64,000 nt of DNA from Sphingobium chungbukense (GTDB taxonomy: Bacteria; Pseudomonadota; Alphaproteobacteria; Sphingomonadales; Sphingomonadaceae). The notes beneath the pieces are model-generated. The model ran no database searches. It was not told the DNA's origin and worked only from the letters and a program-made list of their open reading frames with translations. Position 1 is the stretch's first letter. Every line of letters begins with the position of its first letter. The stretch is taken from contig NZ_LBIC01000001.1 in NCBI RefSeq assembly GCF_001005725.1, positions 248,001 through 312,000 of the forward strand. Direction: 5' to 3'. Shown piece by piece: positions 1-64,000 of this stretch. Position numbers and translations under genes: made by a program.

Positions 1-9
1 CTGATTAAT

Positions 10-31
10 TATATAGCCTTTTAGCTATATA
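10..31. promoter_or_regulatory. Candidate ArsR operator palindrome
   Basis: Perfect 8-bp inverted repeat TATATAGC and GCTATATA around a 6-bp centre, ending one base before the first possible start codon of the ArsR gene. AT-rich dyads of this form are typical ArsR-family operators, so autoregulation is inferred. The promoter itself lies partly or wholly left of the window. Confidence 0.6.
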
Positions 32-32
32 G

Positions 33-371
33 ATGGAGAGCGATATTTTGCAGCCTGCCGAGCTTGACCGGATTTTCAGCGCCCTCGCCGATCCCACGCG
101 CCGGGCGATCCTCCACCGCCTGGCCAGGGGCGAAGCGACGGTGAACGCACTGGTCGCGCCGTCCGGCCTTCGCCAGCCGACCGTGTCGAAGCATCTGAAG
201 ATATTGGAGGAGGCCGGCCTCGTGTCGCGGGGTCGCGCCGCACAGACCCGGCCGGTGCGGCTGGAACCCGCGCCGCTCAAGGCCGCGGCGCAATGGCTGG
301 GCGATTATGAAGCCTTCTGGAACGCCAGCTACGACCGGCTGGAAGCCTATCTGAAAGGAGAGGAAGCATGA
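33..371 (+). CDS. ArsR-family winged-helix transcriptional regulator
   Basis: A 112-residue protein with the compact ArsR/SmtB fold. It opens with DRIFSALADPTRRAILHRL, and the recognition helix lies in LRQPTVSKHLKILEEAGL at about residues 46-63. I see no cysteine cluster of a metal sensor, so this is probably the non-metal ArsR subgroup that is often paired with SRPBCC proteins. It overlaps the next gene by ATGA and so forms an operon with it. The ATG at 33 has no ribosome binding site upstream. A TTG at 48 has GGAGAG at 35-40 in front of it and may be the real start, giving 107 residues. A dyad directly upstream suggests self-repression. Confidence 0.9.
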   Translation: MESDILQPAELDRIFSALADPTRRAILHRLARGEATVNALVAPSGLRQPTVSKHLKILEEAGLVSRGRAAQTRPVRLEPAPLKAAAQWLGDYEAFWNASYDRLEAYLKGEEA

Positions 372-853
372 GCGACGAACCCCAATCGGTGCGCGAGATT
401 GTCATCACCCGGCTGATCGATGCGCCCGCGCCTCTGGTCTTTGCCGCCCATGCCGATCCGGTGCATGTGAAGCGCTGGTTCGGGCCGGTCGGCTGGCCGC
501 TGACGAAATGCGAGATGGATTTCCGGGTCGGCGGGCGCTTCCGGTTCCAGATGACCAGCAGCGAGGGGGAATTGGGACCGCCCTTTGGCGGCACCTATCT
601 GGAGATCGTGCCCCATGTGCGGATTCGGTACGACAATGGTTTCGAGGCGCCCGGATCGTCGGTGATGGTGACGACGATCAGCTTTGCCGAGGATGCGGAG
701 GGGCGGACATTGCTGACGCACCACACCCTGTTCGAGAGCAAGGCGATGCGGGACGAATATCTGGGCGTCGGCTTCGAGGAAGGGACGAATTCGGGGCTGG
801 ACCAGTTGGAAGGGGTCGTGGCGGAACTGGTGGCGGAGGTCGGTGGGGGTTAG
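368..853 (+). CDS. SRPBCC (AHSA1-like) domain protein
   Basis: A 161-residue protein of the START/Bet v1-like SRPBCC superfamily, Aha1-homology branch. Family marks are the N-terminal REIVITRLIDAPAPLVFAA, the segment HVKRWFGPVGW, FRVGGRFRFQM, and the C-terminal GTNSGLDQLEGVV. Such proteins have a hydrophobic cavity for small ligands, and their substrates are mostly unknown. It is translationally coupled to the ArsR gene (4-bp overlap), the usual arrangement for this pair. The regulator therefore probably controls this gene. The TAG stop codon is also the first three bases of a long palindromic element. Confidence 0.88.
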   Translation: MSDEPQSVREIVITRLIDAPAPLVFAAHADPVHVKRWFGPVGWPLTKCEMDFRVGGRFRFQMTSSEGELGPPFGGTYLEIVPHVRIRYDNGFEAPGSSVMVTTISFAEDAEGRTLLTHHTLFESKAMRDEYLGVGFEEGTNSGLDQLEGVVAELVAEVGGG

Positions 854-996
854 GGCCAATCGACATTTAGATGATGACGAGACGAAAATGGTGGTTTTTC
901 GTGACCCGGAGCGGAGCGTACTAAAAGTACGTGAGCACCGGAAGCACGGAAAAGCGCCATTTGCAGGCCGTCAGGGCTAAATGTCGATTGGCCCTA
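851..996. repeat. Palindromic intergenic element, copy 1
   Basis: Perfect 20-bp inverted arms at 851-870 and 977-996 enclose about 106 bp. The core holds CCGGAGCGGAGCGTACT, a 3-nt spacer, then AGTACGTGAGCACCGGAA, so it contains the small hairpin CGTACT/AGTACG. A second element at 2057-2198 shares this core but has different arms. It sits between two convergent genes and could serve as a two-way terminator. The TAG stop of the upstream gene is the first three bases of the left arm. Confidence 0.85.
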
Positions 997-998
997 GC

Positions 999-1021
999 CC
1001 CTCTCCCCGAAAGGGAGAGGG
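999..1021 (-). terminator. Possible nadA terminator hairpin
   Basis: CCTCTCCC and GGGAGAGG form an 8-bp stem with a short loop just downstream of the nadA stop codon. No clear T-run follows on the nadA strand, so this may act only as a 3' stabiliser or together with the palindrome beside it. Confidence 0.4.
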
Positions 1022-1030
1022 AAAGACAGG

Positions 1031-2017
1031 TCAGCGGTTGCCCAGATCGCCCTGCCCGACCGTGCCGCTCGCCATTTCCAGCATCCGGTCGAGGCTCTTT
1101 TTCGCGCCAAGGCGCAGTTCTTCGTCCATCTCGATGCGGGGCTGGAGGTCGCGCAGCGCCAGATACAGCTTTTCCATCGTGTTGAGCGCCATGTACGGGC
1201 AGATATTGCAGTTGCAATTGCCGTCCGCGCCGGGCGCGCCGATGAAGGTCTTTTCCGGCACCGCCTTCTGCATCTGGTGGATGATGTGCGGTTCGGTGGC
1301 GACGATCAGCGTGTCGCCGGGCATGGTCTTCGAAAATTCCAATATGCCGCTGGTCGAGCCGACATAATCGGCATGGTCGACGATATAGGGCGGGCATTCC
1401 GGATGCGCGGCGATCGGCGCGTCCGGGTGCTGGGCCTTCAATTTCAGCAATTCGGTCTCGCTGAACGCCTCATGCACGATGCACACGCCCGGCCAGAGCA
1501 GCATGTCCCGGCACAGCTTGCGCTTGAGATAGCCGCCCAGATGCTTGTCGGGGCCGAAGATGATCTTCTGCTCCTTCGGGATCTGCGCAAGGATCTTTTC
1601 CGCCGACGAACTGGTGACGATGATGTCGGAAAGCGCCTTCACCTCGGCCGAGCAGTTGATGTAGCTCAAGGCGATATGATCGGGATGGGCTTCGCGGAAG
1701 GCCTTGAACTGGGCGGGCGGGCAACTGTCCTCCAGGCTGCAACCGGCGTCCATGTCGGGCAGGACGACGATCTTCTCAGGGCTGAGGATTTTCGCGGTTT
1801 CAGCCATGAAGCGCACGCCGCAGAAGGCGATCACGTCCGCGTCCGTCTCCGCCGCCTTGCGCGAGAGTTCGAGGGAGTCGCCGACGAAATCGGACAGGTC
1901 CTGGATTTCGGGCTTCTGATAATAATGGCCGAGGATGACGGCGTTGCGTTCCTTGCGCAGCCGGTCGATCTCCGCGCGCAGGTCGATCCCCTGCGGGATG
2001 GTGGTCATCGCAGTCAT
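1031..2017 (-). CDS. nadA: Quinolinate synthase NadA
   Basis: Makes quinolinate from iminoaspartate and dihydroxyacetone phosphate in de novo NAD synthesis. It is a cytoplasmic [4Fe-4S] enzyme. About 328 residues, normal for the family. It shows ILGHYYQKPEIQD near residue 28, MDAGCSLEDSCPP near residue 90 (first cluster cysteine), AAHPECPPY (second) and CNCNICPYM near the C-terminus (third). The ATG at 2017 is preceded by GAGGAG at good spacing. An upstream in-frame extension is possible but would run into the palindromic element, so I reject it. No nadB or nadC is nearby. Confidence 0.95.
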   Translation of the reverse strand: MTAMTTIPQGIDLRAEIDRLRKERNAVILGHYYQKPEIQDLSDFVGDSLELSRKAAETDADVIAFCGVRFMAETAKILSPEKIVVLPDMDAGCSLEDSCPPAQFKAFREAHPDHIALSYINCSAEVKALSDIIVTSSSAEKILAQIPKEQKIIFGPDKHLGGYLKRKLCRDMLLWPGVCIVHEAFSETELLKLKAQHPDAPIAAHPECPPYIVDHADYVGSTSGILEFSKTMPGDTLIVATEPHIIHQMQKAVPEKTFIGAPGADGNCNCNICPYMALNTMEKLYLALRDLQPRIEMDEELRLGAKKSLDRMLEMASGTVGQGDLGNR

Positions 2018-2056
2018 GTGCCTCACTCCTCTCGGCCTCCACGCGCACCCCCTCGA

Positions 2057-2198
2057 GGGCTGCCCCGGCATGGCGTTCAGATGGTGCCGAGAAGTGTGAT
2101 TTTCGAGTACCGGAGCGCAGCGTACTTCAGTACGTGAGCACCGGAACGAAGAAAATCGCGCTTCGCAGGCCCGTATGGACGCCATGCCGGGGCAGCCC
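2057..2198. repeat. Palindromic intergenic element, copy 2
   Basis: Perfect 20-bp inverted arms at 2057-2076 and 2179-2198, unrelated in sequence to those of the copy at 851-996. The core is shared: CCGGAGCGCAGCGTACT, then AGTACGTGAGCACCGGAA, again with the CGTACT/AGTACG mini-hairpin. The right arm abuts the TAG stop of the DUF4230 gene (2199-2201, reverse strand). It lies between that gene and nadA and could end its transcript. Confidence 0.85.
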
Positions 2199-2918
2199 CT
2201 AGCGGGACTGTCGCTTGTTGGCCAGTACCTCGTTGATCGGTGTCGTGACGTCCCATTGGTCGCGATTCCTGTCGGTGCGTTCCGGCGGGAAGGTGACGAT
2301 CACCCGCGCGTCGCCATAGCCGAGCGCCCCAAGCGGCGCGCCGAGCAGCCTGCCGAGCGCAGCGCGGCCATAATCGCGGGCCTGCGCCATGCGTTCGGGC
2401 GAGCGGGCCTCCTTTTCGGCGCGGCCCTGCGCATGGGCCGAGGTGCGGCGGCTGAGTTCCTCGCCCGCCTTGCGGGTGACGATGAGACCGTTGGTCTGGA
2501 CCAGCGTGCGGCGGCTTTCGTCGATATTGGGGCGGCCCGGCTTCACATCGGGCGCGTTGACGATGAGCGTGCGGGTCTTCCCATTCCATTCCAGGTCGCT
2601 GGCGTCGATGCCGCTCACATCGATGAAATAATCCACCGAGAAGGGCATTTTGACGACCTGATCGGACTTGAGCCAGCCGAAGCCGCGCACATCCTGCGCC
2701 GTGCTCTGGATCGTGCCGGAGAGTTCGGACACCTTGAGGCTGGCGGCGCCCGCGAAACGCTCCGCAATGAGCTTCGTGACGGCGGTGCCGTCATCCTCCA
2801 CGCTTACCGCATAGTCGCGCTGATAGCGGTGCCAGCCGACCAGCATGGCCGCGCCGACGATCAGGAGCAGCAGCGCGGCGGCGATGGCCCCCGCATGGCG
2901 TTTCAACGCAACTGCCAT
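2199..2918 (-). CDS. DUF4230 membrane-anchored protein
   Basis: A 239-residue protein of the DUF4230 family, function unknown. Residues 9-28 form one hydrophobic segment (AGAIAAALLLLIVGAAMLVG) after a basic start. The rest looks soluble and probably extracytoplasmic, with VKMPFSVDYFIDVSGI in the middle typical of the family. It overlaps the hydrolase gene upstream by 16 bp and is probably cotranscribed with it. The downstream palindrome likely ends the transcript. Confidence 0.75.
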   Translation of the reverse strand: MAVALKRHAGAIAAALLLLIVGAAMLVGWHRYQRDYAVSVEDDGTAVTKLIAERFAGAASLKVSELSGTIQSTAQDVRGFGWLKSDQVVKMPFSVDYFIDVSGIDASDLEWNGKTRTLIVNAPDVKPGRPNIDESRRTLVQTNGLIVTRKAGEELSRRTSAHAQGRAEKEARSPERMAQARDYGRAALGRLLGAPLGALGYGDARVIVTFPPERTDRNRDQWDVTTPINEVLANKRQSR

Positions 2919-3781
2919 CGCCCATCCCCCGTCGCGGCGGCGATGCCGCGTCCGTCGAGGTCGATGAGATGCGCGAGGACCGAGCGCCCCGCGGCGCTGT
3001 GCAGGCGCGGGTCGACGCCCTTGTACATTTCAACGACCATATCGGGGATTTCCGAGGCGCCGTTGCGTTCGAGGAAGCGCACGATCTGGCCCTCGCGCTG
3101 CTTGCGGTGGCCCATCATGCCGCGCACGAGGCGTTGGGGACTTTCCACCGGATCGCCATGCGCCGGATAGTAGATCGCGTCGGTCCGGTCGAGCAGCCGC
3201 TGCATCGAGGTCATATAGGCCGCCATGTCGCCGTCCGGGGGCGAAACGATGCTGGTGGACCAGCCCATCACATGGTCGCCGGTGAAGAGGGCCTCTTCCT
3301 CCAGCAGGGCGAAGCAGAGATGGTTGGAGGTGTGGCCGGGCGTGGCGACGGCGGCGAGCGTCCAGCCCAGGCCGCCAATCCGTTCGCCATCCTTCAGCAC
3401 CCGGTCGGGGCGGTAGGCGGCGTCGAACGCCGCGTCGGCGCGGGGGCCGTCATCGTCGAGCGTCAGCGGCGCGCAGCCGATGATCGGGGCGCCGGTCCGG
3501 GCACTGAGCGGCGCAGCGGCGGGGCTGTGGTCGCGATGGGTGTGGGTGCACAGGATCGCCGTGACCGGGCGGCCGTCGATCGCGTCGAGCAGCGCGGCGA
3601 GATGCGCCGGATCGTCCGGGCCGGGATCGATGACGGCAACCTCTTCCACGCCCACGACATAGGTCTGCGTGCCGGTATAGGTGAAGGGCGAGGGATTGGG
3701 CGCCAGCACGCGCGCCACCAGCGGGGACAGCCGCATCAGCGTGCCCGTGGGAAGATCGGCCAGGTCGAAGGGAGTTGCCAT
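2903..3781 (-). CDS. Metallo-beta-lactamase-fold hydrolase (LACTB2-like)
   Basis: About 292 residues. The zinc site is THTHRDHSPAA (HxHxDH) in the middle, followed by ATPGHTSNHLC and FTGDHVMGWSTS, which supply the later ligands. The C-terminal third (GRSVLAHLIDL and around it) fits the winged-helix tail of the LACTB2 branch, whose characterised members are endoribonucleases or thioesterase-like hydrolases. The substrate cannot be told from sequence. The ATG at 3781 gives the MATPFDLADLP start. It is divergent from xerC (65 bp between starts) and overlaps the DUF4230 gene. Confidence 0.85.
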   Translation of the reverse strand: MATPFDLADLPTGTLMRLSPLVARVLAPNPSPFTYTGTQTYVVGVEEVAVIDPGPDDPAHLAALLDAIDGRPVTAILCTHTHRDHSPAAAPLSARTGAPIIGCAPLTLDDDGPRADAAFDAAYRPDRVLKDGERIGGLGWTLAAVATPGHTSNHLCFALLEEEALFTGDHVMGWSTSIVSPPDGDMAAYMTSMQRLLDRTDAIYYPAHGDPVESPQRLVRGMMGHRKQREGQIVRFLERNGASEIPDMVVEMYKGVDPRLHSAAGRSVLAHLIDLDGRGIAAATGDGRWQLR

Positions 3782-3846
3782 GTCCATCCCCATGTGCCCA
3801 TTTTCGGGCGGTTTTCAAGGGCGATCCCCTGCCCTACAGTGCCGGG

Positions 3847-4743
3847 ATGACGGCTTCAGGCGATCTTTGCGAACAGTGGCGGCGGCATCTGGCGCTCGAC
3901 CGGCGGCGGTCGGTGCATACGGTGCGGGCCTATATGGCGACCGCCGAGCGGCTGGTCGCCTTCCTGGAGGAGCATCGCGGCGAGGCCGTGACGGCGGCGA
4001 TGCTGGCGGGGGTCGAGCAGGCGGATTTGCGGGCCTTCCTCACCGCCCGGCGGATGGACGGGATCGGCAATGTGTCGGCGGCGCGGGAATTGTCCGCGGT
4101 GCGCGGATTCCTGAAGTTCGTGGGCGGCGAGGATGCGCGGGTGCCGTTGATGAAAGGACCAAGGGTGAAGCGCGGGCTGCCGCGCCCGGTGTCGCCGGAC
4201 GAGGCTGTCGCGCTGGCGGAGGACATTGCCGAAACGGCGCGCGAGCCGTGGATCGGGGCGCGGGACTGGGCGGTGCTGCTGCTGCTTTACGGCGCGGGAC
4301 TGCGCATCGGGGAGGCGATGGGGCTGAACGGGGCGGTGCTGCCGCTGGGCGAGACGCTGCGGGTGACGGGCAAGCGGGGCAAGACGCGCATCGTGCCCCT
4401 GCTGCCCAGGGTGCGGGAGGCGATCGAGGCCTATGTGGCGCTATGCCCCTTCGGGACGGAGAAAGACGCGCCGCTGTTCCGGGGGACACGGGGCGGGCCG
4501 CTGTCGCCCGCGCTGATCCGCCGGGCGGTGCAGGGGGCGCGGGGGCGGCTGGGGCTGTCGGACCGGACGACGCCGCATGCGTTGCGGCACAGCTTCGCCA
4601 CGCATCTGCTGGGGCGCGGGGCGGATTTGCGGTCGTTGCAGGAATTGCTGGGCCATGCCAGCCTGTCCTCTACCCAGATCTATACGCAGGTGGATGCGGC
4701 GCATCTGCTGGACGTCTACCGGAATGCGCATCCCCGGGCTTAG
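3847..4743 (+). CDS. xerC: Tyrosine recombinase XerC
   Basis: A 298-residue site-specific recombinase that resolves chromosome dimers with XerD at the dif site. The N-terminal SAM-like core-binding domain is residues 1-90. The catalytic set is complete: R in GAGLRIGEA, K in TGKRGKTRIVP, H and R in HALRHSFATHLL, H in LGHASLSS, and the nucleophile Y in TQIYTQVD. The length and the chromosomal housekeeping neighbours favour XerC over a mobile-element integrase. Its TAG stop forms the first three bases of a perfect palindrome. Confidence 0.88.
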   Translation: MTASGDLCEQWRRHLALDRRRSVHTVRAYMATAERLVAFLEEHRGEAVTAAMLAGVEQADLRAFLTARRMDGIGNVSAARELSAVRGFLKFVGGEDARVPLMKGPRVKRGLPRPVSPDEAVALAEDIAETAREPWIGARDWAVLLLLYGAGLRIGEAMGLNGAVLPLGETLRVTGKRGKTRIVPLLPRVREAIEAYVALCPFGTEKDAPLFRGTRGGPLSPALIRRAVQGARGRLGLSDRTTPHALRHSFATHLLGRGADLRSLQELLGHASLSSTQIYTQVDAAHLLDVYRNAHPRA

Positions 4744-4842
4744 AGCGGCCGATCTGATTGAATCAGATCGGCCGCTCTAAGTCTTTTATTTGCTGCGATT
4801 TCTTAACCGTCAGATGATGCCATCTGACTGGAAATCGCTCTA
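4741..4842. repeat. Convergent palindromic element between xerC and dedA
   Basis: The left half is a perfect palindrome with 19-bp arms at 4741-4759 and 4761-4779 around one base. The right half (about 4795-4842, read on the reverse strand) starts TAGAGCGATTTCCAGTCAGA and contains CAGATG/CATCTG. Both halves begin with TAGAGCG, and in both the TAG is the stop codon of the adjoining gene (xerC and the DedA gene). A stretch CTTTTATTT follows the left palindrome, so it also looks like an intrinsic terminator for xerC. Confidence 0.8.
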
Positions 4843-5439
4843 GCCACGCGGTTTCCACGTCGCGAGACGCCAGAGATAGAAGACGACCGCGCCGATCACG
4901 CAGGCCGTGGCCGCCGGGCCGACATATTTGTCGATGTCGCGGAAATTCTGGCCAAGGACGAAGCCCGCATAGGCGAGGATGATATTCCAGATGAGGGCGC
5001 CCCCGGTCGTCCAGAGCAGGAAGCGGACATGGCCCATCCGGAACAGCCCGGCGGGCAGCGAGATCATCGTGCGGAAGGCGGGCATGAAGCGGAACACGAA
5101 CACGACGATCTGGCCATATTTGCCGAAGATATGGTCGAGCTTTTCGACGTCATGCCATTCCAGCGTGGCCCAGCGGCCATAGCGGTCGACCAGCGGCTTC
5201 AGCCGGCCGAAGCCCAGATAATGGCCGATCAGATACCAGAAATAATTGCCGATGGTTGTGCCCACGGTGCCCGCGAAGAGCAGCAGCCCCATGTCCATGC
5301 GCCCCTGTCCGACGCGGATGCCGCCGATCCCCATGATGAGTTCGGAGGGGATTGGCGGGAAGACGTTTTCGATCACCATCAGGGCGAAAATGCCCCAATA
5401 GCCGCCCGCGTCGATCAGGCGGAGGACCCAGTCGGTCAT
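4840..5439 (-). CDS. DedA family membrane protein
   Basis: A 199-residue inner-membrane protein of the DedA/SNARE-associated (VTT) family. Members act in lipid (undecaprenyl phosphate or phospholipid) translocation and membrane homeostasis. Marks are the N-terminal ENVFPPIPSELIMGIGG, the conserved GTTIGNYFWYLIGHYLG, and the arginine motif FVFRFMPAFRTMISLPAG, followed by hydrophobic C-terminal helices. The physiological substrate of this copy is unknown. It lies 16 bp downstream of gshB on the same strand, so it may share its transcript. Confidence 0.88.
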   Translation of the reverse strand: MTDWVLRLIDAGGYWGIFALMVIENVFPPIPSELIMGIGGIRVGQGRMDMGLLLFAGTVGTTIGNYFWYLIGHYLGFGRLKPLVDRYGRWATLEWHDVEKLDHIFGKYGQIVVFVFRFMPAFRTMISLPAGLFRMGHVRFLLWTTGGALIWNIILAYAGFVLGQNFRDIDKYVGPAATACVIGAVVFYLWRLATWKPRG

Positions 5440-5455
5440 GATGCGGCGTGGCGGT

Positions 5456-6430
5456 TCAGGCGGCCGCCCGCGCCGCCAGCCGGGCGTCGATCGCGTCCCA
5501 GATCATGCCGCCGGTGTCGGTGCCGTTGAAGGCGTCGATCGAGACGATGCCCGTCGGGGAGGTCACGTTGATCTCCGTCAGCCACTCGCCGCCGATCACG
5601 TCGATGCCGACGAAGAGCAGGCCGCGGCGCTTGAGTTCCGGGCCAAGGGCTTCGCAGATTTCCAGTTCGCGCTCGGTCAGCACGGTCTTCGCCGCCGAAC
5701 CGCCGACGGCGAGGTTGGACCGGATCTCGCCCGCGCCGGGGATGCGGTTGACCGCGCCCGCGACTTCGCCGTCGACCAGCACGATGCGCTTGTCGCCTTC
5801 CGCGACGCCGGGAATGAAGGCCTGGACCATGAAGGGCTCGACCCAGGAGGCGTTGAACAGTTCCACCAGCGCGGACAGATTCGCGCCGGACCGCCCGACA
5901 TGGAAGACGGCGTTGCCCGCATTGCCGTAGAGCGGCTTCACCACGACTTCACCATGCTGGGCGAGGAAGGATTTCACTTCCTCCAGATCGCGGGTGATCA
6001 TGGTCGGCGGCATGAAGCGCGCATAATCGAGCACGAACAGCTTTTCCGGCGCGTTGCGGACGGAAGCCGGGTCGTTCACCACCAGCGTTTCGGCTTGCAC
6101 CCGCTCCAGCAGGTGCGTGGCGGTGATGTAGCTCAGGTCGAAGGGCGGGTCCTGCCGCATCAGCACGACGTCGACATCGCGGCCAAGGTCCAGCATTTCC
6201 GGCGCGCCGAAGACATAATGGTCGCCCTCCACCTTCTGCACCTTCACAGGACGCGCCTTCGCCAGCACGCGGCCGTCGCGGTAGGTGAGGTCGGTGGCGA
6301 GATAATGATAGAGGCGATGCCCCCGCGCCTGCCCCGCCAGCATGATATGGAAGGTCGAATCGCCGCCGATCCTGATCCCCTCCATCGGGTCCATCTGCAC
6401 GGCGACGGTGAGCGGGTTGAGCTGGGTCAT
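5456..6430 (-). CDS. gshB: Glutathione synthetase GshB
   Basis: A 324-residue ATP-grasp ligase joining gamma-glutamylcysteine and glycine to make glutathione. The N-terminal family segment is VAVQMDPMEGI. Further on are VLMRQDPPFDLSYI, VVVKPLYGNAGNAVF (ATP-binding lysine and glycine-rich loop), RIPGAGEIRSNLAVGG and a C-terminal TEINVTSPTG that provides Mg and substrate contacts. The ATG at 6430 gives the family N-terminus MTQLNPLTVAVQMDP. It follows yraN in the common rsmI-yraN-gshB order. Confidence 0.95.
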   Translation of the reverse strand: MTQLNPLTVAVQMDPMEGIRIGGDSTFHIMLAGQARGHRLYHYLATDLTYRDGRVLAKARPVKVQKVEGDHYVFGAPEMLDLGRDVDVVLMRQDPPFDLSYITATHLLERVQAETLVVNDPASVRNAPEKLFVLDYARFMPPTMITRDLEEVKSFLAQHGEVVVKPLYGNAGNAVFHVGRSGANLSALVELFNASWVEPFMVQAFIPGVAEGDKRIVLVDGEVAGAVNRIPGAGEIRSNLAVGGSAAKTVLTERELEICEALGPELKRRGLLFVGIDVIGGEWLTEINVTSPTGIVSIDAFNGTDTGGMIWDAIDARLAARAAA

Positions 6431-6479
6431 GGGCGTCTTCAGTTCCTTCCGTTGGCGGCCAAAAAACCGGAAGGCAGCC

Positions 6480-6833
6480 TTACCCCCCGTGCCAGACATT
6501 GGCCAGATGGCGCGGCGGACGGCCCGGCGCAAGGAGCATCACGTCGATTCGCATGTCGTCGCCCGGTTTTGCGAGCTGGTGGAAGAGGATTTCCGCCGCC
6601 GCCGCGACGCGGGAGAGGCGGCGTTCGTCGATGGCAAGGTCGAGACCGGCGCTGGTGGCGCGGGCCTTGACCTCGACGAAGGCCAGCATATTGCCGCGCC
6701 GGGCGACGAGATCGACTTCCCCTGCCGGCGTGCGCATCCGGCGGCCGACGATCTGCCAGCCCTTGAGGCGCAGCCACCAGCCGGCGATGCGCTCGGCCTG
6801 GCGCCCACGCCTTTCGGCGGTCTGTTTCTTCAC
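6480..6833 (-). CDS. YraN/UPF0102 family nuclease-fold protein
   Basis: A 117-residue protein of the UPF0102 family, which has an endonuclease-like PD-(D/E)XK fold (Holliday junction resolvase related) and no settled function. The motif is GEVDLVARRGNMLAFVEVKA, holding the D, E and K expected at the active site. It starts at GTG 6833, which overlaps the rsmI stop as GTGA, so translation is coupled. The rsmI neighbourhood is the usual one. Confidence 0.9.
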   Translation of the reverse strand: MKKQTAERRGRQAERIAGWWLRLKGWQIVGRRMRTPAGEVDLVARRGNMLAFVEVKARATSAGLDLAIDERRLSRVAAAAEILFHQLAKPGDDMRIDVMLLAPGRPPRHLANVWHGG

Positions 6834-7672
6834 CCCTTGAGTTCCAGCGCGCGGTCGTAAAGGGCGCGGCGGTCGAGGCCGAGTTTCTTCGCCACCTCCC
6901 CCGCCGCCTTGGAGACGGGGAGGCGTTGCATCGCTTCGAGCAAGGCCGCGTCGGCATCCTCGGCGCTGGCGGGGGGTGCTTCGCCGGGCGGGCCGACGGT
7001 GACGACGATCTCCCCCCTGGGCGGCGCGTCGGCATAACGGGCGGAAAGTTCGGTGAGCGTGCCGGTGGCGGTTTCCTCGAACGCCTTGCTGATCTCGCGC
7101 GAGACGGCGGCTTCGCGGTCGCCCAGATGCTCCGCCATGGCGGCGAGGCTTTCCGACAGGCGCGGGCCGCTTTCGTAGAAGACCAGCGTGGCGCGCAGGG
7201 CGGCGACTTCGGCAAGGGCGTCGCCGCGCGCCTTCTGCTTGGAGGGCAGGAAGCCCATGAACAGGAAGCGGTCGGTGGGGAGGCCCGAGAGCGTCAGCGC
7301 GGCGATCGCGGCGCTGGGGCCGGGCAGCGTCGTGATCCGGCGTCCGGCGGCGCGGGCGTCGCGCACCAGCTTGTAGCCCGGATCGGAGATCAGCGGGGTT
7401 CCGGCGTCGGAAAGCAGCGCGACCGATTCGCTCGCCATCCGTTCGATCAGGCGCAGGCGCACCGCTTCGGCGCTATGGTCGTGATAGGGGACCATCGGCC
7501 GGTCGGACCCGGCATGGCGCAGCAGCCGTGCGCTGACCCGTGTATCTTCCACGGCGACCACATCGGCCAGCCGCAGGACTTCGGCCGCGCGAGGGGTTAG
7601 GTCTCCAAGGTTGCCGATCGGCCCCGCAACGATGTAAAGCCCAGCCTCAAGACGCATAATATCAGTTTCCAT
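6830..7672 (-). CDS. rsmI: 16S rRNA (cytidine1402-2'-O)-methyltransferase RsmI
   Basis: An SAM-dependent tetrapyrrole-methylase-fold enzyme that modifies C1402 in the ribosomal P site. It shows YIVAGPIGNLGDLTPRA at the N-terminus, VEDTRVSARLL, LLSDAGTPLISDPG and FMGFLPSK, and a C-terminal helix-turn-helix-like tail (EVAKKLGLDRRALYDRAL). Two starts are possible: ATG 7672 (280 aa) and ATG 7657 (275 aa). Neither has a strong Shine-Dalgarno site. It is divergent from lppC, with only about 11 bp between the outer start codons. Confidence 0.94.
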   Translation of the reverse strand: METDIMRLEAGLYIVAGPIGNLGDLTPRAAEVLRLADVVAVEDTRVSARLLRHAGSDRPMVPYHDHSAEAVRLRLIERMASESVALLSDAGTPLISDPGYKLVRDARAAGRRITTLPGPSAAIAALTLSGLPTDRFLFMGFLPSKQKARGDALAEVAALRATLVFYESGPRLSESLAAMAEHLGDREAAVSREISKAFEETATGTLTELSARYADAPPRGEIVVTVGPPGEAPPASAEDADAALLEAMQRLPVSKAAGEVAKKLGLDRRALYDRALELKG

Positions 7673-7683
7673 AAGGACGCCAG

Positions 7684-8886
7684 ATGACAGAGACGGATGC
7701 CCCCCGGCAAGCGGACTTGTTCGCTTCGATGCAACGCGCCGGGCGGATTTTGTTCGCCGCCACCGCACTGCTGGTCGCCGCCTGTCAGTCGATCGTGCCC
7801 AAGGGGCCGGGACCGGGCCAGCCCGCCGGCCCCGTGGAGACCGGCCCCGAAGTGACGCAGGGCCTGCCCACCGACACGCTGCGCCATCGCGTCGCGCTGC
7901 TGGTGCCGATGAGCGGCCCCAATGCGGGCGTCGGCCAGTCGATCGCCAATGCGACCACGCTCGCCCTGCTGGACACCAAGGCCGACAAGGTGCGCATCAC
8001 CACCTATGACACCGGCATCGGCGCGGCGGCGGCGGTGAACAAGGCGCTGGCCGACGGCAACAAGCTGATCCTGGGGCCGTTGCTGGCGGAGGATGCGCGG
8101 ATCGCGGGACCGATCGCGGCGCGGGCCAATGTGCCGGTGATCAGCTTCTCCAACGACACCAGCGTCGCCGGGAACGGCGTCTACATCATGGGCTATAACC
8201 CCAACCAGTCGATCGAGCGGGTGGTGGAATTCGCCAAGGGCAAGGGCCTGTCGCACTTCGCCGCACTGGTGCCCAAGGGCGTCTATGGCGAGCGGTCGGG
8301 CACGGCGCTGCTGCGCGCGGTGGAGGGCGTGGGCGGGACCGTGGTGTCGATGCAGACATTCGACCGCAACCCGGCCTCGATCACCGCGGCGGTCCGGAAA
8401 TTGCAGGCTTCGTCCAGCTATGACGCGCTGCTGATCGCGGACAGCGGCAAGGTGGCGATGCAGGTCGCGCCCATCGTGCGGAAGAATGGCGGCGCGACAG
8501 CGCGGCTGCTGGGCACGGAATTGTGGAATACCGACAGTGGCCTGGCATCCAGCCCGGTGCTGCGCGGCGCCTGGTTCGCCAGCGTGTCGGACGGGCTCTA
8601 CAGCCAGCTCGCGACCAAATATCGGGCGCGCTACGGCAATGCGCCGTTCCGGCTTTCGGCACTGGGCTATGACGCGGTGCTGCTGACCGTGCGGATCGCG
8701 CGCGACTGGAAGCCGGGCACCACCTTCCCGGCGGCGCGGCTGCGCGATGCGGGCGGCTTTGCCGGAATCGACGGGGCGTTCCGCTTCGGGCGCGACGGGA
8801 TTGCCGAGCGCGCGCTGGAAGTGTCGGAGATCGGCGCGGGGACCTTTACCGTGGTCGCGCCCGCGCCGCGGGCCTTTGCCGAATGA
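7684..8886 (+). CDS. Penicillin-binding protein activator (LppC/LpoA-like) lipoprotein
   Basis: A 400-residue outer-membrane lipoprotein with a periplasmic-binding-protein fold (Peripla_BP_6), family LppC/LpoA. The E. coli member activates PBP1A. The signal peptide at about residues 16-35 ends in the lipobox LVAAC. The binding domain begins at HRVALLVPMSGPNAGVGQSI and runs to the end. Only the C-terminal half of E. coli LpoA is represented, as usual in alphaproteobacteria. AAGGA at 7674-7678 supports the start at 7684. An ATG at 7729 would give a tighter signal peptide. It is divergent from rsmI, the normal context. Confidence 0.88.
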   Translation: MTETDAPRQADLFASMQRAGRILFAATALLVAACQSIVPKGPGPGQPAGPVETGPEVTQGLPTDTLRHRVALLVPMSGPNAGVGQSIANATTLALLDTKADKVRITTYDTGIGAAAAVNKALADGNKLILGPLLAEDARIAGPIAARANVPVISFSNDTSVAGNGVYIMGYNPNQSIERVVEFAKGKGLSHFAALVPKGVYGERSGTALLRAVEGVGGTVVSMQTFDRNPASITAAVRKLQASSSYDALLIADSGKVAMQVAPIVRKNGGATARLLGTELWNTDSGLASSPVLRGAWFASVSDGLYSQLATKYRARYGNAPFRLSALGYDAVLLTVRIARDWKPGTTFPAARLRDAGGFAGIDGAFRFGRDGIAERALEVSEIGAGTFTVVAPAPRAFAE

Positions 8887-8889
8887 CGA

Positions 8890-9669
8890 TCAGCCCCTGA
8901 TCCGCCCCATGGGCAGGATCAGGGGCCGGTCGCCCGCGGTTTCGATGCGGGCGGAAATGCCGTAGACGCGAGCGAGATTCTCCTCCGTCAGCACCTCCAG
9001 CGGCGCGCCGTCGGCCACCAGTGACCCGCGATCCATCAGCAGCAGCCGGTCGCAATAGCGCGCCGCCATGCCGAGATCGTGCAGCACGGTGACGACCAGC
9101 GACCCGGCCTGCGCTTCGGCCTTGAGCAGGTCCATCACGTCGATCTGATGCCCCGGATCGAGCGCGGCCAGCGGCTCGTCGGCGATCAGGGCGGGAGCGC
9201 CGACCGCCAGGGCGCGGGCCAGCAGCACGCGGGCGCGCTCGCCGCCGGAGAGTTCGGTCGCCACCCTGCCCTTCAGATGCAGCACATCGGCGCGAGCCAG
9301 CGCCGCGTCGATCTGTGCCTCGTCCTCCGCGGACAGGCGCGACAGGGGGCCGAGATGCGGCATCCGGCCGAGGGCCACGAGCCGTTCGACCGCCAGCGGC
9401 CAGTGCAGGGTCTGGCCCTGTGGCAGATAGGCGATGCGCCTTGCAACATCCCGCCGGGTCAGACGCGCGCTGTCGATGCCGTCGATCAGGACGGAGCCGC
9501 TCTCCCGCTTCACCAGCCCCAGCAGGGCGCGGATCAGGGTCGATTTGCCCGCGCCATTGGGGCCGATGATGCCGACAAGCCGTCCCGGTTCCAGATGAAG
9601 GTCGACGCCGTCCAACGCCGAATGACGGCCAAGACGGACGGACAGGCCCTGCGCGCGGATCGTCACCAT
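8890..9669 (-). CDS. btuD: Cobalamin (or iron-chelate) ABC transporter ATPase
   Basis: A 259-residue ATP-binding subunit of the FecE/HmuV/BtuD class. Walker A is GPNGAGKST near residue 36, the signature is LSGGERARVLLARAL, and Walker B with the D-loop is ALIADEPLAALD. It overlaps the permease gene by 7 bp. Sequence alone does not separate B12 from haem or siderophore importers. I infer cobalamin from the linked permease, the BtuF-like binding protein and the riboswitch-controlled BtuB receptor next to it. Confidence 0.85.
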   Translation of the reverse strand: MVTIRAQGLSVRLGRHSALDGVDLHLEPGRLVGIIGPNGAGKSTLIRALLGLVKRESGSVLIDGIDSARLTRRDVARRIAYLPQGQTLHWPLAVERLVALGRMPHLGPLSRLSAEDEAQIDAALARADVLHLKGRVATELSGGERARVLLARALAVGAPALIADEPLAALDPGHQIDVMDLLKAEAQAGSLVVTVLHDLGMAARYCDRLLLMDRGSLVADGAPLEVLTEENLARVYGISARIETAGDRPLILPMGRIRG

Positions 9670-10658
9670 AGCCGCCGCTCCCGCATCAGGTGGATCAGGA
9701 AGACGGGCACGCCCAGCAGCGCCGTCAGCACGCCGAGCTTGAGTTCGCTGCTGGTGGGAATGAGTCTGACGCCGATGTCCGCCAGCGTCAGCAGTACCGC
9801 GCCGCCCAGCATCGAGGGCAGCAGGATCGCGGAGGGCGAACGGTCGGTCAGCGGGCGCACCAGATGCGGCACGATCAGGCCGACAAAGCCGATCGCGCCC
9901 GATACCGCGACCGCGCCGCCCACCCCGACCGCGACGCCCAGCATCAGGCGCAGGCGCGCCCGCCGCAGATCGATGCCGAGCGCCTGCGCGCCGTCCTCGC
10001 CCAGGGTGAGCGCATCCAAGGTGCGCCCGTCCGCGATCAGCAGCGCCGCGCCAACCGCCACGCAGGGGAGCGCGATCCAGACATGGCTGTAGCTCCGGTT
10101 TTCAAGGCTGCCCATCAGCCAGCTCATGATCTCCATCGCCGCGAAGGGATTGGGCGAGAGATTGAGCGACAGGCTGATCCCCGCCCCCGCCAGCGTGGCG
10201 ATGGCAATCCCGGCGAGGATCAGGGTGAGCGGGCTTTCGGCGGGGCCAGCCAGCAGGAACAGCGCGCCGATGCCGATCAGGCTGGCCGCGATGGCGAGCG
10301 CGGGAAGGGCCAGCGGGTGAAGCTCCGCGAGGCCGAAATAAAGCGCGCAGACGGCACCCAAGGCCGCGGCATTGGATGCGCCCAGCACCGAGGGTTCCGC
10401 CAGCGGGTTGCGCAGATAGCCCTGGAGCGCCGCGCCCGACAGGCCGAGCATGGCGCCGACGATGAGGCCGAGCAGCATGCGCGGCAGGCGCAGGTCGAGG
10501 AGGATGGCGCGGGCGATAGCATCGCCGCCGCCGGTCAGCACCGCGAGGATGCGCGGGGGAGAGAGCGGCACGGCGCCGAGGGTGAGGGAGCCGAGGGCGG
10601 CGATCAGGGCGAGCGCGATCAGCGCGGGGATCAGCAGCGGGTGCCGGCGGGCGCTCAT
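9663..10658 (-). CDS. btuC: FecCD-family ABC permease, cobalamin import
   Basis: A 331-residue inner-membrane permease of the BtuC/FecCD family with about ten hydrophobic helices. Marks are LRLPRMLLGLIVGAMLGLSG near residue 58, NPLAEPSVLGASNAAALGAV, and the coupling-helix region GFVGLIVPHLVRPL (about residues 265-278), which contacts the ATPase. It overlaps btuD by 7 bp. The 146-bp gap to the divergent btuF holds a paired REP element. Confidence 0.88.
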   Translation of the reverse strand: MSARRHPLLIPALIALALIAALGSLTLGAVPLSPPRILAVLTGGGDAIARAILLDLRLPRMLLGLIVGAMLGLSGAALQGYLRNPLAEPSVLGASNAAALGAVCALYFGLAELHPLALPALAIAASLIGIGALFLLAGPAESPLTLILAGIAIATLAGAGISLSLNLSPNPFAAMEIMSWLMGSLENRSYSHVWIALPCVAVGAALLIADGRTLDALTLGEDGAQALGIDLRRARLRLMLGVAVGVGGAVAVSGAIGFVGLIVPHLVRPLTDRSPSAILLPSMLGGAVLLTLADIGVRLIPTSSELKLGVLTALLGVPVFLIHLMRERRLW

Positions 10659-10704
10659 GGCTTGCGCGCCTCCCGATGCTTGCTACAGCGTCTCCTCCGG
10701 CGCT

Positions 10705-10774
10705 CCGTGCTCCTGCGAAGGCAGGAGTCCAGGCCCGCCGTTTGAACTGGGCTCCTGCCTTCGCAGGAGCACGG
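10705..10774. repeat. Paired REP element (BIME-like)
   Basis: Two facing hairpins, each built on CTCCTGCGAAGGCAGGAG, separated by about 20 bp. The outer ends match as well (CCGTG and CACGG). The same unit pair occurs at 51182-51270, and single units occur at 54209-54224 and (variant) 37190-37209. It lies between btuC and btuF, which are divergent, so it is not simply a terminator here. Confidence 0.85.
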
Positions 10775-10804
10775 TGGTCTATCGGAGCGAATATCAGAGA
10801 AGAC

Positions 10805-11680
10805 ATGCGGCGTAGAATAATCACCACGGCGCTCTGCGCGCTTACGCTGACCGGCGCCGCGCCCGCGCCGCCCAAGCGGATCGTGTCGCTCAACGTCTGC
10901 GCCGATCAATATGTGCTGGCGCTGGCCGATCCGGGGCAGATCGCGGCGCTCAGCCCCTATGGTCATGATCCGGAAGTGTCGGCGGCGGTCGGCAAGGCGC
11001 GGGGTTTCCGGACCCTGAAACGTCCCGCCGAGGAAGTGCTGGCGCTCCGGCCCGATCTGCTGGTCGGCTTTCCCTCCGGAGAGGGCGTGGTGGGCGCACC
11101 TCCGGGACAATGGCGGACTTTGGGACTGGCGAGCGCGGACAGCTATGCCATGATTCTGGCGCAGATCCGGCAGGCGGCGGCGGCGGTTGGCCATCCCGAA
11201 CGCGGCGAGGCGATGATCGCGCGGATGAACCGCGAGCTGGCCGCATTGCCCCGTGCGCGGCGCGGCGGGGTGGCGGCCTATTATCAGCGGCGCGGCTATA
11301 TGACCGGGACGGGCACGCTGGTCGACGACATGATGAAGCGCGCGGGGCTGGTGAATCTGGCGGGGAAGTTGGGGAAACCGGCGCTCTCGCAAGTCTCGCT
11401 GGAAGAGATGATCGCGGCGCGGCCGGACTGGCTGATCGTCGAGAGCGGCAGCGAAAAGGTCGTCGATCAGGGGACGGAAATGCTGCACCATCCGATCCTG
11501 CGCGCGATCCCGCGCATCCGCGTGCCGCAGGCGTGGACGGTGTGCGGCGGCCCCGCCTATGTCGAGGCCGTCCGCTCCATCGTGGCGCAGATCGATGGCG
11601 CCGCGCACAAAGGCGTGGCGCAGATCGACGGCTCCGCGCACAAAGGCGTGGCGCAGGTGAACGCTGCGCCACGCCGTTAG
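10805..11680 (+). CDS. btuF: Periplasmic cobalamin-binding protein (BtuF-like)
   Basis: A 291-residue type III periplasmic binding protein. The signal sequence covers about residues 1-22, ending in TGAAPAPP, with the mature part starting KRIVSLNVCADQYVLAL. The two-lobed fold is joined by a long helix near residues 115-140. The conserved EEVLALRPDLLVGF and MIAARPDWLIVESG segments occur in each lobe. The C-terminus is unusual: an 11-residue unit VAQIDGAAHKG is repeated, then a third partial unit, and the protein ends QVNAAPRR. B12 as ligand is inferred from context. Confidence 0.82.
   Translation: MRRRIITTALCALTLTGAAPAPPKRIVSLNVCADQYVLALADPGQIAALSPYGHDPEVSAAVGKARGFRTLKRPAEEVLALRPDLLVGFPSGEGVVGAPPGQWRTLGLASADSYAMILAQIRQAAAAVGHPERGEAMIARMNRELAALPRARRGGVAAYYQRRGYMTGTGTLVDDMMKRAGLVNLAGKLGKPALSQVSLEEMIAARPDWLIVESGSEKVVDQGTEMLHHPILRAIPRIRVPQAWTVCGGPAYVEAVRSIVAQIDGAAHKGVAQIDGSAHKGVAQVNAAPRR
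11582..11656 (+). repeat. 33-bp in-frame tandem repeat at the btuF 3' end
   Basis: Two full 33-bp units (11582-11614 and 11615-11647) differ at only a few positions. A 9-bp start of a third unit (GTGGCGCAG) follows. The unit is a whole number of codons, so it adds 11 residues per copy to BtuF. Copy number may vary between strains. Confidence 0.85.
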
Positions 11681-11701
11681 GTGTCCGTCAGAAGCGGACA
11701 C
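11681..11701. terminator. Hairpin between convergent btuF and btuB
   Basis: GTGTCCG (11681-11687) and CGGACAC (11695-11701) form a 7-bp stem with a 7-nt loop that contains the btuB stop codon. It directly follows the btuF stop. There is no T-run on either strand, so its strength as a terminator is doubtful. Confidence 0.45.
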
Positions 11702-13517
11702 GCACGCCGCCATAGGCCGAGCGGCCATAAGTGCCATAGCCATAGACCGTGGCATATTTCTCATCGGTGAGATTGTCGATGCGGCCGTAGATTTCCAGAT
11801 TCTCCAGGATCGGGAAGGAGGCCCGGACATTGGCCAGGGCATAGCCGTCCAGCCGGACCAGGTTGGTCGCGTCGTTGAAGCTGTCGCCCACCATCGTCAC
11901 GGTCGCGCCGGTCGTGAGGCCGAAGGGCCAGACATAATCCGCCGAGACGCTGACCGCATTGGCCGCGCGGCGCGGCAGGCGGGCGCCGGTGTCGCGGTCG
12001 CGCGCATCGACATAGCTGTAGGCGGCCGTGACGGTCAGCGCGTCGACCGGCTTCAGGGTCAACATCGCCTCCACCCCCTTGGCGCGGGTGCGGTCGATAT
12101 TGTTGTACCCGCCATAGAGGCCGATCGAATAGTCGTAATTGATCTGGTCCTTCGTGACGCGGCGGAAAGCCGTGACGGAAAGGATCGCCCGGTCGCCGCC
12201 CAGCCGCTGGTCGAAACCGATATCATAGCTTTTCGACCGTTCCGGGCGCAGGCCGGCATTGCCGACATCGGTGCCGTAAAGCTGGTAGAGCGAGGGCGCT
12301 TTGAACCCTTCGCCATAGCTGGCGCGGAAATTGGTCGCGCCGTTGTTGGGCGTGTAGTTCGCATTGGCGCCGAAGGTCGTCGCGCCGCCGAACTGGCTGT
12401 GATCGTCATGCCGCACGCCGCCGGTGACGGCGAGCCCAGTAAAGGGCTTCACGACCGCGAGCGCATAGACGCTGTCGATATCGGCCTTGTGGCTTTCGGT
12501 CGAACCGAAGCCGGAGAAGTCATAATCCGGCCGCTCATGTTCATAGCCGAAGATCAGCCTGGCCTGATCGACCGGCTGATAGACGCCTTCATATTCGAAG
12601 CGCAGATTGGTGCCCGAATAGCCGTAAGGCCCGAACGCGGACGTATAGTCGCGATCCATGCGGAACCAGGTGACGGCCGCGCGATTGGTGAGCCTGCCGT
12701 CGAACAGGGCGAGGTTGAGGCCGGCATAGCCGACATATTGATCCGATTTCGCGGTGTCGGCTGTGCTGTCGATCACGCCATTGTCGGTGTCCAGATCGGT
12801 ATGGATATAATAGCCGCGCAGGTCGAGGCTGAGCGTGTCGGTGAAGGCCAGCTTCAGCTTGGCGTTGGCGGCGATATTCTCGTATCCGTCCTTTTCCGTG
12901 CCGTTGGCGGCGGCGGAAATGCCGTCGGTGTTGAAATAGGCGACGCCCACGCCGCCCGAGGCGATGCCGCTGCTGCCCGAAATATCGGCCTTGGCGTTCA
13001 ATGTATCGCGATAGCCGTAATCGACCGAGGCGTTGCCCGCGAAACCGGCGGCGGGCGTGCCGGTCATGACGTTGACGACGCCGCCGATCGCCTGGCTGCC
13101 GTAGACGATCGAGTTGGAGCCGCGCAATATCTCGATCCGCTGGATATTGCCGGTCAGCAGACCGCCGAAATCATACATGTCGCCGATACCGCTGGTGTCG
13201 TTGACCTTGACCCCGTCGATCAGCACCAGCGTCTGCGTCGTTTCCGCGCCGCGTAGCGACACGCCGGTCACGCCGCCCAGGCTGCCGCTGCGGTTGAAGC
13301 GGACGCCCGGCGTGGTGGCGAGCAGATCGACGACGCTGACGCTCTGGCGGGTGCGGATGGTGTCGGCGTCGATGACGGTGACGGCCTGGCCGACTTCGTC
13401 GCGGGGCTGTTCGATGCCGAGCGCGGTGACGATGATCGCGTCATTATCCGCGTCGTCAGCCGCGAGCGCGGGCGTGGCCGCGAGCAGCGCGGCGAGAGAG
13501 ATGGTGGCTTTCAACAT
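11688..13517 (-). CDS. btuB: TonB-dependent cobalamin receptor BtuB
   Basis: A 609-residue outer-membrane receptor. The signal peptide (about 1-19) ends TPALAAD. The TonB-box region IIVTALG follows, then the plug domain with TPGVRFNRSGSLGGVTG, VLIDGVKVNDTSG and IEILRGSNSIVYGSQAIGG, and a 22-strand barrel ending in the aromatic GGVRVRF. The length matches BtuB (about 600) and not siderophore receptors (700 and more). It has a cobalamin riboswitch upstream and BtuCDF beside it, which makes B12 the ligand with good confidence. Confidence 0.92.
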   Translation of the reverse strand: MLKATISLAALLAATPALAADDADNDAIIVTALGIEQPRDEVGQAVTVIDADTIRTRQSVSVVDLLATTPGVRFNRSGSLGGVTGVSLRGAETTQTLVLIDGVKVNDTSGIGDMYDFGGLLTGNIQRIEILRGSNSIVYGSQAIGGVVNVMTGTPAAGFAGNASVDYGYRDTLNAKADISGSSGIASGGVGVAYFNTDGISAAANGTEKDGYENIAANAKLKLAFTDTLSLDLRGYYIHTDLDTDNGVIDSTADTAKSDQYVGYAGLNLALFDGRLTNRAAVTWFRMDRDYTSAFGPYGYSGTNLRFEYEGVYQPVDQARLIFGYEHERPDYDFSGFGSTESHKADIDSVYALAVVKPFTGLAVTGGVRHDDHSQFGGATTFGANANYTPNNGATNFRASYGEGFKAPSLYQLYGTDVGNAGLRPERSKSYDIGFDQRLGGDRAILSVTAFRRVTKDQINYDYSIGLYGGYNNIDRTRAKGVEAMLTLKPVDALTVTAAYSYVDARDRDTGARLPRRAANAVSVSADYVWPFGLTTGATVTMVGDSFNDATNLVRLDGYALANVRASFPILENLEIYGRIDNLTDEKYATVYGYGTYGRSAYGGVRVRF

Positions 13518-13527
13518 TATGATGTTT

Positions 13528-13560
13528 CCCTGAGCGCCGCTGCGACTTCATGGCTCAGGG
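13528..13560 (-). promoter_or_regulatory. Ribosome-site-covering hairpin of btuB
   Basis: CCCTGAGC and GCTCAGGG (8-bp stem, 17-nt loop). The 3' arm contains the AGGGA that is the best ribosome binding site before the btuB ATG at 13517. It is probably the expression platform of the riboswitch: closed stem means no translation. Confidence 0.7.
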
Positions 13561-13699
13561 CATCCGCTCGCGCGGTCGGGACAGGGGACAGCCGACGCCA
13601 GTGCCGCCCCCGCACCGATGCGGCCCTGCGCCGCTTCGTCGCTCAGACGGAAAACACCGTGCCTTGGCCAACCCCTGGACCAGGGCAAGAGCGACCATG

Positions 13700-13885
13700 C
13701 GCCGGCAGGTCTCCTGGCTCGCGGGTCAATGCGGCGATGCACGCCTTCCCGGACTTGGCGTCCAGTGGCCGGTCTTGCGACCGAAGTGCATCGCGCTCAC
13801 CGCTTACAGTTGCAGGGACAGCCGCGGAATTGGACGGTTGCCCGTCCGCACCGCATTCCCGTTTTCAGCCCTTTCGGGCACCGGC
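13700..13885 (-). ncRNA. Cobalamin riboswitch
   Basis: Read on the reverse strand, this leader has the AdoCbl-type order of conserved elements: GAAAACGGGAATGCGGTG, then CCGCGGCTGTCCCTGCAACT, then GCCACTGGA, GGGAAGGCG and the B12 box AGCCAGGAGACCTGCC (13704-13719). It lies about 180 nt upstream of btuB on the same strand. The stretch between it and the start codon holds the hairpin at 13528-13560. The rest up to mobA (13886-13978) should contain the btuB promoter, but I see no clear boxes there. Confidence 0.95.
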
Positions 13886-13978
13886 GCGATCTTCTTTGCG
13901 GTCGAGGCTTTGCCCCGTCCGCGCCGCGCGCCATAAGGGAAAGCAGGGCTTCTGCCAAGCGGGTTGAGGAGGGACGGG

Positions 13979-14500
13979 ATGCGATTGCTGGGCGCGGTGC
14001 TGGCCGGAGGGCGCTCCAGCCGCTTCGGTAGCGACAAGGCGCAGGCGATGCTGGCCGGGCGGACCTTGCTGGATCATGCGGTGGCGTCCATCGCTCCCCA
14101 TGTGGAAAGCGTCGTGATCTGCGGGCGCGAGGGCGGGCTGGCGGATCGCCCGGCGCCGGATATGGGGCCGCTGGGCGGGCTGAATGCGGCGCTGCATCAT
14201 GCGGCGGCGCGGGGCTATGACGCGGTGCTGACGACCGGGTGCGACGTTCCGGTCTATCCCGAAGGGTTGGCGGGAGCGTTGATCGGGGACGGCGCGGCGG
14301 TCCTGAAAGGGCAGCAATTAGCGGGGTTCTGGCCCGTTTCATTGGCGGCAGAACTGGACGCGCATCTGGCCGAGGAGAATAACCGCTCCATTTATGGCTG
14401 GCTGGAGCGGATCGGCGCGCGGATCGTCGAGCGGCCGGAGTTCGTGCTGCCCAATATCAACCGGCCCGAGGATCTGGAGAGGTTGATCCTCAAGCCTTGA
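13979..14500 (+). CDS. mobA: Molybdenum cofactor guanylyltransferase MobA
   Basis: A 173-residue enzyme that adds GMP to molybdopterin, giving the MGD cofactor of nitrate reductase and other DMSO-reductase-family enzymes. The nucleotide-binding motif is GAVLAGGRSSRFGSDKAQ at the N-terminus. GPLGGLNAAL, TTGCDVPVYPEGL and LPNINRPEDL follow. The start at 13979 has GAGGAGGGA before it. Its 3' end overlaps that of cobA, convergent, by 11 bp. Its place beside the nas cluster fits a role in maturing the nitrate reductase. Confidence 0.92.
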   Translation: MRLLGAVLAGGRSSRFGSDKAQAMLAGRTLLDHAVASIAPHVESVVICGREGGLADRPAPDMGPLGGLNAALHHAAARGYDAVLTTGCDVPVYPEGLAGALIGDGAAVLKGQQLAGFWPVSLAAELDAHLAEENNRSIYGWLERIGARIVERPEFVLPNINRPEDLERLILKP

Positions 14501-15272
14501 CGGCGACGCCCGCCGCGATGTCCGCCGGAACATGGGTGGATGCCACCGCCTCGCCGATCAGCAGCAGGGTCGGGTGTTCGTCGCTGATCGTTTGCACCAG
14601 GAAGGCCAGCGCGGAGAGCTTGCCGCGGATCAGCCGTTCATGAGGCAGCGAGACATTGACCGCCACCATCACCGGCGTTTCGGGATCGCGCCCGGCGGCG
14701 ATCAGCGAGCGGCTGATTTCTCCGGCGGCGGCGCGGCCCATATAGATGCCGAGCGTGCTGCCCGCGCTGGCCAGCGAAGCCCAATCCAGCTTCAACGGCT
14801 CGCCAGCCTTGAGATGCGCCGTCACCAGCGTCAGCCCGCGCGCGACGCCACGCAGGGTGAGCGAGGCATGGCCGCTCGCCGCCGCCGCGCTGGCGGTGGT
14901 GATGCCGGGGCAGATGCGGAAGCGGATACCGTCCGCTGCCAGATGCGCCATCTCCTCCGCCGAGCGGCCGAAGACCGAGGGGTCGCCGCCCTTGAGGCGC
15001 ACGACGCGCTTGCCCGCCTTTGCCGCTGCCAGCAGCAGGTCGTTGATGCTTTCCTGTGCCTTCGAATGGCGGCCCGAGCGCTTGCCGACGCTGACCCGTT
15101 CCACGCCTTGCGGGATGAGGTCGAGCACGCCCGGCCCGACCAGCGCATCGTAGAAGACGATTTCGGCCGCCGCGATCAGCTTTTCGGCCTTGCGGGTCAG
15201 CAGGTCCGGATCGCCCGGCCCTGCGCCGACCAGCCAGACTTCACCGGGGGCGATCAGGTCATTCGGCTGCAT
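14490..15272 (-). CDS. cobA: Uroporphyrinogen-III C-methyltransferase (SUMT)
   Basis: A 260-residue enzyme that makes precorrin-2 from uroporphyrinogen III with two SAM. Motifs: WLVGAGPGDPDLLTRKAEKL, VSVGKRSGRHSKAQ, VRLKGGDPSVFGRSAEEM and PGITTASAAAA. It overlaps the nitrate reductase gene by 14 bp, so it is the last gene of that transcript and serves siroheme synthesis for NirB. No cobalamin-pathway genes are near. The next siroheme step (dehydrogenase) is at 32800-33558. Confidence 0.94.
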   Translation of the reverse strand: MQPNDLIAPGEVWLVGAGPGDPDLLTRKAEKLIAAAEIVFYDALVGPGVLDLIPQGVERVSVGKRSGRHSKAQESINDLLLAAAKAGKRVVRLKGGDPSVFGRSAEEMAHLAADGIRFRICPGITTASAAAASGHASLTLRGVARGLTLVTAHLKAGEPLKLDWASLASAGSTLGIYMGRAAAGEISRSLIAAGRDPETPVMVAVNVSLPHERLIRGKLSALAFLVQTISDEHPTLLLIGEAVASTHVPADIAAGVAVKA

Positions 15273-17871
15273 GGAGCGTCTCCTGCTGGGCTTGGGCGAG
15301 GATATTGGCGATGGCCGGACGGCAGGACCCGCAATTGGTCCCGGCGCCGAGCGCCTTGCCGACGGCGGCCACGTTGACCAGTTGCTGTTCGCGGATCGCC
15401 GCGACGATCTGGTTGAGGCCGATGTCGAAACAGACGCAGACGGTCGCGCCCTTATCCGGCTGGCTGCCGGGGCCGCGCGCCGCGAGGACGGAGCCGCCCA
15501 CCCCTTCGGTCTCCAGTTGCCGGATCAGCCAGTCGCGCGAGGGCAGCAGGCCGGTGCGGGTCACGAACAGCACGCCGTTCAGCCTGCCTTCGCTGATCGT
15601 CGCGATGCGCCGGGTGCCGCGCGAGGCGTCCATCGCCTCGACACGGTCGCCCTTGGGCAGGAAGGCATCGAGCCGCGCCGGGTCGCCATTGCCCGCAATC
15701 TCATAGAGCGCGCCGCCGGGCACAGTGATCCGCGTCGACCAGAGGCAGGGCAGCTTCACCGGCTCGTCGCCGCGCAGGATCAGGAAGCCCTTCCATTCGG
15801 TCGCCACCTTCTCGACGCTGGCCGGGGTGGACTTGAAGCCGGGCTGGCCCGAATGCGGGTCGACCAGCGGACGCGGGAGCAGGCCGGTGCGGCCGCCGCT
15901 CGCCTGTTGGTCGGTCCAGTGGATGGGGGTGAAGATTTCCCCCAGGCGCTGGCCTTCGCTGATCGCGACGCGGAAGAGGCTGTTGCCCTGCGCGGTCTGG
16001 ACGCGGGCCAGATCGCGGTCGGCGATGCCCAGTAACTCGGCATCCTGCGGGTGGATTTCCACCAGCGGTTCCTCGCGATGGCGGGCGAGTTTCGGGGACA
16101 GGCCCGTGCGGCTCATCGTGTGCCACTGGTCGCGATAGCGCCCGGTGTTGAGCGTCATCGGCCACTGTTTCAGCGGCTCCTGAATCTCCATCTGCTTCGT
16201 CAGCACCAGCCGCGCCTTGCCGTCCGGCGTCGGGAAGCGGCCGTCGGAGAAGGGCCTTTCGCCACCCCAGCGGAACGGTTCCATGGCGTCATAGGCATCA
16301 TTGCTGATGGTCGCCTGGCGGCGCAGGTTCAGCACGCGCGCGCCATCATTCTGATAGGCGGTGAGGCGCGCATGTTCGCGCCAGATGTCGGCGGGCCGGT
16401 CATAGGCAAAGGCGTTGCGCCAACCCATGCGGCGGCCGACTTCCTTGACGATCCACCAGTCGGGCCTGGCCTCCCCCGGCAGCGCGAGGAAGGGCCGCTG
16501 GCGGCTGACGGTGCGGTCCGAATTGGTGACGGTGCCGTCCTTCTCCCCCCAGCCTGCGGCGGGCAGGCGGACATGGGCATGGGTGGAACTGTCGGTGTCC
16601 GCCATGATGTCTGACACGACGAGGAAGGGAACCGCCTGCAACGCCTCGCGCACGCGGCCCGCATCGGGCAGCGACACGGCGGGGTTGGTCGCCATCACCC
16701 AAAGCGCCTTGATCCGGCCTTCGTTGATCGCGCGGAACAGGTCGACGGCTTTGAGGCCCGGCCTGGTCGCCATGGCCGGCGCGGCCCAGAAGCGGCCGAC
16801 GCGCTCCACATTGTCCGGGGCGAAGTCCATATGGGCCGCCAGCGTCGAGGCAAGGCCGCCGACCTCGCGCCCGCCCATGGCGTTGGGCTGGCCAGTGATC
16901 GAGAAGGGCGCCGCGCCCGGCTTGCCGATGCGACCAGTGGCGAGGTGCACGTTGATGATCGCGTTGACCTGATCGGTGCCGCGGATCGACTGGTTGATGC
17001 CCTGGCTGAACATGGTGACGGTGCGCGGGGTCGCGGCGAACAGCTTGTAGAACTGTTCCAGCAGCGCGGGGGCGATGTCGCAGGTTTTCGCGGTGGTCCA
17101 GAGGTCGTGGCCGCTCCGGATATGCTCCCAGAAGCCTTCAGGCGCATTGACATGCTCAGCGAGGAAAGCGGGATCGGTGACGCCCTCTGCGTCGCACCAT
17201 GCCAGCAGGCCGTTCATCAGCGCGACGTCGGTTCCCGGCTTCACCGGCAGATGGAGGTCCGCGCCTTCGCAGGTTTCGGTGCGGCGCGGGTCGATCACCA
17301 CCAGCCTGGTGCCGCGCGCGGCGCGGGCCGCCTGGATGCGCTGATAGACGATCGGGTGGCACCAGGCGGTGTTGGAGCCGACCAGCACGATCAGGTCCGC
17401 TTCCTCCAGATCGTCATAGCTGGCGGGCACGACATCTTCACCGAACGCCCGGTTGTGCCCGGCGACGGCGCTCGACATGCAGAGGCGGCTGTTGGTGTCG
17501 ATATTGGACGAGCCGATAAAGCCCTTCATCAGCTTGTTGGCGACATAATAATCTTCGGTCATCAACTGGCCGGAGACGTAGAAAGCCACACTGTCGGGGC
17601 CGTGGCGTTCGACGGTTTCGCGGAACTTCTTCGCGACAAGGTCCAGCGCCTTGTCCCAGCTTGCCCGCTTGGCGCCGATCATGGGCGCAAGCAGGCGGCC
17701 TTGCAGCCCCACAGTCTCGCCCAGATGCGTGCCCTTGGAGCAGAGGCGCCCGCCATTGGCCGGGTGCGCCTCATCGCCCAGAATCGTGACCGACCGCGGG
17801 CCGGTCGGCGTGGCCGAGATGCCGCAGCCGACGCCGCAATAGGCGCAGGTGGTGCGGATGGCCTGAGTCAT
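15259..17871 (-). CDS. nasA: Assimilatory nitrate reductase, catalytic subunit
   Basis: A cytoplasmic molybdoenzyme of 870 residues that reduces nitrate to nitrite. The N-terminal 4Fe-4S site is TTCAYCGVGCGISA (residues 8-21) with a further cysteine in GGRLCSKG. The bis-MGD domain includes GSNTAWCHPIVYQRIQ and FSQGINQSIRGTDQVNAI. The molydopterin dinucleotide-binding domain starts near PMTLNTGRYRDQWHTMSRTG. The C-terminal about 60 residues are a BFD-like [2Fe-2S] domain, VCVCFDIGLNQIV and GTNCGSCRPAI. No twin-arginine signal, as expected for an assimilatory enzyme. Confidence 0.95.
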   Translation of the reverse strand: MTQAIRTTCAYCGVGCGISATPTGPRSVTILGDEAHPANGGRLCSKGTHLGETVGLQGRLLAPMIGAKRASWDKALDLVAKKFRETVERHGPDSVAFYVSGQLMTEDYYVANKLMKGFIGSSNIDTNSRLCMSSAVAGHNRAFGEDVVPASYDDLEEADLIVLVGSNTAWCHPIVYQRIQAARAARGTRLVVIDPRRTETCEGADLHLPVKPGTDVALMNGLLAWCDAEGVTDPAFLAEHVNAPEGFWEHIRSGHDLWTTAKTCDIAPALLEQFYKLFAATPRTVTMFSQGINQSIRGTDQVNAIINVHLATGRIGKPGAAPFSITGQPNAMGGREVGGLASTLAAHMDFAPDNVERVGRFWAAPAMATRPGLKAVDLFRAINEGRIKALWVMATNPAVSLPDAGRVREALQAVPFLVVSDIMADTDSSTHAHVRLPAAGWGEKDGTVTNSDRTVSRQRPFLALPGEARPDWWIVKEVGRRMGWRNAFAYDRPADIWREHARLTAYQNDGARVLNLRRQATISNDAYDAMEPFRWGGERPFSDGRFPTPDGKARLVLTKQMEIQEPLKQWPMTLNTGRYRDQWHTMSRTGLSPKLARHREEPLVEIHPQDAELLGIADRDLARVQTAQGNSLFRVAISEGQRLGEIFTPIHWTDQQASGGRTGLLPRPLVDPHSGQPGFKSTPASVEKVATEWKGFLILRGDEPVKLPCLWSTRITVPGGALYEIAGNGDPARLDAFLPKGDRVEAMDASRGTRRIATISEGRLNGVLFVTRTGLLPSRDWLIRQLETEGVGGSVLAARGPGSQPDKGATVCVCFDIGLNQIVAAIREQQLVNVAAVGKALGAGTNCGSCRPAIANILAQAQQETLHAAE

Positions 17872-17902
17872 GCCCTTACCTCATCTTCCTTGAGAGAGAA
17901 TT

Positions 17903-17950
17903 GGGTGGAGGTGCGTGCCGCAAGGGATGACCAGCACACCCCCTCCACCC
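17903..17950 (-). other. Hairpin between nirD and nasA
   Basis: GGGTGGAGG (17903-17911) and CCTCCACCC (17942-17950) form a 9-bp stem in the 112-bp gap between nirD and nasA. The genes are on the same strand, so this could be an mRNA processing or stability site. It has no T-run on the reverse strand. Confidence 0.4.
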
Positions 17951-17983
17951 TGGCCCCTGCCGGCAAGAGCAGGGACCGGAAGC

Positions 17984-18328
17984 TCATGCCGCCGCCTTGA
18001 GCGAGGCCAGGCGGGCGATCAGGATGCGACCGCCTTCCTGTTTGACCTCTATGGTCGGCGTGCAGCCCTCGTCATTGCCCTGCGCCTCGCCTGTTTTCAG
18101 GGCGATGTTCCAGTTGTGCAGCGGACAGGCGACGCTGTGGCCGTGCACGATGCCCTGGCTCAGCGGGCCTTTCTTGTGCGGGCATTCGTTGACCAGCGCG
18201 AAGACATGGTCGTCACCGGTGCGGAACACCGCGATTTCCTTCTCGCCTGCAATCTGCACCGTGCGGGCGCCACGCTGGGGAATGTCGGCCAGCGTTCCGA
18301 TGTCGATCCAATCGGTCATGTCGTTCAC
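17984..18328 (-). CDS. nirD: Nitrite reductase small subunit NirD, Rieske-type
   Basis: A 114-residue Rieske-fold partner of NirB. It has an intact ligand set, CPH at about residue 49 and CPLHN about 20 residues later (CxH and CxxH), whereas E. coli NirD has lost its cluster ligands. It may therefore bind a [2Fe-2S] cluster and feed electrons to the siroheme subunit. It overlaps nirB by 4 bp. Confidence 0.93.
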   Translation of the reverse strand: MNDMTDWIDIGTLADIPQRGARTVQIAGEKEIAVFRTGDDHVFALVNECPHKKGPLSQGIVHGHSVACPLHNWNIALKTGEAQGNDEGCTPTIEVKQEGGRILIARLASLKAAA

Positions 18329-20853
18329 TCCGCAGCGATGGCGCCAAAGGGCATTGGGGGTTCAAGCGGCTGGTGCAGTTCGCTGTCCGCACCCGCTGCG
18401 CGCTGGGCCCAGGGGTCTTCCTGGCTGAAGCTCTGCGAATAGAGGAAGCGGCTGCGGAGCGCCTCGCGGCCCGCTTCGTCTTCCACGATGCGCTGCTTGA
18501 TATAGTCCACGCCGACCCGCTCGATCCACGGCGCGGTGCGCTCCAGATAGCGCGCCTCCTCGCGATAGAGCTGGGTGAAGGCGGCGCAATAGTCCATCGC
18601 CTCCTGCTCGGTCGCGACCTTGCACAGCAGGTCGGTGGCGCGGACATGGATGCCGCCATTGCCGCCGACATGCAGTTCATAGCCCGAGTCCACGCAGACC
18701 ACGCCGAAATCCTTGATCGTCGCCTCCGCGCAGTTGCGGGGGCAGCCCGACACCGCGATCTTGAACTTGTGGGGCATCCACGACCCCCAGGTCATCCGCT
18801 CGATCTTGACGCCAAGGCCGGTCGAGTCCTGCGTGCCGAAGCGGCACCATTCGCTGCCGACGCAGGTCTTCACCGTGCGCAGCGACTTGCCGTATGCGTG
18901 ACCCGACACCATGCCCGCGGCATTGAGGTCGGCCCAGACGGCGGGCAGGTCTTCCTTCCTGATGCCGAAAATGTCGAGGCGCTGGCCGCCGGTGACCTTC
19001 ACCATCGGCGCATCATATTTCTCGACCACATCGGCAATGGCGCGCAATTCACGCGGGTTGGTAAGACCACCCCACATGCGCGGAACGACCGAATAAGTGC
19101 CGTCCTTCTGGATATTGGCGTGCATGCGCTCATTCACGAAGCGGCTCTGCTGGTCGTCCTGATATTCGCCGGGCAGCGCGCAGAGCAGATAATAGTTCAG
19201 CGCTGGGCGGCAGGAGGAACAGCCGTCCGGGGTTGACCAGTGCAGCAACTGCATCACCTCGGGGATGGAGCGCATATTCTGCGCCACGATCTCGCGGCGG
19301 ACGTCGTCGTGGGTGAAGCTGGTGCATTTGCACATCGTCTTCGGCCCGGACTGGACGTCATCGCCCAGCACCACCGCCAGCAGATTTTCGACCAGACCCG
19401 TGCAGCTTCCGCAGCTTGCCGACGCCTTGCAGGTGGCGCGCACCGCATCGAGGCTGCACGCGCCCTTTTCGATGCAGGCGACGACCTGGCCCTTGCTGAC
19501 GCCGTTGCAGCCGCAGATCTCGGCATCGTCCGAGAGCGCCGCAACGGCCGCCTTAGGGTCCAGCGCGCCCCCTCCCGAGGCGCCAAGAGCCGCATAAGCC
19601 TGACCGAAGATCAGCAGATCGCGAATGTCCGCGACATCCTCTTCGCGCTTGAGCATGTCGAAATACCAGCCGCCATCGACGGTATCGCCATAGAGCACCG
19701 CGCCGACGATCTTGTCGTCCTTGACGATGACGCGCTTGTAGACGCCGCGGGAGGCGTCGCGCAGGACGATGTCCTCGCAACCTTCGCCGCCGGAGAAATC
19801 ACCGGCGGAGAAGACGTCCAGCCCCGCGACCTTGAGCTTGGTCGAGGTGACCGAGCCCTTATAGCCCGTATGCTGGTCGGTCAGGCCGTCAGCGAGGCTG
19901 CGGCACATCTCCCACAGCGGCGCGACAAGGCCGTAGACATTGCCGTCATGCTCGACGCATTCACCGACCGCCAGGACATCGGGGTCGCTGGTCACCATGT
20001 GGTCGTCGACCTTGATACCGCGATTGACCTCCAGCCCGGCTTCGCGGGCCAGAGCGGTCGAGGGGCGGATGCCCACCGCCATCACCACCAGGTTCGCCGG
20101 GATTTCGGTGCCGTCCTTGAGGCGTACGCCCTCGACCTTGCCGTCGCCATAAATGGCTTCGGTGTTGGCGCCGGTCAGGATGGTCTGGCCGCGTCCTTCC
20201 AGCGCGCTCTTGAGCAACCAGCCCGCCGCTTCGTCGAGCTGCCGCTCCATCAGCGTGTCCATCAGGTGGATGACCGTCACCTTCATGCCGCGCAGAGTCA
20301 GGCCGTGCGCGGCTTCCAGCCCGAGCAGGCCGCCGCCGATCACCACCGCGCTGCCGCCGTTATTTGCGGCCTCCAGCATGGTGTCGACATCCTTCATGTC
20401 GCGGAAGCTGATGACACCGGGCAGATCCTTCCCCGGAACCGGGATGATGAAGGGGTCCGACCCGGTGGCGATCAGCAGCTTGTCATAGCCGACGGTGCGA
20501 CCCGAATGGCTCGTGACGGTCTTGGCGGCGCGGTCCATGGCCGTCACCGGATCACCCGCGATCAGCTCGATATTATTCTCGCTGTACCAATCGCGGCTGT
20601 TGATGATGATGTCATCGAAGCTCTTTTCCCCGGCCAGAACCGGCGAGAGCATGATGCGGTTATAGTTCACATAGGGTTCCGCGCCGAAGATGGTGACGCG
20701 ATAGCGATCCTTGTCGCGCGCCAGCAGTTCCTCGACTGCGCGGCAACCGGCCATGCCGTTGCCCACGACAACCAGATGTTCCCGAACATCCTCGGACGGC
20801 ACGAAGATGTCCTCTTCGTTCGCCGTTTCCGGTCCGTTGTTCTGAAAATCCAT
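18325..20853 (-). CDS. nirB: Nitrite reductase [NAD(P)H] large subunit NirB
   Basis: An 842-residue cytoplasmic enzyme reducing nitrite to ammonium. Order: an FAD/NAD(P) oxidoreductase domain (VVVGNGMAGCRAVEELL near residue 24; VVIGGGLLGLEAAHGL), BFD-like [2Fe-2S] segments (CGCNGVSKGQVVACIEKG, SASCGSCTGLVE), then the siroheme/4Fe-4S half with TCVGSEWCRFGTQDSTGLG and GCPRNCAEATIKDFG. The ATG at 20853 gives MDFQNNGPET. An upstream in-frame extension lies inside the terminator stem. The leader carries an ANTAR-type antitermination signal. Confidence 0.95.
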   Translation of the reverse strand: MDFQNNGPETANEEDIFVPSEDVREHLVVVGNGMAGCRAVEELLARDKDRYRVTIFGAEPYVNYNRIMLSPVLAGEKSFDDIIINSRDWYSENNIELIAGDPVTAMDRAAKTVTSHSGRTVGYDKLLIATGSDPFIIPVPGKDLPGVISFRDMKDVDTMLEAANNGGSAVVIGGGLLGLEAAHGLTLRGMKVTVIHLMDTLMERQLDEAAGWLLKSALEGRGQTILTGANTEAIYGDGKVEGVRLKDGTEIPANLVVMAVGIRPSTALAREAGLEVNRGIKVDDHMVTSDPDVLAVGECVEHDGNVYGLVAPLWEMCRSLADGLTDQHTGYKGSVTSTKLKVAGLDVFSAGDFSGGEGCEDIVLRDASRGVYKRVIVKDDKIVGAVLYGDTVDGGWYFDMLKREEDVADIRDLLIFGQAYAALGASGGGALDPKAAVAALSDDAEICGCNGVSKGQVVACIEKGACSLDAVRATCKASASCGSCTGLVENLLAVVLGDDVQSGPKTMCKCTSFTHDDVRREIVAQNMRSIPEVMQLLHWSTPDGCSSCRPALNYYLLCALPGEYQDDQQSRFVNERMHANIQKDGTYSVVPRMWGGLTNPRELRAIADVVEKYDAPMVKVTGGQRLDIFGIRKEDLPAVWADLNAAGMVSGHAYGKSLRTVKTCVGSEWCRFGTQDSTGLGVKIERMTWGSWMPHKFKIAVSGCPRNCAEATIKDFGVVCVDSGYELHVGGNGGIHVRATDLLCKVATEQEAMDYCAAFTQLYREEARYLERTAPWIERVGVDYIKQRIVEDEAGREALRSRFLYSQSFSQEDPWAQRAAGADSELHQPLEPPMPFGAIAAE

Positions 20854-20871
20854 CCCTTGACTCCAGAAAAA

Positions 20872-20930
20872 GAAAAAGGCCGCCATCCGGACCCCTGGGC
20901 TTTGAACCCAGAGGTCTGGATGGCGGCCTT
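20872..20930 (-). terminator. Leader terminator in front of nirB
   Basis: On the reverse strand, AAGGCCGCCATCC pairs with GGATGGCGGCCTT, followed by a T-rich tail (TTTTTCTTTTTC). It lies directly between the nirB promoter region and the nirB start at 20853, so it must be read through for nirBD to be expressed. It is the downstream half of an antitermination device. Confidence 0.9.
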
Positions 20931-20948
20931 GCCATCATTTGCGCTTTG

Positions 20949-21000
20949 CCGATCCGTCCCTGGACCAGCGCGGCTATGGAAGAAGGACAACCCTGTCCTT
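20949..21000 (-). promoter_or_regulatory. ANTAR-type dual hexaloop RNA motif (NasT target)
   Basis: Reverse strand, 5' to 3': hairpin one is AAGGAC, loop AGGGUU, GUCCUU (20983-21000); then a 14-nt linker; hairpin two is CUGGUCC, loop AGGGAC, GGAUCGG (20949-20968, two G-U pairs). Both loops are six bases with A at position 1 and G at position 4, as known for RNAs bound by ANTAR proteins. The second hairpin is about 20 nt upstream of the leader terminator. Confidence 0.82.
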
Positions 21001-21094
21001 TGCATTGCAGCATATTCTTCTGACGATTCGCGTCAAGCGATTCCTCGCGCTGCGATGTATTTTACGCCGATGCCCGCCGCGCCTTATCGCAGAC

Positions 21095-21131
21095 GCAAAA
21101 AATGGGCGGCGGCCTGTCACGGGCCGCCGCC
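21095..21131 (-). terminator. Terminator of the nitrate transporter gene
   Basis: GGCGGCGGCC (21105-21114) and GGCCGCCGCC (21122-21131) form a 10-bp GC stem, followed on the reverse strand by a T-run (CATTTTTTGC). It lies just after the transporter gene. It implies that nirB is transcribed from its own promoter between here and about 21000. Confidence 0.85.
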
Positions 21132-21156
21132 TCCTCTCCTACCCGTTCATGCGCGA

Positions 21157-22398
21157 TCAGATGCGGGCGGCGCCGGTCCAGGTCGCACGCCAGCGGGCAC
21201 GGACCAGCGAGATGCCGAGGAACGCGACCAGGGCCAGCCCCGCGAAGATCAGGAAGCCGGGCGCGAAACTGCCGGTGAACTGCTTGGCGATGCCCAGCGA
21301 CGAGGCGAGGTAGAAGCCGCCAATGCCGCCCGCCATGCCGACCAGGCCGGTCATGACGCCGATTTCCTGCGCGAAGCGCTGCGGCACGAGCTGGAAGACC
21401 GAACCGTTGCCGACGCCCAGCGCCAGCATCGCGGCGACGAAGAAGCCGAGCGCGGAGAAGAGCGTCGGCGCATAGGCAACCCCGGCCAGCGCCAGCGCGG
21501 CCATGATATAGACCATCATCAGCGCCTTGACGCCGCCGATCCGGTCGGCCAGCGCGCCGCCCATCGGACGGACCAGCGATCCGGCGAACACGCAGCCCGC
21601 CGTGCAATAGCCCGCGACCACCGGGGTCAGGCCGAACTGGTCGGTGAAATAGATCGGCAGCGAGGCGGCAAGGCCCACGAAACCGCCGAAGGTCACCGCG
21701 TAGAAGCCCATCAGCCACCAGGCGTCAGCGCTTTTCAGCGGATGGAAATAATCGACCAATTTCTTGGGCGCAGGCGCGTTGGGCGCGTTCTTCGCCATCA
21801 GCATATAAATGACGAAGACGATGGTCAGCGGAATGCAGGCCAAGCCCAGCACCGCGTTCCAGCCGAACGCCTTGGCCAGCAGCGGCGCGAACAGCGAAGC
21901 CAGCACCGTGCCCGAATTGCCCATGCCCGCAAGCCCCATGGCCTTGCCCTGATGCTCGGCCGGATACCAGCGGCTGGCGAGCGGCAGCGCGATCGCGAAG
22001 CTCGCGCCCGCAAAACCCAGGATCACGCCCAGCGCCAGCGTGCCGCCGAAGCTGTTGACGCCCAGGAACCAGGCCGTGAACAGGCCCAGGATGACGATGA
22101 CCTGGCTGATCGCGCCCGCCTGCTTGCAGCCGATACGGTCGACCAGCAGGCCGTTGACCACGCGCAATATGGCGCCTGCCAGCGTCGGCACGGCCACCAT
22201 CAGGCCCTTTTCCGCGGGCGTCAGGCCCAGCGTCTTGGAGATGGAAGGCGCCAGCGGCCCCAGCAGCACCCACACCATGAAGGCAAGGTCGAAATACAGG
22301 AAAGCGGCGATCAGGGTCGGCGTGTGCCCGGCCTTCCAGAAGCTGGTCTGGCCGGTCTCCCCCTCCCCTTCCGGGCTATCCCAATAAGCAGTTGCCAT
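21157..22398 (-). CDS. Nitrate/nitrite transporter (MFS, NarK/NasA family)
   Basis: About 413 residues, 12 predicted transmembrane helices, inner membrane. Nitrate-porter marks: FDLAFMVWVLLGPLAPSI near the first helix, the glycine-rich signature GFAGASFAIALPLASRWYP, and a second one further on, GMAGGIGGFYLASSLG. Imports nitrate for the NasA/NirBD pathway. The ATG at 22398 is preceded by AAGGA. An in-frame start further upstream lies within the leader. It has its own leader terminator at 22432-22483. Confidence 0.92.
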   Translation of the reverse strand: MATAYWDSPEGEGETGQTSFWKAGHTPTLIAAFLYFDLAFMVWVLLGPLAPSISKTLGLTPAEKGLMVAVPTLAGAILRVVNGLLVDRIGCKQAGAISQVIVILGLFTAWFLGVNSFGGTLALGVILGFAGASFAIALPLASRWYPAEHQGKAMGLAGMGNSGTVLASLFAPLLAKAFGWNAVLGLACIPLTIVFVIYMLMAKNAPNAPAPKKLVDYFHPLKSADAWWLMGFYAVTFGGFVGLAASLPIYFTDQFGLTPVVAGYCTAGCVFAGSLVRPMGGALADRIGGVKALMMVYIMAALALAGVAYAPTLFSALGFFVAAMLALGVGNGSVFQLVPQRFAQEIGVMTGLVGMAGGIGGFYLASSLGIAKQFTGSFAPGFLIFAGLALVAFLGISLVRARWRATWTGAARI

Positions 22399-22431
22399 GA
22401 TGACGTCCTTCAATCCTTGTGAATTGGACAC

Positions 22432-22483
22432 AAAAAAAGCCGCTTCCGGACCTCGTTCTTCACGAAATCCGGCCAGCGGCTTT
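22432..22483 (-). terminator. Leader terminator in front of the nitrate transporter
   Basis: AAAGCCGCT (paired at 22475-22483) with AGCGGCTTT (22436-22444), extended by a TCCGGA/CCGGA inner stem, then a run of seven T on the reverse strand. It is 34 bp upstream of the start codon. Like the nirB leader terminator it sits inside the 5' leader. Upstream (22500-22560) two weak hairpins could be the antitermination site; one has loop AAGGCU (A1, G4) but only a 4-bp stem, the other has loop ACGAAG, which does not fit. Confidence 0.8.
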
Positions 22484-22621
22484 GCTGCAAAATCTGAAGG
22501 AGAACGCGATCCCAGCCTTGGGAAGGGCTCATCCTGTAAAACGCGCTTCGTCGCGCGACTCTTATGTTATCCCGCGAATCGCTTCATGTTGCAAGGCACA
22601 AAATGGGAAGCCGCCAACGGG

Positions 22622-23824
22622 TCAGAAACCGGCGAGGAAATCCTCGATCCGTTCGGGGTCGAACACGCGGCCATCGAAAAAGCGGTCCGGCCCCAATGTC
22701 AGTCCGCCCCGCTTCGACCCCACCGCCAGCGGAGAGGCCACCGCCCCTTCCACCTTCATGCTGGCGCCCGGTATCGCCACGTCGCTGTCGGCCAGCGCGC
22801 GGCGGAAAATGTCCGGGCGGAAGACCGATGCGGCCTTGGCGGCGTTGTCCGCGCTATGCTCCACCATCTTCCACCGGACGAGCTGCGAATAGATCCACAG
22901 CGCCTGGCTGCGCCACGGAAAGGGCGTCGCCTCGCGCGAGAAGAGCATGAAATCGGGCATGCCCATCGGCGCCATGTCGACACGCGGCACTATCCTGCCG
23001 GACAAGGCACGCAGGATAACCTCGGCCGGCTGGTCGACATAGTGCGGTTGCGAGAGCAGATGCGCCAGCGCCTCATGATGCTCCGGCGCGTCGCACCAGG
23101 TTGCGGCGCGGGCCAGTGCCCGCAGCAGCCGGTCGACGCTATCGGGATTTTCCTCCAGCCAGGGCGTGCGGAAGGCAAGTATCTTCTCCACCCCCCGCCG
23201 CCAGATGCGCTCACCGATCGCCACCGTTTCAGCGAGGCCCGCATCGATCGCCGCGCTGCCCCAGGGTTCGCCCGCGATGAAGCCGTCAATCTCCCCGGCG
23301 CGCATCGCCTCCACCGTCAGCGACGGCGGCAGCACCCGCAGCACCACGTCACGGTCCGGGTCGACGCCCGCGCTCGCCAGCCAGTAGCGCAGCATCACCG
23401 AATGGCTGGAAAAGCGGTGGACGACGCCGATCACCGGCTTGCGTTTCCACAGGCCGATGGCGGCGGCGAAATCATGCGCCGTGCCCAGCGGATCGTCGAG
23501 CCGCGCCGATATGTCGGGGTCCAGCGCCTGCGCGAATTCGCTCGCCATCACCAGCATGTTGCCGTTGACGTTGAGCTTGTAGGGGGCGGAGAGCGGCGCG
23601 GCCTGCTGGCTCAATCCCAGCGTCACGGCGACGGCGAGCGGCGCCAGCATATGCGCCGCCTGCACCTGCCCGAACACCAGCCGGTCGCGCAACGTCGCCC
23701 AGCTCGTCGTGCGGACGAGGTCCAGATGCAGCCCCTCCTCCTCCGCGAAGCCCCTTTCCCGCGCCACCGCCAGCACGGCGGCGTCGGTCAGCGGCAGGAA
23801 GGCGATGCGCAGGTCGGTCGTCAT
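22622..23824 (-). CDS. nasS: NasS-like nitrate sensor (cytoplasmic NrtA/CmpA homologue)
   Basis: About 400 residues of the NMT1/THI5-like nitrate- and bicarbonate-binding family (NrtA/CmpA). It begins MTTDLRIAFLPLTDAAVLAV with no signal peptide, which distinguishes NasS from periplasmic NrtA. There are no NrtB or NrtD genes nearby. In other proteobacteria NasS binds NasT and holds it inactive until nitrate is present. The start codon overlaps the nasT stop (TGATG), and GGAGGAG precedes it. Confidence 0.85.
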   Translation of the reverse strand: MTTDLRIAFLPLTDAAVLAVARERGFAEEEGLHLDLVRTTSWATLRDRLVFGQVQAAHMLAPLAVAVTLGLSQQAAPLSAPYKLNVNGNMLVMASEFAQALDPDISARLDDPLGTAHDFAAAIGLWKRKPVIGVVHRFSSHSVMLRYWLASAGVDPDRDVVLRVLPPSLTVEAMRAGEIDGFIAGEPWGSAAIDAGLAETVAIGERIWRRGVEKILAFRTPWLEENPDSVDRLLRALARAATWCDAPEHHEALAHLLSQPHYVDQPAEVILRALSGRIVPRVDMAPMGMPDFMLFSREATPFPWRSQALWIYSQLVRWKMVEHSADNAAKAASVFRPDIFRRALADSDVAIPGASMKVEGAVASPLAVGSKRGGLTLGPDRFFDGRVFDPERIEDFLAGF

Positions 23825-24402
23825 CACACTCCTCCCAACAAATCGCTGGCCGTGATGAGGGCCTGGGCGACATCCACGATCTTCTTCCCCTGATTCATCG
23901 CGCTCGACCGCAGCAGCGCATAGGCCTCCGGCTCGCCAAGGCCCCGCTGGCTCATCAATATGGATTTGGCGCGGTCGATGATCTTGCGGTCGGACAGCGC
24001 CGTGCGCGCCTCGTCCAGTTCGCTCTGGAGCCGGGCGAAGGCGTTGAAGCGCCGCACCGCCAGTTCCAGCACCGGCTTCACCCGTTCCTTGCGCAGCCCG
24101 TCGACGACATAGGCGGAGACGCCCGCGTCGATGGCGGCGCCGATCATGGAGTCGTCCGACTGGTCGACGAACATGGCGATGGGCCGGGCCAGCGCGCGGC
24201 TGACGGTCAGCATCTCCTCCAGCGTGTCGCGGCTGGGGCTGCCCAGGTCCATCAGCACCACGTCGGGTGCCATGCGTTCCACCCGCGCGACGAAGCCGCC
24301 GCGCGGCGGGACGATGTGAATATCGTCATAGCCCGCCTCGCGCAGCCCTTCTTCCAGGACCGTCGCACGCAGGCCGCTGTCGTCGATGATGACGATTCGC
24401 AT
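23824..24402 (-). CDS. nasT: NasT-type ANTAR response regulator (antiterminator)
   Basis: 192 residues. The N-terminal receiver domain starts MRIVIIDDSGLRATVLEEGL with the phospho-acceptor in DVVLMDLGSPSRDTL. The C-terminal ANTAR RNA-binding domain has FARLQSELDEARTALSDRKI, then RAKSILMSQRGLGEPEAYAL, the three-helix bundle that binds hexaloop pairs. It is predicted to prevent termination in the nirB and probably the transporter leader. ATG 24402 is chosen over an upstream in-frame ATG at 24426 because it gives the canonical receiver start. Confidence 0.93.
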   Translation of the reverse strand: MRIVIIDDSGLRATVLEEGLREAGYDDIHIVPPRGGFVARVERMAPDVVLMDLGSPSRDTLEEMLTVSRALARPIAMFVDQSDDSMIGAAIDAGVSAYVVDGLRKERVKPVLELAVRRFNAFARLQSELDEARTALSDRKIIDRAKSILMSQRGLGEPEAYALLRSSAMNQGKKIVDVAQALITASDLLGGV

Positions 24403-24586
24403 GGACCCCACCTTTTTGCCACTCACTGACCGCGATGCTGCGCCGCGTCAATCAGGCGCGCCATGCAGCGGTTGCCAGACACGGCCTGCCCCTGTATCAA
24501 GGCGCGGCGTTTCCCGGAGGACCCCATCATGGACAAGCATCTGATCGCAAAGCCCAATTGCTCTGCCGTCAGGAAAGTTTTCGTCC

Positions 24587-26164
24587 GTGCCCTCCATCAC
24601 CATTTCCCAACTCAACTGGTCCACCCCTGACGGCATTCCCGTCCTTTCGGACCTGAATTTCCGTTTCACGACCGAACGACTCGGCCTTGTCGGGCGCAAT
24701 GGCGTCGGCAAGTCGACCTTGCTTGGGCTGATCGCCGGAACCGGGATGCCTGGCAGCGGCATGGTGCAGGTCGATGGCAGCGTGGCGACGCTGCGCCAGA
24801 CGGTGCAGGTCGCGCCGGAGGAACGGATCGCCGACCTGTTCGGCGTGCGCGGCGAGATCGCCCTGCTTGGCAAGGCGGAGCGCGGCGAGGCCGATATGGC
24901 GGAACTGGAGGCCTGCGACTGGACGCTGCCCGGGCGGATCGAGGAAGCGCTGGCGGCCGTTGGGCTGGCGGCCGACGCCGATACGCCGCTGCTCCAGCTA
25001 TCCGGTGGCCAGCGCAGCCGCGCGGCACTGGCAGCGGCAGTGTTTGCGCGGCCCGACTTCCTGCTGCTGGACGAGCCGACCAACAATCTGGATGCGGAAG
25101 GACGCGCCGCCCTGGTCGACCTGCTTGGGGGATGGAAGGCGGGCGCGATCGTCGCCAGCCATGACCGCGCCCTGCTGGAGGCGATGGAGGCGATCGCCGA
25201 GCTGACGAGCCTGGGCATCCGTCGCCATGGCGGCAACTGGACCGCCTATCGCGAGCGCAAGGCGATCGAACTGGCCGCCGCCGGACAGGCGCTGGAACAA
25301 GCGGAGCGGCGCGTGAAGGACATCGCCCGCCGGACACAGGTCGCGGCCGAACGCAAGCAGCGCCGTGACGCCGCCGGCGCGCGCAAGGGCGCGAAGGGCG
25401 ACATGCCGCGCATCCTGATCGGCATGCGCAAGAACCGGGCGGAAGGCTCCGGCGGAGAGGCCGCACGGCTGGCGGAGCGGCTGGGCCGCGATGCGGCAGC
25501 GGCGGCACAGGCCGCGCGCGGGCGCATCGAGATCGTCGAGAGCCTGACCGTCGCCCTGCCCCCCACCGGCGTGTCGGCGGACCGACCGATCGTGCGGCTG
25601 GAGGATGTGACGGCGGGCTATCGACCCGACGCGCCGGTCCTGCGCGGGTTCAGCCTGCGCGTCTCCGGGCCGGAACGGATCGCCATCACCGGCCCCAACG
25701 GCGCGGGCAAATCGACGCTGTTGAAGCTGATCGCGGGCCAGTTACCGCCCTTGTCCGGCACGGTGCAGCTATCGGTGGACTGCGCCCTGCTCGACCAGCG
25801 CGTCGGCCTGCTCGACCCGCAGGCCAGCATCGCCGGCAATTTCGCACGGCTGCATCCGCAGGCAAGCGACAATGCCATACGCGCGGCGTTGGCCCGTTTC
25901 CGCTTCCGGGCCGATCTGGCGCTGCAAAAGGTGGGGACATTGAGCGGCGGGCAGCTTCTGCGCGCGGGCCTTGCCTGCGTGCTGGGTGGAGACAGCCTGC
26001 CACCGCTGCTGATGCTGGACGAGCCGACCAATCACCTCGATCTCGATTCCATCGCCGCCGTCGAACAGGGTCTTGCCGCCTTCGACGGGGCGCTGATCGT
26101 CATCAGCCATGACACCGCCTTTCTGGAAGCGATCGGCGTCACGCGCAAGGTCAGGCTGGGATAG
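24587..26164 (+). CDS. ABC-F family ATPase
   Basis: A 525-residue soluble protein with two ABC domains and no membrane part. Walker A: GRNGVGKST (about residue 37) and GPNGAGKST (about residue 370). Signatures: LSGGQRSRAALA and LSGGQLLRAGLA. Walker B: LLLDEPTNNLD and LMLDEPTNHLD. The linker (about 235-290) is basic and helical. ABC-F proteins act on ribosomes as translation factors or antibiotic protectors, and which of these applies here cannot be told. The start is GTG 24587 with AGGAA upstream. It is divergent from nasT with a 184-bp gap in which I recognise nothing. Confidence 0.88.
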   Translation: MPSITISQLNWSTPDGIPVLSDLNFRFTTERLGLVGRNGVGKSTLLGLIAGTGMPGSGMVQVDGSVATLRQTVQVAPEERIADLFGVRGEIALLGKAERGEADMAELEACDWTLPGRIEEALAAVGLAADADTPLLQLSGGQRSRAALAAAVFARPDFLLLDEPTNNLDAEGRAALVDLLGGWKAGAIVASHDRALLEAMEAIAELTSLGIRRHGGNWTAYRERKAIELAAAGQALEQAERRVKDIARRTQVAAERKQRRDAAGARKGAKGDMPRILIGMRKNRAEGSGGEAARLAERLGRDAAAAAQAARGRIEIVESLTVALPPTGVSADRPIVRLEDVTAGYRPDAPVLRGFSLRVSGPERIAITGPNGAGKSTLLKLIAGQLPPLSGTVQLSVDCALLDQRVGLLDPQASIAGNFARLHPQASDNAIRAALARFRFRADLALQKVGTLSGGQLLRAGLACVLGGDSLPPLLMLDEPTNHLDLDSIAAVEQGLAAFDGALIVISHDTAFLEAIGVTRKVRLG

Positions 26165-26173
26165 ACGATCCGC

Positions 26174-27703
26174 TCAATGCGCGGCCGAGCGGTCGACCGT
26201 TCCGGTCGGGCGCGGGGCGAGCCACACCACCGCAGCGGCCAGGAACAGCACCAGCGCGGCGATGAAGAAGACATGGTCCATCGACACCACCTGCGCCTGC
26301 GCATCGACCAGATTGGCCACCATCTGCCGCGCCTGATCCGGCGAAAAACCACGGCTCGTGAGGTCGGCGATGGTCGTATCGGCGTTGAGCCTGCCGACCA
26401 TCTCGTTGCGCGATATGCGCTGTCCGTCACCCCAGCCGGTCAGCACGAGAGAGGTGGAAATGGCAACCGCCAGCGTGCGCAGGAAATTCTGCATACCCGC
26501 GGCCGAAGCCGTTTCTTCCGGCCGGACGGACCCCAGGGTCAGCGTCGTCAGCGGGATCATGAAGAAGGGCATGCCGAAACCCTGGACAAGTTGCGGCAAG
26601 GCGATCGTCCAGAAATCCGCATCGGTGGTCCAGTGCGCCCGCCATAGCGTCATGAGGCCGATCCAGACGACCGCGCCGGAAATCATGATGCGCACGTCGG
26701 CCTTGCTGACCAGCCGCCCGGCAATCGGCGCCACGAAGATGGCGCTCATCGCCGTGAATGCGGTCGCGAGGCCCGCCCAGGCGGCGGTGTATCCCATCGA
26801 AATCTGCAACCATTGCGGGATGACGACGATGCCCGCGAAATAGGCGCCGAAGCACAGCGCCAGCGTGAACACGCCGGAGGTGAAGCCGACATGGCGGAAC
26901 ACGCGCAGGTCGACGATCGGATGTTCCTCCGTCAGTTCCCAGATGATGAAGACGCAGAAGCCGATCGCCGCCAGCACCGCCAGCATGACGATCAGCGGAT
27001 CGCCGAACCAGTCGCGGTCACGGCCGATGTCCAGCATGATCTGGAGGCAACCGATCCAGAAGACCAGCAGCGCCAGGCCGATATAGTCGATGGGCAGCTT
27101 CACCCGGACCGTCTCCACCGGCCGCAGCAGCACCAGCGCGGAAAAGACGCACAGCACCGCGATCGGCAGGTTGATGAAGAAGATCCAGTGCCAGCTCCAA
27201 TTGTCGCTGATATAGCCGCCGACGATCGGCCCCATGGCCGGGCCGAGGAGCGTCGTCATCGCCCACAGCCCCATGACGCGGCCGCGCTGATCGGGAGGGA
27301 AGATGCGCATCAGCAGCGTCTGCGACATCGGCATCAGCGGCCCGCCGCACAGGCCCTGGCCGATGCGGCACGCCACGATCATGCCGAGGCTCATCGACAG
27401 GCCGCACAATAGCGAGAACAGGCCGAAACCCACCATGCCCAGGATGAACAGCCGCACCGCGCCGAAGCGCTGCGACAGCCAGCCGGTCAGCGGCACGCAG
27501 ATCGCCTCCGCCACGGCATAGCTGGTGATGATCCAGGTGCCCTGATCGGCCGAAATGCCCAGATTGCCGGCGATATGGGGCACCGACACATTGGCGATGG
27601 TGAGGTCGAGCACGACCATGAAATTGCTGAGCGCCAGCGTCAGCCCCGCCAGCAGACGGTGACGGGGCGACAGAAGCGAGAATGTCTCGGCAGGGCGGCT
27701 CAC
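26174..27703 (-). CDS. MFS multidrug efflux permease (EmrB/QacA, DHA2 family)
   Basis: A 509-residue inner-membrane proton antiporter with 14 predicted helices. It shows LTLALSNFMVVLDLTIANVS, with the conserved aspartate of helix 1, and the family motif FGAVRLFILGMVGFGLFSLL, plus RIGQGLCGGPLMPMSQTL in helix 5 (motif C region) and GPIVGGYISDNWSWHWIFFI. It is the third gene of a NodT-HlyD-MFS operon on this strand. The start is GTG 27703, 12 bp after the membrane-fusion gene. The drug range is unknown. Confidence 0.92.
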   Translation of the reverse strand: MSRPAETFSLLSPRHRLLAGLTLALSNFMVVLDLTIANVSVPHIAGNLGISADQGTWIITSYAVAEAICVPLTGWLSQRFGAVRLFILGMVGFGLFSLLCGLSMSLGMIVACRIGQGLCGGPLMPMSQTLLMRIFPPDQRGRVMGLWAMTTLLGPAMGPIVGGYISDNWSWHWIFFINLPIAVLCVFSALVLLRPVETVRVKLPIDYIGLALLVFWIGCLQIMLDIGRDRDWFGDPLIVMLAVLAAIGFCVFIIWELTEEHPIVDLRVFRHVGFTSGVFTLALCFGAYFAGIVVIPQWLQISMGYTAAWAGLATAFTAMSAIFVAPIAGRLVSKADVRIMISGAVVWIGLMTLWRAHWTTDADFWTIALPQLVQGFGMPFFMIPLTTLTLGSVRPEETASAAGMQNFLRTLAVAISTSLVLTGWGDGQRISRNEMVGRLNADTTIADLTSRGFSPDQARQMVANLVDAQAQVVSMDHVFFIAALVLFLAAAVVWLAPRPTGTVDRSAAH

Positions 27704-27715
27704 CAGCGGGCTTCC

Positions 27716-28879
27716 TTATTGGCCGGAAAGGTCGATCTCGGCTTCCATGGAGAGGCCGACCCGCAGCGGATGTTCGGCCAGTTCCCTGGGATCGAGCGCG
27801 ATGCGCACGGGCAGGCGCTGCACCACCTTGATCCAGTTGCCGGTGGCGTTCTGCGCCGGGATCAGCGCCATGGAGGCTCCGGTGCCGCCGGAGAAGCCGA
27901 CGACCTTGCCATGATAGACGACGCCGCTGCCATAAAGGTCCGACGTGACCGTGGCGGGCATGCCGACCTTGACCCGGCCGAGCTGGCGTTCCTTGAAATT
28001 GGCGTCGACATAGACCTGGGTCAGCGGCACGATGCTCATGATCGGCGTGCCCTGCGCGACGCGCTGGCCGACCTGCACCTGCCGCCGCGTCACCACGCCG
28101 TCGATCGGCGCGCGGATGACGGAACGGCCAAGGTCGAGCCGGGCATTGTCCAGCTTCGCCTTGGCGGCCAGCACGGCGGGATCGGTGTCGACGGTCGATC
28201 CGCGCACCAGCGCGTCGTTGGCGGCAAGCTGCCCACTGGCCGCGCCGCGCGTCGCTTCCGCCGTCGCCACCCCGGCCTTCGCCAGATCGAGCGCCGCCTG
28301 CGCGGCCGCATAGCCCTTGCGCGCGCTGGTCAGTTCCTCGCCCGAGACGGCGCCGTTCGGCGCCAGCGCCTCGCGCCGCCGCAGGTCGATGCGGGCCTTG
28401 TCGAAATCGGCCTGCGCCGTCGCGAGCTGGGCGCGGGCCTGGTTGATGTCGGCGGCGCGGGCATCGACCTGCGCGGCCAGCGATCCGCTGGTCGCCACGG
28501 CCTGGCGGAAACGGCGCTTCGCCTCGGCAAGGTCGGCCTCCGCCTGCGCCACGGCGATGCGGGCGTTGGTGGGGTCGAGCTTCACCAATATGTCGCCGCG
28601 CTTCACCGCCTGGGTGTCGGTCACCAGCACCTCGACCGCCTGGGCGGAGATCAACGGCGTCACCTGGGCCACTTCCGCGTTCACATAGGCATTGTCGGTA
28701 CTGACATGGTTGCGGCCGACGAGCAGATACCAGGTCGCATAGACCGCCCCGACGAGCAGCACCGCCAGCGCGAGGCGCACCAGCCATTTCCTGCGGGTTT
28801 CCTGCCGCTGCATGGCGGCATCGGCCGCGTTTTCGGCCTGGCTCGCTTCGGCGGTGAATTCGGGCTTGGCGTCAGCCAT
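27716..28879 (-). CDS. HlyD-family membrane fusion protein (EmrA-like)
   Basis: About 387 residues. One N-terminal transmembrane helix (about 37-56, LVRLALAVLLVGAVYATWYL), then the lipoyl-like segment VSTDNAYVNAEVAQVTPLI, a long helical hairpin (about 120-230, many alanine-rich repeats), and the second lipoyl half IRAPIDGVVTRRQVQVGQRV. It bridges the MFS pump to the outer-membrane channel. ATG 28879 overlaps the stop of the NodT gene within ATGGCTGA. Confidence 0.92.
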   Translation of the reverse strand: MADAKPEFTAEASQAENAADAAMQRQETRRKWLVRLALAVLLVGAVYATWYLLVGRNHVSTDNAYVNAEVAQVTPLISAQAVEVLVTDTQAVKRGDILVKLDPTNARIAVAQAEADLAEAKRRFRQAVATSGSLAAQVDARAADINQARAQLATAQADFDKARIDLRRREALAPNGAVSGEELTSARKGYAAAQAALDLAKAGVATAEATRGAASGQLAANDALVRGSTVDTDPAVLAAKAKLDNARLDLGRSVIRAPIDGVVTRRQVQVGQRVAQGTPIMSIVPLTQVYVDANFKERQLGRVKVGMPATVTSDLYGSGVVYHGKVVGFSGGTGASMALIPAQNATGNWIKVVQRLPVRIALDPRELAEHPLRVGLSMEAEIDLSGQ

Positions 28880-30395
28880 GGGGGACATCCTTGGGCAACT
28901 GTTGGGCGTCGCTGGCGGCAAAACCGCCACCCAGCGCACGTATGAGGGCAATGTCGAGCGTGAAGGCGCTGGCCTCCAGCTCCGCGACGGTCTGGCGGGC
29001 GGCGAGAAGCTGGTCCTCGACATTCAGCACGTCAAGATAGGTGCTGAGCCCGCCTTCATAGCGCTGGCGGGCAATGCCATAGGCCTCTTCCGACGCCGTC
29101 AGAGCGGCGCGCGCGTCGGCCAGTCGCTGGTCGAGCGTACGGCGTCCGGTCACCGCGTCGGCCACCTGCTGATAGGCGCCGAGCACGGTCTTGTCGTAGG
29201 AGGCCACAGCCTCGTCATAGGCGGCCCGCACGCCGCGATACTGACCGCTGAGCGCGCCGCCGTGGAAGATCGGCAGGCTGACCGCCGGTCCCGCATTGCC
29301 GAACAGCGAATCCTTCTTGAACAGCGTGTCCGTGAAGGGGCTTGGTCCCCCGACGAACTGGCTGCCCTGAAGCAGGGTCTGGTAACCCAGCGACTGCACG
29401 CCGATCAGCGCGCTGAGGCGGATGGCGGGGAAGAAATCGGCGCGCGCCACCTTGATCCGCCTGGCCGCCGCCTCCGTCCGGGCCAACGCCGCCGCGATAT
29501 CCGGACGGCGGGCGACCAGATTGGTGGTGACATCGGCGGGCAGGCCGAGCGGCCCCGGCTTGCCCAGTTGCGGCCGGGCGATGGCGAGACCCCGATCAGG
29601 CCCCGCGCCGATCAACGCGGCGATCTGATGCTGGCGGACCGCGATCGCCTGCTGCGCCCCGGCAAGCTGTGCCTTGGCGGAGGAAACGGTGGCATCGGCC
29701 CGCCGCTCGCTGCCACGCGTCTCCAGCCCGTTGGCGCGGCGGTCCGCCACCAGTTTCTGGCTGGCGGTGCGGATTTCCAGGGCGCGGGCCTGAATATCAC
29801 GCTCGTCGTAGAGTTTGGCAAGGTCGGCATAGGCGTCAGCCACGCCGGTCGCCAGCGCCAGCCGCGCCTGCCGCGCGTCGATGCGCGCCGCCTGCGCCTC
29901 CGACGTGGCGGCCGCCAGCGCAGCGCGATTCTTGCCCCACAGATCGAGATCGAAGCCGAAATTCAGCGCCACCTGCCCGGTGCCCAGCCAGCCCTTGGGC
30001 ACGAATTCCTTGGGCATGCCCATATTATAGCTGGATTTGGTGACGCCGGTCTTCGCGTCGAGATCGACCGAAGGCAGCAGCGGCGCCCCGGACTGCTGCA
30101 CGACCGCATTGGCCTGGGCGAACCGGGCAGCGGCGATGGTCACATCGGGCGACCCCTTCAGCCCTTCCTCGATCAGCGCGTCGAGCTGCGGATCGCCATA
30201 GGCCTTCCACCAGCCCTCCGACGGCCATTGCGCCACATTGTCGGCGGCGAGGCTCTGCTGCGCGGCGATGCTGTCGGGCGCGCGCACGACCGGCTGGGGG
30301 CCGAGGTCAGGCACGGCGGCGCAGGCGGACAGCAGCAGCAGGGGCGCGGCAGGCTGGAAAAGGGGAGAGCGTTTGAAGGGACGACTCACGGACAT
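28872..30395 (-). CDS. Outer membrane efflux lipoprotein (NodT/OprM family)
   Basis: About 507 residues, TolC-like channel. The signal peptide (about residues 1-26) ends in the lipobox LLSAC. Two outer-membrane-efflux domains follow, with the typical VPDLGPQPVV opening and WWKAYGDPQLDALIEEGLKG near residue 65. The C-terminal repeat has RQRYEGGLSTYLDVLNVEDQ. First gene of the efflux operon, divergent from the tetR-like gene. A candidate operator lies 8 bp upstream of its start. Confidence 0.9.
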   Translation of the reverse strand: MSVSRPFKRSPLFQPAAPLLLLSACAAVPDLGPQPVVRAPDSIAAQQSLAADNVAQWPSEGWWKAYGDPQLDALIEEGLKGSPDVTIAAARFAQANAVVQQSGAPLLPSVDLDAKTGVTKSSYNMGMPKEFVPKGWLGTGQVALNFGFDLDLWGKNRAALAAATSEAQAARIDARQARLALATGVADAYADLAKLYDERDIQARALEIRTASQKLVADRRANGLETRGSERRADATVSSAKAQLAGAQQAIAVRQHQIAALIGAGPDRGLAIARPQLGKPGPLGLPADVTTNLVARRPDIAAALARTEAAARRIKVARADFFPAIRLSALIGVQSLGYQTLLQGSQFVGGPSPFTDTLFKKDSLFGNAGPAVSLPIFHGGALSGQYRGVRAAYDEAVASYDKTVLGAYQQVADAVTGRRTLDQRLADARAALTASEEAYGIARQRYEGGLSTYLDVLNVEDQLLAARQTVAELEASAFTLDIALIRALGGGFAASDAQQLPKDVPHG

Positions 30396-30402
30396 ATCAA
30401 AC

Positions 30403-30418
30403 CGTACCAAAGAGTATG
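30403..30418. promoter_or_regulatory. Candidate TetR operator, site 1
   Basis: CGTAC, six bases, GTATG: the same half-sites and spacing as the second site at 30464-30479, with one mismatch. It lies 8 bp upstream of the efflux operon's first start codon. Confidence 0.6.
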
Positions 30419-30463
30419 AAAATGGCCTTTGCGCCCGTTGCGAATCCTTGTCAACTGAAATGA

Positions 30464-30479
30464 CGTACTATATGGTACG
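30464..30479. promoter_or_regulatory. Candidate TetR operator, site 2
   Basis: CGTAC, six bases, GTACG: a perfect inverted repeat six bases before the regulator's start. Its centre is 61 bp from that of site 1. Confidence 0.65.
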
Positions 30480-30484
30480 ATTTT

Positions 30485-31144
30485 ATGACACCGTCCGACA
30501 CCCCTTTGATGAGCCGCCGGGAGGCACGCCGGCGCGACCGGCGCAAGGCGATCATGGAGGTCGCGGCGCGGTCTTTCCTGACCCATGGCTATGCGGCCAC
30601 CACCATGTCGTCGATCGCCGCCGAACTGGGCGGATCGAAGGGTACGCTGTGGAGCTACTTCCCCTCCAAGGAGGCACTGTTCGCCGCCGTTCTGGATGAA
30701 GCGACCACCGCCTATCGCGCGCAACTGGCCGAACTGCTCGACCCCTGTGGCGATCTTCGGACGACATTGGAACGGCTGGGGCTCAACCTGCTGCAGAAGG
30801 TCACCTCGCCCACGGCGATCGCACTGAACCGGCTGGTCTTGTCGGAAGCGGCGCGCTTTCCCGAAATCGGAGCGATCTTCCACGAATATGGGCCGCTCCA
30901 TACGCGCCGTCTGATCGCGGAATTCCTGGAGCGTGCCATGACCCGCGGCCTGTTGCGGACCGCCGATCCCCTGCTGTCCGCGCGCACCTATACGGTGCTG
31001 CTGATGTCGGGCTGTCACCAGATGCTGATGCTGGGCCTGATCCCGCAGGCAACGCAGGAACAGATCGCCGCCGATGTCGCCGTGGCGCTCGATTGCTTCA
31101 TGCGGACCTATGCGCCCGACCCGGTGGCGCCGCGCGCGCGTTAA
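30485..31144 (+). CDS. TetR/AcrR-family repressor
   Basis: A 219-residue regulator. The N-terminal helix-turn-helix is MSSIAAELGGSKGTLWSYF (about residues 41-59), preceded by RRKAIMEVAARSFLTHGYA. The C-terminal ligand domain is alpha-helical and includes the AefR-like segment LVLSEAARFPEIGAIFHEYG. It is divergent from the efflux operon, the standard layout for local control. The intergenic region has two matching dyads. No ribosome binding site is seen for ATG 30485, and an alternative ATG at 30509 has none either, so the mRNA may be leaderless. Confidence 0.9.
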   Translation: MTPSDTPLMSRREARRRDRRKAIMEVAARSFLTHGYAATTMSSIAAELGGSKGTLWSYFPSKEALFAAVLDEATTAYRAQLAELLDPCGDLRTTLERLGLNLLQKVTSPTAIALNRLVLSEAARFPEIGAIFHEYGPLHTRRLIAEFLERAMTRGLLRTADPLLSARTYTVLLMSGCHQMLMLGLIPQATQEQIAADVAVALDCFMRTYAPDPVAPRAR

Positions 31145-31196
31145 CCATTTCTTTGCGCGCCCGTCCTACCCTGCGCGCCGCAGGAGGTGGGACGTC

Positions 31197-31820
31197 ATGC
31201 AATTCTGGAAGCGCGATGCGATTCGCCGGACCGAGCAGGAAGAGGCCTTGGAAGCCCCGCGAACGGGGCGGCGGCTGCGCCTGTTGCTGATCGATGAGGA
31301 CGCCACCTCCCGCGCGGTGGTGGCGCGGCGGCTGTCGCATCTGGGCTATGACGTGGCGCTTGCCGAAACCGGCTTTTCCGCGCTGGGCATGCTGGTGACG
31401 CGGCCGGCGGACATCATCCTGATCGACATGGGGCTGACCCTGCTGCCGGCCATCGCCACCATGCGCAAGATCCGCGCGGCGGGCCTTGGGACCAGCGCCT
31501 GCTTCGTGATGATCGGCGGACGGCAGGACAGGGTTTCCGCCGTCGAGGCGCTGGAGGCCGGCGCCGACGATCATGTGGTGAAGCCCTATGATTTCGACCT
31601 GCTCGACGCGCGGCTGCGGCATCTGTGCGCGCGGGCGGAGCAGATGGGCGAACTGACCCGGCACAATGCAGAACTGGACGCCCGCATCGCGCGCCGCGCG
31701 CTGGAACTGGGCGAAACGCGCGACGCGCTGGCGGAGATGCAGGCGGATCGGGCGCGTCTGGTATCCTCGATCCAGGCGCTGCACGACGAGATCGCGCGGC
31801 TCAACGCCGCACGCAACTGA
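31197..31820 (+). CDS. Receiver-domain protein with C-terminal coiled coil
   Basis: 207 residues. The receiver domain spans about residues 27-145: LLLIDEDATSRAVVARRL (acidic pocket), phospho-acceptor D in IILIDMG, and K in VVKPYDFDLLDARL. The tail (about 150-205) is a helical heptad-like stretch, HNAELDARIARRALELGETR and onward, which resembles the linker that precedes the HD-GYP domain in RpfG-type regulators. No output domain follows. ATG 31197 has AGGAGGTGGG upstream. No histidine kinase is near, so its partner is unknown. Confidence 0.82.
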   Translation: MQFWKRDAIRRTEQEEALEAPRTGRRLRLLLIDEDATSRAVVARRLSHLGYDVALAETGFSALGMLVTRPADIILIDMGLTLLPAIATMRKIRAAGLGTSACFVMIGGRQDRVSAVEALEAGADDHVVKPYDFDLLDARLRHLCARAEQMGELTRHNAELDARIARRALELGETRDALAEMQADRARLVSSIQALHDEIARLNAARN

Positions 31821-31849
31821 CCCGCTTCAGTTCACCCCAGCCCCTTTTT

Positions 31850-32803
31850 TCACTTCAACCATTGGGTGGCGGCAAACCAGCCGCCAATCCCCGCCGCCAT
31901 GGCCACGCATACCCCGACCACCCCCCAGAAGGCCCAGGGTTGATGGGCATAGGGGATTCCGTCCACATTCATGCCGAGCAGGCCGGTCAGGAAGGTCAGC
32001 GGCAGGAAGACCAGCGCCACGACGGAAATGATCAGCGCCTGCCGGTTCATCTGCTCGGCGCGCAGGTCGGTCAGCTCTTCATGGGCGAGCGCCGATCGTT
32101 CGCGCACCGCTTCCAGTTCCTCGGCCATGCGGGCGCAGCGGTCGGCGGCTTCCTGCAAGTGCAGCCGGTCGTCGGGCTCCAGCCAGGGCGTGTCGGCGGC
32201 GGACAATCTTTCCAGCGCCTGCCTTTGCGGGGCGATGAAGCGGCGATAGCTGATCGCCGTCGCCCGGATTTCCGACACGCGCCGCCGCGCCTCGGCCGGG
32301 CCATGTTCCGTCAGCGCGCTTTCGATCTCGTCCAGGCCGTCGCCCAGTTCCGCGACCTCCGGATCCAGCGCTTCGGTGATCTGCTGCGCGAAGGCGGCGA
32401 TCAGGTCGCCCGGATCGCGGATGAGGCCGCCCAGCATCTGCCGCCTGACCGGCTCCATCGCGGCAAGCGGGCGGTAGCTGACGGAGATGACGCGCGCCTG
32501 CTCGGCCCACAGGCGGATCGAGACGAGCGGGTCGCCCACATCCTCCTCCGTCGCGCCCAGCCCGCGCAGGTTCACCAGCGCGCCATGCGCCATCAGCGTG
32601 CAGCGCGGCCGGGTTTCCTGCGCCAACAGCGCGGACAGCGCGGCTTCGGGCATATGGTCGCAACGAGCCGCGACAGCGCGGGCATCCTCCCGCCAGCCAT
32701 CGGCATGGACCCAGCTGAAGGGCGCATCCTGCGTCCGTGCGCAGAAATCCTCCAGCGAGATTTCATGCGCCTTGCCACCGTCGAAGAGGAAGACCCGGCT
32801 CAT
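31850..32803 (-). CDS. CorA/ZntB-type divalent cation transporter
   Basis: A 317-residue CorA-family channel. The long cytoplasmic N-terminal part is followed by two C-terminal membrane helices, the first ending at the pore signature LTGLLGMNVDGIPYA (GMN-x-x-GIP), which fits the ZntB branch better than classic CorA. ZntB transports Zn(II), possibly coupled to protons. It overlaps the precorrin-2 dehydrogenase gene by 4 bp but has no evident functional link to it. Confidence 0.85.
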   Translation of the reverse strand: MSRVFLFDGGKAHEISLEDFCARTQDAPFSWVHADGWREDARAVAARCDHMPEAALSALLAQETRPRCTLMAHGALVNLRGLGATEEDVGDPLVSIRLWAEQARVISVSYRPLAAMEPVRRQMLGGLIRDPGDLIAAFAQQITEALDPEVAELGDGLDEIESALTEHGPAEARRRVSEIRATAISYRRFIAPQRQALERLSAADTPWLEPDDRLHLQEAADRCARMAEELEAVRERSALAHEELTDLRAEQMNRQALIISVVALVFLPLTFLTGLLGMNVDGIPYAHQPWAFWGVVGVCVAMAAGIGGWFAATQWLK

Positions 32804-33558
32804 GCCATCGTCTCCAGCCAGAGCGACAGGCCCTCGCCCGGTGCTTCGGGCTTGACCGCAGCCGGAATACGCACCGCGTCGGCCCGTGCGCGGTCGAGGA
32901 TCGCCGCAGGCACATCGGGCGCATGGTAGATGCGGTCAGCCTCCCCCAGCAGACGCGCGGCGCGCAGGGTCAGGTCGTCGGGATCGGAGGACAGCAGCCG
33001 GATGGTTTCCAGCCGGTCGGCGGCGGCATCCGCATTGTCGGCAAGCCAATCGGGCATGGCGTCGACGGCCTTGTCGGACAGCGGGTCGATCGGCCCGCCC
33101 GCCGCCAGCCCGGCGTCGATCCCCCGCCGCCGCGCCGCCGCCTCCGGCCAGCGGGCCCGGATGGCATCGCGTGCCTCGTGGAGGGCGACGGCCAGATTTC
33201 CCAGTCGCGCGGGCAGCAAGGCTTCGATCCGCTGGCGCAGCGCCTTGGCCAGCCCTGCCGAGGCGCCGCCCGTACCGATGGCGATCAGCACCGGATCACG
33301 GTCAATGATGGCGGGCAGGGTGAAATCGCACAGATCCGGCCGGTCGGTCGCGTTGACGAGGATACCCCTGGCCCGAAGCCTGGCCACGGTCGCCGCATCG
33401 CCGTCCGACACGATGGCGAGCGCCGCCTCTTGCGTCTCACCCACGACACGCGCGCCCGCCCGCTCCAGCAGACGGCGCTTGGCGTCCGCAGCCTCGCCTT
33501 CGCCGGTCAGTATCACGGGCTTGCCCGTCAACCGCAGGAAGACGGGCAGGCTTTGCAT
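32800..33558 (-). CDS. Precorrin-2 dehydrogenase / siroheme synthase N-terminal domain
   Basis: 252 residues. NAD-binding N-terminus LPVFLRLTGKPVILTGEGEA, then VNATDRPDLCDFTLPAIIDR and GTGGASAGLAKALRQRIEAL, as in the Met8p/CysG N-terminal domain that oxidises precorrin-2 (and may insert iron) for siroheme. The C-terminal about 60 residues, IRLLSSDPDDLTLRAARLL onward, resemble the first strand and helix of the SUMT domain (compare GPGDPDLLTRKAEKL in CobA here), but the domain is cut off soon after. This reads as a remnant of a CysG-like fusion. It overlaps lysA by TGATG. Confidence 0.85.
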   Translation of the reverse strand: MQSLPVFLRLTGKPVILTGEGEAADAKRRLLERAGARVVGETQEAALAIVSDGDAATVARLRARGILVNATDRPDLCDFTLPAIIDRDPVLIAIGTGGASAGLAKALRQRIEALLPARLGNLAVALHEARDAIRARWPEAAARRRGIDAGLAAGGPIDPLSDKAVDAMPDWLADNADAAADRLETIRLLSSDPDDLTLRAARLLGEADRIYHAPDVPAAILDRARADAVRIPAAVKPEAPGEGLSLWLETMA

Positions 33559-34823
33559 CAGCTATTCACCCAGTCCGGGATGCTGTCCCCGTTGATCAGC
33601 GCCTCGATCGGCGGACGGGCGCGGACCACGGCCCATTTGTCGCCCGACACCAGCACTTCGGGGGTCAGGGCGCGGCTGTTATAGGTACTCGCCATGGTCG
33701 CGCCATAGGCGCCCGCGGTCATGAAGGCGACCAGGTCGCCCGCGCCCACCACATCCATGTCGCGGTGCATGGCGAAGGTGTCGCCCGTCTCGCAGACCGG
33801 GCCGACGACATTGGCGGCGGCACGGCTACCCTTGGGATGGACGGCGCGGATGTCGTGCCAGGCGTCGTAGAGGCTGGGCCGCAGCAGGTCGTTCATCGCC
33901 GCGTCGACGATCACGAACGGGGCCTGCGCGCCCTGCTTCACCCGCACCACCTGCGACAGCAGCACGCCCGCATTGCCGACGATCAGGCGGCCCGGCTCGA
34001 ACATCAGGCGGACGTTCCAGCCCTGCGTCACCTTCGTCACCATCGCGCCATAATCGGCAGGGCTGGGCGGCAAGGGCTGCGAAGGATCATAGGGCACGCC
34101 AAGCCCGCCGCCGAGGTCGGCGGTGCGGATGTCATGGCCTTCGCCGCGCAGCTTCTCGATCAGCGCGCCGACCTTGATGAAGGCGGCTTCCAGCGGATTG
34201 AGGTCGGTGAGCTGGCTGCCGATATGCACCGCCACGCCCTGCACGTCGAGGCCGGGGAGGTCGCGGGCGGCGGCATAGCTGGCCAGCGCGCGGTCATAGG
34301 GGATGCCGAACTTGTTCTCCGACTTGCCGGTGGAAATCTTGGCATGGGTGCCCGCGTCGACATCGGGATTGATGCGATAGGCGACCGGAGCCTTCCTGCC
34401 CATCGACAGCGCCACTTCGGACAGCATCTCCGCTTCCGGTTCGCTCTCCAGATTGAACTGGTAGATGCCCTGCTCCAGCGCGATGCGCATTTCGTCCGCC
34501 GTCTTGCCGACGCCGGAGAAGACGATGCGGTCGGCCGGAATGCCCGCCGCGATGGCGCGCAGCAATTCGCCCGCCGACACAACGTCCGCGCCGAGGCCCA
34601 GCTTGGCCAGGGTCGCCAGCACGGCGGCGTTGGGATTGGCCTTCACCGCGAAGGCGATCAGCGGATCGGCAAGCTGCGACAGCCCGTCGCGGAACACGCC
34701 GACATGGCGGGTCAGGGTCGCGGTCGAATAGATATAGACGGGCGTGCCGACCTGCGCGGCGATCTCCGCCACCGGCACCTGCTCCACAAGCATCGCGCCG
34801 TCGACATAGTTGAAATGGTCCAA
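33558..34823 (-). CDS. lysA: Diaminopimelate decarboxylase LysA
   Basis: A 421-residue PLP enzyme of the alanine-racemase-type fold that makes lysine from meso-diaminopimelate. The PLP lysine is in FAVKANPNAAVL (about residue 60). Also seen are the glycine-rich phosphate site DLGGGLGVPYD, and the C-terminal barrel with PVCETGDTFAM (cysteine at the active site of the partner subunit) and MTAGAYGATMAS. It starts at TTG 34823. It sits downstream of lptM and argH on the same strand, the usual alphaproteobacterial order. Confidence 0.95.
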   Translation of the reverse strand: MDHFNYVDGAMLVEQVPVAEIAAQVGTPVYIYSTATLTRHVGVFRDGLSQLADPLIAFAVKANPNAAVLATLAKLGLGADVVSAGELLRAIAAGIPADRIVFSGVGKTADEMRIALEQGIYQFNLESEPEAEMLSEVALSMGRKAPVAYRINPDVDAGTHAKISTGKSENKFGIPYDRALASYAAARDLPGLDVQGVAVHIGSQLTDLNPLEAAFIKVGALIEKLRGEGHDIRTADLGGGLGVPYDPSQPLPPSPADYGAMVTKVTQGWNVRLMFEPGRLIVGNAGVLLSQVVRVKQGAQAPFVIVDAAMNDLLRPSLYDAWHDIRAVHPKGSRAAANVVGPVCETGDTFAMHRDMDVVGAGDLVAFMTAGAYGATMASTYNSRALTPEVLVSGDKWAVVRARPPIEALINGDSIPDWVNS

Positions 34824-34872
34824 GTCAGTCTATCCTAGAGAAATTTGAGCGCCGAAAACCAACGCCAAAACC

Positions 34873-35139
34873 TTAACGAGGCTCGCTCTCGGGCGGCAGA
34901 TCGAATTCGTCCTCGCCGCGCACCTTCGATTGGGTCAGCAGTTCGACATTCCGTTCCGGCCGCGCCTGGATCGAAGGCGCGGTGAGCTGGGCCGCCGTCG
35001 GTGCCGTGGCCGCGCCTACGGGCACGGCGGGCAATTTCTGCCCCGCGACGGGTTTGAGCGGCTGACGGCCGCCGCAGGACGCAAGCGCCAATGCCAGCCC
35101 GGCCAGCGCAACTCCCCTGGCAATCCGTGCGATCGTCAC
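34873..35139 (-). CDS. LptM-like small lipoprotein
   Basis: An 88-residue lipoprotein. The signal segment [18 protein letters not shown] ends in the lipobox LASC, directly followed by GGRQPLKP, matching the LptM/YifL pattern (Cys-Gly then proline-rich). LptM helps the LPS translocon LptD mature in E. coli. Genes of this family sit next to lysA or dapF. The start is GTG 35139, overlapping the argH stop. Confidence 0.8.
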
Positions 35140-36515
35140 GTCTTCGGCCCTTCCAAGTCCTTGCGCGCCTCGGCGATCCGCGCCCGCACCTGATCGGGGG
35201 CGGTGCCGCCATGGCTCTTGCGGCTGGCGACCGAGGCATCGACCGTCAGCACCGCATAGATACGCTCATCGATCCGCGCATCAATGGCCTTCAACGTCTC
35301 GATGGGCAGATCGGCGAGCTGCACGCCGGCCACCTCCGCCGCCGCGACCGCGCGGCCGGTGATATGATGCGCCTCGCGGAAGGGAATGCCGCCTTCCCGC
35401 ACCAGCCAGTCGGCAAGGTCCGTCGCGGTGGCGAAACCACTCTCCGCCAGGCCGCGCATCCGGTCGGTACGGAACGTCACGGTCTCGATCATGCCGGTCA
35501 TCGCCGCGATGGAGAGGCCCAGCAGGTCGTGCGCCTCGAACACCGGCGGCTTGTCGTCCTGCATGTCCTTGGAATAAGCGAGCGGCAGGCCCTTCATCGT
35601 GACGCAGAGCGCGTTCATGCAGCCCATGATCCGCCCGGCATGGCCGCGCACCAGCTCGGCGGCGTCGGGGTTGCGCTTCTGCGGCATGATCGAGCTGCCG
35701 GTCGAATAGGCGTCGGGCAGCTTGATGAAGCCGAAGGGCTGGCTCGCCCAGATGATGAATTCCTCGGCCAGGCGCGAGAGGTGCAGGCTGCACTGGGTCG
35801 CCGCCATCAGATAATCGAGCGCGAAGTCGCGGTCGGACACGCTGTCGAGGCTGTTGTCGGTCGGCTTGGCGAAACCGAGCGCCGCCGCCGTCGCATGACG
35901 GTCGATCGGGAAGCCGGTTCCGGCCAGCGCAGCCGCGCCCAGCGGACATTCGTTGAGCCGCGCGCGGGCGTCGGCAAAGCGGCTGCGGTCGCGGCGGACC
36001 ATCTCATAATAGGCCATGAGGTGATGGCCCAGCGTCACCGGCTGCGCGGACTGAAGGTGGGTGAAGCCCGGCATCACCGCATCGGCATGTTCCTCGGCGC
36101 GGGTGAGCAGCATCGCCTGAAGGCCCTCCAGCCCCGCCTCCACCTCATCGATCGCGTCGCGCACCCAGAGGCGGAAATCGGTCGCCACCTGGTCGTTACG
36201 CGAGCGCGCCGTGTGCAGCCGCCCCGCCGTCGGACCGATCAGCTCGGCCAGCCGCGACTCCGTGACCATGTGGATGTCTTCCAGGTCCAGATCGACCGGC
36301 ACGCCGTCGGCTTCATATTCGGCGGCGATGCGGTTCAGCCCCTCGGTGATCGCCTGCGCGTCCTCACCGTCGACGACGCCCTGTTTCGCCAGCATCGCGA
36401 CATGCGCCTTCGATCCGGCGATGTCCTGTTTCCAGAGGCGCTTGTCGAACGGGATGGAGGCATTTATCTCCCGCATGACCGAAGCCGGACCTGCCGCGAA
36501 GCGTCCGCCCCACAT
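35136..36515 (-). CDS. argH: Argininosuccinate lyase ArgH
   Basis: A 459-residue cytoplasmic tetramer of the fumarase superfamily, last step of arginine synthesis. The start [19 protein letters not shown] is the family N-terminus. Signature [19 protein letters not shown] (catalytic serine loop), with [18 protein letters not shown] and [16 protein letters not shown] earlier. The ATG at 36515 shares CATG with the opposite-strand ATG at 36514. Longer upstream in-frame ORF sequence has no family similarity. Confidence 0.95.
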
Positions 36516-36534
36516 GCTGTTGGAGCTTTTCCCC

Positions 36535-37146
36535 GTGCGATCATCCTTACCCTGCGTAATGACACTGCTCCTGCTGGCTGGCCTTGGCGCGTGCGATAAG
36601 CAATCGCCGCCCGCCGGGCAAGGGCCGAAAGCCACCAGCGGCGAGGCGACCGGGCCCGCGCAGAGCGGCATTCCGGGCAAGGGGGGCGAGTTCAGCTATA
36701 CGCTCGACAGGTCGAAGGCCGGCACCCCTACCCCTGACTTCACCTTCCAGAACCCGGACGGCAGCGACGCGAAGCTCAGCGATTTTTCGGGCAAGCCGAT
36801 GCTGGTCAACCTCTGGGCGACCTGGTGTGCGCCCTGCGTCGCGGAAATGCCCACGCTCGACGCTGTGGCCGCGGATTATGGCAAGAAGGGCCTCGCCGTC
36901 CTCACCATCTCCCAGGACAATCAGGGCGAGGCGGTGATCAAGCCCTTTTTCGAAAAGCATCCGCTGCCGCATCTCAAGGGCTGGATCGATCCGGAAAACC
37001 AGTTCGGCTTCCATTACAACACCGGCATGCTGCCTACGACGGTCATCTACGATGCGAAGGGCAAGGAAATGGTGCGGGTGGTCGGCGCGATGGACTGGAA
37101 CAGCAAGGAAGGCCGCGCGCTCATCGAGGCAGCCATGGCGAGCTGA
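36535..37146 (+). CDS. TlpA-like thioredoxin lipoprotein
   Basis: About 203 residues. A signal peptide with lipobox LGAC places it at a membrane facing the periplasm. The thioredoxin fold begins about residue 60, [12 protein letters not shown], with the redox motif [18 protein letters not shown]-terminal [20 protein letters not shown] has the cis-proline. TlpA/ResA-type proteins reduce disulfides in cytochrome c or copper-chaperone maturation. Possible starts are GTG 36535 (MRSSLPCV, giving a basic n-region), ATG 36559 and ATG 36514. It is divergent from argH. Confidence 0.85.
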
Positions 37147-37437
37147 GATCATGCCGGTTTCCCACACCTGGCTGACGGAATCGCGGCATGCTCCTGCGGC
37201 GGCAGGAGCGGCACGACGATATAAACAGATGGCTTGGATTCCACTGAAACGAACTTCCTTCAGAAATACGCCATAGGCATTGCAAATGCGCCCGGATACA
37301 TGCGCCCAATCCCTTGTCACGTTGCCGTGCAACATAGCATAGATTGATGATTTTCTAGGGAAACAGAGCAGAAATATTTCATATTCATTTAATTTTTGTG
37401 CAGCGCAGTAGGGGTTCCGTCCCCTTGGTTCGTTGAT
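37147..37437. other. Non-coding leader region before the TonB receptor
   Basis: No gene seen. Contains a variant REP unit near the left end (37190-37209). The right part is AT-rich (TTTCATATTCATTTAATTTT at 37376-37395), a probable promoter area, followed by a small hairpin AGGGG/CCCCT (37410-37425). No known riboswitch aptamer recognised. Confidence 0.6.
37190..37209. repeat. Single REP unit, variant loop
   Basis: GCTCCTGC and GCAGGAGC around a short centre, the same stem as the paired REP at 10705-10774 but with GCGGC in place of GCGAA at the loop side. Confidence 0.6.
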
Positions 37438-37469
37438 CCCCCTGTCATGGATAAAATGCAAACAGGGGG
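37438..37469 (+). promoter_or_regulatory. Hairpin covering the TonB receptor ribosome site
   Basis: CCCCCTGT (37438-37445) and ACAGGGGG (37462-37469) form an 8-bp stem, all but one pair GC in the SD-proximal part. The 3' arm is the AGGGGG Shine-Dalgarno, five bases before the ATG at 37475. Closed, it should block translation initiation. Same design as the btuB platform at 13528-13560 but no riboswitch was recognised upstream. Confidence 0.7.
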
Positions 37470-37474
37470 CATAG

Positions 37475-40105
37475 ATGACACGATTTTCCGCTCTTCGCCT
37501 TTCACTTGTGCTGGCCTCGTCCTGGTCGGCCTGCGCGATGGCGCAGGAGGTTCCGCAAGCGCAGGCGCCGCAGGTCGATGACGGCGGCGCCATCATCGTC
37601 ACCGGCACCCGCGCCGTCGGCATGCAGGCCGCGGAAAGCGCCGCGCCGATCCAGGTCTTGAGCCAGGAAGCGATCAGCCATGTCGGCCAGCCGAACCTCA
37701 ACCAGGTGCTGACCCAGATCGTCCCCAGCTTCACCGCACAGACGCAGGGCACCGACCTTTCCAGCTTCTCGCTCTCCGCCCGGCTGCGCGGCCTCAGCCC
37801 CAACCACACGCTGGTGCTGGTCAACGGCAAGCGCCGCCACGGCAACGGCATCCTCCAGGTCATTTCCGGCGCGTTCCAGGGTTCGGCGGCGCCCAGCATC
37901 GACCTGATCCCGCCGGACGCCATCGCCCGCGTCGAAGTGTTCCAGGAAGGCGCAGCGGCGGTCTACGGCACGGATGCCATTGCGGGCGTCATCAACTTCA
38001 TCCTCAAGGACAACAACGAAGGCGGCAGCTTCAAGGTCACCGGCGGCCAATATTATGACAGCGAGGGCGAGCTGTTCTCCGTCTCCGGCAATATGGGCTT
38101 CAAGCTGGGCGAGGACGGCTTCTTCAACCTCAGCCTCTTCCACCGCCGCCAGGATTACACCACCGTCGGCACCGGGCAGGTGCAGATCACCAAGCCGGAC
38201 GGCACGCTTCAACCCAACACGCCCGCCCAATGGTCGAACCTGGCCGGCGACGCGCTGTCGGGCATCAACGGCGGCCAGCCCAAGACCTATCTGACCGAAG
38301 CCTTCTACAATATGGGCTATGATTTCGGCGGCATCGAACTCTACAGCTTCGGCGATTATGCCCGCCGCATCGGCTATGCCAAGCAGGGCTACCGCCATCC
38401 CAAGCGCATCTGCTACGAAACCGGCAATCTGGGCGGCAGCATCACACCCGCGGCCTATAATCCCAACATCTGCTATGGCGACACCGGCACCTGGGGCATG
38501 GTTCCGCTCCAGCATGTGATCGAGGACGAATATAGCTTCACCGTCGGCGCCAAGGGCGAGGTTTCGGGCTGGAACTACGACCTCAGCACCACCTATGGCC
38601 ATCAGAAGGACGATATCTGGACCGAAAGCTCGGCCCATCGCGAAGTCTGGCAGGAAAGCTATGCCGCATCGTTGCAGGGCATCGGCAAACCCAACACGGT
38701 GGACAAGGCCTATGACGGCGGCTTCCGCCTGAGCCAGACCACCGTCACCGCCGACATCCGCAAGGAATTCGAGGTCGGCCTGGCCGGCCCCCTCACCTTC
38801 GCCTTCGGCGGCGAATATCGTCGCGACACCTATGAGATCGTCGCGGGCGATTATTATTCGACCTACAAGACCGGCGTTCAGTCCTTCCCCGGATACAAGG
38901 CGACCGACGCGGGCAAGTTCCGCCGCAGTTCGCGGGCGGGCTATGTCAACTTGATCGCGGAGCCGATCGAACATTGGTCCGTCGACCTTGCCGGCCGTTA
39001 CGAGGATTATACCGACTTCGGTGACACGACCATCGGCAAGATCACCACGCGCTACGACTTCAGCCCTGCCTTCGCAGTCCGCGGCACGGTCAGCACCGGC
39101 TTCCGCGCGCCGACGCTGGCGGAGCAGAAATATTCGACCATCAACGTCGGCCCGACCAGCGCCATCGCCCAGCTTCCCGCCGGTACGCCTGCCGCCGCGC
39201 TGCTGGGCTTCGGCAGCCTGAAGCCAGAAAAGTCGAAGAATTTCTCGGCCGGCGTCGTGCTACGGCCAGTGCCCAAGCTGGCCATCACGGTCGACGGCTA
39301 TATCATCAAGATCAAGGACCGCATCACCGGCACGGCAGCGCGCAACGCTGTCCTGAACGGCGTGCCGCAGCCGGGCGGCGCCGACATATTGAACGCGCTG
39401 AACGCCGCGGGCATCGTCCTTGACAGCGCGCTGTTCACCAACGGCACGATCGGCGTGTCGAGCTTCACCAACGGCATCGACACCCGCACCTGGGGCATCG
39501 ATTTCTCGGCCGCCTATCCGGTCGCGCTCGACTTCGGCACGCTGAACCTGTCGCTGACGGCGAACTACAACAAGACGAAGATCACCAACAACAAGGTCGG
39601 CTATCCGATCTTCAACGCGGCGTCCGAAAGCAATATCGAACGGTCCAACCCGGACTATAAGATCGTCGCGGGCGCCCTGTTCAAGAGCGGGAAGTTCGCG
39701 CTCAACCTGCGCGAGACCTTCTACGGCAAGACCAGCGCTCTGGTCCGTCCGGCGTTCACGCCTTCCGGCGGCTTCATTCCCGAAGGCGGCTTCCTGATTG
39801 CGGACGGCGCTCTGGTGAACGGGGTGAACGCCAACCAGCTCTACTTCAACGGCGTGGTCAAGGCGGCGGCGCTCACCGATCTGGAGGCGAGCTACGACTT
39901 CACCGATGCCGTCACCTTCTCGGTGGGCGCGAACAACCTGTTCAACAAGCGACCGGAAGTACCCAAGATGATGCAGGGCGTGACCCCGGGCGCGGGCGTA
40001 TCGCCCTATATCAACGGGGCGGGCGCCTATAACAGCTATTACGGCCACGGTCCCTACAGCACCTCGGGCGGCTATTATTACGCCCGCCTCGACTTCAAAT
40101 TCTAA
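37475..40105 (+). CDS. TonB-dependent receptor, ligand unknown
   Basis: An 876-residue outer-membrane transporter. Signal peptide about 1-24 ending AMAQ. TonB-box-like GAIIVTGTRAVGM follows, then the plug domain: LSARLRGLSPNHTLVLVNGK, IARVEVFQEGAAAVYGTDAI and AGVINFILKD. The barrel is long, ending in the aromatic YYYARLDFKF. It is similar in style to the large sphingomonad receptors for carbohydrates, iron chelates or aromatic compounds. The ligand cannot be told from sequence. Downstream is a strong terminator, then a dienelactone-hydrolase gene that may belong to a related catabolic use. Confidence 0.92.
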   Translation: MTRFSALRLSLVLASSWSACAMAQEVPQAQAPQVDDGGAIIVTGTRAVGMQAAESAAPIQVLSQEAISHVGQPNLNQVLTQIVPSFTAQTQGTDLSSFSLSARLRGLSPNHTLVLVNGKRRHGNGILQVISGAFQGSAAPSIDLIPPDAIARVEVFQEGAAAVYGTDAIAGVINFILKDNNEGGSFKVTGGQYYDSEGELFSVSGNMGFKLGEDGFFNLSLFHRRQDYTTVGTGQVQITKPDGTLQPNTPAQWSNLAGDALSGINGGQPKTYLTEAFYNMGYDFGGIELYSFGDYARRIGYAKQGYRHPKRICYETGNLGGSITPAAYNPNICYGDTGTWGMVPLQHVIEDEYSFTVGAKGEVSGWNYDLSTTYGHQKDDIWTESSAHREVWQESYAASLQGIGKPNTVDKAYDGGFRLSQTTVTADIRKEFEVGLAGPLTFAFGGEYRRDTYEIVAGDYYSTYKTGVQSFPGYKATDAGKFRRSSRAGYVNLIAEPIEHWSVDLAGRYEDYTDFGDTTIGKITTRYDFSPAFAVRGTVSTGFRAPTLAEQKYSTINVGPTSAIAQLPAGTPAAALLGFGSLKPEKSKNFSAGVVLRPVPKLAITVDGYIIKIKDRITGTAARNAVLNGVPQPGGADILNALNAAGIVLDSALFTNGTIGVSSFTNGIDTRTWGIDFSAAYPVALDFGTLNLSLTANYNKTKITNNKVGYPIFNAASESNIERSNPDYKIVAGALFKSGKFALNLRETFYGKTSALVRPAFTPSGGFIPEGGFLIADGALVNGVNANQLYFNGVVKAAALTDLEASYDFTDAVTFSVGANNLFNKRPEVPKMMQGVTPGAGVSPYINGAGAYNSYYGHGPYSTSGGYYYARLDFKF

Positions 40106-40127
40106 AAGCTCCCCAGCGTCACGAAGG

Positions 40128-40164
40128 AAGGGCCGGTCCGGAAAAGGGACCGGCCCTTTCCGTT
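40128..40164 (+). terminator. Intrinsic terminator after the TonB receptor
   Basis: AAGGGCCGGTCC (40128-40139) pairs with GGACCGGCCCTT (40147-40158), followed by TTCCGTTTCT. Stem of 12 bp, loop of 7. Confidence 0.9.
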
Positions 40165-40244
40165 TCTGGTCAATCACGGCCTTTGCCGCCCCTCCACCAA
40201 ATCCTATGGTCTCCTCCCGAATCACCCAAAGCCAGGAGCCCTCC

Positions 40245-40964
40245 ATGACCATCACCCGCCGCGTCATCGTCCATGAAGGCGCTGATGGTCCGTTCGAGAG
40301 CATGGCCGTGTTCGACGCTGCGGCCACCGCACCAAGCCCGGGCATCCTGCTTTTCCCCAATGTCCTTGGCACCAAGGAAACGGATTTCGTCTATGCCGAA
40401 AAGGTCGCGGCACTAGGCTACACCGTCCTCGTGGCGGACGTCTTCGGCCAAGGCAGGCGCACGACCCGCACGGATCCCGAAATGGGCCGGTACATGGCCG
40501 AACTGAATGCCGATCGCACCCTGCTGCGCGACCGGGTCAATGCCGCCCACGCGCTGCTGAAATCACTCGACGAAGCCGACGCGAACCGCACTGCGGCGAT
40601 CGGCTTCTGCTTCGGCGGCCGATGCGTGCTCGACCTCGCCCGTTCCGGCGCCGACATTGCGGGCGGCGTCAGCTTCCACGGCGTCTATGAGGCCCCGCCC
40701 TTCCCCCATGCGGAGATCACGGCAAGATTGCTGATCTGTCACGGCTGGGACGACCCGATCGCCCCGCCCGAAGCCACCGTCGCCCTGGCGAAGGAACTGA
40801 CCGAAGCCGGATGCGACTGGCAAATCCACGCCTATGGCCGCACCGGTCACGCCTTCACGGATCATGCGGTGAACATGCCGGAAAAGGGCCTCGCCTATCA
40901 GCCGGACGCCGACCGCCGCAGCTTCCGCTCCATGGTTGATTTCCTGGGCGACCTGTTCGGATAA
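40245..40964 (+). CDS. Dienelactone hydrolase family protein
   Basis: A 239-residue alpha/beta hydrolase. The nucleophile elbow is GFCFGGRCVLDL (cysteine nucleophile, dienelactone-hydrolase type), the aspartate is in CHGWDDPIAPPE and the histidine in GRTGHAFTDHAV. The family cleaves dienelactones in chlorocatechol breakdown, but many members have other or unknown substrates, and no catechol genes are near. ATG 40245 has AGGAG upstream. Confidence 0.88.
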   Translation: MTITRRVIVHEGADGPFESMAVFDAAATAPSPGILLFPNVLGTKETDFVYAEKVAALGYTVLVADVFGQGRRTTRTDPEMGRYMAELNADRTLLRDRVNAAHALLKSLDEADANRTAAIGFCFGGRCVLDLARSGADIAGGVSFHGVYEAPPFPHAEITARLLICHGWDDPIAPPEATVALAKELTEAGCDWQIHAYGRTGHAFTDHAVNMPEKGLAYQPDADRRSFRSMVDFLGDLFG

Positions 40965-41006
40965 ATTGGAAACGGATGGCCATGGGCGGACGTCAACGAC
41001 ATCCCT

Positions 41007-41028
41007 CATCCCGGCAAAGGCCGGGATG
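41007..41028. repeat. REP-like hairpin
   Basis: CATCCCGGC and GCCGGGATG around a 4-nt centre. A short repeat type widespread in proteobacterial intergenic regions. It follows the dienelactone hydrolase gene and precedes, convergently, the GNAT gene. Confidence 0.7.
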
Positions 41029-41049
41029 ACAGACTGGAGCGGTTTTCGA

Positions 41050-41064
41050 TCTGATTGAATCAGA
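41050..41064. repeat. Fragment of the 4741-type palindrome
   Basis: TCTGATTGAATCAGA, a perfect 15-base palindrome identical to the middle of the element at 4741-4779, but without its outer arms. Flanking AGAGCGG is also reduced (GGAGCGG). Looks like a decayed or partial copy. Confidence 0.65.
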
Positions 41065-41100
41065 AAGCACCCAAAACGGCGAGCCCCCTCCTCGCGTTGC

Positions 41101-41703
41101 TCAGGGCGCCAGCCGTTTTACCCAGAATTGCATGCTGTGGTCGCTTTCCTCGGCATTGCCCAAATCCTTCCAGCGGAACGTGCCGACCAGCCCCTCCACC
41201 GCGGCAAAGCCGCGCGCATGCCAGAAGGGATCGAGCGGCGAATAGCCGCTCGGCCTGGCCGGATGATCGGGCGAGCGGACGACCGCGCAGAAGCTGGCCA
41301 TGGCAAAACCCAGTTCCCGCGCCCTGGCCTCGCGCCGGTCGAAAAAGGCGTGGCCGATGCCACGACCGCGCCAGTCGGGCAGCAACACCGATTCGCCGAA
41401 ATAATAGATGCGGCCGATATCCATGCCCTTCTCCCGGAAGGGGGCAGCGAACTCGGCGGCATGATCGGCCATCGGCGCGGCGGTGGCGGCGCCGACCAGC
41501 CGGTCGCCCGCATAGGCGCCGACGACCAGCGCGCCGGGGCTTTGCGCATAAGCGGTGAGATAGTCCCGCTCATAGGCGCGGTTGCCGTCGTACAGATAGG
41601 GGAAGGCGCCGAATACCGCGATGCGCAGGTCCGCCAAGGCATCGAGCGCGGCAACCAGTGCCGCGCCCGTCAAATCCTCGATCCGGATGGGATCGTGGAC
41701 CAA
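41101..41703 (-). CDS. GNAT-family N-acetyltransferase
   Basis: 200 residues. Central acetyl-CoA site: YYFGESVLLPDWRGRGIGHAF (motif A, R/Q-x-x-G-x-G/A), with a preceding strand LVVGAYAGDRLVGAATAAP. Substrate unknown. The only in-frame start near the upstream end is TTG 41703 with AAGGGA before it. The cytochrome c gene lies 18 bp upstream on the same strand. Confidence 0.8.
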   Translation of the reverse strand: MVHDPIRIEDLTGAALVAALDALADLRIAVFGAFPYLYDGNRAYERDYLTAYAQSPGALVVGAYAGDRLVGAATAAPMADHAAEFAAPFREKGMDIGRIYYFGESVLLPDWRGRGIGHAFFDRREARARELGFAMASFCAVVRSPDHPARPSGYSPLDPFWHARGFAAVEGLVGTFRWKDLGNAEESDHSMQFWVKRLAP

Positions 41704-41721
41704 TATCCCTTCAGTCGGTGC

Positions 41722-42342
41722 TTATTTGCCCGAGGCGTTTTCGGCCGGGGCAGCCGCGTTCGCCGCATTGCCTTCCGCCGTTGCCGCATTGTCGCCACCC
41801 GCTGCCGGTGCCGCGTCGGCGGCGGGCAGGGGCAGATTCGAACCCTGGGTGTTCAGCCAGGCGATGAGGTTCGCGCGGTCGGCCGGATTGCCCAGGCCCG
41901 CGAAGGTCATCTTGGTGCCGGGGGCGAATTCGCGCGGGCTGGTCAGCCAGTGATCCAGCGCCTCGAAGGTCCAGTTGCCGCCCTTGCTCTTGAGCGCGTC
42001 GGAGAAGGCGAAGCCGCCCTTGCCCTGGCCGACGCCTTCGCCGACTGTGGCATAGAGATTGGGACCGATGCCGTTGGCGCCGCCCTGGTTGACGGTATGG
42101 CAGGCCGCGCACTTGGCGAACACCTTCTCGCCCGCAGCGACGTCCGCGCTGGCGAGCAGGGTGTTGAGGCCGGGGCCTGCGGCCGCGCCGCCCGCGCCCT
42201 CCGCCTCGACGCCTTCAATGGCGTAGCCCATCTTCTCGGGCCGTTCCTCGTGGAAGAATTTCGAGCTGACGATCGCGCCACCCAGCGCGATGATACCCGC
42301 GAACAAAGCCCAACCAGCAGCGGTATTGAAACGATCGCCCAT
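41722..42342 (-). CDS. Membrane-anchored c-type cytochrome
   Basis: About 206 residues. One N-terminal uncleaved helix (about 8-25, AAGWALFAGIIALGGAIV) then the haem domain: CXXCH is CAACH in FAKCAACHTVNQGGANGIGP, and the distal methionine is in FAPGTKMTFAGL. Class I CycM/c552-type, passing electrons to an oxidase. A C-terminal Ala/Asn-rich tail follows. ATG 42342 chosen for the MGDRFN start; earlier in-frame residues are not hydrophobic. Divergent from pheA. Confidence 0.9.
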   Translation of the reverse strand: MGDRFNTAAGWALFAGIIALGGAIVSSKFFHEERPEKMGYAIEGVEAEGAGGAAAGPGLNTLLASADVAAGEKVFAKCAACHTVNQGGANGIGPNLYATVGEGVGQGKGGFAFSDALKSKGGNWTFEALDHWLTSPREFAPGTKMTFAGLGNPADRANLIAWLNTQGSNLPLPAADAAPAAGGDNAATAEGNAANAAAPAENASGK

Positions 42343-42528
42343 TCGCTCGGATTCCCCTGGATCTGTCTGGGCGCTTATGGTCGCGTCCCCTCTCGGTCGG
42401 ATGCCATAATGGCGCAAACGCGAACGTGCAAGCGTTGGAATGAAGGGAAATGACGGGATTTTCGTGGGCTACTTCCCCTATGGATGCTTGCGCAGGCGCG
42501 AGCGAGTGAATAAGCGCGCTTCTGATCC

Positions 42529-43419
42529 ATGGAAAACTATCCTGCCCCCGCCCGCGTCCTGGTCGCGGAAATGGCCGCGAAGGCCGCCGCCGATCCGGCC
42601 CGCGCCGTCTCTTTCCAGGGCGCGCCGGGCGCCAATTCGCACCTTGCCGCGCTGGGTTATGCGCCCGATTGCCAGCCCTTGCCCTGCTTCGCGTTCGAGG
42701 ATGCGATCGACGCGGTGCGCAACGGTGAGGCCGCGCGGGCGATCATCCCGATCGAGAACAGCCTGCACGGGCGCGTTGCGGACATGCATTTCCTGCTGCC
42801 CGAATCCGGGCTGCACATCATCGACGAATATTTCCTGCGCATCCGGCATTGCCTGATGGCGCCCGACACCGCGCCGGTGAAGAGCGCGATCAGCCATCCG
42901 CAGGCGCTGGGCCAATGTCGCCATTATCTGCGCGAACGCGGCATCCAGCCGGTCAGCTATGCCGATACGGCGGGCGCGGCGGCTCTGGTGGCCGAAACGA
43001 AGGCGGCGGGCGAGGGGGCGATCGCGCCCTATCTGGCGGCGGAGCTGTACGGCCTGCAACTGGTGGCGGAGAATATCGAGGACAGCGACGACAATATGAC
43101 GCGCTTCCTGGTGCTGGCGCGCGAGCCGAAGATGCCGGTGGCGGGCGTCGGGCCGGTGATGACCACCTTCCTGTTCGAGGTGAAGAACATCCCCGCCGCG
43201 CTCTACAAGGCGATGGGCGGTTTCGCCACCAACGGCGTCAACATGACCAAGCTGGAAAGCTATCAGCGTGGCGCCAGCTTTGCCGCGACCGAATTCTACT
43301 GCGATATCGAGGGGATGCCGGGCGATCCGGCGGTCGACCGGGCGCTGGCGGAGCTGGAATTCCACACCAAATGGGTGCGGATATTGGGCAGCTACCGGCA
43401 AGCAAGGCCGCGCACGTGA
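42529..43419 (+). CDS. pheA: Prephenate dehydratase PheA
   Basis: A 296-residue enzyme making phenylpyruvate in phenylalanine synthesis. Catalytic domain about 20-200: SFQGAPGANSHLAALG, IPIENSLHGRVADMHFLL, and the signature DDNMTRFLVLA. The C-terminal ACT regulatory domain is about 210-290 with IPAALYKAMGGFATNGVNM. The allosteric ESRP motif is replaced by ESYQ, common in sphingomonads. No chorismate mutase domain is fused. Confidence 0.94.
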   Translation: MENYPAPARVLVAEMAAKAAADPARAVSFQGAPGANSHLAALGYAPDCQPLPCFAFEDAIDAVRNGEAARAIIPIENSLHGRVADMHFLLPESGLHIIDEYFLRIRHCLMAPDTAPVKSAISHPQALGQCRHYLRERGIQPVSYADTAGAAALVAETKAAGEGAIAPYLAAELYGLQLVAENIEDSDDNMTRFLVLAREPKMPVAGVGPVMTTFLFEVKNIPAALYKAMGGFATNGVNMTKLESYQRGASFAATEFYCDIEGMPGDPAVDRALAELEFHTKWVRILGSYRQARPRT

Positions 43420-43450
43420 CGCCGGGCCCTGGGCTGCTATAGTTCGGGCC

Positions 43451-44176
43451 ATGGCCACAGCCATCCTCCTGTCCGCCCTTGCGATGAGTGTCATTGTGGG
43501 CGTGCGCTACCTGCTGGCAAGCGGGGGCTTCGCGCTGGCGACGCGGGTGCGCAAACCGGGGTTGTATCGGGGCCTCGGCCGGCAGATCGGGCGGGAGATC
43601 GGCTGGTCGCTCGCCTCCGCGCTGATCTATGGCATTCCGGCGGGCGTCGTCGCCTGGGGATGGCAGGCGCGGGGTTGGACGCGCATCTACAGCGACATGC
43701 GCGATTTTCCGCTCTGGTACTGGCCGCTTTCGGTTCTGCTCTACCTGCTCGCCCATGACGCCTGGTTCTATTGGACGCATCGCTGGATGCACCGGCCCCG
43801 GCCGTTCCGCATCGCCCATGCCGTCCACCATGCCAGCCGACCGCCGACCGCCTGGGCGGCGATGAGCTTCCACCCCTGGGAGGCGCTGACCGGCGCGGTG
43901 GTGATCCCGGCGCTCGTGTTCCTCATCCCGGTCCATGTGGCGGCGCTGGGCATGGTGCTGACGATCATGACCGTCATGGGGGTCAGCAACCATATGGGGT
44001 GGGAGATGTTTCCACATTGGATGGTGCGGGGGCCGCTCGGCCGATGGCTGATCACCGCCAGCCATCATCAGCGCCATCATGAACATTATGCCTGCAATTA
44101 CGGGCTTTATTTCCGTTTCTGGGACCGGCTGTGCGGGACCGACAGGGGACTGGGCAGTTTCAGGGAGACGGCATGA
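43451..44176 (+). CDS. Sterol-desaturase/fatty-acid-hydroxylase-family membrane protein
   Basis: 241 residues, several hydrophobic segments, inner membrane. The di-iron histidine boxes are HDAWFYWTHRWMH, HAVHHAS and HHQRHHEHY. The family includes carotenoid and lipid hydroxylases. The substrate is not assigned; a sphingolipid or carotenoid is plausible in this group. Its stop overlaps the next gene as ATGA. Confidence 0.85.
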   Translation: MATAILLSALAMSVIVGVRYLLASGGFALATRVRKPGLYRGLGRQIGREIGWSLASALIYGIPAGVVAWGWQARGWTRIYSDMRDFPLWYWPLSVLLYLLAHDAWFYWTHRWMHRPRPFRIAHAVHHASRPPTAWAAMSFHPWEALTGAVVIPALVFLIPVHVAALGMVLTIMTVMGVSNHMGWEMFPHWMVRGPLGRWLITASHHQRHHEHYACNYGLYFRFWDRLCGTDRGLGSFRETA

Positions 44177-44634
44177 ACGGCATGAAGGACAAGGCGGGAT
44201 GGCTGGTCGCGGCGGCGGCGATGACGATGGGTGCGGCGGCCCCCGGAACGGCGACGGGCGATCCGGCACAACCGCTCAGCATGGATGTGCAGGGCCTGCG
44301 GTCGGGCAAGGGCAATCTGCTGATCTGCGTCACCCGCGCGGCCGCGCATTTCCCCGATTGCCGCGACGATCCCGACGGACGGCATTTCACCGTGCCCGTC
44401 ACCCGCGCCGCGATCGAACTGGGGCGGATGGCGCCGGGCAATTACGCCATCGCCATCATCCATGACGAAAATGGCAATGGGAAGCTCGACACCTTTGCCG
44501 GCATCCCGCGCGAGGGGGTCGGCTTTTCGCGCAATCCGGCGATCCGCTTCGGCGCGCCGAGCTTCAAATCCGCGCAGTTCCAGATGATGAACGCAGCGGT
44601 GAAGCAGGATATAAAACTCAAATATTTCCTTTAG
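44173..44634 (+). CDS. DUF2141 secreted protein
   Basis: About 153 residues. Signal sequence in the first about 25 (WLVAAAAMTMGAAAPG). Family segment AIAIIHDENGNGKLDTFAG, which is typical of DUF2141, a beta-rich periplasmic protein of unknown function. Translationally coupled to the hydroxylase gene, so a lipid- or membrane-linked role is possible. Confidence 0.83.
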   Translation: MNGMKDKAGWLVAAAAMTMGAAAPGTATGDPAQPLSMDVQGLRSGKGNLLICVTRAAAHFPDCRDDPDGRHFTVPVTRAAIELGRMAPGNYAIAIIHDENGNGKLDTFAGIPREGVGFSRNPAIRFGAPSFKSAQFQMMNAAVKQDIKLKYFL

Positions 44635-44660
44635 GAACGACTCGCCGGAACCTGCGGGGG

Positions 44661-44678
44661 CATCAGAACATTCTGATG
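44661..44678. promoter_or_regulatory. Palindrome upstream of the MipA gene
   Basis: CATCAGAA and TTCTGATG around two bases. Near-perfect dyad 30 bp upstream of the MipA start. Possible operator or hairpin; no consensus I can name. Confidence 0.45.
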
Positions 44679-44707
44679 TCCGACGAGTATTTCAGAACAG
44701 GGTCTTT

Positions 44708-45553
44708 ATGCTTCATTGCCGTTATCTTGTCCCCGGGGCGATCGCCGCGGCCTTTTTCCTTGCGCACCCGGCTTTCGCGCAGGAGGAAGAGCATAGCAGC
44801 CTGACGATGGGCGTGGGCGTTGCTGCCGTCCCCAGCTACGAAGGGTCCGATGACTATCGCGTGCTGCCGGTCCCGCAATTTCGGGGCAAGATAAAGGACT
44901 TCGCCTTCTGGACGCGCGGGACGGCGCTTTATGTCGACGCCATTCCGAACGGCGATCCCCAGGGTATCGATGTCGAACTGGGGCCGGTGGTGGCGGCCCG
45001 TTTCGACCGGTCGAGCCGCAAGAATATCAAGGACGACGCCGTGCGCCTGCTCGGCAAGCGCGACATCGCGGTGGAAGTCGGCGGCTTCGTCGGCATCGGC
45101 AAGACCGGGGTGATCACCAGCGCCTATGACAATCTGTCGGCGCGCATCGCCGTGACGAAGGATGTCGCGGGCGCGCATGGCAGCTATGTCGTCACGCCGG
45201 CCATCGAATATATGACGCCCCTGTCGCGGACGGCCTTCGTCGGGCTCGGCGTCTCGGCCGATTATGTCGGCAAGAAATATGGCCGCTATTATTATGATGT
45301 GGATGCCGCCGGATCGGCGGCGTCGGGCCTGCCGGTCTATGGCCGCGCGGGCGACGGCGCGGGGTTCAAGAAGGTCAATTTCAGCCTGGCGGGCGGCAAG
45401 TCGCTGTCGGGCGACCTGCGCCACGGCTGGGCGATCTTCGCGGCGGGCAGCTATTCGCGGATTCTGGGCGATTATGCCGATTCGCCCATCGTGTCGATCG
45501 CCGGATCGAAGGACCAGTGGATCGGAGCGATCGGCGTCGGCTACACATTCTGA
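44708..45553 (+). CDS. MipA/OmpV family outer-membrane protein
   Basis: A 281-residue beta-barrel. Signal peptide about residues 1-24 ending PAFAQ. N-terminal VAAVPSYEGSDDYRVLPVPQ is the family signature (YEGS, P-x-x-x), and the protein ends in GAIGVGYTF with a terminal phenylalanine. Characterised members include MipA (scaffold for murein synthases) and OmpV. Which applies here is open. Confidence 0.87.
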   Translation: MLHCRYLVPGAIAAAFFLAHPAFAQEEEHSSLTMGVGVAAVPSYEGSDDYRVLPVPQFRGKIKDFAFWTRGTALYVDAIPNGDPQGIDVELGPVVAARFDRSSRKNIKDDAVRLLGKRDIAVEVGGFVGIGKTGVITSAYDNLSARIAVTKDVAGAHGSYVVTPAIEYMTPLSRTAFVGLGVSADYVGKKYGRYYYDVDAAGSAASGLPVYGRAGDGAGFKKVNFSLAGGKSLSGDLRHGWAIFAAGSYSRILGDYADSPIVSIAGSKDQWIGAIGVGYTF

Positions 45554-45707
45554 GAGTCTGTTTGGAAATGCGCCTATCGGCGCATAGCCGCACCGGCCCG
45601 CTTCCCCATCTGGCCACCCAACGGCAATATCATATGGGTGGCTGGGTGGGGGAGCGGGCCGGTGCGGCGTCGAAATATGCTCTTGCGCGCATTTCCAGAC
45701 AGAGTCT
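45553..45707. repeat. Nested double-palindrome element
   Basis: Outer arms 45553-45573 and 45687-45707 (21 bases, 2 mismatches, TCTGT-TGGAAATGCGC pattern). Inner arms 45590-45620 and 45635-45665 (31 bases, GC-rich, starting GCACCGGCCCGCT). A different family from the other elements here. It starts at the last base of the MipA stop codon TGA. Confidence 0.8.
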
Positions 45708-45818
45708 GAAGGCCGGCCGATCTCCCGCCGGATCTCCCTTGTTCCTATGGGGTGACGACCCACATAAGGCGCTGTATGGAAGCGGTCAGCAACCGCATCG
45801 GCAGCAGGAGATTTTGAC

Positions 45819-46730
45819 GTGGCGACCCTTGGACTGAGCGAGGCCGACAAGGCATCGGTGGAAACATTCCGCCGCGATGTGGTGGAGCCATCGCGCACCA
45901 GTCTGGTGATCGTGGATTTCTGGGCGGAATGGTGCGGCCCCTGCAAGCAGTTGGGGCCGGTGATCGAGAAGGTCTGCGCCGACTATGCGACGAAGGGCGT
46001 GAAGCTGGTCAAGATCAACGTCGATGAGGACAAGTTCATCGCCGCCCAGTTCCGGGTCCAGTCGATCCCGACGGTCTACGCCGTGTTCCAGGGCCAGCCG
46101 GTCGCAGACCTCAGCCAGGCGCGGACAGAGGGGCAATTGAAGCAATATCTCGACCAGCTTCTCTCACAGCTTCCCATCGAATCGGACGAGAAGGCGCAGT
46201 TGCAGGAAATCGCGCCCCTGATCGCCATGGGAGAGGAAGTGCTGGCGGGCGGAGAGGCGGAACGCGCCCTTTCCCTGTTCCAGCAGATTGCCGAAATGGT
46301 GCCGGACAATGCCGATGTCGCTTCGGGCCAGGCGCGGGCGCTGGTGGCGCTCGCCCGGCTGGACGAGGCGGAAGCGGTGCTGGCGGCGCTCCCCACCGAC
46401 GTCGCGAAGGATCAGGCGGTGGAACGCGCCCGCGCGGCGATCGCCCTGGCGCGCGATGCGAAGCCGGTGTCGGACCTTTCGGGCGTCGAGGCGAAGGTCG
46501 CCGCCGATCCCGACGATCATGAGGCGCGCTTCGAACTGGCGGGTGGGCTGATGGCCAATGGCGACCGGGACCGGGCGGCCGAGGAACTGCTGGAACTGGT
46601 GCGGCGTGACCGGGCCTGGAAGGACGGCGCCGCGCGGGCGCAGTTGCTGAAGCTCTTCGAGGCGACGGGACTGGAAGACCCCTGGGTCGCGGCGCAGCGG
46701 CGCAAGCTGTCCCAGATCCTCTTTTCCTGA
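45819..46730 (+). CDS. Thioredoxin-TPR protein (CnoX-type)
   Basis: 303 residues. The thioredoxin domain (about 10-120) has VDFWAEWCGPCKQLGPVIEK. The rest is TPR-like helices, for example PLIAMGEEVLAGGEAERALS and VASGQARALVALARLDEAEA. This matches CnoX/YbbN, a redox co-chaperone that holds unfolded proteins and passes them to GroEL. Unlike E. coli CnoX (SxxC) the full CxxC is present. The next two genes are on the same strand. Confidence 0.88.
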   Translation: MATLGLSEADKASVETFRRDVVEPSRTSLVIVDFWAEWCGPCKQLGPVIEKVCADYATKGVKLVKINVDEDKFIAAQFRVQSIPTVYAVFQGQPVADLSQARTEGQLKQYLDQLLSQLPIESDEKAQLQEIAPLIAMGEEVLAGGEAERALSLFQQIAEMVPDNADVASGQARALVALARLDEAEAVLAALPTDVAKDQAVERARAAIALARDAKPVSDLSGVEAKVAADPDDHEARFELAGGLMANGDRDRAAEELLELVRRDRAWKDGAARAQLLKLFEATGLEDPWVAAQRRKLSQILFS

Positions 46731-46744
46731 CCGGCACGGGCGTC

Positions 46745-47353
46745 ATGTCGCGTGTCTCGATCTTTCCGTTGCCCGGCGCGCTGCTGCTGCCGGGCATGGA
46801 GTTGCCGCTGCATATCTTCGAGCCGCGCTATCAGGCGATGATCCATGACGCCATGGCGCGGGATCGGCGGATCGGCATGATCCAGCCGCGCGAGGAGGGG
46901 GTGAAGCCTGCCCTGTTCGATGTCGGCTGCCTGGGGCATATCACCCATATCGAGGCGCTGGAGGGCGGGCGGTACAATATCCTGCTGAAGGGGCTGGCGC
47001 GCTTCCGGGTGGTGCGCGAACTGGACGTGCCGACCGCTTTTCGCCAGATCGAGGCGGATGTCGAGCCGATCGGGCAAGAGGATGAAATCCTCTCCGCCGT
47101 CGAGCGGGCGGCGCTGGAGCAGGAATCGCGGCGCTTCGCCGACGCGCTGGGCTATGTAGTGGACTGGACGGCGGTCTCCCGGCTGGACGACATGGCGCTG
47201 GTGAACGGCATCGCGCAGATCGTGCCCTTCGATCCTGCGGCCAAGCAGACCTTGCTGGAGGCGGACACGCTGAACGAACGGGCGGACCGGATCATCCAGC
47301 TGATGCAGATCGTCGGGCGGATCGAGCGCGACGGCGGGGCGACGATGCAATGA
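46745..47353 (+). CDS. LON-N-domain (peptidase S16 substrate-binding) protein
   Basis: 202 residues made only of the LON N-terminal domain: IFPLPGALLLPGMELPLHIF and EPRYQAMIHDAM at the start. Stand-alone LON-N proteins are common near trx and trm112 genes. No protease active site. Function unknown, perhaps substrate recognition. Confidence 0.85.
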   Translation: MSRVSIFPLPGALLLPGMELPLHIFEPRYQAMIHDAMARDRRIGMIQPREEGVKPALFDVGCLGHITHIEALEGGRYNILLKGLARFRVVRELDVPTAFRQIEADVEPIGQEDEILSAVERAALEQESRRFADALGYVVDWTAVSRLDDMALVNGIAQIVPFDPAAKQTLLEADTLNERADRIIQLMQIVGRIERDGGATMQ

Positions 47354-47541
47354 GCGGCGCCCCTGATCCGGCGCTGCTCGCCAAGCTGGTGTGCCCGGCG
47401 ACGCGCACGCCGCTGCATTGGGATGCGGAGCGGCACGAGCTGGTGTCGCAAGCGGCGGGACTGGCTTTCCCGGTGCGGGATGGCGTGCCGGTGCTGGTAG
47501 TGCGCGAAGCGCGTCCATTGGAGGATATGTGGCAGGGGTGA
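47350..47541 (+). CDS. Trm112/YcaR family zinc-ribbon-like protein
   Basis: 63 residues with LVCPATRTPLHWD and GLAFPVRDGVPVLVVREA. Typical YcaR proteins have four cysteines; only one is obvious here, so zinc may be lost. Overlaps the LON-N gene by 4 bp. Confidence 0.82.
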   Translation: MSGAPDPALLAKLVCPATRTPLHWDAERHELVSQAAGLAFPVRDGVPVLVVREARPLEDMWQG

Positions 47542-47574
47542 ACGGCTGATTTGGGTGGATTTGAGACTGTCCGG

Positions 47575-47592
47575 TTGCGGCGAGCGCCGCAA
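47575..47592. terminator. Hairpin between Trm112 and Tdi1-like gene
   Basis: TTGCGGC, GAGC, GCCGCAA: 7-bp stem between convergent genes. The reverse strand is followed by no T-run; the forward by GAAAAG. Confidence 0.4.
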
Positions 47593-47603
47593 GAAAAGCG
47601 ACG

Positions 47604-48071
47604 TTATGGTTCCATTTGTAACTGAACGGTTGCGCCTTCCGGCAGACCGGCAATCTGACGGTGCAGGTCGCCGGATAATCCAAAATGCTCCTTTATCGGC
47701 ACCACCGCAAAGTTGCCGACCTCATATTTGCCTTCGGCAAAAACAGGGTAGATCGCGTAGGTGAAGCACTGGCCTTCGGTCGGGCATTTACCAGCATCGC
47801 GAAGGGCTGCCACCAACCCCGGCATGAACCAGTCATTTGCCTCATCGCCGCCGAGCTTATGCTGAAACTCATTTCGATCTTTAGCGACGGGAATGATCTC
47901 GCCAGTGCCTGTGTTAAGCCATTGCACCTGCCCGCCCTTTTCAATGAACGCGTCACCGAAGGCAGAAAACAAAAGTGGCGTCCAATCGGCACCAAGAAGC
48001 CAGTGCCACTTCGATCGTAATGTGTTCATTGCATCGCTATCTGGCGTCGCCGTCAGGTCTGACCACTTCAC
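47604..48071 (-). CDS. DUF1851/T6SS Tdi1-like immunity protein
   Basis: 155 residues. The C-terminal about 110 residues fit DUF1851 (Tdi1 C-terminal domain): LFSAFGDAFIEKGGQVQWLN, TGTGEIIPVAKDRNEF, ECxCFTYAIYPV-like region EGQCFTYAIYPVFAEGKYEV and a final HRQIAGLPEGATV. The Agrobacterium protein Tdi1 neutralises the Tde1 DNase. Base composition is clearly lower in GC than its neighbours, suggesting acquisition. No effector or T6SS gene is near. Confidence 0.75.
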   Translation of the reverse strand: MKWSDLTATPDSDAMNTLRSKWHWLLGADWTPLLFSAFGDAFIEKGGQVQWLNTGTGEIIPVAKDRNEFQHKLGGDEANDWFMPGLVAALRDAGKCPTEGQCFTYAIYPVFAEGKYEVGNFAVVPIKEHFGLSGDLHRQIAGLPEGATVQLQMEP

Positions 48072-48171
48072 TTTGTAACTCTCCCAATTAGTTAGCGGTC
48101 TTTATTCCAGAGGGGCGCAATGTCCGCAATCAGGAAGCGGTATCCTCCTACGCAACGGCAAAAACTGGTCG

Positions 48172-48993
48172 TCAGCGGTCATAATCCGTACCGCCCATGC
48201 CAATCACGCGCCGCGCTTCGTCCAGCGCGATCACCAGGTCGGCCCGGCCCGGCATCTCGGCCAGAATATGCCGCGTCAGCCGCTCATAATGCTGGATGAA
48301 GCGCGTCACCTGGGCATCGGACATCACCCCGGCGCCCGCGCCCGCGTCGCGCCGCAGATCATGCTCCTGCTGCGTGCGCCAGCGCCGGACGACCTCGAAC
48401 CCCGGAGCGGCCAGCAGCATCAGCCGGTCCAGCCGCGCGAACAGCGCCTGATAGTCGCCCGCCAGCGCCCGGTTCACATAAGCGCGCCAGACACCCTGCG
48501 CATCCTCTTCCCGTTCCAGCGCATTGACGGGTTGCGCCAGCGCCGCTGCCGCCTGGGGCCGCGCGCCGACGCACCAGCCCTCCAGCAGCAGCAGCCGGGT
48601 GCCTGCCGCCGCCCTTTCCCATCGCGCCACGGGCTGGCGATCGTCCGCCGCCTTGTCGAAGCGGGGCAGCGGGGCCGCCTCGCCCCGTGCCAATGCGTCG
48701 ATCACCCGCAGGCCCAGCGCCACATCATGCGTCCCCGGCACCCCGCGCGTGCGCAGCAGAGGATGCACGGTCCGGCCCAGTTCCTCCCGCTCCGCGCGGG
48801 TTCGATAGAGATCGTCGATGGAGAGGATCGCCGACGGAATTCCATCCCGCTCCAGCCGTTGCCGCAGCCCCGCCGCCAGCGTTGACTTGCCGCTGCCCTG
48901 CGCCCCGCACAGACCGACCACCAGCAGCCCTTCGCGCCCTTCCAGCGTCCGCCTGACCAGCCCCTCGACCGCATCCAGCGCCGCGCCGGGCAC
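48172..48993 (-). CDS. D-glycerate 3-kinase-like P-loop kinase
   Basis: 273 residues. P-loop GLCGAQGSGKSTLAAGLRQR, then ILSIDDLYRTRAEREELG, TRGVPGTHDVALGL and LPRFDKAADDRQP, LLLEGWCVGARPQ, and C-terminal RWRTQQEHDLRR and MSDAQVTRFIQHYERLTRHI. This set matches the plant-type glycerate kinase / YggC family (D-glycerate to 3-phosphoglycerate). Three bases separate it from the CorC gene, same strand. Confidence 0.8.
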   Translation of the reverse strand: MPGAALDAVEGLVRRTLEGREGLLVVGLCGAQGSGKSTLAAGLRQRLERDGIPSAILSIDDLYRTRAEREELGRTVHPLLRTRGVPGTHDVALGLRVIDALARGEAAPLPRFDKAADDRQPVARWERAAAGTRLLLLEGWCVGARPQAAAALAQPVNALEREEDAQGVWRAYVNRALAGDYQALFARLDRLMLLAAPGFEVVRRWRTQQEHDLRRDAGAGAGVMSDAQVTRFIQHYERLTRHILAEMPGRADLVIALDEARRVIGMGGTDYDR

Positions 48994-48996
48994 GGT

Positions 48997-50313
48997 TCAG
49001 CGCTCCGCGACCAGCAGCTTGTCGATCTTGCGCCCATCCATGTCGACAATCTCGAAACGCCAGCCCTGATCGTCGATATAGTCGCCGACTTCGGGCAGGC
49101 GCTTCATCAGCCACAGCGCATGACCGGCGACCGTCGCATAGTCGCGATCCTCGGGCAGGTCGATGCCGATCCGCTCGGCCAGCAGGTCGACCGGCATCTG
49201 GCCCGAAACCAGCAGGCTGCCATCCTCCCGCTCGACCAGATCGGGCTCATCCTCGCTGCCCTGGTCGGACACGAAATGCCCCGCAATGGCGGACAGCAGG
49301 TCGGCGGGCGTCGCGATCCCCTCGAAATGCCCATATTCGTCATGCACCATGACCATCGGCACCTCGGCGCGGCGCAGTACCTCCAGCGCGTCCATGGCGT
49401 CGACCTGATCGGGCACGACCTCCACCTTGCGCATCAGCGTCTCCAGGCTCAGCCCCTCGCCCCGGAACAGCGCGGTCATGATGTCGCGCGCCTGCACGAC
49501 GCCGATGATGTCCTCCACCGTGCCCCGCCCCACCGGCAGGCGGGTGTGCGGCGTGTCGAGCAGCTTGGCGCGAATCGCCGCCTCATCGGCGTGGATGTCG
49601 ATCCAGTCGACATCCATGCGCTGCGTCATCACCTCGCGCACCGGGCGGTCGGCCAGCCGCACCACGCCGGAGATGATGGCGCGCTCGCTTTCCTCGATCA
49701 CGCCGGACTTGCTCGCCTCGGCCACGATCAGGTGCAGTTCCTCCGCCGTCACCTGATTTTCCGATTCGCGGGTCATGCGCAGCAGGCGGAAGATGAGCGC
49801 GCTCGACCCGTCGAGCACCCAGACGATGGGCGCCGTGACCTTCGCCAGCCACAGCATCGGCCCGGCGACCAGCACGGCGATCGGTTCGGGCGCGCGCAGG
49901 GCGAACTGCTTGGGCACCAGTTCGCCGACGATCAGCGAGGCATAGGTGGTAAGGCCGATCACCAGCGCGAAACCGGCATGTTCCGCGGCACTGGGCGACA
50001 GGCCCAGCATCGCCAGCCGCTCCCCCGTGGGGCCGCCCAGGCTGGCGCCTGAATAGGCGCCCGCGACGATGCCGATCAGGGTGATGCCGATCTGCACGGT
50101 GGACAGGAACTTGCCCGGATCGCTCGCCGCCGTCAGCGCGGAGCGCGCGCCGCGCCGCCCCGCTTTCTCCATCGCCTGAAGGCGCGGCCTGCGGGCGGAC
50201 ACGATCGCCAGTTCCGACATGGCGAACAGGCCGTTCAGCGCGACCAGCGCCAGGATGATGACGAGGTCGACCCAGGGAAAGGGCGTCGGAGCGTGCGGGG
50301 GGATATTGGCCAT
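48997..50313 (-). CDS. CorC/HlyC-family (CNNM) transporter
   Basis: About 438 residues. N-terminal DUF21 domain with membrane helices (residues about 5-190; GLFAMSELAIVSARRPRLQA), a CBS pair (VMTQRMDVDWIDIHADEA and VVPDQVDAMDALEVLRRAE), and a C-terminal CorC_HlyC domain. Members move Mg2+ or Co2+ or regulate their levels. Start ATG 50313; a GTG at 50328 is an alternative. Confidence 0.88.
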   Translation of the reverse strand: MANIPPHAPTPFPWVDLVIILALVALNGLFAMSELAIVSARRPRLQAMEKAGRRGARSALTAASDPGKFLSTVQIGITLIGIVAGAYSGASLGGPTGERLAMLGLSPSAAEHAGFALVIGLTTYASLIVGELVPKQFALRAPEPIAVLVAGPMLWLAKVTAPIVWVLDGSSALIFRLLRMTRESENQVTAEELHLIVAEASKSGVIEESERAIISGVVRLADRPVREVMTQRMDVDWIDIHADEAAIRAKLLDTPHTRLPVGRGTVEDIIGVVQARDIMTALFRGEGLSLETLMRKVEVVPDQVDAMDALEVLRRAEVPMVMVHDEYGHFEGIATPADLLSAIAGHFVSDQGSEDEPDLVEREDGSLLVSGQMPVDLLAERIGIDLPEDRDYATVAGHALWLMKRLPEVGDYIDDQGWRFEIVDMDGRKIDKLLVAER

Positions 50314-50466
50314 GGTGGTCGGGGCCACCTATAACCTCGTTTCTGTCAATTTCACAACCGTTCCATCATCCGCAGTTCAGTTCGCTTGTGGAACAAATGC
50401 CCCGTCTCGACCATTAGGGGTGCATCCGTCCCGTTCGGGTGCACGAGAAAAAGGGAATTGAAATCC

Positions 50467-51147
50467 ATGCGGAATCTTCATCGCATCATCGGCGCGGCCG
50501 GGTTGGCCGCCATGCTGGCTACCACCGCCTGCACCACCGACCCCAACACCGGCAACCGCACCATTTCGAAGGCCGCGATCGGCGGCATCGGCGGCGCGCT
50601 GGGCGGCTATCTGCTGGGCGATCTGGTGGGCGGGCGGCATGACCGCACCGAAAAGATATTGGGCGCGGGCATCGGCGCGGTCGCGGGCGCGGGTATCGGC
50701 GCCTATATGGACGCGCAGGAAAAGAAATTGCGCGAGGAAACCGCCGGCAGCGGTGTGGACGTGATCCGAGACGGCGACAATCTGGTGCTGCGCATGCCGT
50801 CGGGCATCACCTTCGCCACCGACAGTTCGGCCGTGCAGCCGCAGTTCCAGCCGACGCTGAACGATGTGTCATCGGTGCTGGCGCAATATCCCAAGACCTA
50901 TATCGACGTGTATGGCCACACCGACAGCGACGGCACGGATGCCTATAACCAGGCCCTGTCCGAACGCCGCGCGCAGGCGGTGGGGGATTATCTGACCAGC
51001 CATGGCGTGCAGTCGGCGCGCATCGCGACGCGCGGTTTCGGTGAAACGCAACCGATCGCCTCCAATGCGACGGCCGAAGGCAAGGCGTCCAACCGCCGCG
51101 TCGAAATCAAGATCGCGCCCGTCACGGAACAGGACGTGCGGAGCTGA
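50467..51147 (+). CDS. OmpA-family lipoprotein (YiaD-like)
   Basis: 226 residues. Lipoprotein signal with lipobox TTAC. Glycine-zipper segment (about 37-80: AAIGGIGGALGGYLLGDLVG, GAGIGAVAGAGIGAYMDAQE). The C-terminal OmpA domain binds peptidoglycan: DVYGHTDSDGTDAYNQALSE and NRRVEIKI at the end. Anchors the outer membrane to the wall. ATG 50467. Confidence 0.92.
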   Translation: MRNLHRIIGAAGLAAMLATTACTTDPNTGNRTISKAAIGGIGGALGGYLLGDLVGGRHDRTEKILGAGIGAVAGAGIGAYMDAQEKKLREETAGSGVDVIRDGDNLVLRMPSGITFATDSSAVQPQFQPTLNDVSSVLAQYPKTYIDVYGHTDSDGTDAYNQALSERRAQAVGDYLTSHGVQSARIATRGFGETQPIASNATAEGKASNRRVEIKIAPVTEQDVRS

Positions 51148-51181
51148 GGCGGAAATTGGCCAAGGGCGGTCATGAGGCGCG

Positions 51182-51270
51182 CCGTGTTCCTGCGAAGGCA
51201 GGAACCCAGTTCCCCCCTCAGTGAATCACCGCGACAAAGGAACTGGGCTCCTGCCTTCGCAGGAGCACGG
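51182..51270. repeat. Paired REP element (BIME-like), second copy
   Basis: 32-base arms (51182-51213 and 51239-51270) that differ at only two positions. Each arm is itself a hairpin, and the two differences are the paired bases of that hairpin (T-A on the left, C-G on the right). Same family as 10705-10774, between the OmpA gene and convergent marC. Confidence 0.9.
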
Positions 51271-51322
51271 TGTATTCCAGGAAAGCGACTGTCCGCCCTC
51301 CACCCAAAGCGGCCAACCCAGC

Positions 51323-51940
51323 CTAAAAACTCGCCTTCAGTCCGTCGATCACGAATTGCGCGGCCAGCGCCGCCAGCAACACGCCCAGCAACCGCGTGAT
51401 CACCGCCTCGATCTTGCTACCGAGCAGCGCCATGATCGGCCCCGCCGCCAGCAACGACCCCAGCATCAGCACCAGCGTCACCACCACCGCACCGATCACA
51501 ACCAGCCGTTCGCTCAGGCCATCCGCTCGCGACATCAGCAGCATGACGGTGGCGATCGATCCCGGACCGGCGATCATCGGCATCGCCATGGGAAAGACCG
51601 ACACATCCTCGACTTCCGGGGTTTCCGCGATCTTGTGCGCGCGGTCCTCGCGCCTTTGGGTGCGTTTTTCGAACACCATGTCCATGGCGATCATGAACAG
51701 CATGATCCCGCCCGCGATGCGGAAGCTGTCCAGTTCGATCCCCAGCACGCCCAGCAACTGCTTGCCCCAAAGGGCGAACAGCAGGAGGATTCCCGCCGCG
51801 ATGCCCACGGCGCGGATCGCCATGCTGCGCCGCTGCGCCATGGTCGCCCCGGTCGTGAGGCTGGCATAGATCGGCGCACAGCCCGGCGGATCGATCACCA
51901 CGAACAGGGTGACGAAGGCGGAGATGAACAGTTCCGTCAT
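51323..51940 (-). CDS. MarC family membrane protein
   Basis: 205 residues, six predicted helices, inner membrane. Family segments VTLFVVIDPPGCAPIYASLT and MAMPMIAGPGSIATVMLLMS. UPF0056; E. coli MarC was named for a resistance link that was later not supported. Overlaps the preceding gene by ATGA. Confidence 0.9.
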   Translation of the reverse strand: MTELFISAFVTLFVVIDPPGCAPIYASLTTGATMAQRRSMAIRAVGIAAGILLLFALWGKQLLGVLGIELDSFRIAGGIMLFMIAMDMVFEKRTQRREDRAHKIAETPEVEDVSVFPMAMPMIAGPGSIATVMLLMSRADGLSERLVVIGAVVVTLVLMLGSLLAAGPIMALLGSKIEAVITRLLGVLLAALAAQFVIDGLKASF

Positions 51941-52599
51941 CCGCCCGCCGCCACCTTGTCGTCGATCACGGTCTCGTAATCCGTGCCGTTCCACATGCGC
52001 ACGGTCACCCTGCGGCTGCCATCGGTCGCGACGTCGGCGCTCCAGGTCAGGCTTTCATCCCTGGGCATGGGCAGCGTTTCGCCCTTGCCCCGCCCGGACC
52101 CCGGTGGCGGCCCGCCCCCACCGGGCCCGCGACGCTTGCAGGTCGCGACCTTGCCGACCAGGAATTCGGGCGCATCACGGGCGAGAGCGAGCGTATCGCC
52201 ATGGTCCATGATCCACTTCCATTCGCCCTTCTTGTCGCGTTGCCAGACGGTGGTGAAATAGCCGACCGATCCGTCCGGCCGTTTCCAGTTGCCGGTGCTG
52301 GCCGCCAGATTGCCGTCGCAGGACACGAAGATGGTCGAAGGCGTCCAGCGCACCGACGCGGGCGGATCGGCGCGGCCCTTGAGCCATTGCTTCGCCAGCA
52401 CCCGCTGCGGCACGAACATCACGGCTTCGTCCGCCGCCGTTTCGCGGAAGGCGGTCCACTGCCCCTTCTGCTGCGCCAGCCGGTTGAAGGCGAGTTCTGC
52501 GGCGAAGACGGAACTGGGATCGGGCTGATAGCGCATCGGCGGGCGCGCACCCACCAAGGCGAGAAAAGTCAGGACGATAAACGCGGAGCGCGCCTTCAC
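51937..52599 (-). CDS. NTF2-like (DUF4440-type) secreted protein
   Basis: 220 residues. Signal peptide in the first about 20 ([16 protein letters not shown]). SnoaL/DUF4440-type fold segment ([20 protein letters not shown], then [20 protein letters not shown]). Central Gly/Pro stretch is a linker. Start GTG 52599 overlaps folD as GTGA. Function unknown. Confidence 0.75.
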
Positions 52600-53489
52600 A
52601 GCCCCTCCGGTTTCGCCAGCCCGGCTCGCGCATGCGCCGCCACCAGCGTGTTGCGCAGCAGCACGGCGATGGTCATCGGTCCGACCCCGCCCGGAACCGG
52701 GGTGATGGCGCGGACATGGGCCAGCGCCTCGGCCGTGGCGACGTCGCCTACGATCCGGCTCTTGCCATCCTCCGTATCGGTGACGCGGTTGATGCCGACG
52801 TCGATCACGGTCGCGCCGGGCTTGATCCATTCGCCCTTCACCATCTCCGCCTGGCCCACCGCCGCGACCACGATGTCGGCACGATGCACGACCGAGGCCA
52901 GATCGCGGGTCCGGCTGTGCGCGATGGTGACGGTGCAATTTTCCGCCAGCAGCAATTGCGCCATCGGCTTGCCGACGATGTTGGAGCGGCCGACCACCAC
53001 CGCCTCCATCCCCGACAGATCGCCCAGTTCATCCTTCAGCAGCATGAGGCAGCCCAGCGGCGTGCAGGGCACCAGCGCCTCCTGCCCGGTCGCCAGCCGG
53101 CCCGAATTGACGACATGGAAGCCGTCGACATCCTTGGCCGGATCGATCGTGCCGATCACCGAGGCTTCGTTGATATGGGCGGGCAGCGGCAACTGGACGA
53201 GGATGCCGTCCACCCGCTCGTCGGCGTTCAGTTCCTCGACCAGATCGAGCAGTTCCTCCTCACCGATCCCGGCGGGCAGCTTGAACTCCATGCTCTCCAT
53301 GCCGACGGCGAGGGTCATCTTGCCCTTGTTGCGGACGTAGACGGAACTGGCCGGGTCCTCGCCCACCAGCACCACGGCCAGTCCCGGCTTGCGCCCGGCT
53401 TGCGCGGTGAAGGCGCTCACGCCGTCCGCGACCTTGCCACGGAGCGTCTCCGCGAAGGCCTTGCCGTCGATGATCTTGCCGATGGTCAT
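52596..53489 (-). CDS. folD: Methylenetetrahydrofolate dehydrogenase/cyclohydrolase FolD
   Basis: A 297-residue bifunctional enzyme of one-carbon metabolism, NADP-dependent. [16 protein letters not shown] holds the catalytic tyrosine and lysine; [26 protein letters not shown] and [17 protein letters not shown] follow. Overlaps both neighbours by 4 bp. Confidence 0.95.
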
Positions 53490-53815
53490 GATGCTTCAAC
53501 CCATTCCCCGATGATGGCGGAAAGTCTTGCGAGCGACAACCGCTCACCACCGCCTTTGATCCGCAGCCGCTTTAGCCGGTTGGTGTCGCCCGATTCCAGC
53601 GAAATCGCGCTGCGCGGCCAATCCAGCCACTTGGCCAGCAACGCGACCAGCGCCGCATTGGCCTTGCCCTTTTCCGGCACGGCGCGCACGCGGGCGCTCA
53701 GCCATTCCGCGCCCTTTTCATCCGTCCAGACGCCGCCGATCCCCTCCTTCGTCGAGCCCGGCGTCAACCGGACGGTAAGCAGCAGATCGGTGCCGTCGCG
53801 GACGAAGACCGTCAC
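53486..53815 (-). CDS. DUF167 (YggU) family protein
   Basis: 109 residues. [20 protein letters not shown] and the conserved [18 protein letters not shown] place it in DUF167/UPF0235, function unknown. Normally next to yggT, as here. Overlaps both neighbours. Confidence 0.88.
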
Positions 53816-54102
53816 ACCAGCCCGAACAGCGGCGGCAATATCGCCTGGCGGATGATGAGGATGCCCAGCAGCACGACCATCGGCGACAGGTCGAGCGCAC
53901 CCAGATCGGGCAGCACCCGGCGGATCGGATTGTAGATCGGCGCCGTCATCCGATCCAGCGCGACCATCACCGTGCGCACGAAATCATTGGAAAGATTGAC
54001 GACGTTGAAGGCGATCAACCAGCTCATGATGGCCTGGATGATGATGATCCACCACAGCACATCGAGCAGGATGACGATGATCTGATAGAGGGCGTAGGCC
54101 AT
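53812..54102 (-). CDS. YggT family membrane protein
   Basis: 96 residues with two hydrophobic regions: IIVILLDVLWWIIIIQAIMS and LSPMVVLLGILIIRQAIL, joined by LDRMTAPIYNPIRRVLPDLG. Function unknown, implicated in turgor or division. ATG 54102. First gene of a five-gene overlapping chain to marC. Confidence 0.88.
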   Translation of the reverse strand: MAYALYQIIVILLDVLWWIIIIQAIMSWLIAFNVVNLSNDFVRTVMVALDRMTAPIYNPIRRVLPDLGALDLSPMVVLLGILIIRQAILPPLFGLV

Positions 54103-54208
54103 GCGATCTCCAATTTGATTGCGATCGGCTCTAGCCGAGGGGACGTCCGCGCCACAAGCATCCAGACGGAATATTCCACCAAATGCAGGGCGCGTTCGGC
54201 CAAGGGCA

Positions 54209-54224
54209 TCCTGCGAAGGCAGGA
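54209..54224. repeat. Single REP unit
   Basis: TCCTGCGAAGGCAGGA, the core of the paired REP at 10705-10774 and 51182-51270, alone between yggT and argB. Confidence 0.7.
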
Positions 54225-54247
54225 ACATGCGGCATTTGCCGGCTTGT

Positions 54248-55153
54248 TTACCGGCGCACTAAAGTGCCCGCACCGCGATCGGTGAAGATTTCCAGCAGCA
54301 TCGCATGCGGCACTCGCCCGTCGAGGATGACGGCGGCGTCCACCCCGCCCTCGACCGCACGGACGCAGGTTTCCAGCTTGGGGATCATCCCGCCGCTGAT
54401 CGTGCCGTCCGCCTCCAGCCCCCGGATCGCTTCGGGATCGAGGTCGGTCATCAACTGTCCCTGCTTGTCCATCACGCCCGCGACGTCGGTCAGCAGGAAG
54501 AAGCGCGACGCGCCCAGTTCGGCGGCAATGGCCCCCGCCATCGTGTCGGCATTGACATTGTAGGTATGGCCGTCCGCACCGATGCCCACCGGCGCGACCA
54601 CGGGAATGATGCCGTCCCGCGACAGCGTGTCGAGGATGCTGCGGTCGACCTTCACCGGATCGCCGACGAAGCCCAGGTCGACATTGCGCTCTATGCCGGA
54701 ATTGGGGTCCGCCTCGCGCTTGCCCAGCACCTTTTCGCACAGGACCAGGCCGCCATCCTTGCCCGAAATGCCGACCGCCCGGCCGCCCGCGCCGGAAATC
54801 CAGCCGACGATTTCCTTGTTGATCGATCCCGCCAGCACCATTTCGGCAATCTGCGCGGTTTCCTTGTCGGTGACGCGCAGGCCGCCGACGAACTGCGATT
54901 CGACGCCCAGCTTCTTGAGCATCGCGCCGATCTGTGGCCCACCGCCATGGACGACGACGACATTGATGCCGACCGCCTTCATCAGCACCACGTCTTCGGC
55001 GAAATCGCGCGCCGCCTCGGGATCGCCCATGGCGTGGCCGCCATATTTCACGACGAAGGTCTTGCCCGCATATCGCTGCATATAGGGCAATGCTTCGACG
55101 AGGGTTTCGGCCTTGGCGAGGAGCGCCGGATCGGGGGCGTGCTTGCTGTTCAT
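54248..55153 (-). CDS. argB: Acetylglutamate kinase ArgB
   Basis: A 301-residue amino-acid-kinase-fold enzyme, second step of arginine synthesis. [82 protein letters not shown] 55153; an in-frame ATG at 55165 is possible. argH is 18 kb away. Confidence 0.95.
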
Positions 55154-55190
55154 GCGCGGGCGCATAGGGCACTAAGCCCGGCTCCGCAAG

Positions 55191-55862
55191 TTAGCGGTCC
55201 AGCCGCCGCCCCAGCGCGACGAGCGCATAGATGACCGGTGGCACCAACAGGGCCGACAAGGTGACCTTCGCCAGCATCTGGCCCAGCAACAGTTCCCCGA
55301 TCGGGAAGACGCCGTAAAAGGCGATGGAAACGAAGAGCAGCGTGTCCGCGATCTGCGACAATATGCTCGCCACCGCGGCGCGCAGCCACAGCATGCGGCC
55401 ACCTTCCTGTCCCTTGAGCGCGGCGAACAACGTGACGTTCAGCGTCTGCGAAATGCCATAGGCGACGATCCCGCCCAGCCAGATACGCGGCGTGCCGCCC
55501 ATCATCAGCGCGAAGGCATCGCGCCGGGCCGGGTCCATATCATTCGCGGCGGGCACGGACAGCACGACGATCGAGAGCAGGATGGAGGCGATCAGCGGCA
55601 GGAAACCCACCTGCACCAGCCGGTTGGCAACGGTCCGGCCATGCAGTTCGGCAACGGCGCTGGAGATCGTCACCAGCAGCAGGAAGGCGAAGATCCCGGC
55701 CTCCACCGCCAGCGGGCCAAGGCCGAACCAAGGGCCGATGGCGGAGAGCGGCCCCAGCGTGACCTGCTTGTTGCCCAGCACGCCCGCAATGCAGACCATG
55801 CCGCCATAGAAGATTGAGAAGACGAAAAGCGAACGCGCGATCGGCGCGGGATGGGAAGCCAT
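55191..55862 (-). CDS. YhhQ/VUT-family queuosine precursor transporter
   Basis: 223 residues, about six helices. Family VUT_1 (formerly DUF165): ILSQIADTLLFVSIAFYGVF and SSAVAELHGRTVANRLVQVG. E. coli YhhQ imports queuosine precursors (preQ0/preQ1). No queuosine genes in the window. Confidence 0.85.
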   Translation of the reverse strand: MASHPAPIARSLFVFSIFYGGMVCIAGVLGNKQVTLGPLSAIGPWFGLGPLAVEAGIFAFLLLVTISSAVAELHGRTVANRLVQVGFLPLIASILLSIVVLSVPAANDMDPARRDAFALMMGGTPRIWLGGIVAYGISQTLNVTLFAALKGQEGGRMLWLRAAVASILSQIADTLLFVSIAFYGVFPIGELLLGQMLAKVTLSALLVPPVIYALVALGRRLDR

Positions 55863-55942
55863 GGCCGGGACTTAAAGGGATTTCATCGGGGTGGGAAGAG
55901 CGGAAGGCAAGCGGGATGGGCCAGAGGCGGACATTCCCGACC

Positions 55943-56974
55943 CTATCGGACCGCCGGCTCCAGCAGCCGGATCGTTCCGATATCCGCATCGATCTCCGCC
56001 CGGCAACCGACAGGCAGGCTGAACTGGCTGGCGACATGCCCGAACAGCGCACCCTGGAAGGCCGGGACCCCCAACGCGCCCAGATGCTGCTGCAACACCT
56101 CCGACAGCGTGAAGCCGCCATAGGACGCACCGCTCGGCCCGCAATCGGTGCACTGGCCGAACACCACGCCCGCGACCCTGCCCAGCACCCCGGACAGCGC
56201 CAACTGGGTCAGCATCCGGTCGATGCGGTAGGGTTGCTCGCTGACATCCTCGACGAACAGGATCGCCCCGTCGAAATCCGGCACCCAGGGCGTCCCCATC
56301 AGCGTTGACAGCACGGTCAGGTTGCCGCCCAGCAGCCGCCCGCTCGCCTTCCCGCCGCGAAAGGTCCGGATGCGCCCGCTGCGCTGCACCAGCCGGTCCT
56401 CATGCCCCTCCGGATTGGCCAGCGTCGGCGTCGCCCCGTCAAAGGCCACCGCGCGGAAGGCGTCCCAGGAAAAGCGCGGCCAACTGCTCGCCGCATTGGG
56501 TCCATGGATGGTGACGAACCCCGCGCGCGCGGCAAAGGCCAGGTGCAGCGCGGTGATGTCGGAAAAGCCGATCAGCAGCTTGGGATTGGCCCGGATCGTC
56601 CTGAAGTCCAGATAAGGCAGCACGCGCGCGCAACCCCAACCGCCCCGTGTCGCGAACACCGCCCGCACCTGCGGATCGGCAAACATCGCATTGATGTCCG
56701 CCGCCCGGTCCGCGTCCTTGCCGGCCAGATAGCCGTAGCGCTCGACCAGATGCTTCGCCGGTTTGGGGACCAGCCCCATGGCGAGGATCGTGTCCTTCAC
56801 CAGATCGAGGTCGAAGGCGTCGTCGGTGAAGCCCGCCGGTTCGACCAGTCCCACCATGTCGCCGGGACGCAGCCGGGGCGGCTTCACCACCCCGATCGGA
56901 GCCGCCGCGAGCCCCTTCGGCGCCACCATCGCCGCGCCCAGCACGGCCATCAACGCACGACGATCGAGACTCAA
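55943..56974 (-). CDS. LD-carboxypeptidase (S66 family)
   Basis: About 343 residues. N-terminal 25 residues are a signal-like segment (ALMAVLGAAMVAPKGLAAAP). ATRGGWGCARVLPYLDF and the nucleophile serine in LLIGFSDITALHLAF, with ILFVEDVSEQPYRIDRML later. Removes terminal D-Ala from recycled tetrapeptides. Start TTG 56974 overlaps the cupin stop (TTGA); ATG 56950 is an alternative. Confidence 0.88.
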   Translation of the reverse strand: MSLDRRALMAVLGAAMVAPKGLAAAPIGVVKPPRLRPGDMVGLVEPAGFTDDAFDLDLVKDTILAMGLVPKPAKHLVERYGYLAGKDADRAADINAMFADPQVRAVFATRGGWGCARVLPYLDFRTIRANPKLLIGFSDITALHLAFAARAGFVTIHGPNAASSWPRFSWDAFRAVAFDGATPTLANPEGHEDRLVQRSGRIRTFRGGKASGRLLGGNLTVLSTLMGTPWVPDFDGAILFVEDVSEQPYRIDRMLTQLALSGVLGRVAGVVFGQCTDCGPSGASYGGFTLSEVLQQHLGALGVPAFQGALFGHVASQFSLPVGCRAEIDADIGTIRLLEPAVR

Positions 56975-57414
56975 AATCGGCTCCCATCCTTGCGATGATA
57001 GGCTTCGCCCGACCATATCAGGTCTATGTCGGGATAATGCGCCCTGCCCTGCGGAACGCGGCCCACCGCCAGGAACACGCAATCCTCGCCGCTCTCATTG
57101 ACCAGATGATGGCCATTGCCATCGCCCCTGGGAAAGGAGGCCATGTCGCCCGCCCGCATCGGCGTCCGGCCGCTGTCATCGACCAGCACCGCTTCCCCGC
57201 TCAGCATGACGACGAACTCGTCCTCCTCCTCATGCCAGTGCCGCTGCGAGGACGCCGCGCCGGGATTCAGCACGACATGGCTGACCCCGAATTCGGAAAG
57301 CCCCGTCGCGGGCCCCAGCTTGCGCACCCATCGCCCCGCCACCGCTTCGGCAAATTCGGCGGGATAGCCGGTCCTGTTGGTCTGTTCGATGGCTGCCAGA
57401 TCGATCTTGGGCAT
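56971..57414 (-). CDS. Cupin domain protein
   Basis: 147 residues, one cupin barrel. Metal motif 1 is SQRHWHEEEDEFVVMLSGEA (H-x-H-x4-E) and motif 2 is DMASFPRGDGNGHHLVN. Substrate unknown. ATG 57414 fits the family; the earlier in-frame ATG at 57480 is weaker. Confidence 0.82.
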   Translation of the reverse strand: MPKIDLAAIEQTNRTGYPAEFAEAVAGRWVRKLGPATGLSEFGVSHVVLNPGAASSQRHWHEEEDEFVVMLSGEAVLVDDSGRTPMRAGDMASFPRGDGNGHHLVNESGEDCVFLAVGRVPQGRAHYPDIDLIWSGEAYHRKDGSRF

Positions 57415-57499
57415 GATCTTTCCATTTGCTTTGTTTACCGCCGCATTTTGCGGGCCGTCGGCGGTTCCAGCCGACTTCAAAATGCTCTAACGCAAGCCG

Positions 57500-58642
57500 A
57501 TGACCATCACCAGCACCGATGCCGACCCGATCGGCCTGACCGAAAGACTGATCGCCTGCCCCTCCATCACGCCCGCCACGGGGGAGGTCTTCGCGGTGCT
57601 GGAGGCGATGCTGAAACCGCTGGGTTTCACGGTCGACCGGTTCATCACCGGCGAGGCGCCGGACGGCCCGGTGGAAAATCTCCTCGCCTGGCGGACGACC
57701 GGCCCCGGCCCGCATTTCGCCTTTGCCGGCCATCTGGACGTGGTGCCGCCGGGCAATGGCTGGACCAGCGATCCGTTCACGCCGCAAAAGCGCGGCGAAC
57801 TGCTCTATGGCCGCGGCGCCGTCGACATGAAGGGCGCCATCGCCGCCTATGTCGCCGCGCTGCACCGCCTGCCCGCCGACCTGCCCGGCACGATCAGCCT
57901 GATCATCACCGGCGATGAGGAAGGCCCGGCCGTCCATGGCACGCTGGCCCTCATGGACCGCATGGCCGCCCACGGCCTGCGCCCCGACTTCTGCCTGGTG
58001 GGCGAGCCGACCTCCTCGCAGCGGCTGGGCGACGTCATCAAGATCGGCCGGCGCGGCTCGGTGAACATGTGGATCAACGTCGAGGGCATGCAGGGCCACG
58101 TCGCCTATCCGCATCTGGCCGACAATCCGATCCCCCGCCTCGTCCGCATCCTGTCCGCCATCGACGCCATCGTGCTGGACCAGGGCAATGACTGGTTCCA
58201 GGCCAGCAATATCGAAATCACCAATCTGGACGTCGGCAACCCCACCACCAACGTCATCCCCGCCACCGCGCAGGCGCGCATCTCGATCCGCTTCAACAAC
58301 GAACATGGCGGCGCGGAACTGGTGGAACGCATCACCGCCATCGCGGCGGCCGAAGGCGGCACGGTGGAAGCCAGGATCAGCGGCGAACCTTTCCTGACCG
58401 AACCCGGCATGCTGTCCGATCTGGTTTCCGGCGCCATCCGTGAAGTGACCGGGGTGGAGGCGGAATTGTCGACCACTGGCGGCACATCGGACGCGCGGTT
58501 CCTATCGCGCCTCTGTCCGGTGGTGGAATTCGGTCTCAACAATGCGACCATGCACAAGCTGGACGAGGCAGTCGCCCTGACCGACCTTGGCGATCTCACC
58601 GAAATCTACCGGCTGGTGACGGTGCGCGCCCTCAAGGGCTAG
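57500..58642 (+). CDS. dapE: Succinyl-diaminopimelate desuccinylase DapE
   Basis: A 380-residue M20 metallopeptidase of lysine and peptidoglycan-precursor synthesis. FAFAGHLDVVPPGNGWTSDP (zinc His), YGRGAVDMKGAIAAYVAAL (Asp), IITGDEEGPAVHGTLALM (Glu pair), VGEPTSSQRLGDVIKIGRRG and NNATMHKLDEAV (last His). Starts 85 bp from the divergent cupin start. Its TAG stop interlocks with that of the opposite gene as CTAG. Confidence 0.95.
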   Translation: MTITSTDADPIGLTERLIACPSITPATGEVFAVLEAMLKPLGFTVDRFITGEAPDGPVENLLAWRTTGPGPHFAFAGHLDVVPPGNGWTSDPFTPQKRGELLYGRGAVDMKGAIAAYVAALHRLPADLPGTISLIITGDEEGPAVHGTLALMDRMAAHGLRPDFCLVGEPTSSQRLGDVIKIGRRGSVNMWINVEGMQGHVAYPHLADNPIPRLVRILSAIDAIVLDQGNDWFQASNIEITNLDVGNPTTNVIPATAQARISIRFNNEHGGAELVERITAIAAAEGGTVEARISGEPFLTEPGMLSDLVSGAIREVTGVEAELSTTGGTSDARFLSRLCPVVEFGLNNATMHKLDEAVALTDLGDLTEIYRLVTVRALKG

Positions 58643-60318
58643 AGCGCGCTGCGCTCCGGGAGAGCCGTGGGCGCGGCGAAGCGAGCGAGATAATCCGCCT
58701 CACCCATCGGCCGCGCCAGATGATAGCCCTGGAACAGCGTGCAGCCGATGACGCGCAGCATCTCCATCTGCGCCTGCGTCTCCACGCCTTCGACCACGAC
58801 CTCCATGCCAAGGCCCTGGATCAGCCCGACGACCGCGCTGCAAATCGTCCGCGCCTCCGCGGAAATCGCGATGTCGCGCACCAGGCTGCGATCGATCTTC
58901 ACGCGGTCCACCGGCAGGTCGCGCAGGCGGGAAAGATTGGAATAGCCGGTCCCGAAATCGTCGATGGCGATACGCACCCCGTCGCGGCGAAGGGCGCGAA
59001 GCTGGTCGCGGGTATCCGCCTTCATCTCCATCGCCAGCGATTCCGTGATCTCCAGTTCCAGCGTGGCCGGCGGCGTCCGGTGCGCGTCGAGAGCGTGGCG
59101 CAGGCGCATGAAGAAATCGGCCTGCGCCAGTTCGCGCGCGGAAATATTGATCGCGATACGCTGCGACATGCCCGCCTGCGCCCAGCGTGCCGCCGTTTCG
59201 CACACCCGGCTCATCACCCAGTCGCCCAGCGCCACGATCGCGCCGCTTTCCTCGGCGACGGGAACGAAGGAGCTTGGCATGACCAGATCCCGCTCCGGAT
59301 GCACCCAGCGCACCAGCGCCTCCGCCGTGACCGCCCGCCCCGTGCCGATCTCGATCTGCGGCTGGAATTCCAGCAGGAATTCGTCGCGCTGAAGCCCCAG
59401 CAGCAGATCGCGTTCCAGTTCGGCGCGGTCGGCGGCTTCCAGCGCCAGTTCGGGCGTGAACATCTCGGCCCGGTTCCGGCCCTGATGCTTGGCGTGATAC
59501 ATGGCGATGTCGGCCGAACGCAGCAGCGCGGGCAGCGTGTCGCCATGGTCGGGATAGCAGGCAATGCCGATCGAAGCGCCCAGATCGATATGCTGGCTGC
59601 CGAGATCGAAGCGCTCGCCCAGCGCGAACTTGATGGCGCGGGCGATCCTATGGGCGGTTTCCCGGTCGGCCATGCTGGGCACGAACAAGGTGAACTCGTC
59701 CCCCGCGAGGCGACCGATCAGGGCGTCGCCGACGCCCGCGCTGGCCTGCGCCATGGCGACTTCGCGCAGCCGCCCGGCGACGCGGGCGAGCAATTGATCG
59801 CCCGCCGCATGACCCAGCGTGTCGTTGACCGCCTTGAACCCGTCCAGATCGATGAAGAACAGCGCAGCGAGCCCCTCCTCGCTGCGTTCCGCCAGCATCC
59901 GTTCGACCTGGCGGCAGAAGCTGGTGCGGTTGGCAAGGCCCGTCACCTGATCGAACAGCGCCAGCGCCTGCACATGGTCGAGATTGGTGCGCACCTGGCT
60001 GAACAGGCTTTCCATCGCCACCGACAGGTCTGGCAGTTCCTGACCGATTTCCCGGGCCACGGCCGATTGCAGGTCGCCATGGGCGGCGTCCAGCAACCGT
60101 TCGGTCGCCCGGTCGATCGCGCTGGCGGTGGTCGCCACGGTCTGACGCGCGGAGCCCCAGCTCAGCGTGCCGCACAGGATCGCGATGATGAGGGACCGGC
60201 CGATGCCTTCCATGTCCGTCGCCTGCCCCTGGCCCAGGACCAGCGACAGGATGAACACCAACGCCCCCGCGGCGCAGGCGAAGGCAGTGGCGCGGCTCGT
60301 CAATGTCACGCCCTGCAT
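58639..60318 (-). CDS. GGDEF-EAL cyclic-di-GMP protein
   Basis: A 559-residue membrane protein. N-terminal two helices (about 10-60), then a coiled segment, a GGDEF domain (about 120-290) and an EAL domain (about 305-550). The GGDEF motif is AGDEF (GRLAGDEFTLF), first glycine replaced; this form can still be active. The EAL is intact: TAEALVRWVHPER, plus ISARELAQADFF, AIDDFGTGYSNLSRL, KIDRSLVRDI and EGVETQAQ, and a C-terminal QGYHLARPMG, so it probably degrades c-di-GMP. No sensor domain visible. Ends in the shared CTAG with dapE. Confidence 0.92.
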   Translation of the reverse strand: MQGVTLTSRATAFACAAGALVFILSLVLGQGQATDMEGIGRSLIIAILCGTLSWGSARQTVATTASAIDRATERLLDAAHGDLQSAVAREIGQELPDLSVAMESLFSQVRTNLDHVQALALFDQVTGLANRTSFCRQVERMLAERSEEGLAALFFIDLDGFKAVNDTLGHAAGDQLLARVAGRLREVAMAQASAGVGDALIGRLAGDEFTLFVPSMADRETAHRIARAIKFALGERFDLGSQHIDLGASIGIACYPDHGDTLPALLRSADIAMYHAKHQGRNRAEMFTPELALEAADRAELERDLLLGLQRDEFLLEFQPQIEIGTGRAVTAEALVRWVHPERDLVMPSSFVPVAEESGAIVALGDWVMSRVCETAARWAQAGMSQRIAINISARELAQADFFMRLRHALDAHRTPPATLELEITESLAMEMKADTRDQLRALRRDGVRIAIDDFGTGYSNLSRLRDLPVDRVKIDRSLVRDIAISAEARTICSAVVGLIQGLGMEVVVEGVETQAQMEMLRVIGCTLFQGYHLARPMGEADYLARFAAPTALPERSAL

Positions 60319-60414
60319 GAGTCTCCCTGCCCTGCGCAGCCCGGCGTTGGGCTGGATCAGCCGGATATGAAGGACAGTGGTTAAGAAAAGGTCAGTGCCT
60401 CACCCCAAAAAGGC

Positions 60415-60948
60415 TTATTTCTTGCGCCGCAAAATGACGTAGAGCGCGCCCTCTCCGCCATGGCGCTGATGCGCGATCCGCACGCTGGCGATACGGTCGG
60501 CATAGCTGCTGGTTTCCAGCCAATGGCCGATCTCGCCGCGAATGGCACCACGCCGCGCTCCCCCACCGGCAGAGCCGGTCTTGGGCGGCTTTCCCGTCAC
60601 CACCAGCAGCACGCGGGCATCGCGTGCCCATGCCGCCGCCAGCGCCTGGTTAAGCCGGGCATGGGCCGCAGCCAGGCTGTGCCCATGCAGGTCAATCGCC
60701 ATGTCGGGTGCCATGTTTCCGCTACGGATTCTGCGTTCCCAACCCGAATCCAATATGGTGGACGGGGTACGCGCCGGCGGGGTCAGGGCGGGCTGGGCCG
60801 GGGCAGTTGTTAACCCTGTTTCCATCCTGGGCTTGACCGGCACGGCGGGCAGGGCGGATGCCCGCGCGCCGGGACGCAGCGGCCTTACCGATCGGGTCAG
60901 CGCCGTCCAGAGCGCCTGTTCATCAGAGGAGAGGTGTCGCCGGACCAT
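60415..60948 (-). CDS. Smr domain protein
   Basis: 177 residues. The C-terminal Smr (MutS2-type) domain holds IDLHGHSLAAAHARLNQAL near residue 86, then VLLVVTGKPPKT. Probable nuclease activity on DNA or RNA. N-terminal half is low-complexity, proline-rich. Lies 12 bp from mltA, same strand. Confidence 0.85.
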   Translation of the reverse strand: MVRRHLSSDEQALWTALTRSVRPLRPGARASALPAVPVKPRMETGLTTAPAQPALTPPARTPSTILDSGWERRIRSGNMAPDMAIDLHGHSLAAAHARLNQALAAAWARDARVLLVVTGKPPKTGSAGGGARRGAIRGEIGHWLETSSYADRIASVRIAHQRHGGEGALYVILRRKK

Positions 60949-60960
60949 GGCCGCATGGCA

Positions 60961-62220
60961 TCAATTCTGGCCGAGCCGCGCCGCCGATCCGACCGGCAGC
61001 AGGATCAACGCGCTGCCCCGCGCCGACATGCCGCCCGCTATGCCGCGCGCGTTGCTGCCCGCGCCCCAGAAGCTGTCGAAACGATTGGCGCCCTTGATCG
61101 CCCCGCCCGTATCCTGCGCGATCCAGATGCCATTGGGTTCGGCCCGGTCGAGCGAGAGCAGCACGGGCGCGCCCAGGGGCACATATCTGGGGTCGGCGGC
61201 TACCGTCGCTTCGGGCGTCACCGCCACGCCCATCGCCCCCAGCGGGCCGGCCCCGGTCAGTTCGCGGAAGAAGACGCAGCTCTTATTCTCGTTCATGATC
61301 GCCGCGCCCTCTTCCGGGTGGGCGCGCAGATATTGCATGATATCCTGCATCGAACCGGCCTGGATAAGGCCCCGATCCTTCATCAGCTTGCCGATGCCGG
61401 TATAGTCGCGGCCATTCTGCCCGTCATAGCCGATGCGCATCACGCCGCCATCGGGCAGCAGCAACCGGCCGCTGCCCTGCACCTGAAGGAAGAAGAATTC
61501 GACCGGGTCGGCCGCCCAGGCCAGTTCCAGCCCCCTGCCCGCCAGCGATCCCGCCACGATCTGTGATCGATCATCGAAGGGGACGAAATTGCTGCCCTCC
61601 ACCTTGCCGCGAATGGTCTTGCCCTTCAGGCTGTCGCTGAACAGGCCGAGATTGACGTCGATCAGATGGGACGGGCGGCGGTAGATCGGCACCTGATAGC
61701 CGGGCTGACGGCTGCGCGCGCCGGCGATTTCCGGTTCATAATAGCCGGTGACGAAGGCCGTGCCCGGCCCGACCTGGACCGCTTCGAAATAACGGGAGAA
61801 AAATTCGTTGGCGGAACTTTCCGGCCAACTCGACGCTGCGGCGCAGGCATTGTTCCAGTCGGAACCGCTTGTCAGTCCGCTCTGGTCGGTCCGGCGCATC
61901 AGCGAGGGGCAGGACAGGCGGAACGCCTGCAATGCCTTGCGCGATCGTTCGCCAGGCGGGATCAGGCTGGCAATGTCCGGACCTCGCGCGATGCCCGCAC
62001 TGACGGCGTTCGCGCTATCGGCGGGCGGGGTGGCGGTCGGCGGCGTGACGGGCAAGGTCGGCCGGGGCGTCGCGGGAACGGGGCTGATCACCGTCTCTCC
62101 GCCACCGCGCGGCGGGCGGACGGGAGCCGGACCGCCCGCGCCCGGCGGAATCACGCCGCCCGCACAAGCCGACAGCAGCAGCGCCGCGGCCAACGCGCCG
62201 CCCGACCGGCGCAAGCTCAT
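60961..62220 (-). CDS. mltA: Murein transglycosylase A MltA
   Basis: 419 residues. Lipoprotein with signal LAAALLLSACAGG. MltA domain (about 115-330) with FVTGYYEPEIAGARSRQPGY, and the C-terminal 3D domain holding the catalytic aspartate in IAQDTGGAIKGANRFDSFWG. Cleaves glycan strands, giving anhydro-muropeptides. Overlaps the Tim44-like gene by 4 bp. Confidence 0.93.
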   Translation of the reverse strand: MSLRRSGGALAAALLLSACAGGVIPPGAGGPAPVRPPRGGGETVISPVPATPRPTLPVTPPTATPPADSANAVSAGIARGPDIASLIPPGERSRKALQAFRLSCPSLMRRTDQSGLTSGSDWNNACAAASSWPESSANEFFSRYFEAVQVGPGTAFVTGYYEPEIAGARSRQPGYQVPIYRRPSHLIDVNLGLFSDSLKGKTIRGKVEGSNFVPFDDRSQIVAGSLAGRGLELAWAADPVEFFFLQVQGSGRLLLPDGGVMRIGYDGQNGRDYTGIGKLMKDRGLIQAGSMQDIMQYLRAHPEEGAAIMNENKSCVFFRELTGAGPLGAMGVAVTPEATVAADPRYVPLGAPVLLSLDRAEPNGIWIAQDTGGAIKGANRFDSFWGAGSNARGIAGGMSARGSALILLPVGSAARLGQN

Positions 62221-62873
62221 GCGGCCTCGTCGGTCTCGCTGAGCTTCCAGTTGGGGTCGGTGCTGCGCAGGTCGCGCGTGAAGGTCCAGATGTCGTTGGT
62301 GCCGATCGCATCCGTCAGCGACCCGGCGACGACATGGCCGTCCTTGTCCCGCGTGACTGCCGCGATATCCGCTTCGAAGCGCAACGAGACCTCGGCCAGG
62401 CGACCCGTGACGCTGGCATCGATGATCTGCGCCTTTTCAATGCGGACCAGACGGTTGTCCAGCACATGGCCTTCCGCCTCGCGAGCCGCGATCGCCTCCT
62501 CGAAGGAGGCGAGAACATCGGCGTCGCAGAGCCATTCCAATTCCTGCCGGTCGCCGCGCCAGAAGGCTTCGAGCACCATTTTATAGGCGGCCTTGGCCCC
62601 GTCCACGAATTGCGGCACGTCAAAGCCGCGGTCCGCCGCGATCAACGCGCGAACGCCCGCCTCGCCGCCGGGTGCGATGAGGCCATCGGCCAGACGCACC
62701 GAATCGCCCGCCATTTCGGGCACGGGCCGGGGTTGCACGATCGTCACCTTGGCGCGTTCCTCGGCCGGGCGAAGCGCCGGCTCCTGCTCATGCCCCGTGC
62801 GCTTGCCCAGCACGGAATAGAGCCGCAGCGCCAGAAAACCGGCAATCATGGCGAGGATGACAATTACGTACAC
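62217..62873 (-). CDS. Tim44-like domain protein
   Basis: 218 residues. One N-terminal helix (YVIVILAMIAGFLALRLYSV), then a Tim44-like domain (about 85-210) with AAYKMVLEAFWRGDRQELEW and the C-terminal DIWTFTRDLRSTDPNWKLSE. Bacterial homologue of the mitochondrial import factor; role unclear. Starts GTG 62873. Found near secB in alphaproteobacteria, as here. Confidence 0.85.
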   Translation of the reverse strand: MYVIVILAMIAGFLALRLYSVLGKRTGHEQEPALRPAEERAKVTIVQPRPVPEMAGDSVRLADGLIAPGGEAGVRALIAADRGFDVPQFVDGAKAAYKMVLEAFWRGDRQELEWLCDADVLASFEEAIAAREAEGHVLDNRLVRIEKAQIIDASVTGRLAEVSLRFEADIAAVTRDKDGHVVAGSLTDAIGTNDIWTFTRDLRSTDPNWKLSETDEAA

Positions 62874-63064
62874 GGCAGTCAGGCACCTTTGGTCTGAATC
62901 TGGAAAAAACGAACGCAGTCAACATAGGCATGTTTCCCCGCATATTCAAATGGCGGCTTTGCGCGAGGTGCATTGCCCTGCCCATCCGCCCCTGCTAAGC
63001 GCGCGGGTCGAACATCATGCGGGCATTCCGCCTGCCAGCCAAACCATAAACCCAGGGAAATCAG
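62874..63064. other. Divergent promoter region of Tim44-like gene and secB
   Basis: 191 bp between divergent genes, presumably promoters of both. No strong hairpin or operator recognised. Confidence 0.4.
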
Positions 63065-63568
63065 ATGGCCGAGGAAGCCGATACCATCCAGAGCAGCATC
63101 ACCGGCAACGGCGCCGACACCGGCCCGCAGATCGCGCTGATCAGCCAATATGTGAAGGACCTGTCGTTCGAGAACCCGAACGCGCCCGCCGTCTATCAGT
63201 GGCAGGACCAGCCGCAGATCGACGTGCAGTTCAACATCGGCGCCGACAAGGTGGGCGAGGAAGTGGTCGAGGTCTCGCTGAAGATCGAGGTCAAGGCGAC
63301 CGCGCCGCAGGGCACCGCCTTTGCCGTCGAACTGGTCTATGCGGCGATCTTCGGCATGCGCAACGTGCCTGAGGACCAGATGCAGCCCTTCATGCTGGCC
63401 GAAGCGCCGCGCCTGCTGTTCCCCTTCGCCCGCCGCGTGCTGGCCGACGCGATCCGCGACGGCGGCTTCCCGCCGCTGCTGCTCGATCCGATCGATTTCG
63501 GCGGCCTCTATGTCCAGCAGGCCGAAGCCATGGCGCAGACCGCAGGCGAACCGGCCGGTCACGCCTGA
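63065..63568 (+). CDS. secB: Protein-export chaperone SecB
   Basis: A 167-residue tetrameric chaperone that keeps preproteins unfolded and passes them to SecA. ALISQYVKDLSFENPNAP near residue 25, then FNIGADKVGEEVVEVSLKIE, and LLFPFARRVLADAIRDGGFP with PLLLDPIDFGGLYVQQ. AGGGAAA-type ribosome site before ATG 63065. Confidence 0.95.
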   Translation: MAEEADTIQSSITGNGADTGPQIALISQYVKDLSFENPNAPAVYQWQDQPQIDVQFNIGADKVGEEVVEVSLKIEVKATAPQGTAFAVELVYAAIFGMRNVPEDQMQPFMLAEAPRLLFPFARRVLADAIRDGGFPPLLLDPIDFGGLYVQQAEAMAQTAGEPAGHA

Positions 63569-63592
63569 ACCGATCGGGGACCATAGAATCCT

Positions 63593-64000
63593 ATGAAACT
63601 GGTGCGGGCGCTTGGCTCGGTCGGCGGGCTGACGCTCGCCAGCCGGGTGCTTGCGCTGGTCCGGGATTCGCTGGCGGCGCGCTATGTCGGCGCGGGTTTC
63701 GCGTCTGACGCCTTCAACGGCGTCGCCTTCCGCCTGCCCAACATGTTCCGCGCCCTCTTTGCCGAGGGCGCCTTTTCCGCCGCCTTCATCCCCATGTTCA
63801 ACCGCAAGGCGGCGGGACCGGGCGGGATCGCGGAAGGCTATCATTTCGCGGAGCGGGCGCTCGCCGTGCTGCTGCCGGTGCTGCTGGTCTTCACCGCCCT
63901 GCTGATCGCGGCGGCGTGGCCCATCACCTGGGCACTCTCCGGCGGGTTTTCGCGCCAGCATCCCAGCCCTGAGCAGTTCGCCTTCGCGGTCATGCTCTCG
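63593..64000 (+). CDS. murJ: Lipid II flippase MurJ (5' part, cut by window end)
   Basis: First 136 codons of an open frame that leaves the window with no stop. MKLVRALGSVGGLTLASRVL, GAGFASDAFNGVAFRLPNMF and RALFAEGAFSAAFIPMFNRK are the MviN/MurJ signature at its N-terminus. MurJ flips lipid II outward. Starts 25 bp after secB. Confidence 0.9.
   Translation, partial: MKLVRALGSVGGLTLASRVLALVRDSLAARYVGAGFASDAFNGVAFRLPNMFRALFAEGAFSAAFIPMFNRKAAGPGGIAEGYHFAERALAVLLPVLLVFTALLIAAAWPITWALSGGFSRQHPSPEQFAFAVMLS

Follow-up and report, generated by a model that had tools for sequence, protein, structure and literature searches.

Two palindromes in a Sphingobium chungbukense contig are subtypes of one dispersed hairpin repeat in which a single strand seems to be selected to fold

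The window analyzed here, a 64-kb stretch of a Sphingobium chungbukense contig, carries two palindromic elements close to three of its protein-coding frames. The features of this locus are as follows.

368..853, + strand: open reading frame for an AHSA1-domain protein (PF08327); its TAG stop, 851-853, overlaps element 1
851..996, + strand: element 1, a 146-bp hairpin repeat of Sphingobium type A; the strand is that of covariance model R1
851..870, + strand: left arm of element 1, a perfect inverted repeat with 977-996; consensus arm TAGGGCC(A/G)ATCGACATT
906..943, + strand: conserved core of element 1, with most columns invariant or nearly so in 34 copies that had been picked by part of that same core
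977..996, + strand: right arm of element 1, the perfect 20-bp partner of 851-870
995..996, no strand: TA at the right end of element 1, with its left counterpart at 851-852; presumed 2-bp target duplication
1031..2185, - strand: longest open frame containing NadA (PF02445, residues 72-370)
2053..2056, no strand: TCGA at the left end of element 2; presumed mutated duplication where TA is expected; the empty site of relatives is CCCCTAGCGGG (L037-L042 compared with the window)
2056..2199, + strand: element 2, a 144-bp hairpin repeat of a diverged subtype; relatives L390-L409
2057..2076, + strand: diverged left arm of element 2, the perfect 20-bp partner of 2179-2198; compared with the arms of its subtype
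2110..2146, + strand: conserved core of element 2, from the core match and the 34-copy alignment
2179..2198, + strand: right arm of element 2, the perfect 20-bp partner of 2057-2076
2199..2918, - strand: open reading frame for a DUF4230 protein (PF14014); its TAG stop, 2199-2201, is flush with element 2 on the right side

The stop of the NadA frame and the right end of element 1 are 34 bp apart. The longest-frame start of NadA falls within element 2, and the true start probably lies near 2018. On its right side, element 2 has an intact TA at 2200-2201.

A sequence-only reading of this DNA had described two palindromes with perfectly complementary 20-bp arms, a common core and arms that meet TAG stop codons. 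All three observations hold: 851-870 pairs with 977-996 and 2057-2076 with 2179-2198, AGTACGTGAGCACCGGAA is exact in each element, and the stops are those of the + frame 368-853 (851-853) and the - frame 2199-2918 (2199-2201). When up to 3 mismatches were allowed, AGTACGTGAGCACCGGAA had two matches in the 64-kb window, both exact, with 0.02 expected. Folded with a few flanking bases, elements 1 and 2 were better than 200 of 200 shuffles (z of -11.4 and -12.4). Element 1, which was among the 34 sequences used to build R1, scores 167 bits against the model (E 5e-36); element 2, likewise in the training set, scores 129 bits. A near-identical second copy of element 1 lies at G000:C1:1043299-1043444.

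The R1 repeat is present in 79 of 94 Sphingobium genomes and in 35 of 96 sampled genera of Sphingomonadaceae. Among the matches listed, the conserved core was also found in Rhizobiales and Caulobacterales, and it is present 42 times in Listeria fleischmannii. A Brucella tritici genome has 27 R1 matches at E 1e-6, partly both strands of single sites; per-genome R1 match numbers count both strands of a site and are not copy numbers. In the Sphingobium and family-wide scans they also have a ceiling, with at most 33 or 15 candidates scored. The elements and their relatives give only weak, sub-gathering matches to Rfam, tRNA and tmRNA themselves aside, and the expectation that no Rfam family would be reached at gathering score was thus confirmed. 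The sole Rfam match in the 64-kb window is a cobalamin riboswitch, away from both elements. We recognized no description of this core in the literature searched, a weak negative since coverage of subscription journals was thin. The 12-letter string GTGCTCACGTAC occurs in the accessible text of one dental-cell paper and one paper on Thalassospira small RNAs.

The arms of the two elements had been called unrelated, and this part of the sequence-only reading was not confirmed, although the two pairs do look unrelated when set against each other alone. The consensus left arm TAGGGCCAATCGACATTCAG is matched at 14 or more of 20 positions by 31 of 42 strict-core Sphingobium copies. The arms of element 2 agree with this consensus at 11 of 20 positions, and arms of the form TAGGGCGGTCCG(G/A)CATTCAGTTCA, or nearly so, occur in 4 of the 20 relatives of its subtype that were read (L391, L393, L394 and L400). 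By eye, the element 2 arm AGGGCTGCCCCGGCATGGCGTTCA appears to be a diverged version of this subtype arm. The proposal that pairing is kept while arm sequence drifts was borne out: identity to an arm's own partner averages 18.3/20, compared with 15.1/20 to the right arm of another copy. The arms pair in 39 of the 42 strict-core copies, and the remaining 3 pair at fewer than 16 of 20 positions.

Double changes occur in 28 of 52 pairs of the hairpin alignment. Covariation was also scored in 147 of 174 context copies (138-152 bases, distinct), the 174 being a non-random set of best-scoring copies and selected genomes. In 93 of these sequences, 35 of 56 pairs showed more than one Watson-Crick type; in 54 sequences, 41 of 50 did, the pairs having been chosen from those same alignments. 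These data show that the two palindromes are two subtypes of one dispersed, non-coding hairpin repeat of about 146 bp with one conserved core, and that the arms belong to the hairpin element and covary.

Occupied sites were compared with unoccupied ones. Element 2 has empty sites in three relatives with the same neighbor gene, and the arm sequence is absent from them. Seven copies in a second genome (G008) have empty sites in 12 comparisons, also lacking the arm sequence; in these alignments 117-163 of the 146-170 element columns are gaps and the rest is diverged flank. At 5 of the 7 sites, at least one relative has a single CTA or TTA where the junction falls. For element 1, which lacks a clean empty site, the comparison is with a native stop followed by other downstream sequence: the stop of its gene (GGGGGTTAG) recurs in two of the four relatives that have that gene beside nadA, and the sequence downstream differs there. 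TA stands at both ends of 89 of 111 copies from the window genus; among these 89, C or T precedes in 86 and A or G follows in 87. Elsewhere only 9 of 63 copies have TA at both ends, which limits the TA rule to the window genus. These results show that Sphingobium copies inserted at (C/T)TA(A/G) sites, with TA on either side. The window-genus subfamily alone has the TA at both ends, duplicated on insertion, that marks a TA-duplicating bacterial MITE. Insertion at gene ends, as previously suggested, was also supported, with copies often flush with gene 3' ends.

Mismatches in the stems distinguish the two strands. On the + strand, the ratio of G.T to A.C was 250:59 in 110 copies, 128:25 in 43 and 66:14 in 20 copies at RNA-gene loci, all obtained with a strand-symmetric aligner and none of them independent counts, since copies share descent and some core wobble positions are fixed. 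For the outer arms alone, the same three sets gave 86:19, 71:9 and 41:4. The ratio was 81:9 in 32 non-sphingomonad copies and 41:2 in 20 Listeria copies. For the former, R1 was run on 40 of the 80 loci listed by the core search and 32 matches were used; rows from sphingomonads and Listeria were dropped, as were matches that were partial or much enlarged (L448:835, L451:3291, L443:6915, L460, L475, L493, L519), and the element ends of L442 and L443 were set manually. As controls, 36 T-run hairpins gave 15:1 and 193 background hairpins gave 38:29.

We considered deamination as the sole cause of the G.T bias and rejected it. Stems favor both C>T and A>G, whereas unpaired columns have no excess of C>T over G>A in either set and have A>G above T>C in the second set only; deamination alone is therefore insufficient. 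The + strand also folds 11-24 kcal/mol better than its complement in 5 of 5 copies folded. Since G.T is tolerated far above A.C on one strand, selection would act on that strand in single-stranded form. One single strand, shown as + in the window, thus seems to be under selection to fold, which would explain why the arms stay paired.

The folded strand is also oriented relative to genes and to replication. With neighbor genes called by a simple codon-score finder rather than taken from annotation, 67 copies at 154 protein loci are flush only with the end of the right-hand gene and 25 only with that of the left-hand gene. The same count under a slightly wider limit gave 20 right and 3 left for the 32 non-sphingomonad copies. 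The folded strand is thus antisense to the gene with which the element is most often flush. Among 70 near-identical copies this orientation is weak (25 right and 16 left); it is stronger in the small number of diverged copies, and two copy-rich genomes are without it (G012, 6:7; G008, 3:3), a poor fit to an insertion bias. In four chromosomes, the folded strand is on the C-rich strand in 49 of 59 copies when GC skew is averaged over three samples, and in 45 of 59 when the nearest sample alone is used. Two Mesorhizobium chromosomes, for which there were no skew data, were instead divided into two arcs; such a split fits 36 of 41 copies in one and 30 of 33 in the other, matched by 0 of 200 shuffles each. 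These replication counts cover only copies listed by the genome searches. The two-arc tests of G058, G147 and G230 are individually weak, with 21, 19 and 16 of 200 shuffles doing as well; for G057 the number is 4 of 200.

The best explanation, which we hold with about even confidence, is a mobile hairpin family as a whole, in which the fold of one strand is used in mobility and the arms drift while pairing. The folded strand, as single-stranded DNA or an RNA copy, would be used by the mobility machinery, and only foldable copies would propagate. The arms would be free to drift provided that pairing persists, and orientation to the neighboring gene would mostly be set later, through loss of oppositely oriented copies. 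No mobility protein was found. With 1 mismatch allowed, the arm pattern had 26 hits in the two genomes searched (G000 and G008), none of which marks a longer element or a transposon-size pair: 23 belong to pairs of element size or to a known copy, and the other 3 are one deleted copy and two single hits. A parent transposon with matching ends was rejected for these two genomes.

A possible alternative, though one we think somewhat doubtful, is a TA-ended MITE moved by an IS630- or IS5-like DDE transposase. Resident copies would be RNA hairpins opposite the adjacent gene that block or terminate antisense, head-on transcripts at the gene 3' end, and selection would keep the fold on that strand and purge the other orientation. 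IS630 and IS5 families have a CTAG/YTAR target habit, and the TA duplication fits such a transposase. The strand bias is like in kind to that of T-run terminators. The flush counts (67 against 25 of 154, and 20 against 3 of 32) agree with an RNA role, as does a gene bias that is weak in near-identical and stronger in the few diverged copies, and this alternative accounts jointly for the gene and replication orientations. However, the folded strand has no T-run after the element, transcription of that strand in tandem contexts is not known, and the arm-pattern search of G000 and G008 gave no longer matching element.

It is improbable that the core makes an inverted copy of its flank on insertion, as the sequence-only reading had proposed. 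In the window genus this is contradicted by the empty sites of element 2 and of the seven G008 copies, which lack the arm, and by element 1, which has the family consensus arm; arms are moreover shared between genomes. Runs of at least 9 bases shared between flanks occur in 7 of 202 alphaproteobacterial copies, where mixed pairs predict about 2.6; the excess is slight at most. By group, the window genus gave 5 of 111 (mixed pairs 1.4%), a slight excess in favor of flank copying, whereas two other groups gave 2 of 63 and 0 of 28, the latter being 28 of the 32 non-sphingomonad copies. Given the armless empty sites and an excess that is slight at most, flank capture in alphaproteobacteria was rejected. 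In favor of copying, 18 of the 20 Listeria fleischmannii copies that were read have the local terminator hairpin on both sides, one copy of it on each. A copy-like event therefore does exist in this distant relative.

Copies stand at tRNA and tmRNA ends besides stop codons. At tRNA-Ala loci, the gene-proximal arm resembles, by eye, the trailer of unoccupied loci, as copying would predict. However, 9 of 12 tRNA-Ala arm pairs carry one and the same A/G mismatch, by eye, which is not expected from fresh copying. The strand bias persists (G.T:A.C 36:5) in the 12 tRNA-Ala/ffh copies, which come from nine genera; this would suggest resident function rather than mobility if descent were vertical, but the divergence of their cores does not follow that of ffh (Mantel p 0.27). 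With 4 of 30 sampled loci occupied (R1, E 0.1), the idea that the element is universally conserved at tRNA-Ala(GGC)-ffh was rejected.

Even less probable is an intrinsic terminator or 3' stabilizer of the adjacent gene's own transcript, although the location at stop codons and at tRNA and tmRNA ends would suit one. The transcript of the more often flush gene carries the A.C-mismatch strand, not the constrained one. Protein loci have no T-run on either strand: at 154 of them, the T fraction is 0.02-0.30 at each of 14 positions past either end. On the strand transcribed from the RNA gene, the fraction rises to 0.65 among the 20 RNA-gene loci, and at tRNA-Ala a separate hairpin with its own T-run lies beyond the element, by eye. 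The earlier suggestion that the gene end sets the arms of a terminator is thus not upheld for an intrinsic terminator.

Least probable is a REP element moved by a RAYT (Y1) transposase, which would fit the single-strand folding, small palindrome, gene-end location and Y1 genes of some match-rich genomes (G043, G047, G096, G107), but Y1_Tnp (PF01797) is in just 23 of 94 genus genomes and absent from eight (G000, G008, G012, G054, G055, G057, G058, G071) with 9 to at least 33 R1 matches, where one site can give two, and the element, of about 146 bp, is paired to its ends with no unpaired GTAG or CGTC end seen.

The mobile hairpin family could be taken further, to a bolder version that we consider unlikely. 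The repeat would represent an unnamed, phylum-crossing class of mobile hairpins, a counterpart of SINEs, copied via a folded single strand, either RNA or ssDNA, into the leading strand at gene-end hairpins; in Listeria the element would duplicate the entire local terminator, and alphaproteobacterial outer arms would be rewritten freely with pairing kept. If this were true, folded-strand copying would explain strand-specific folding, replication orientation and gene-end location by one mechanism.

Small palindromic repeats are usually seen as relics, whereas here comparison alone reveals which strand is selected to fold. Some Alphaproteobacteria have the same core in dozens of places, as does a Listeria whose copies carry duplicated terminators. 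How protein-free hairpin repeats propagate, and whether folded single strands are the vehicle, thereby becomes a testable question. G.T against A.C may also serve as a marker for reading the functional strand of other palindromic repeats.

Several known systems resemble the hairpin repeat in part. In integron attC sites, pairing is kept while sequence is free, and the folded strand is opposite the upstream gene. The hairpin repeat shares both properties but, by eye, is without GTTRRRY/RYYYAAC boxes. RIME of rhizobia, reportedly described by Osteras in 1995, is said to be 108 bp with two palindromes. Like the hairpin repeat, it is an intergenic palindromic element of Rhizobiales; its palindromes lie side by side, whereas the hairpin repeat is one nested hairpin, a likeness drawn from description rather than sequence.

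Published accounts allow three further comparisons. Bru-RS1 and Bru-RS2 of Brucella are 103-105 bp with 35-40 copies (PMC2267715); they and the hairpin repeat are palindromic and found in Rhizobiales, but their lengths differ, as compared by description and not by sequence. CGTC-tagged REPs are palindromic, occur in S. chlorophenolicum, S. wittichii and N. aromaticivorans, and lie near gene 3' ends in S. wittichii, with no link to transposase genes (Di Nocera 2013, PMC3733652). They are 20-40 bp with an unpaired CGTC end, whereas the hairpin repeat is about 146 bp with a different core. The TA-ended MITEs Correia/NEMIS, RUP and RPE are under 200 bp, non-coding or nearly so, mainly intergenic, and have inverted repeats and mostly TA ends; RPE are palindromic elements of 105-146 bp, and RUP is linked to IS630-Spn1 (Delihas 2007, PMC2229807). 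The hairpin repeat is likewise short, non-coding and intergenic, with inverted repeats and, in the window genus, TA ends. Unlike RUP with IS630-Spn1, it had no partner in G000 and G008. The single-strand G.T bias, the replication orientation and the phylum-crossing core are features of the hairpin repeat that the accessible text of PMC2229807 does not mention for Correia/NEMIS, RUP or RPE.

Elements 1 and 2 are copies of one mobile repeat family. Their folding energies lie far beyond those of shuffled sequences, and the features of the window are as follows:

851-996, element 1, hairpin with perfect 20-bp arms
2056-2199, element 2, hairpin with perfect 20-bp arms, diverged subtype
13687-13900, minus strand, cobalamin riboswitch, 116 bits

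Element 1 is flanked by an AHSA1-domain gene and a NadA gene; element 2 separates the NadA start from the DUF4230 gene's end. The perfect arms, the core common to both elements and the arms meeting TAG stops, all described in the sequence-only reading, are present in the window, with the arms of both elements overlapping or touching these stops. Other repeats also occur here. Two 21-base arms separated by one base (CTTAGAGCGGCCGATCTGATT) lie at 4739-4781, and a similar repeat flanks one copy of the family (L003) and occurs many times in genomes G000, G095, G076 and G090. Inverted repeats at 10705-10774 and 51188-51264 contain TCCTGCGAAGGCAGGA and probably form a further short repeat family.

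When the conserved middle of the repeat was used as a strict search pattern, it matched 15 of 41 genomes, all 15 of them Sphingobium, which yielded 42 distinct copies. A covariance model (R1) built from 34 copies matched 79 of 94 Sphingobium genomes and, at E 1e-4, 53 of 199 genomes in a Sphingomonadaceae sample, spanning 35 of 96 genera. Among the matches listed, the exact core also occurs in Mesorhizobium, Phyllobacterium, Ochrobactrum, Brucella tritici, Agrobacterium vitis, Asticcacaulis, Bosea and others, and once in Listeria fleischmannii. Element 1 matched 34 plasmid records, including 14 from Sphingobium and 7 from Shinella. At E 1e-6, R1 gave 53 and 46 matches in two Mesorhizobium genomes and 27 in one Brucella tritici, numbers in which both strands of a site are counted, so that they are not copy numbers. 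Per-genome match numbers in the Sphingobium and Sphingomonadaceae surveys are likewise two-stranded and are capped.

Comparison of occupied and empty sites, as the earlier reading had proposed, found the element missing from relatives at the element 2 site and at seven sites of genome G008. At the former, relatives L037-L042 read GCGCGCCCCTAGCGGG and the window reads GCGCACCCCCTCGAGGGC...GCCCCTAGCGGG; L039, L041 and L042 share the window's neighbour gene, and the rest have a different one. In 12 pairwise comparisons of the seven G008 copies, gaps fill 117-163 of the 146-170 element columns, the remaining columns being diverged flank placed there by the aligner. A single CTA or TTA stands at the junction in at least one relative at 5 of the 7 sites (L012, L067, L068, L070, L072). 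Of 111 Sphingobium copies, 89 are bounded by TA on both sides, with C/T before it in 86 of the 89 and A/G after it in 87; outside Sphingobium, only 9 of 63 copies have TA at both ends. The gene at element 1 also ends in GGGGGTTAG in G043 and G076, followed by different sequence, and has other stops in G008 and G024; none of these four relatives offered a clean empty site.

The arms are owned by the element. Flanks of the core had been expected to be self-complementary yet unrelated between copies, as if captured on insertion. Pairing indeed reaches at least 16 of 20 positions in 39 of the 42 strict-core copies, but one consensus fits 31 of the 42 left arms at 14 or more of 20 positions. The remaining arms fall into subtypes, such as TAGGGTGTGTGGGGATTCAG and that of element 2, whose arm can be aligned by eye to its subtype's arm. 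Copies from other genera and from Rhizobiales frequently vary in their outermost ten bases while pairing is retained. Given the shared arms and these variable ends, the expectation of unrelated sequence was right for the outermost bases, but as a statement on where the arms come from it was wrong. Some copies are mosaics. In L015, L016, L025 and L280 a different small palindrome (TTGAAACGAGTCACGTGCCTCGTTTCAA and relatives) replaces or lengthens the inner core. L015, L018, L019, L074, L076 and L014 carry an additional module in a single arm (GCCGAAGGCCACCGAAGGT and relatives), and certain Rhizobiales copies have a one-arm module with GAGTCGAAGACGGGCGCGAAGCGACC.

One strand of the repeat, always the same one, is constrained to fold as a single strand. 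Of the 52 pairs predicted by RNAalifold, 28 have double changes. In alignments with more copies, several Watson-Crick types were seen in 35 of 56 pairs (93 sequences), and in 41 of 50 in other genera (54 sequences), the pairs being chosen from the same alignments. We counted G.T against A.C mismatches flanked by pairs on the plus strand, which is the model strand, using a strand-symmetric aligner. The ratios were 250:59, 128:25 and 66:14 in three groups (n = 110, 43 and 20 copies), and restricting the count to the outer arms gave 86:19, 71:9 and 41:4. Beyond the sphingomonads, 32 copies gave 81:9, and 20 Listeria copies gave 41:2; shared descent means that all these counts are not of independent events. 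Similar counts gave 15:1 in 36 T-run hairpins and 38:29 in 193 background hairpins. In stems, C>T exceeded G>A (82:28 and 84:43) and A>G exceeded T>C (92:19 and 55:17), and in unpaired columns the same comparisons gave 6:32 and 4:40, and 4:34 and 35:19. The plus strand folded better than its complement in all five copies folded.

In Listeria fleischmannii (G316; locus L481), the 17-base core occurs 42 times at up to 2 mismatches, 30 of them exact, versus 0 for a reversed-core control. The 20 copies read share a hairpin of about 123 bases, typically with AAATGGTG, CCGGAGCGGAGCGTACT and GTACGTGAGCACCGGAA. At least 10 bases of the local terminator hairpin, which differs by locus, lie on both sides of 18 copies. 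The 45-base flanks share a run of at least 9 in 18 of 20 copies versus 2.9% of mixed pairs; the alphaproteobacterial figures are 5/111, 2/63 and 0/28 versus 1.4%, 1.3% and 0.6%. The right-hand gene is on the minus strand in 16 of 20, the same geometry as in alphaproteobacteria. Here we observe a dispersed repeat with an alphaproteobacterial core between duplicated, locus-specific terminators.

Protein genes adjoin 154 copies, of which 67 stand flush with the right-hand gene end only, 25 with the left-hand end only, 10 with both and 52 with neither; with a slightly wider limit, 32 further copies gave 20 versus 3. The bias is not significant in tandem contexts (40 vs 27, P = 0.07). Twenty copies follow RNA genes (tRNA-Ala(GGC) 12, tRNA-Ala(CGC) 2, tRNA-Gln 1, tmRNA 5), and in all 20 the folded strand is antisense to the RNA gene. 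Judging from translations, the next genes appear to be ffh and obgE, with a putative small convergent gene at 3 of 5 tmRNA loci. Orientation also tends to follow replication direction: on four chromosomes the folded strand is the C-rich strand in 49 of 59 listed copies with skew averaged over three samples, and in 45 of 59 if only the nearest sample is used. On two Mesorhizobium chromosomes, a two-arc split accounts for 36 of 41 copies and 30 of 33 copies (0 of 200 shuffles each); the fits are weak for G058, G147 and G230, and that for G057 is passable. GC skew on the G147 chromosome is very strong, reaching 0.24 per 20 kb, and changes sign locally.

When 30 loci were sampled by the end of tRNA-Ala, the repeat occupied 4 of them, each in a genome already found to carry it. 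By eye, about 17 of the 26 unoccupied loci have a conserved downstream hairpin and T-run (some TGTTTTT or CTTTT), and L420 resembles a decayed copy. Two congeneric genomes that carry the element at one tRNA-Ala/ffh site (L128:1501-1647, L132:1501-1649) share 81% identity within it, with 12 gap columns, and 96-99% in its flanks. Core divergence did not track ffh divergence (Mantel P = 0.27). Replacement of the element or its rapid change could each account for this. Many of the Sphingobium loci L216-L245 carry another palindrome family directly after the tRNA-Ala(GGC) CCA end (GTTTTTCGG..AAAATGTCCGGGGGACATTTTC..CCGAAAAACTCCCGAGCGCAAGCGAGG), and a conserved hairpin between element and ffh at L135:1430-1464 (minus strand) weakly matches the Rfam 'ffh' sRNA (23.5 bits; gathering threshold 35).

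Near-identical copies (n = 70) show little gene-orientation bias (25:16; 6:7 in G012 and 3:3 in G008), and the bias is stronger, at 6:1, in a small sample of 11 diverged copies. We read this difference as loss of copies in one orientation rather than an insertion rule. Such a filter is better explained by the main alternative, in which an opposite-strand RNA would halt antisense transcripts, than by a role in mobility. We nevertheless favor the reading that the folded strand would be used in mobility, because the constraint is alike in a recent Sphingobium expansion, in orders far removed from it and in a second phylum, where the targets differ.

The repeat is not an intrinsic terminator, its size and ends rule out a GTAG/CGTC REP, and a Y1 transposase partner is not consistently linked to it. 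It is not among the Rfam families. It behaves like a bacterial MITE, with TA ends in Sphingobium, but a search of two genomes turned up no partner transposon. Bru-RS and RIME might be its relatives in Rhizobiales, or the same repeat. If they prove identical, what is seen in Rhizobiales has been described before, and what is new are the strand, replication and Listeria findings.
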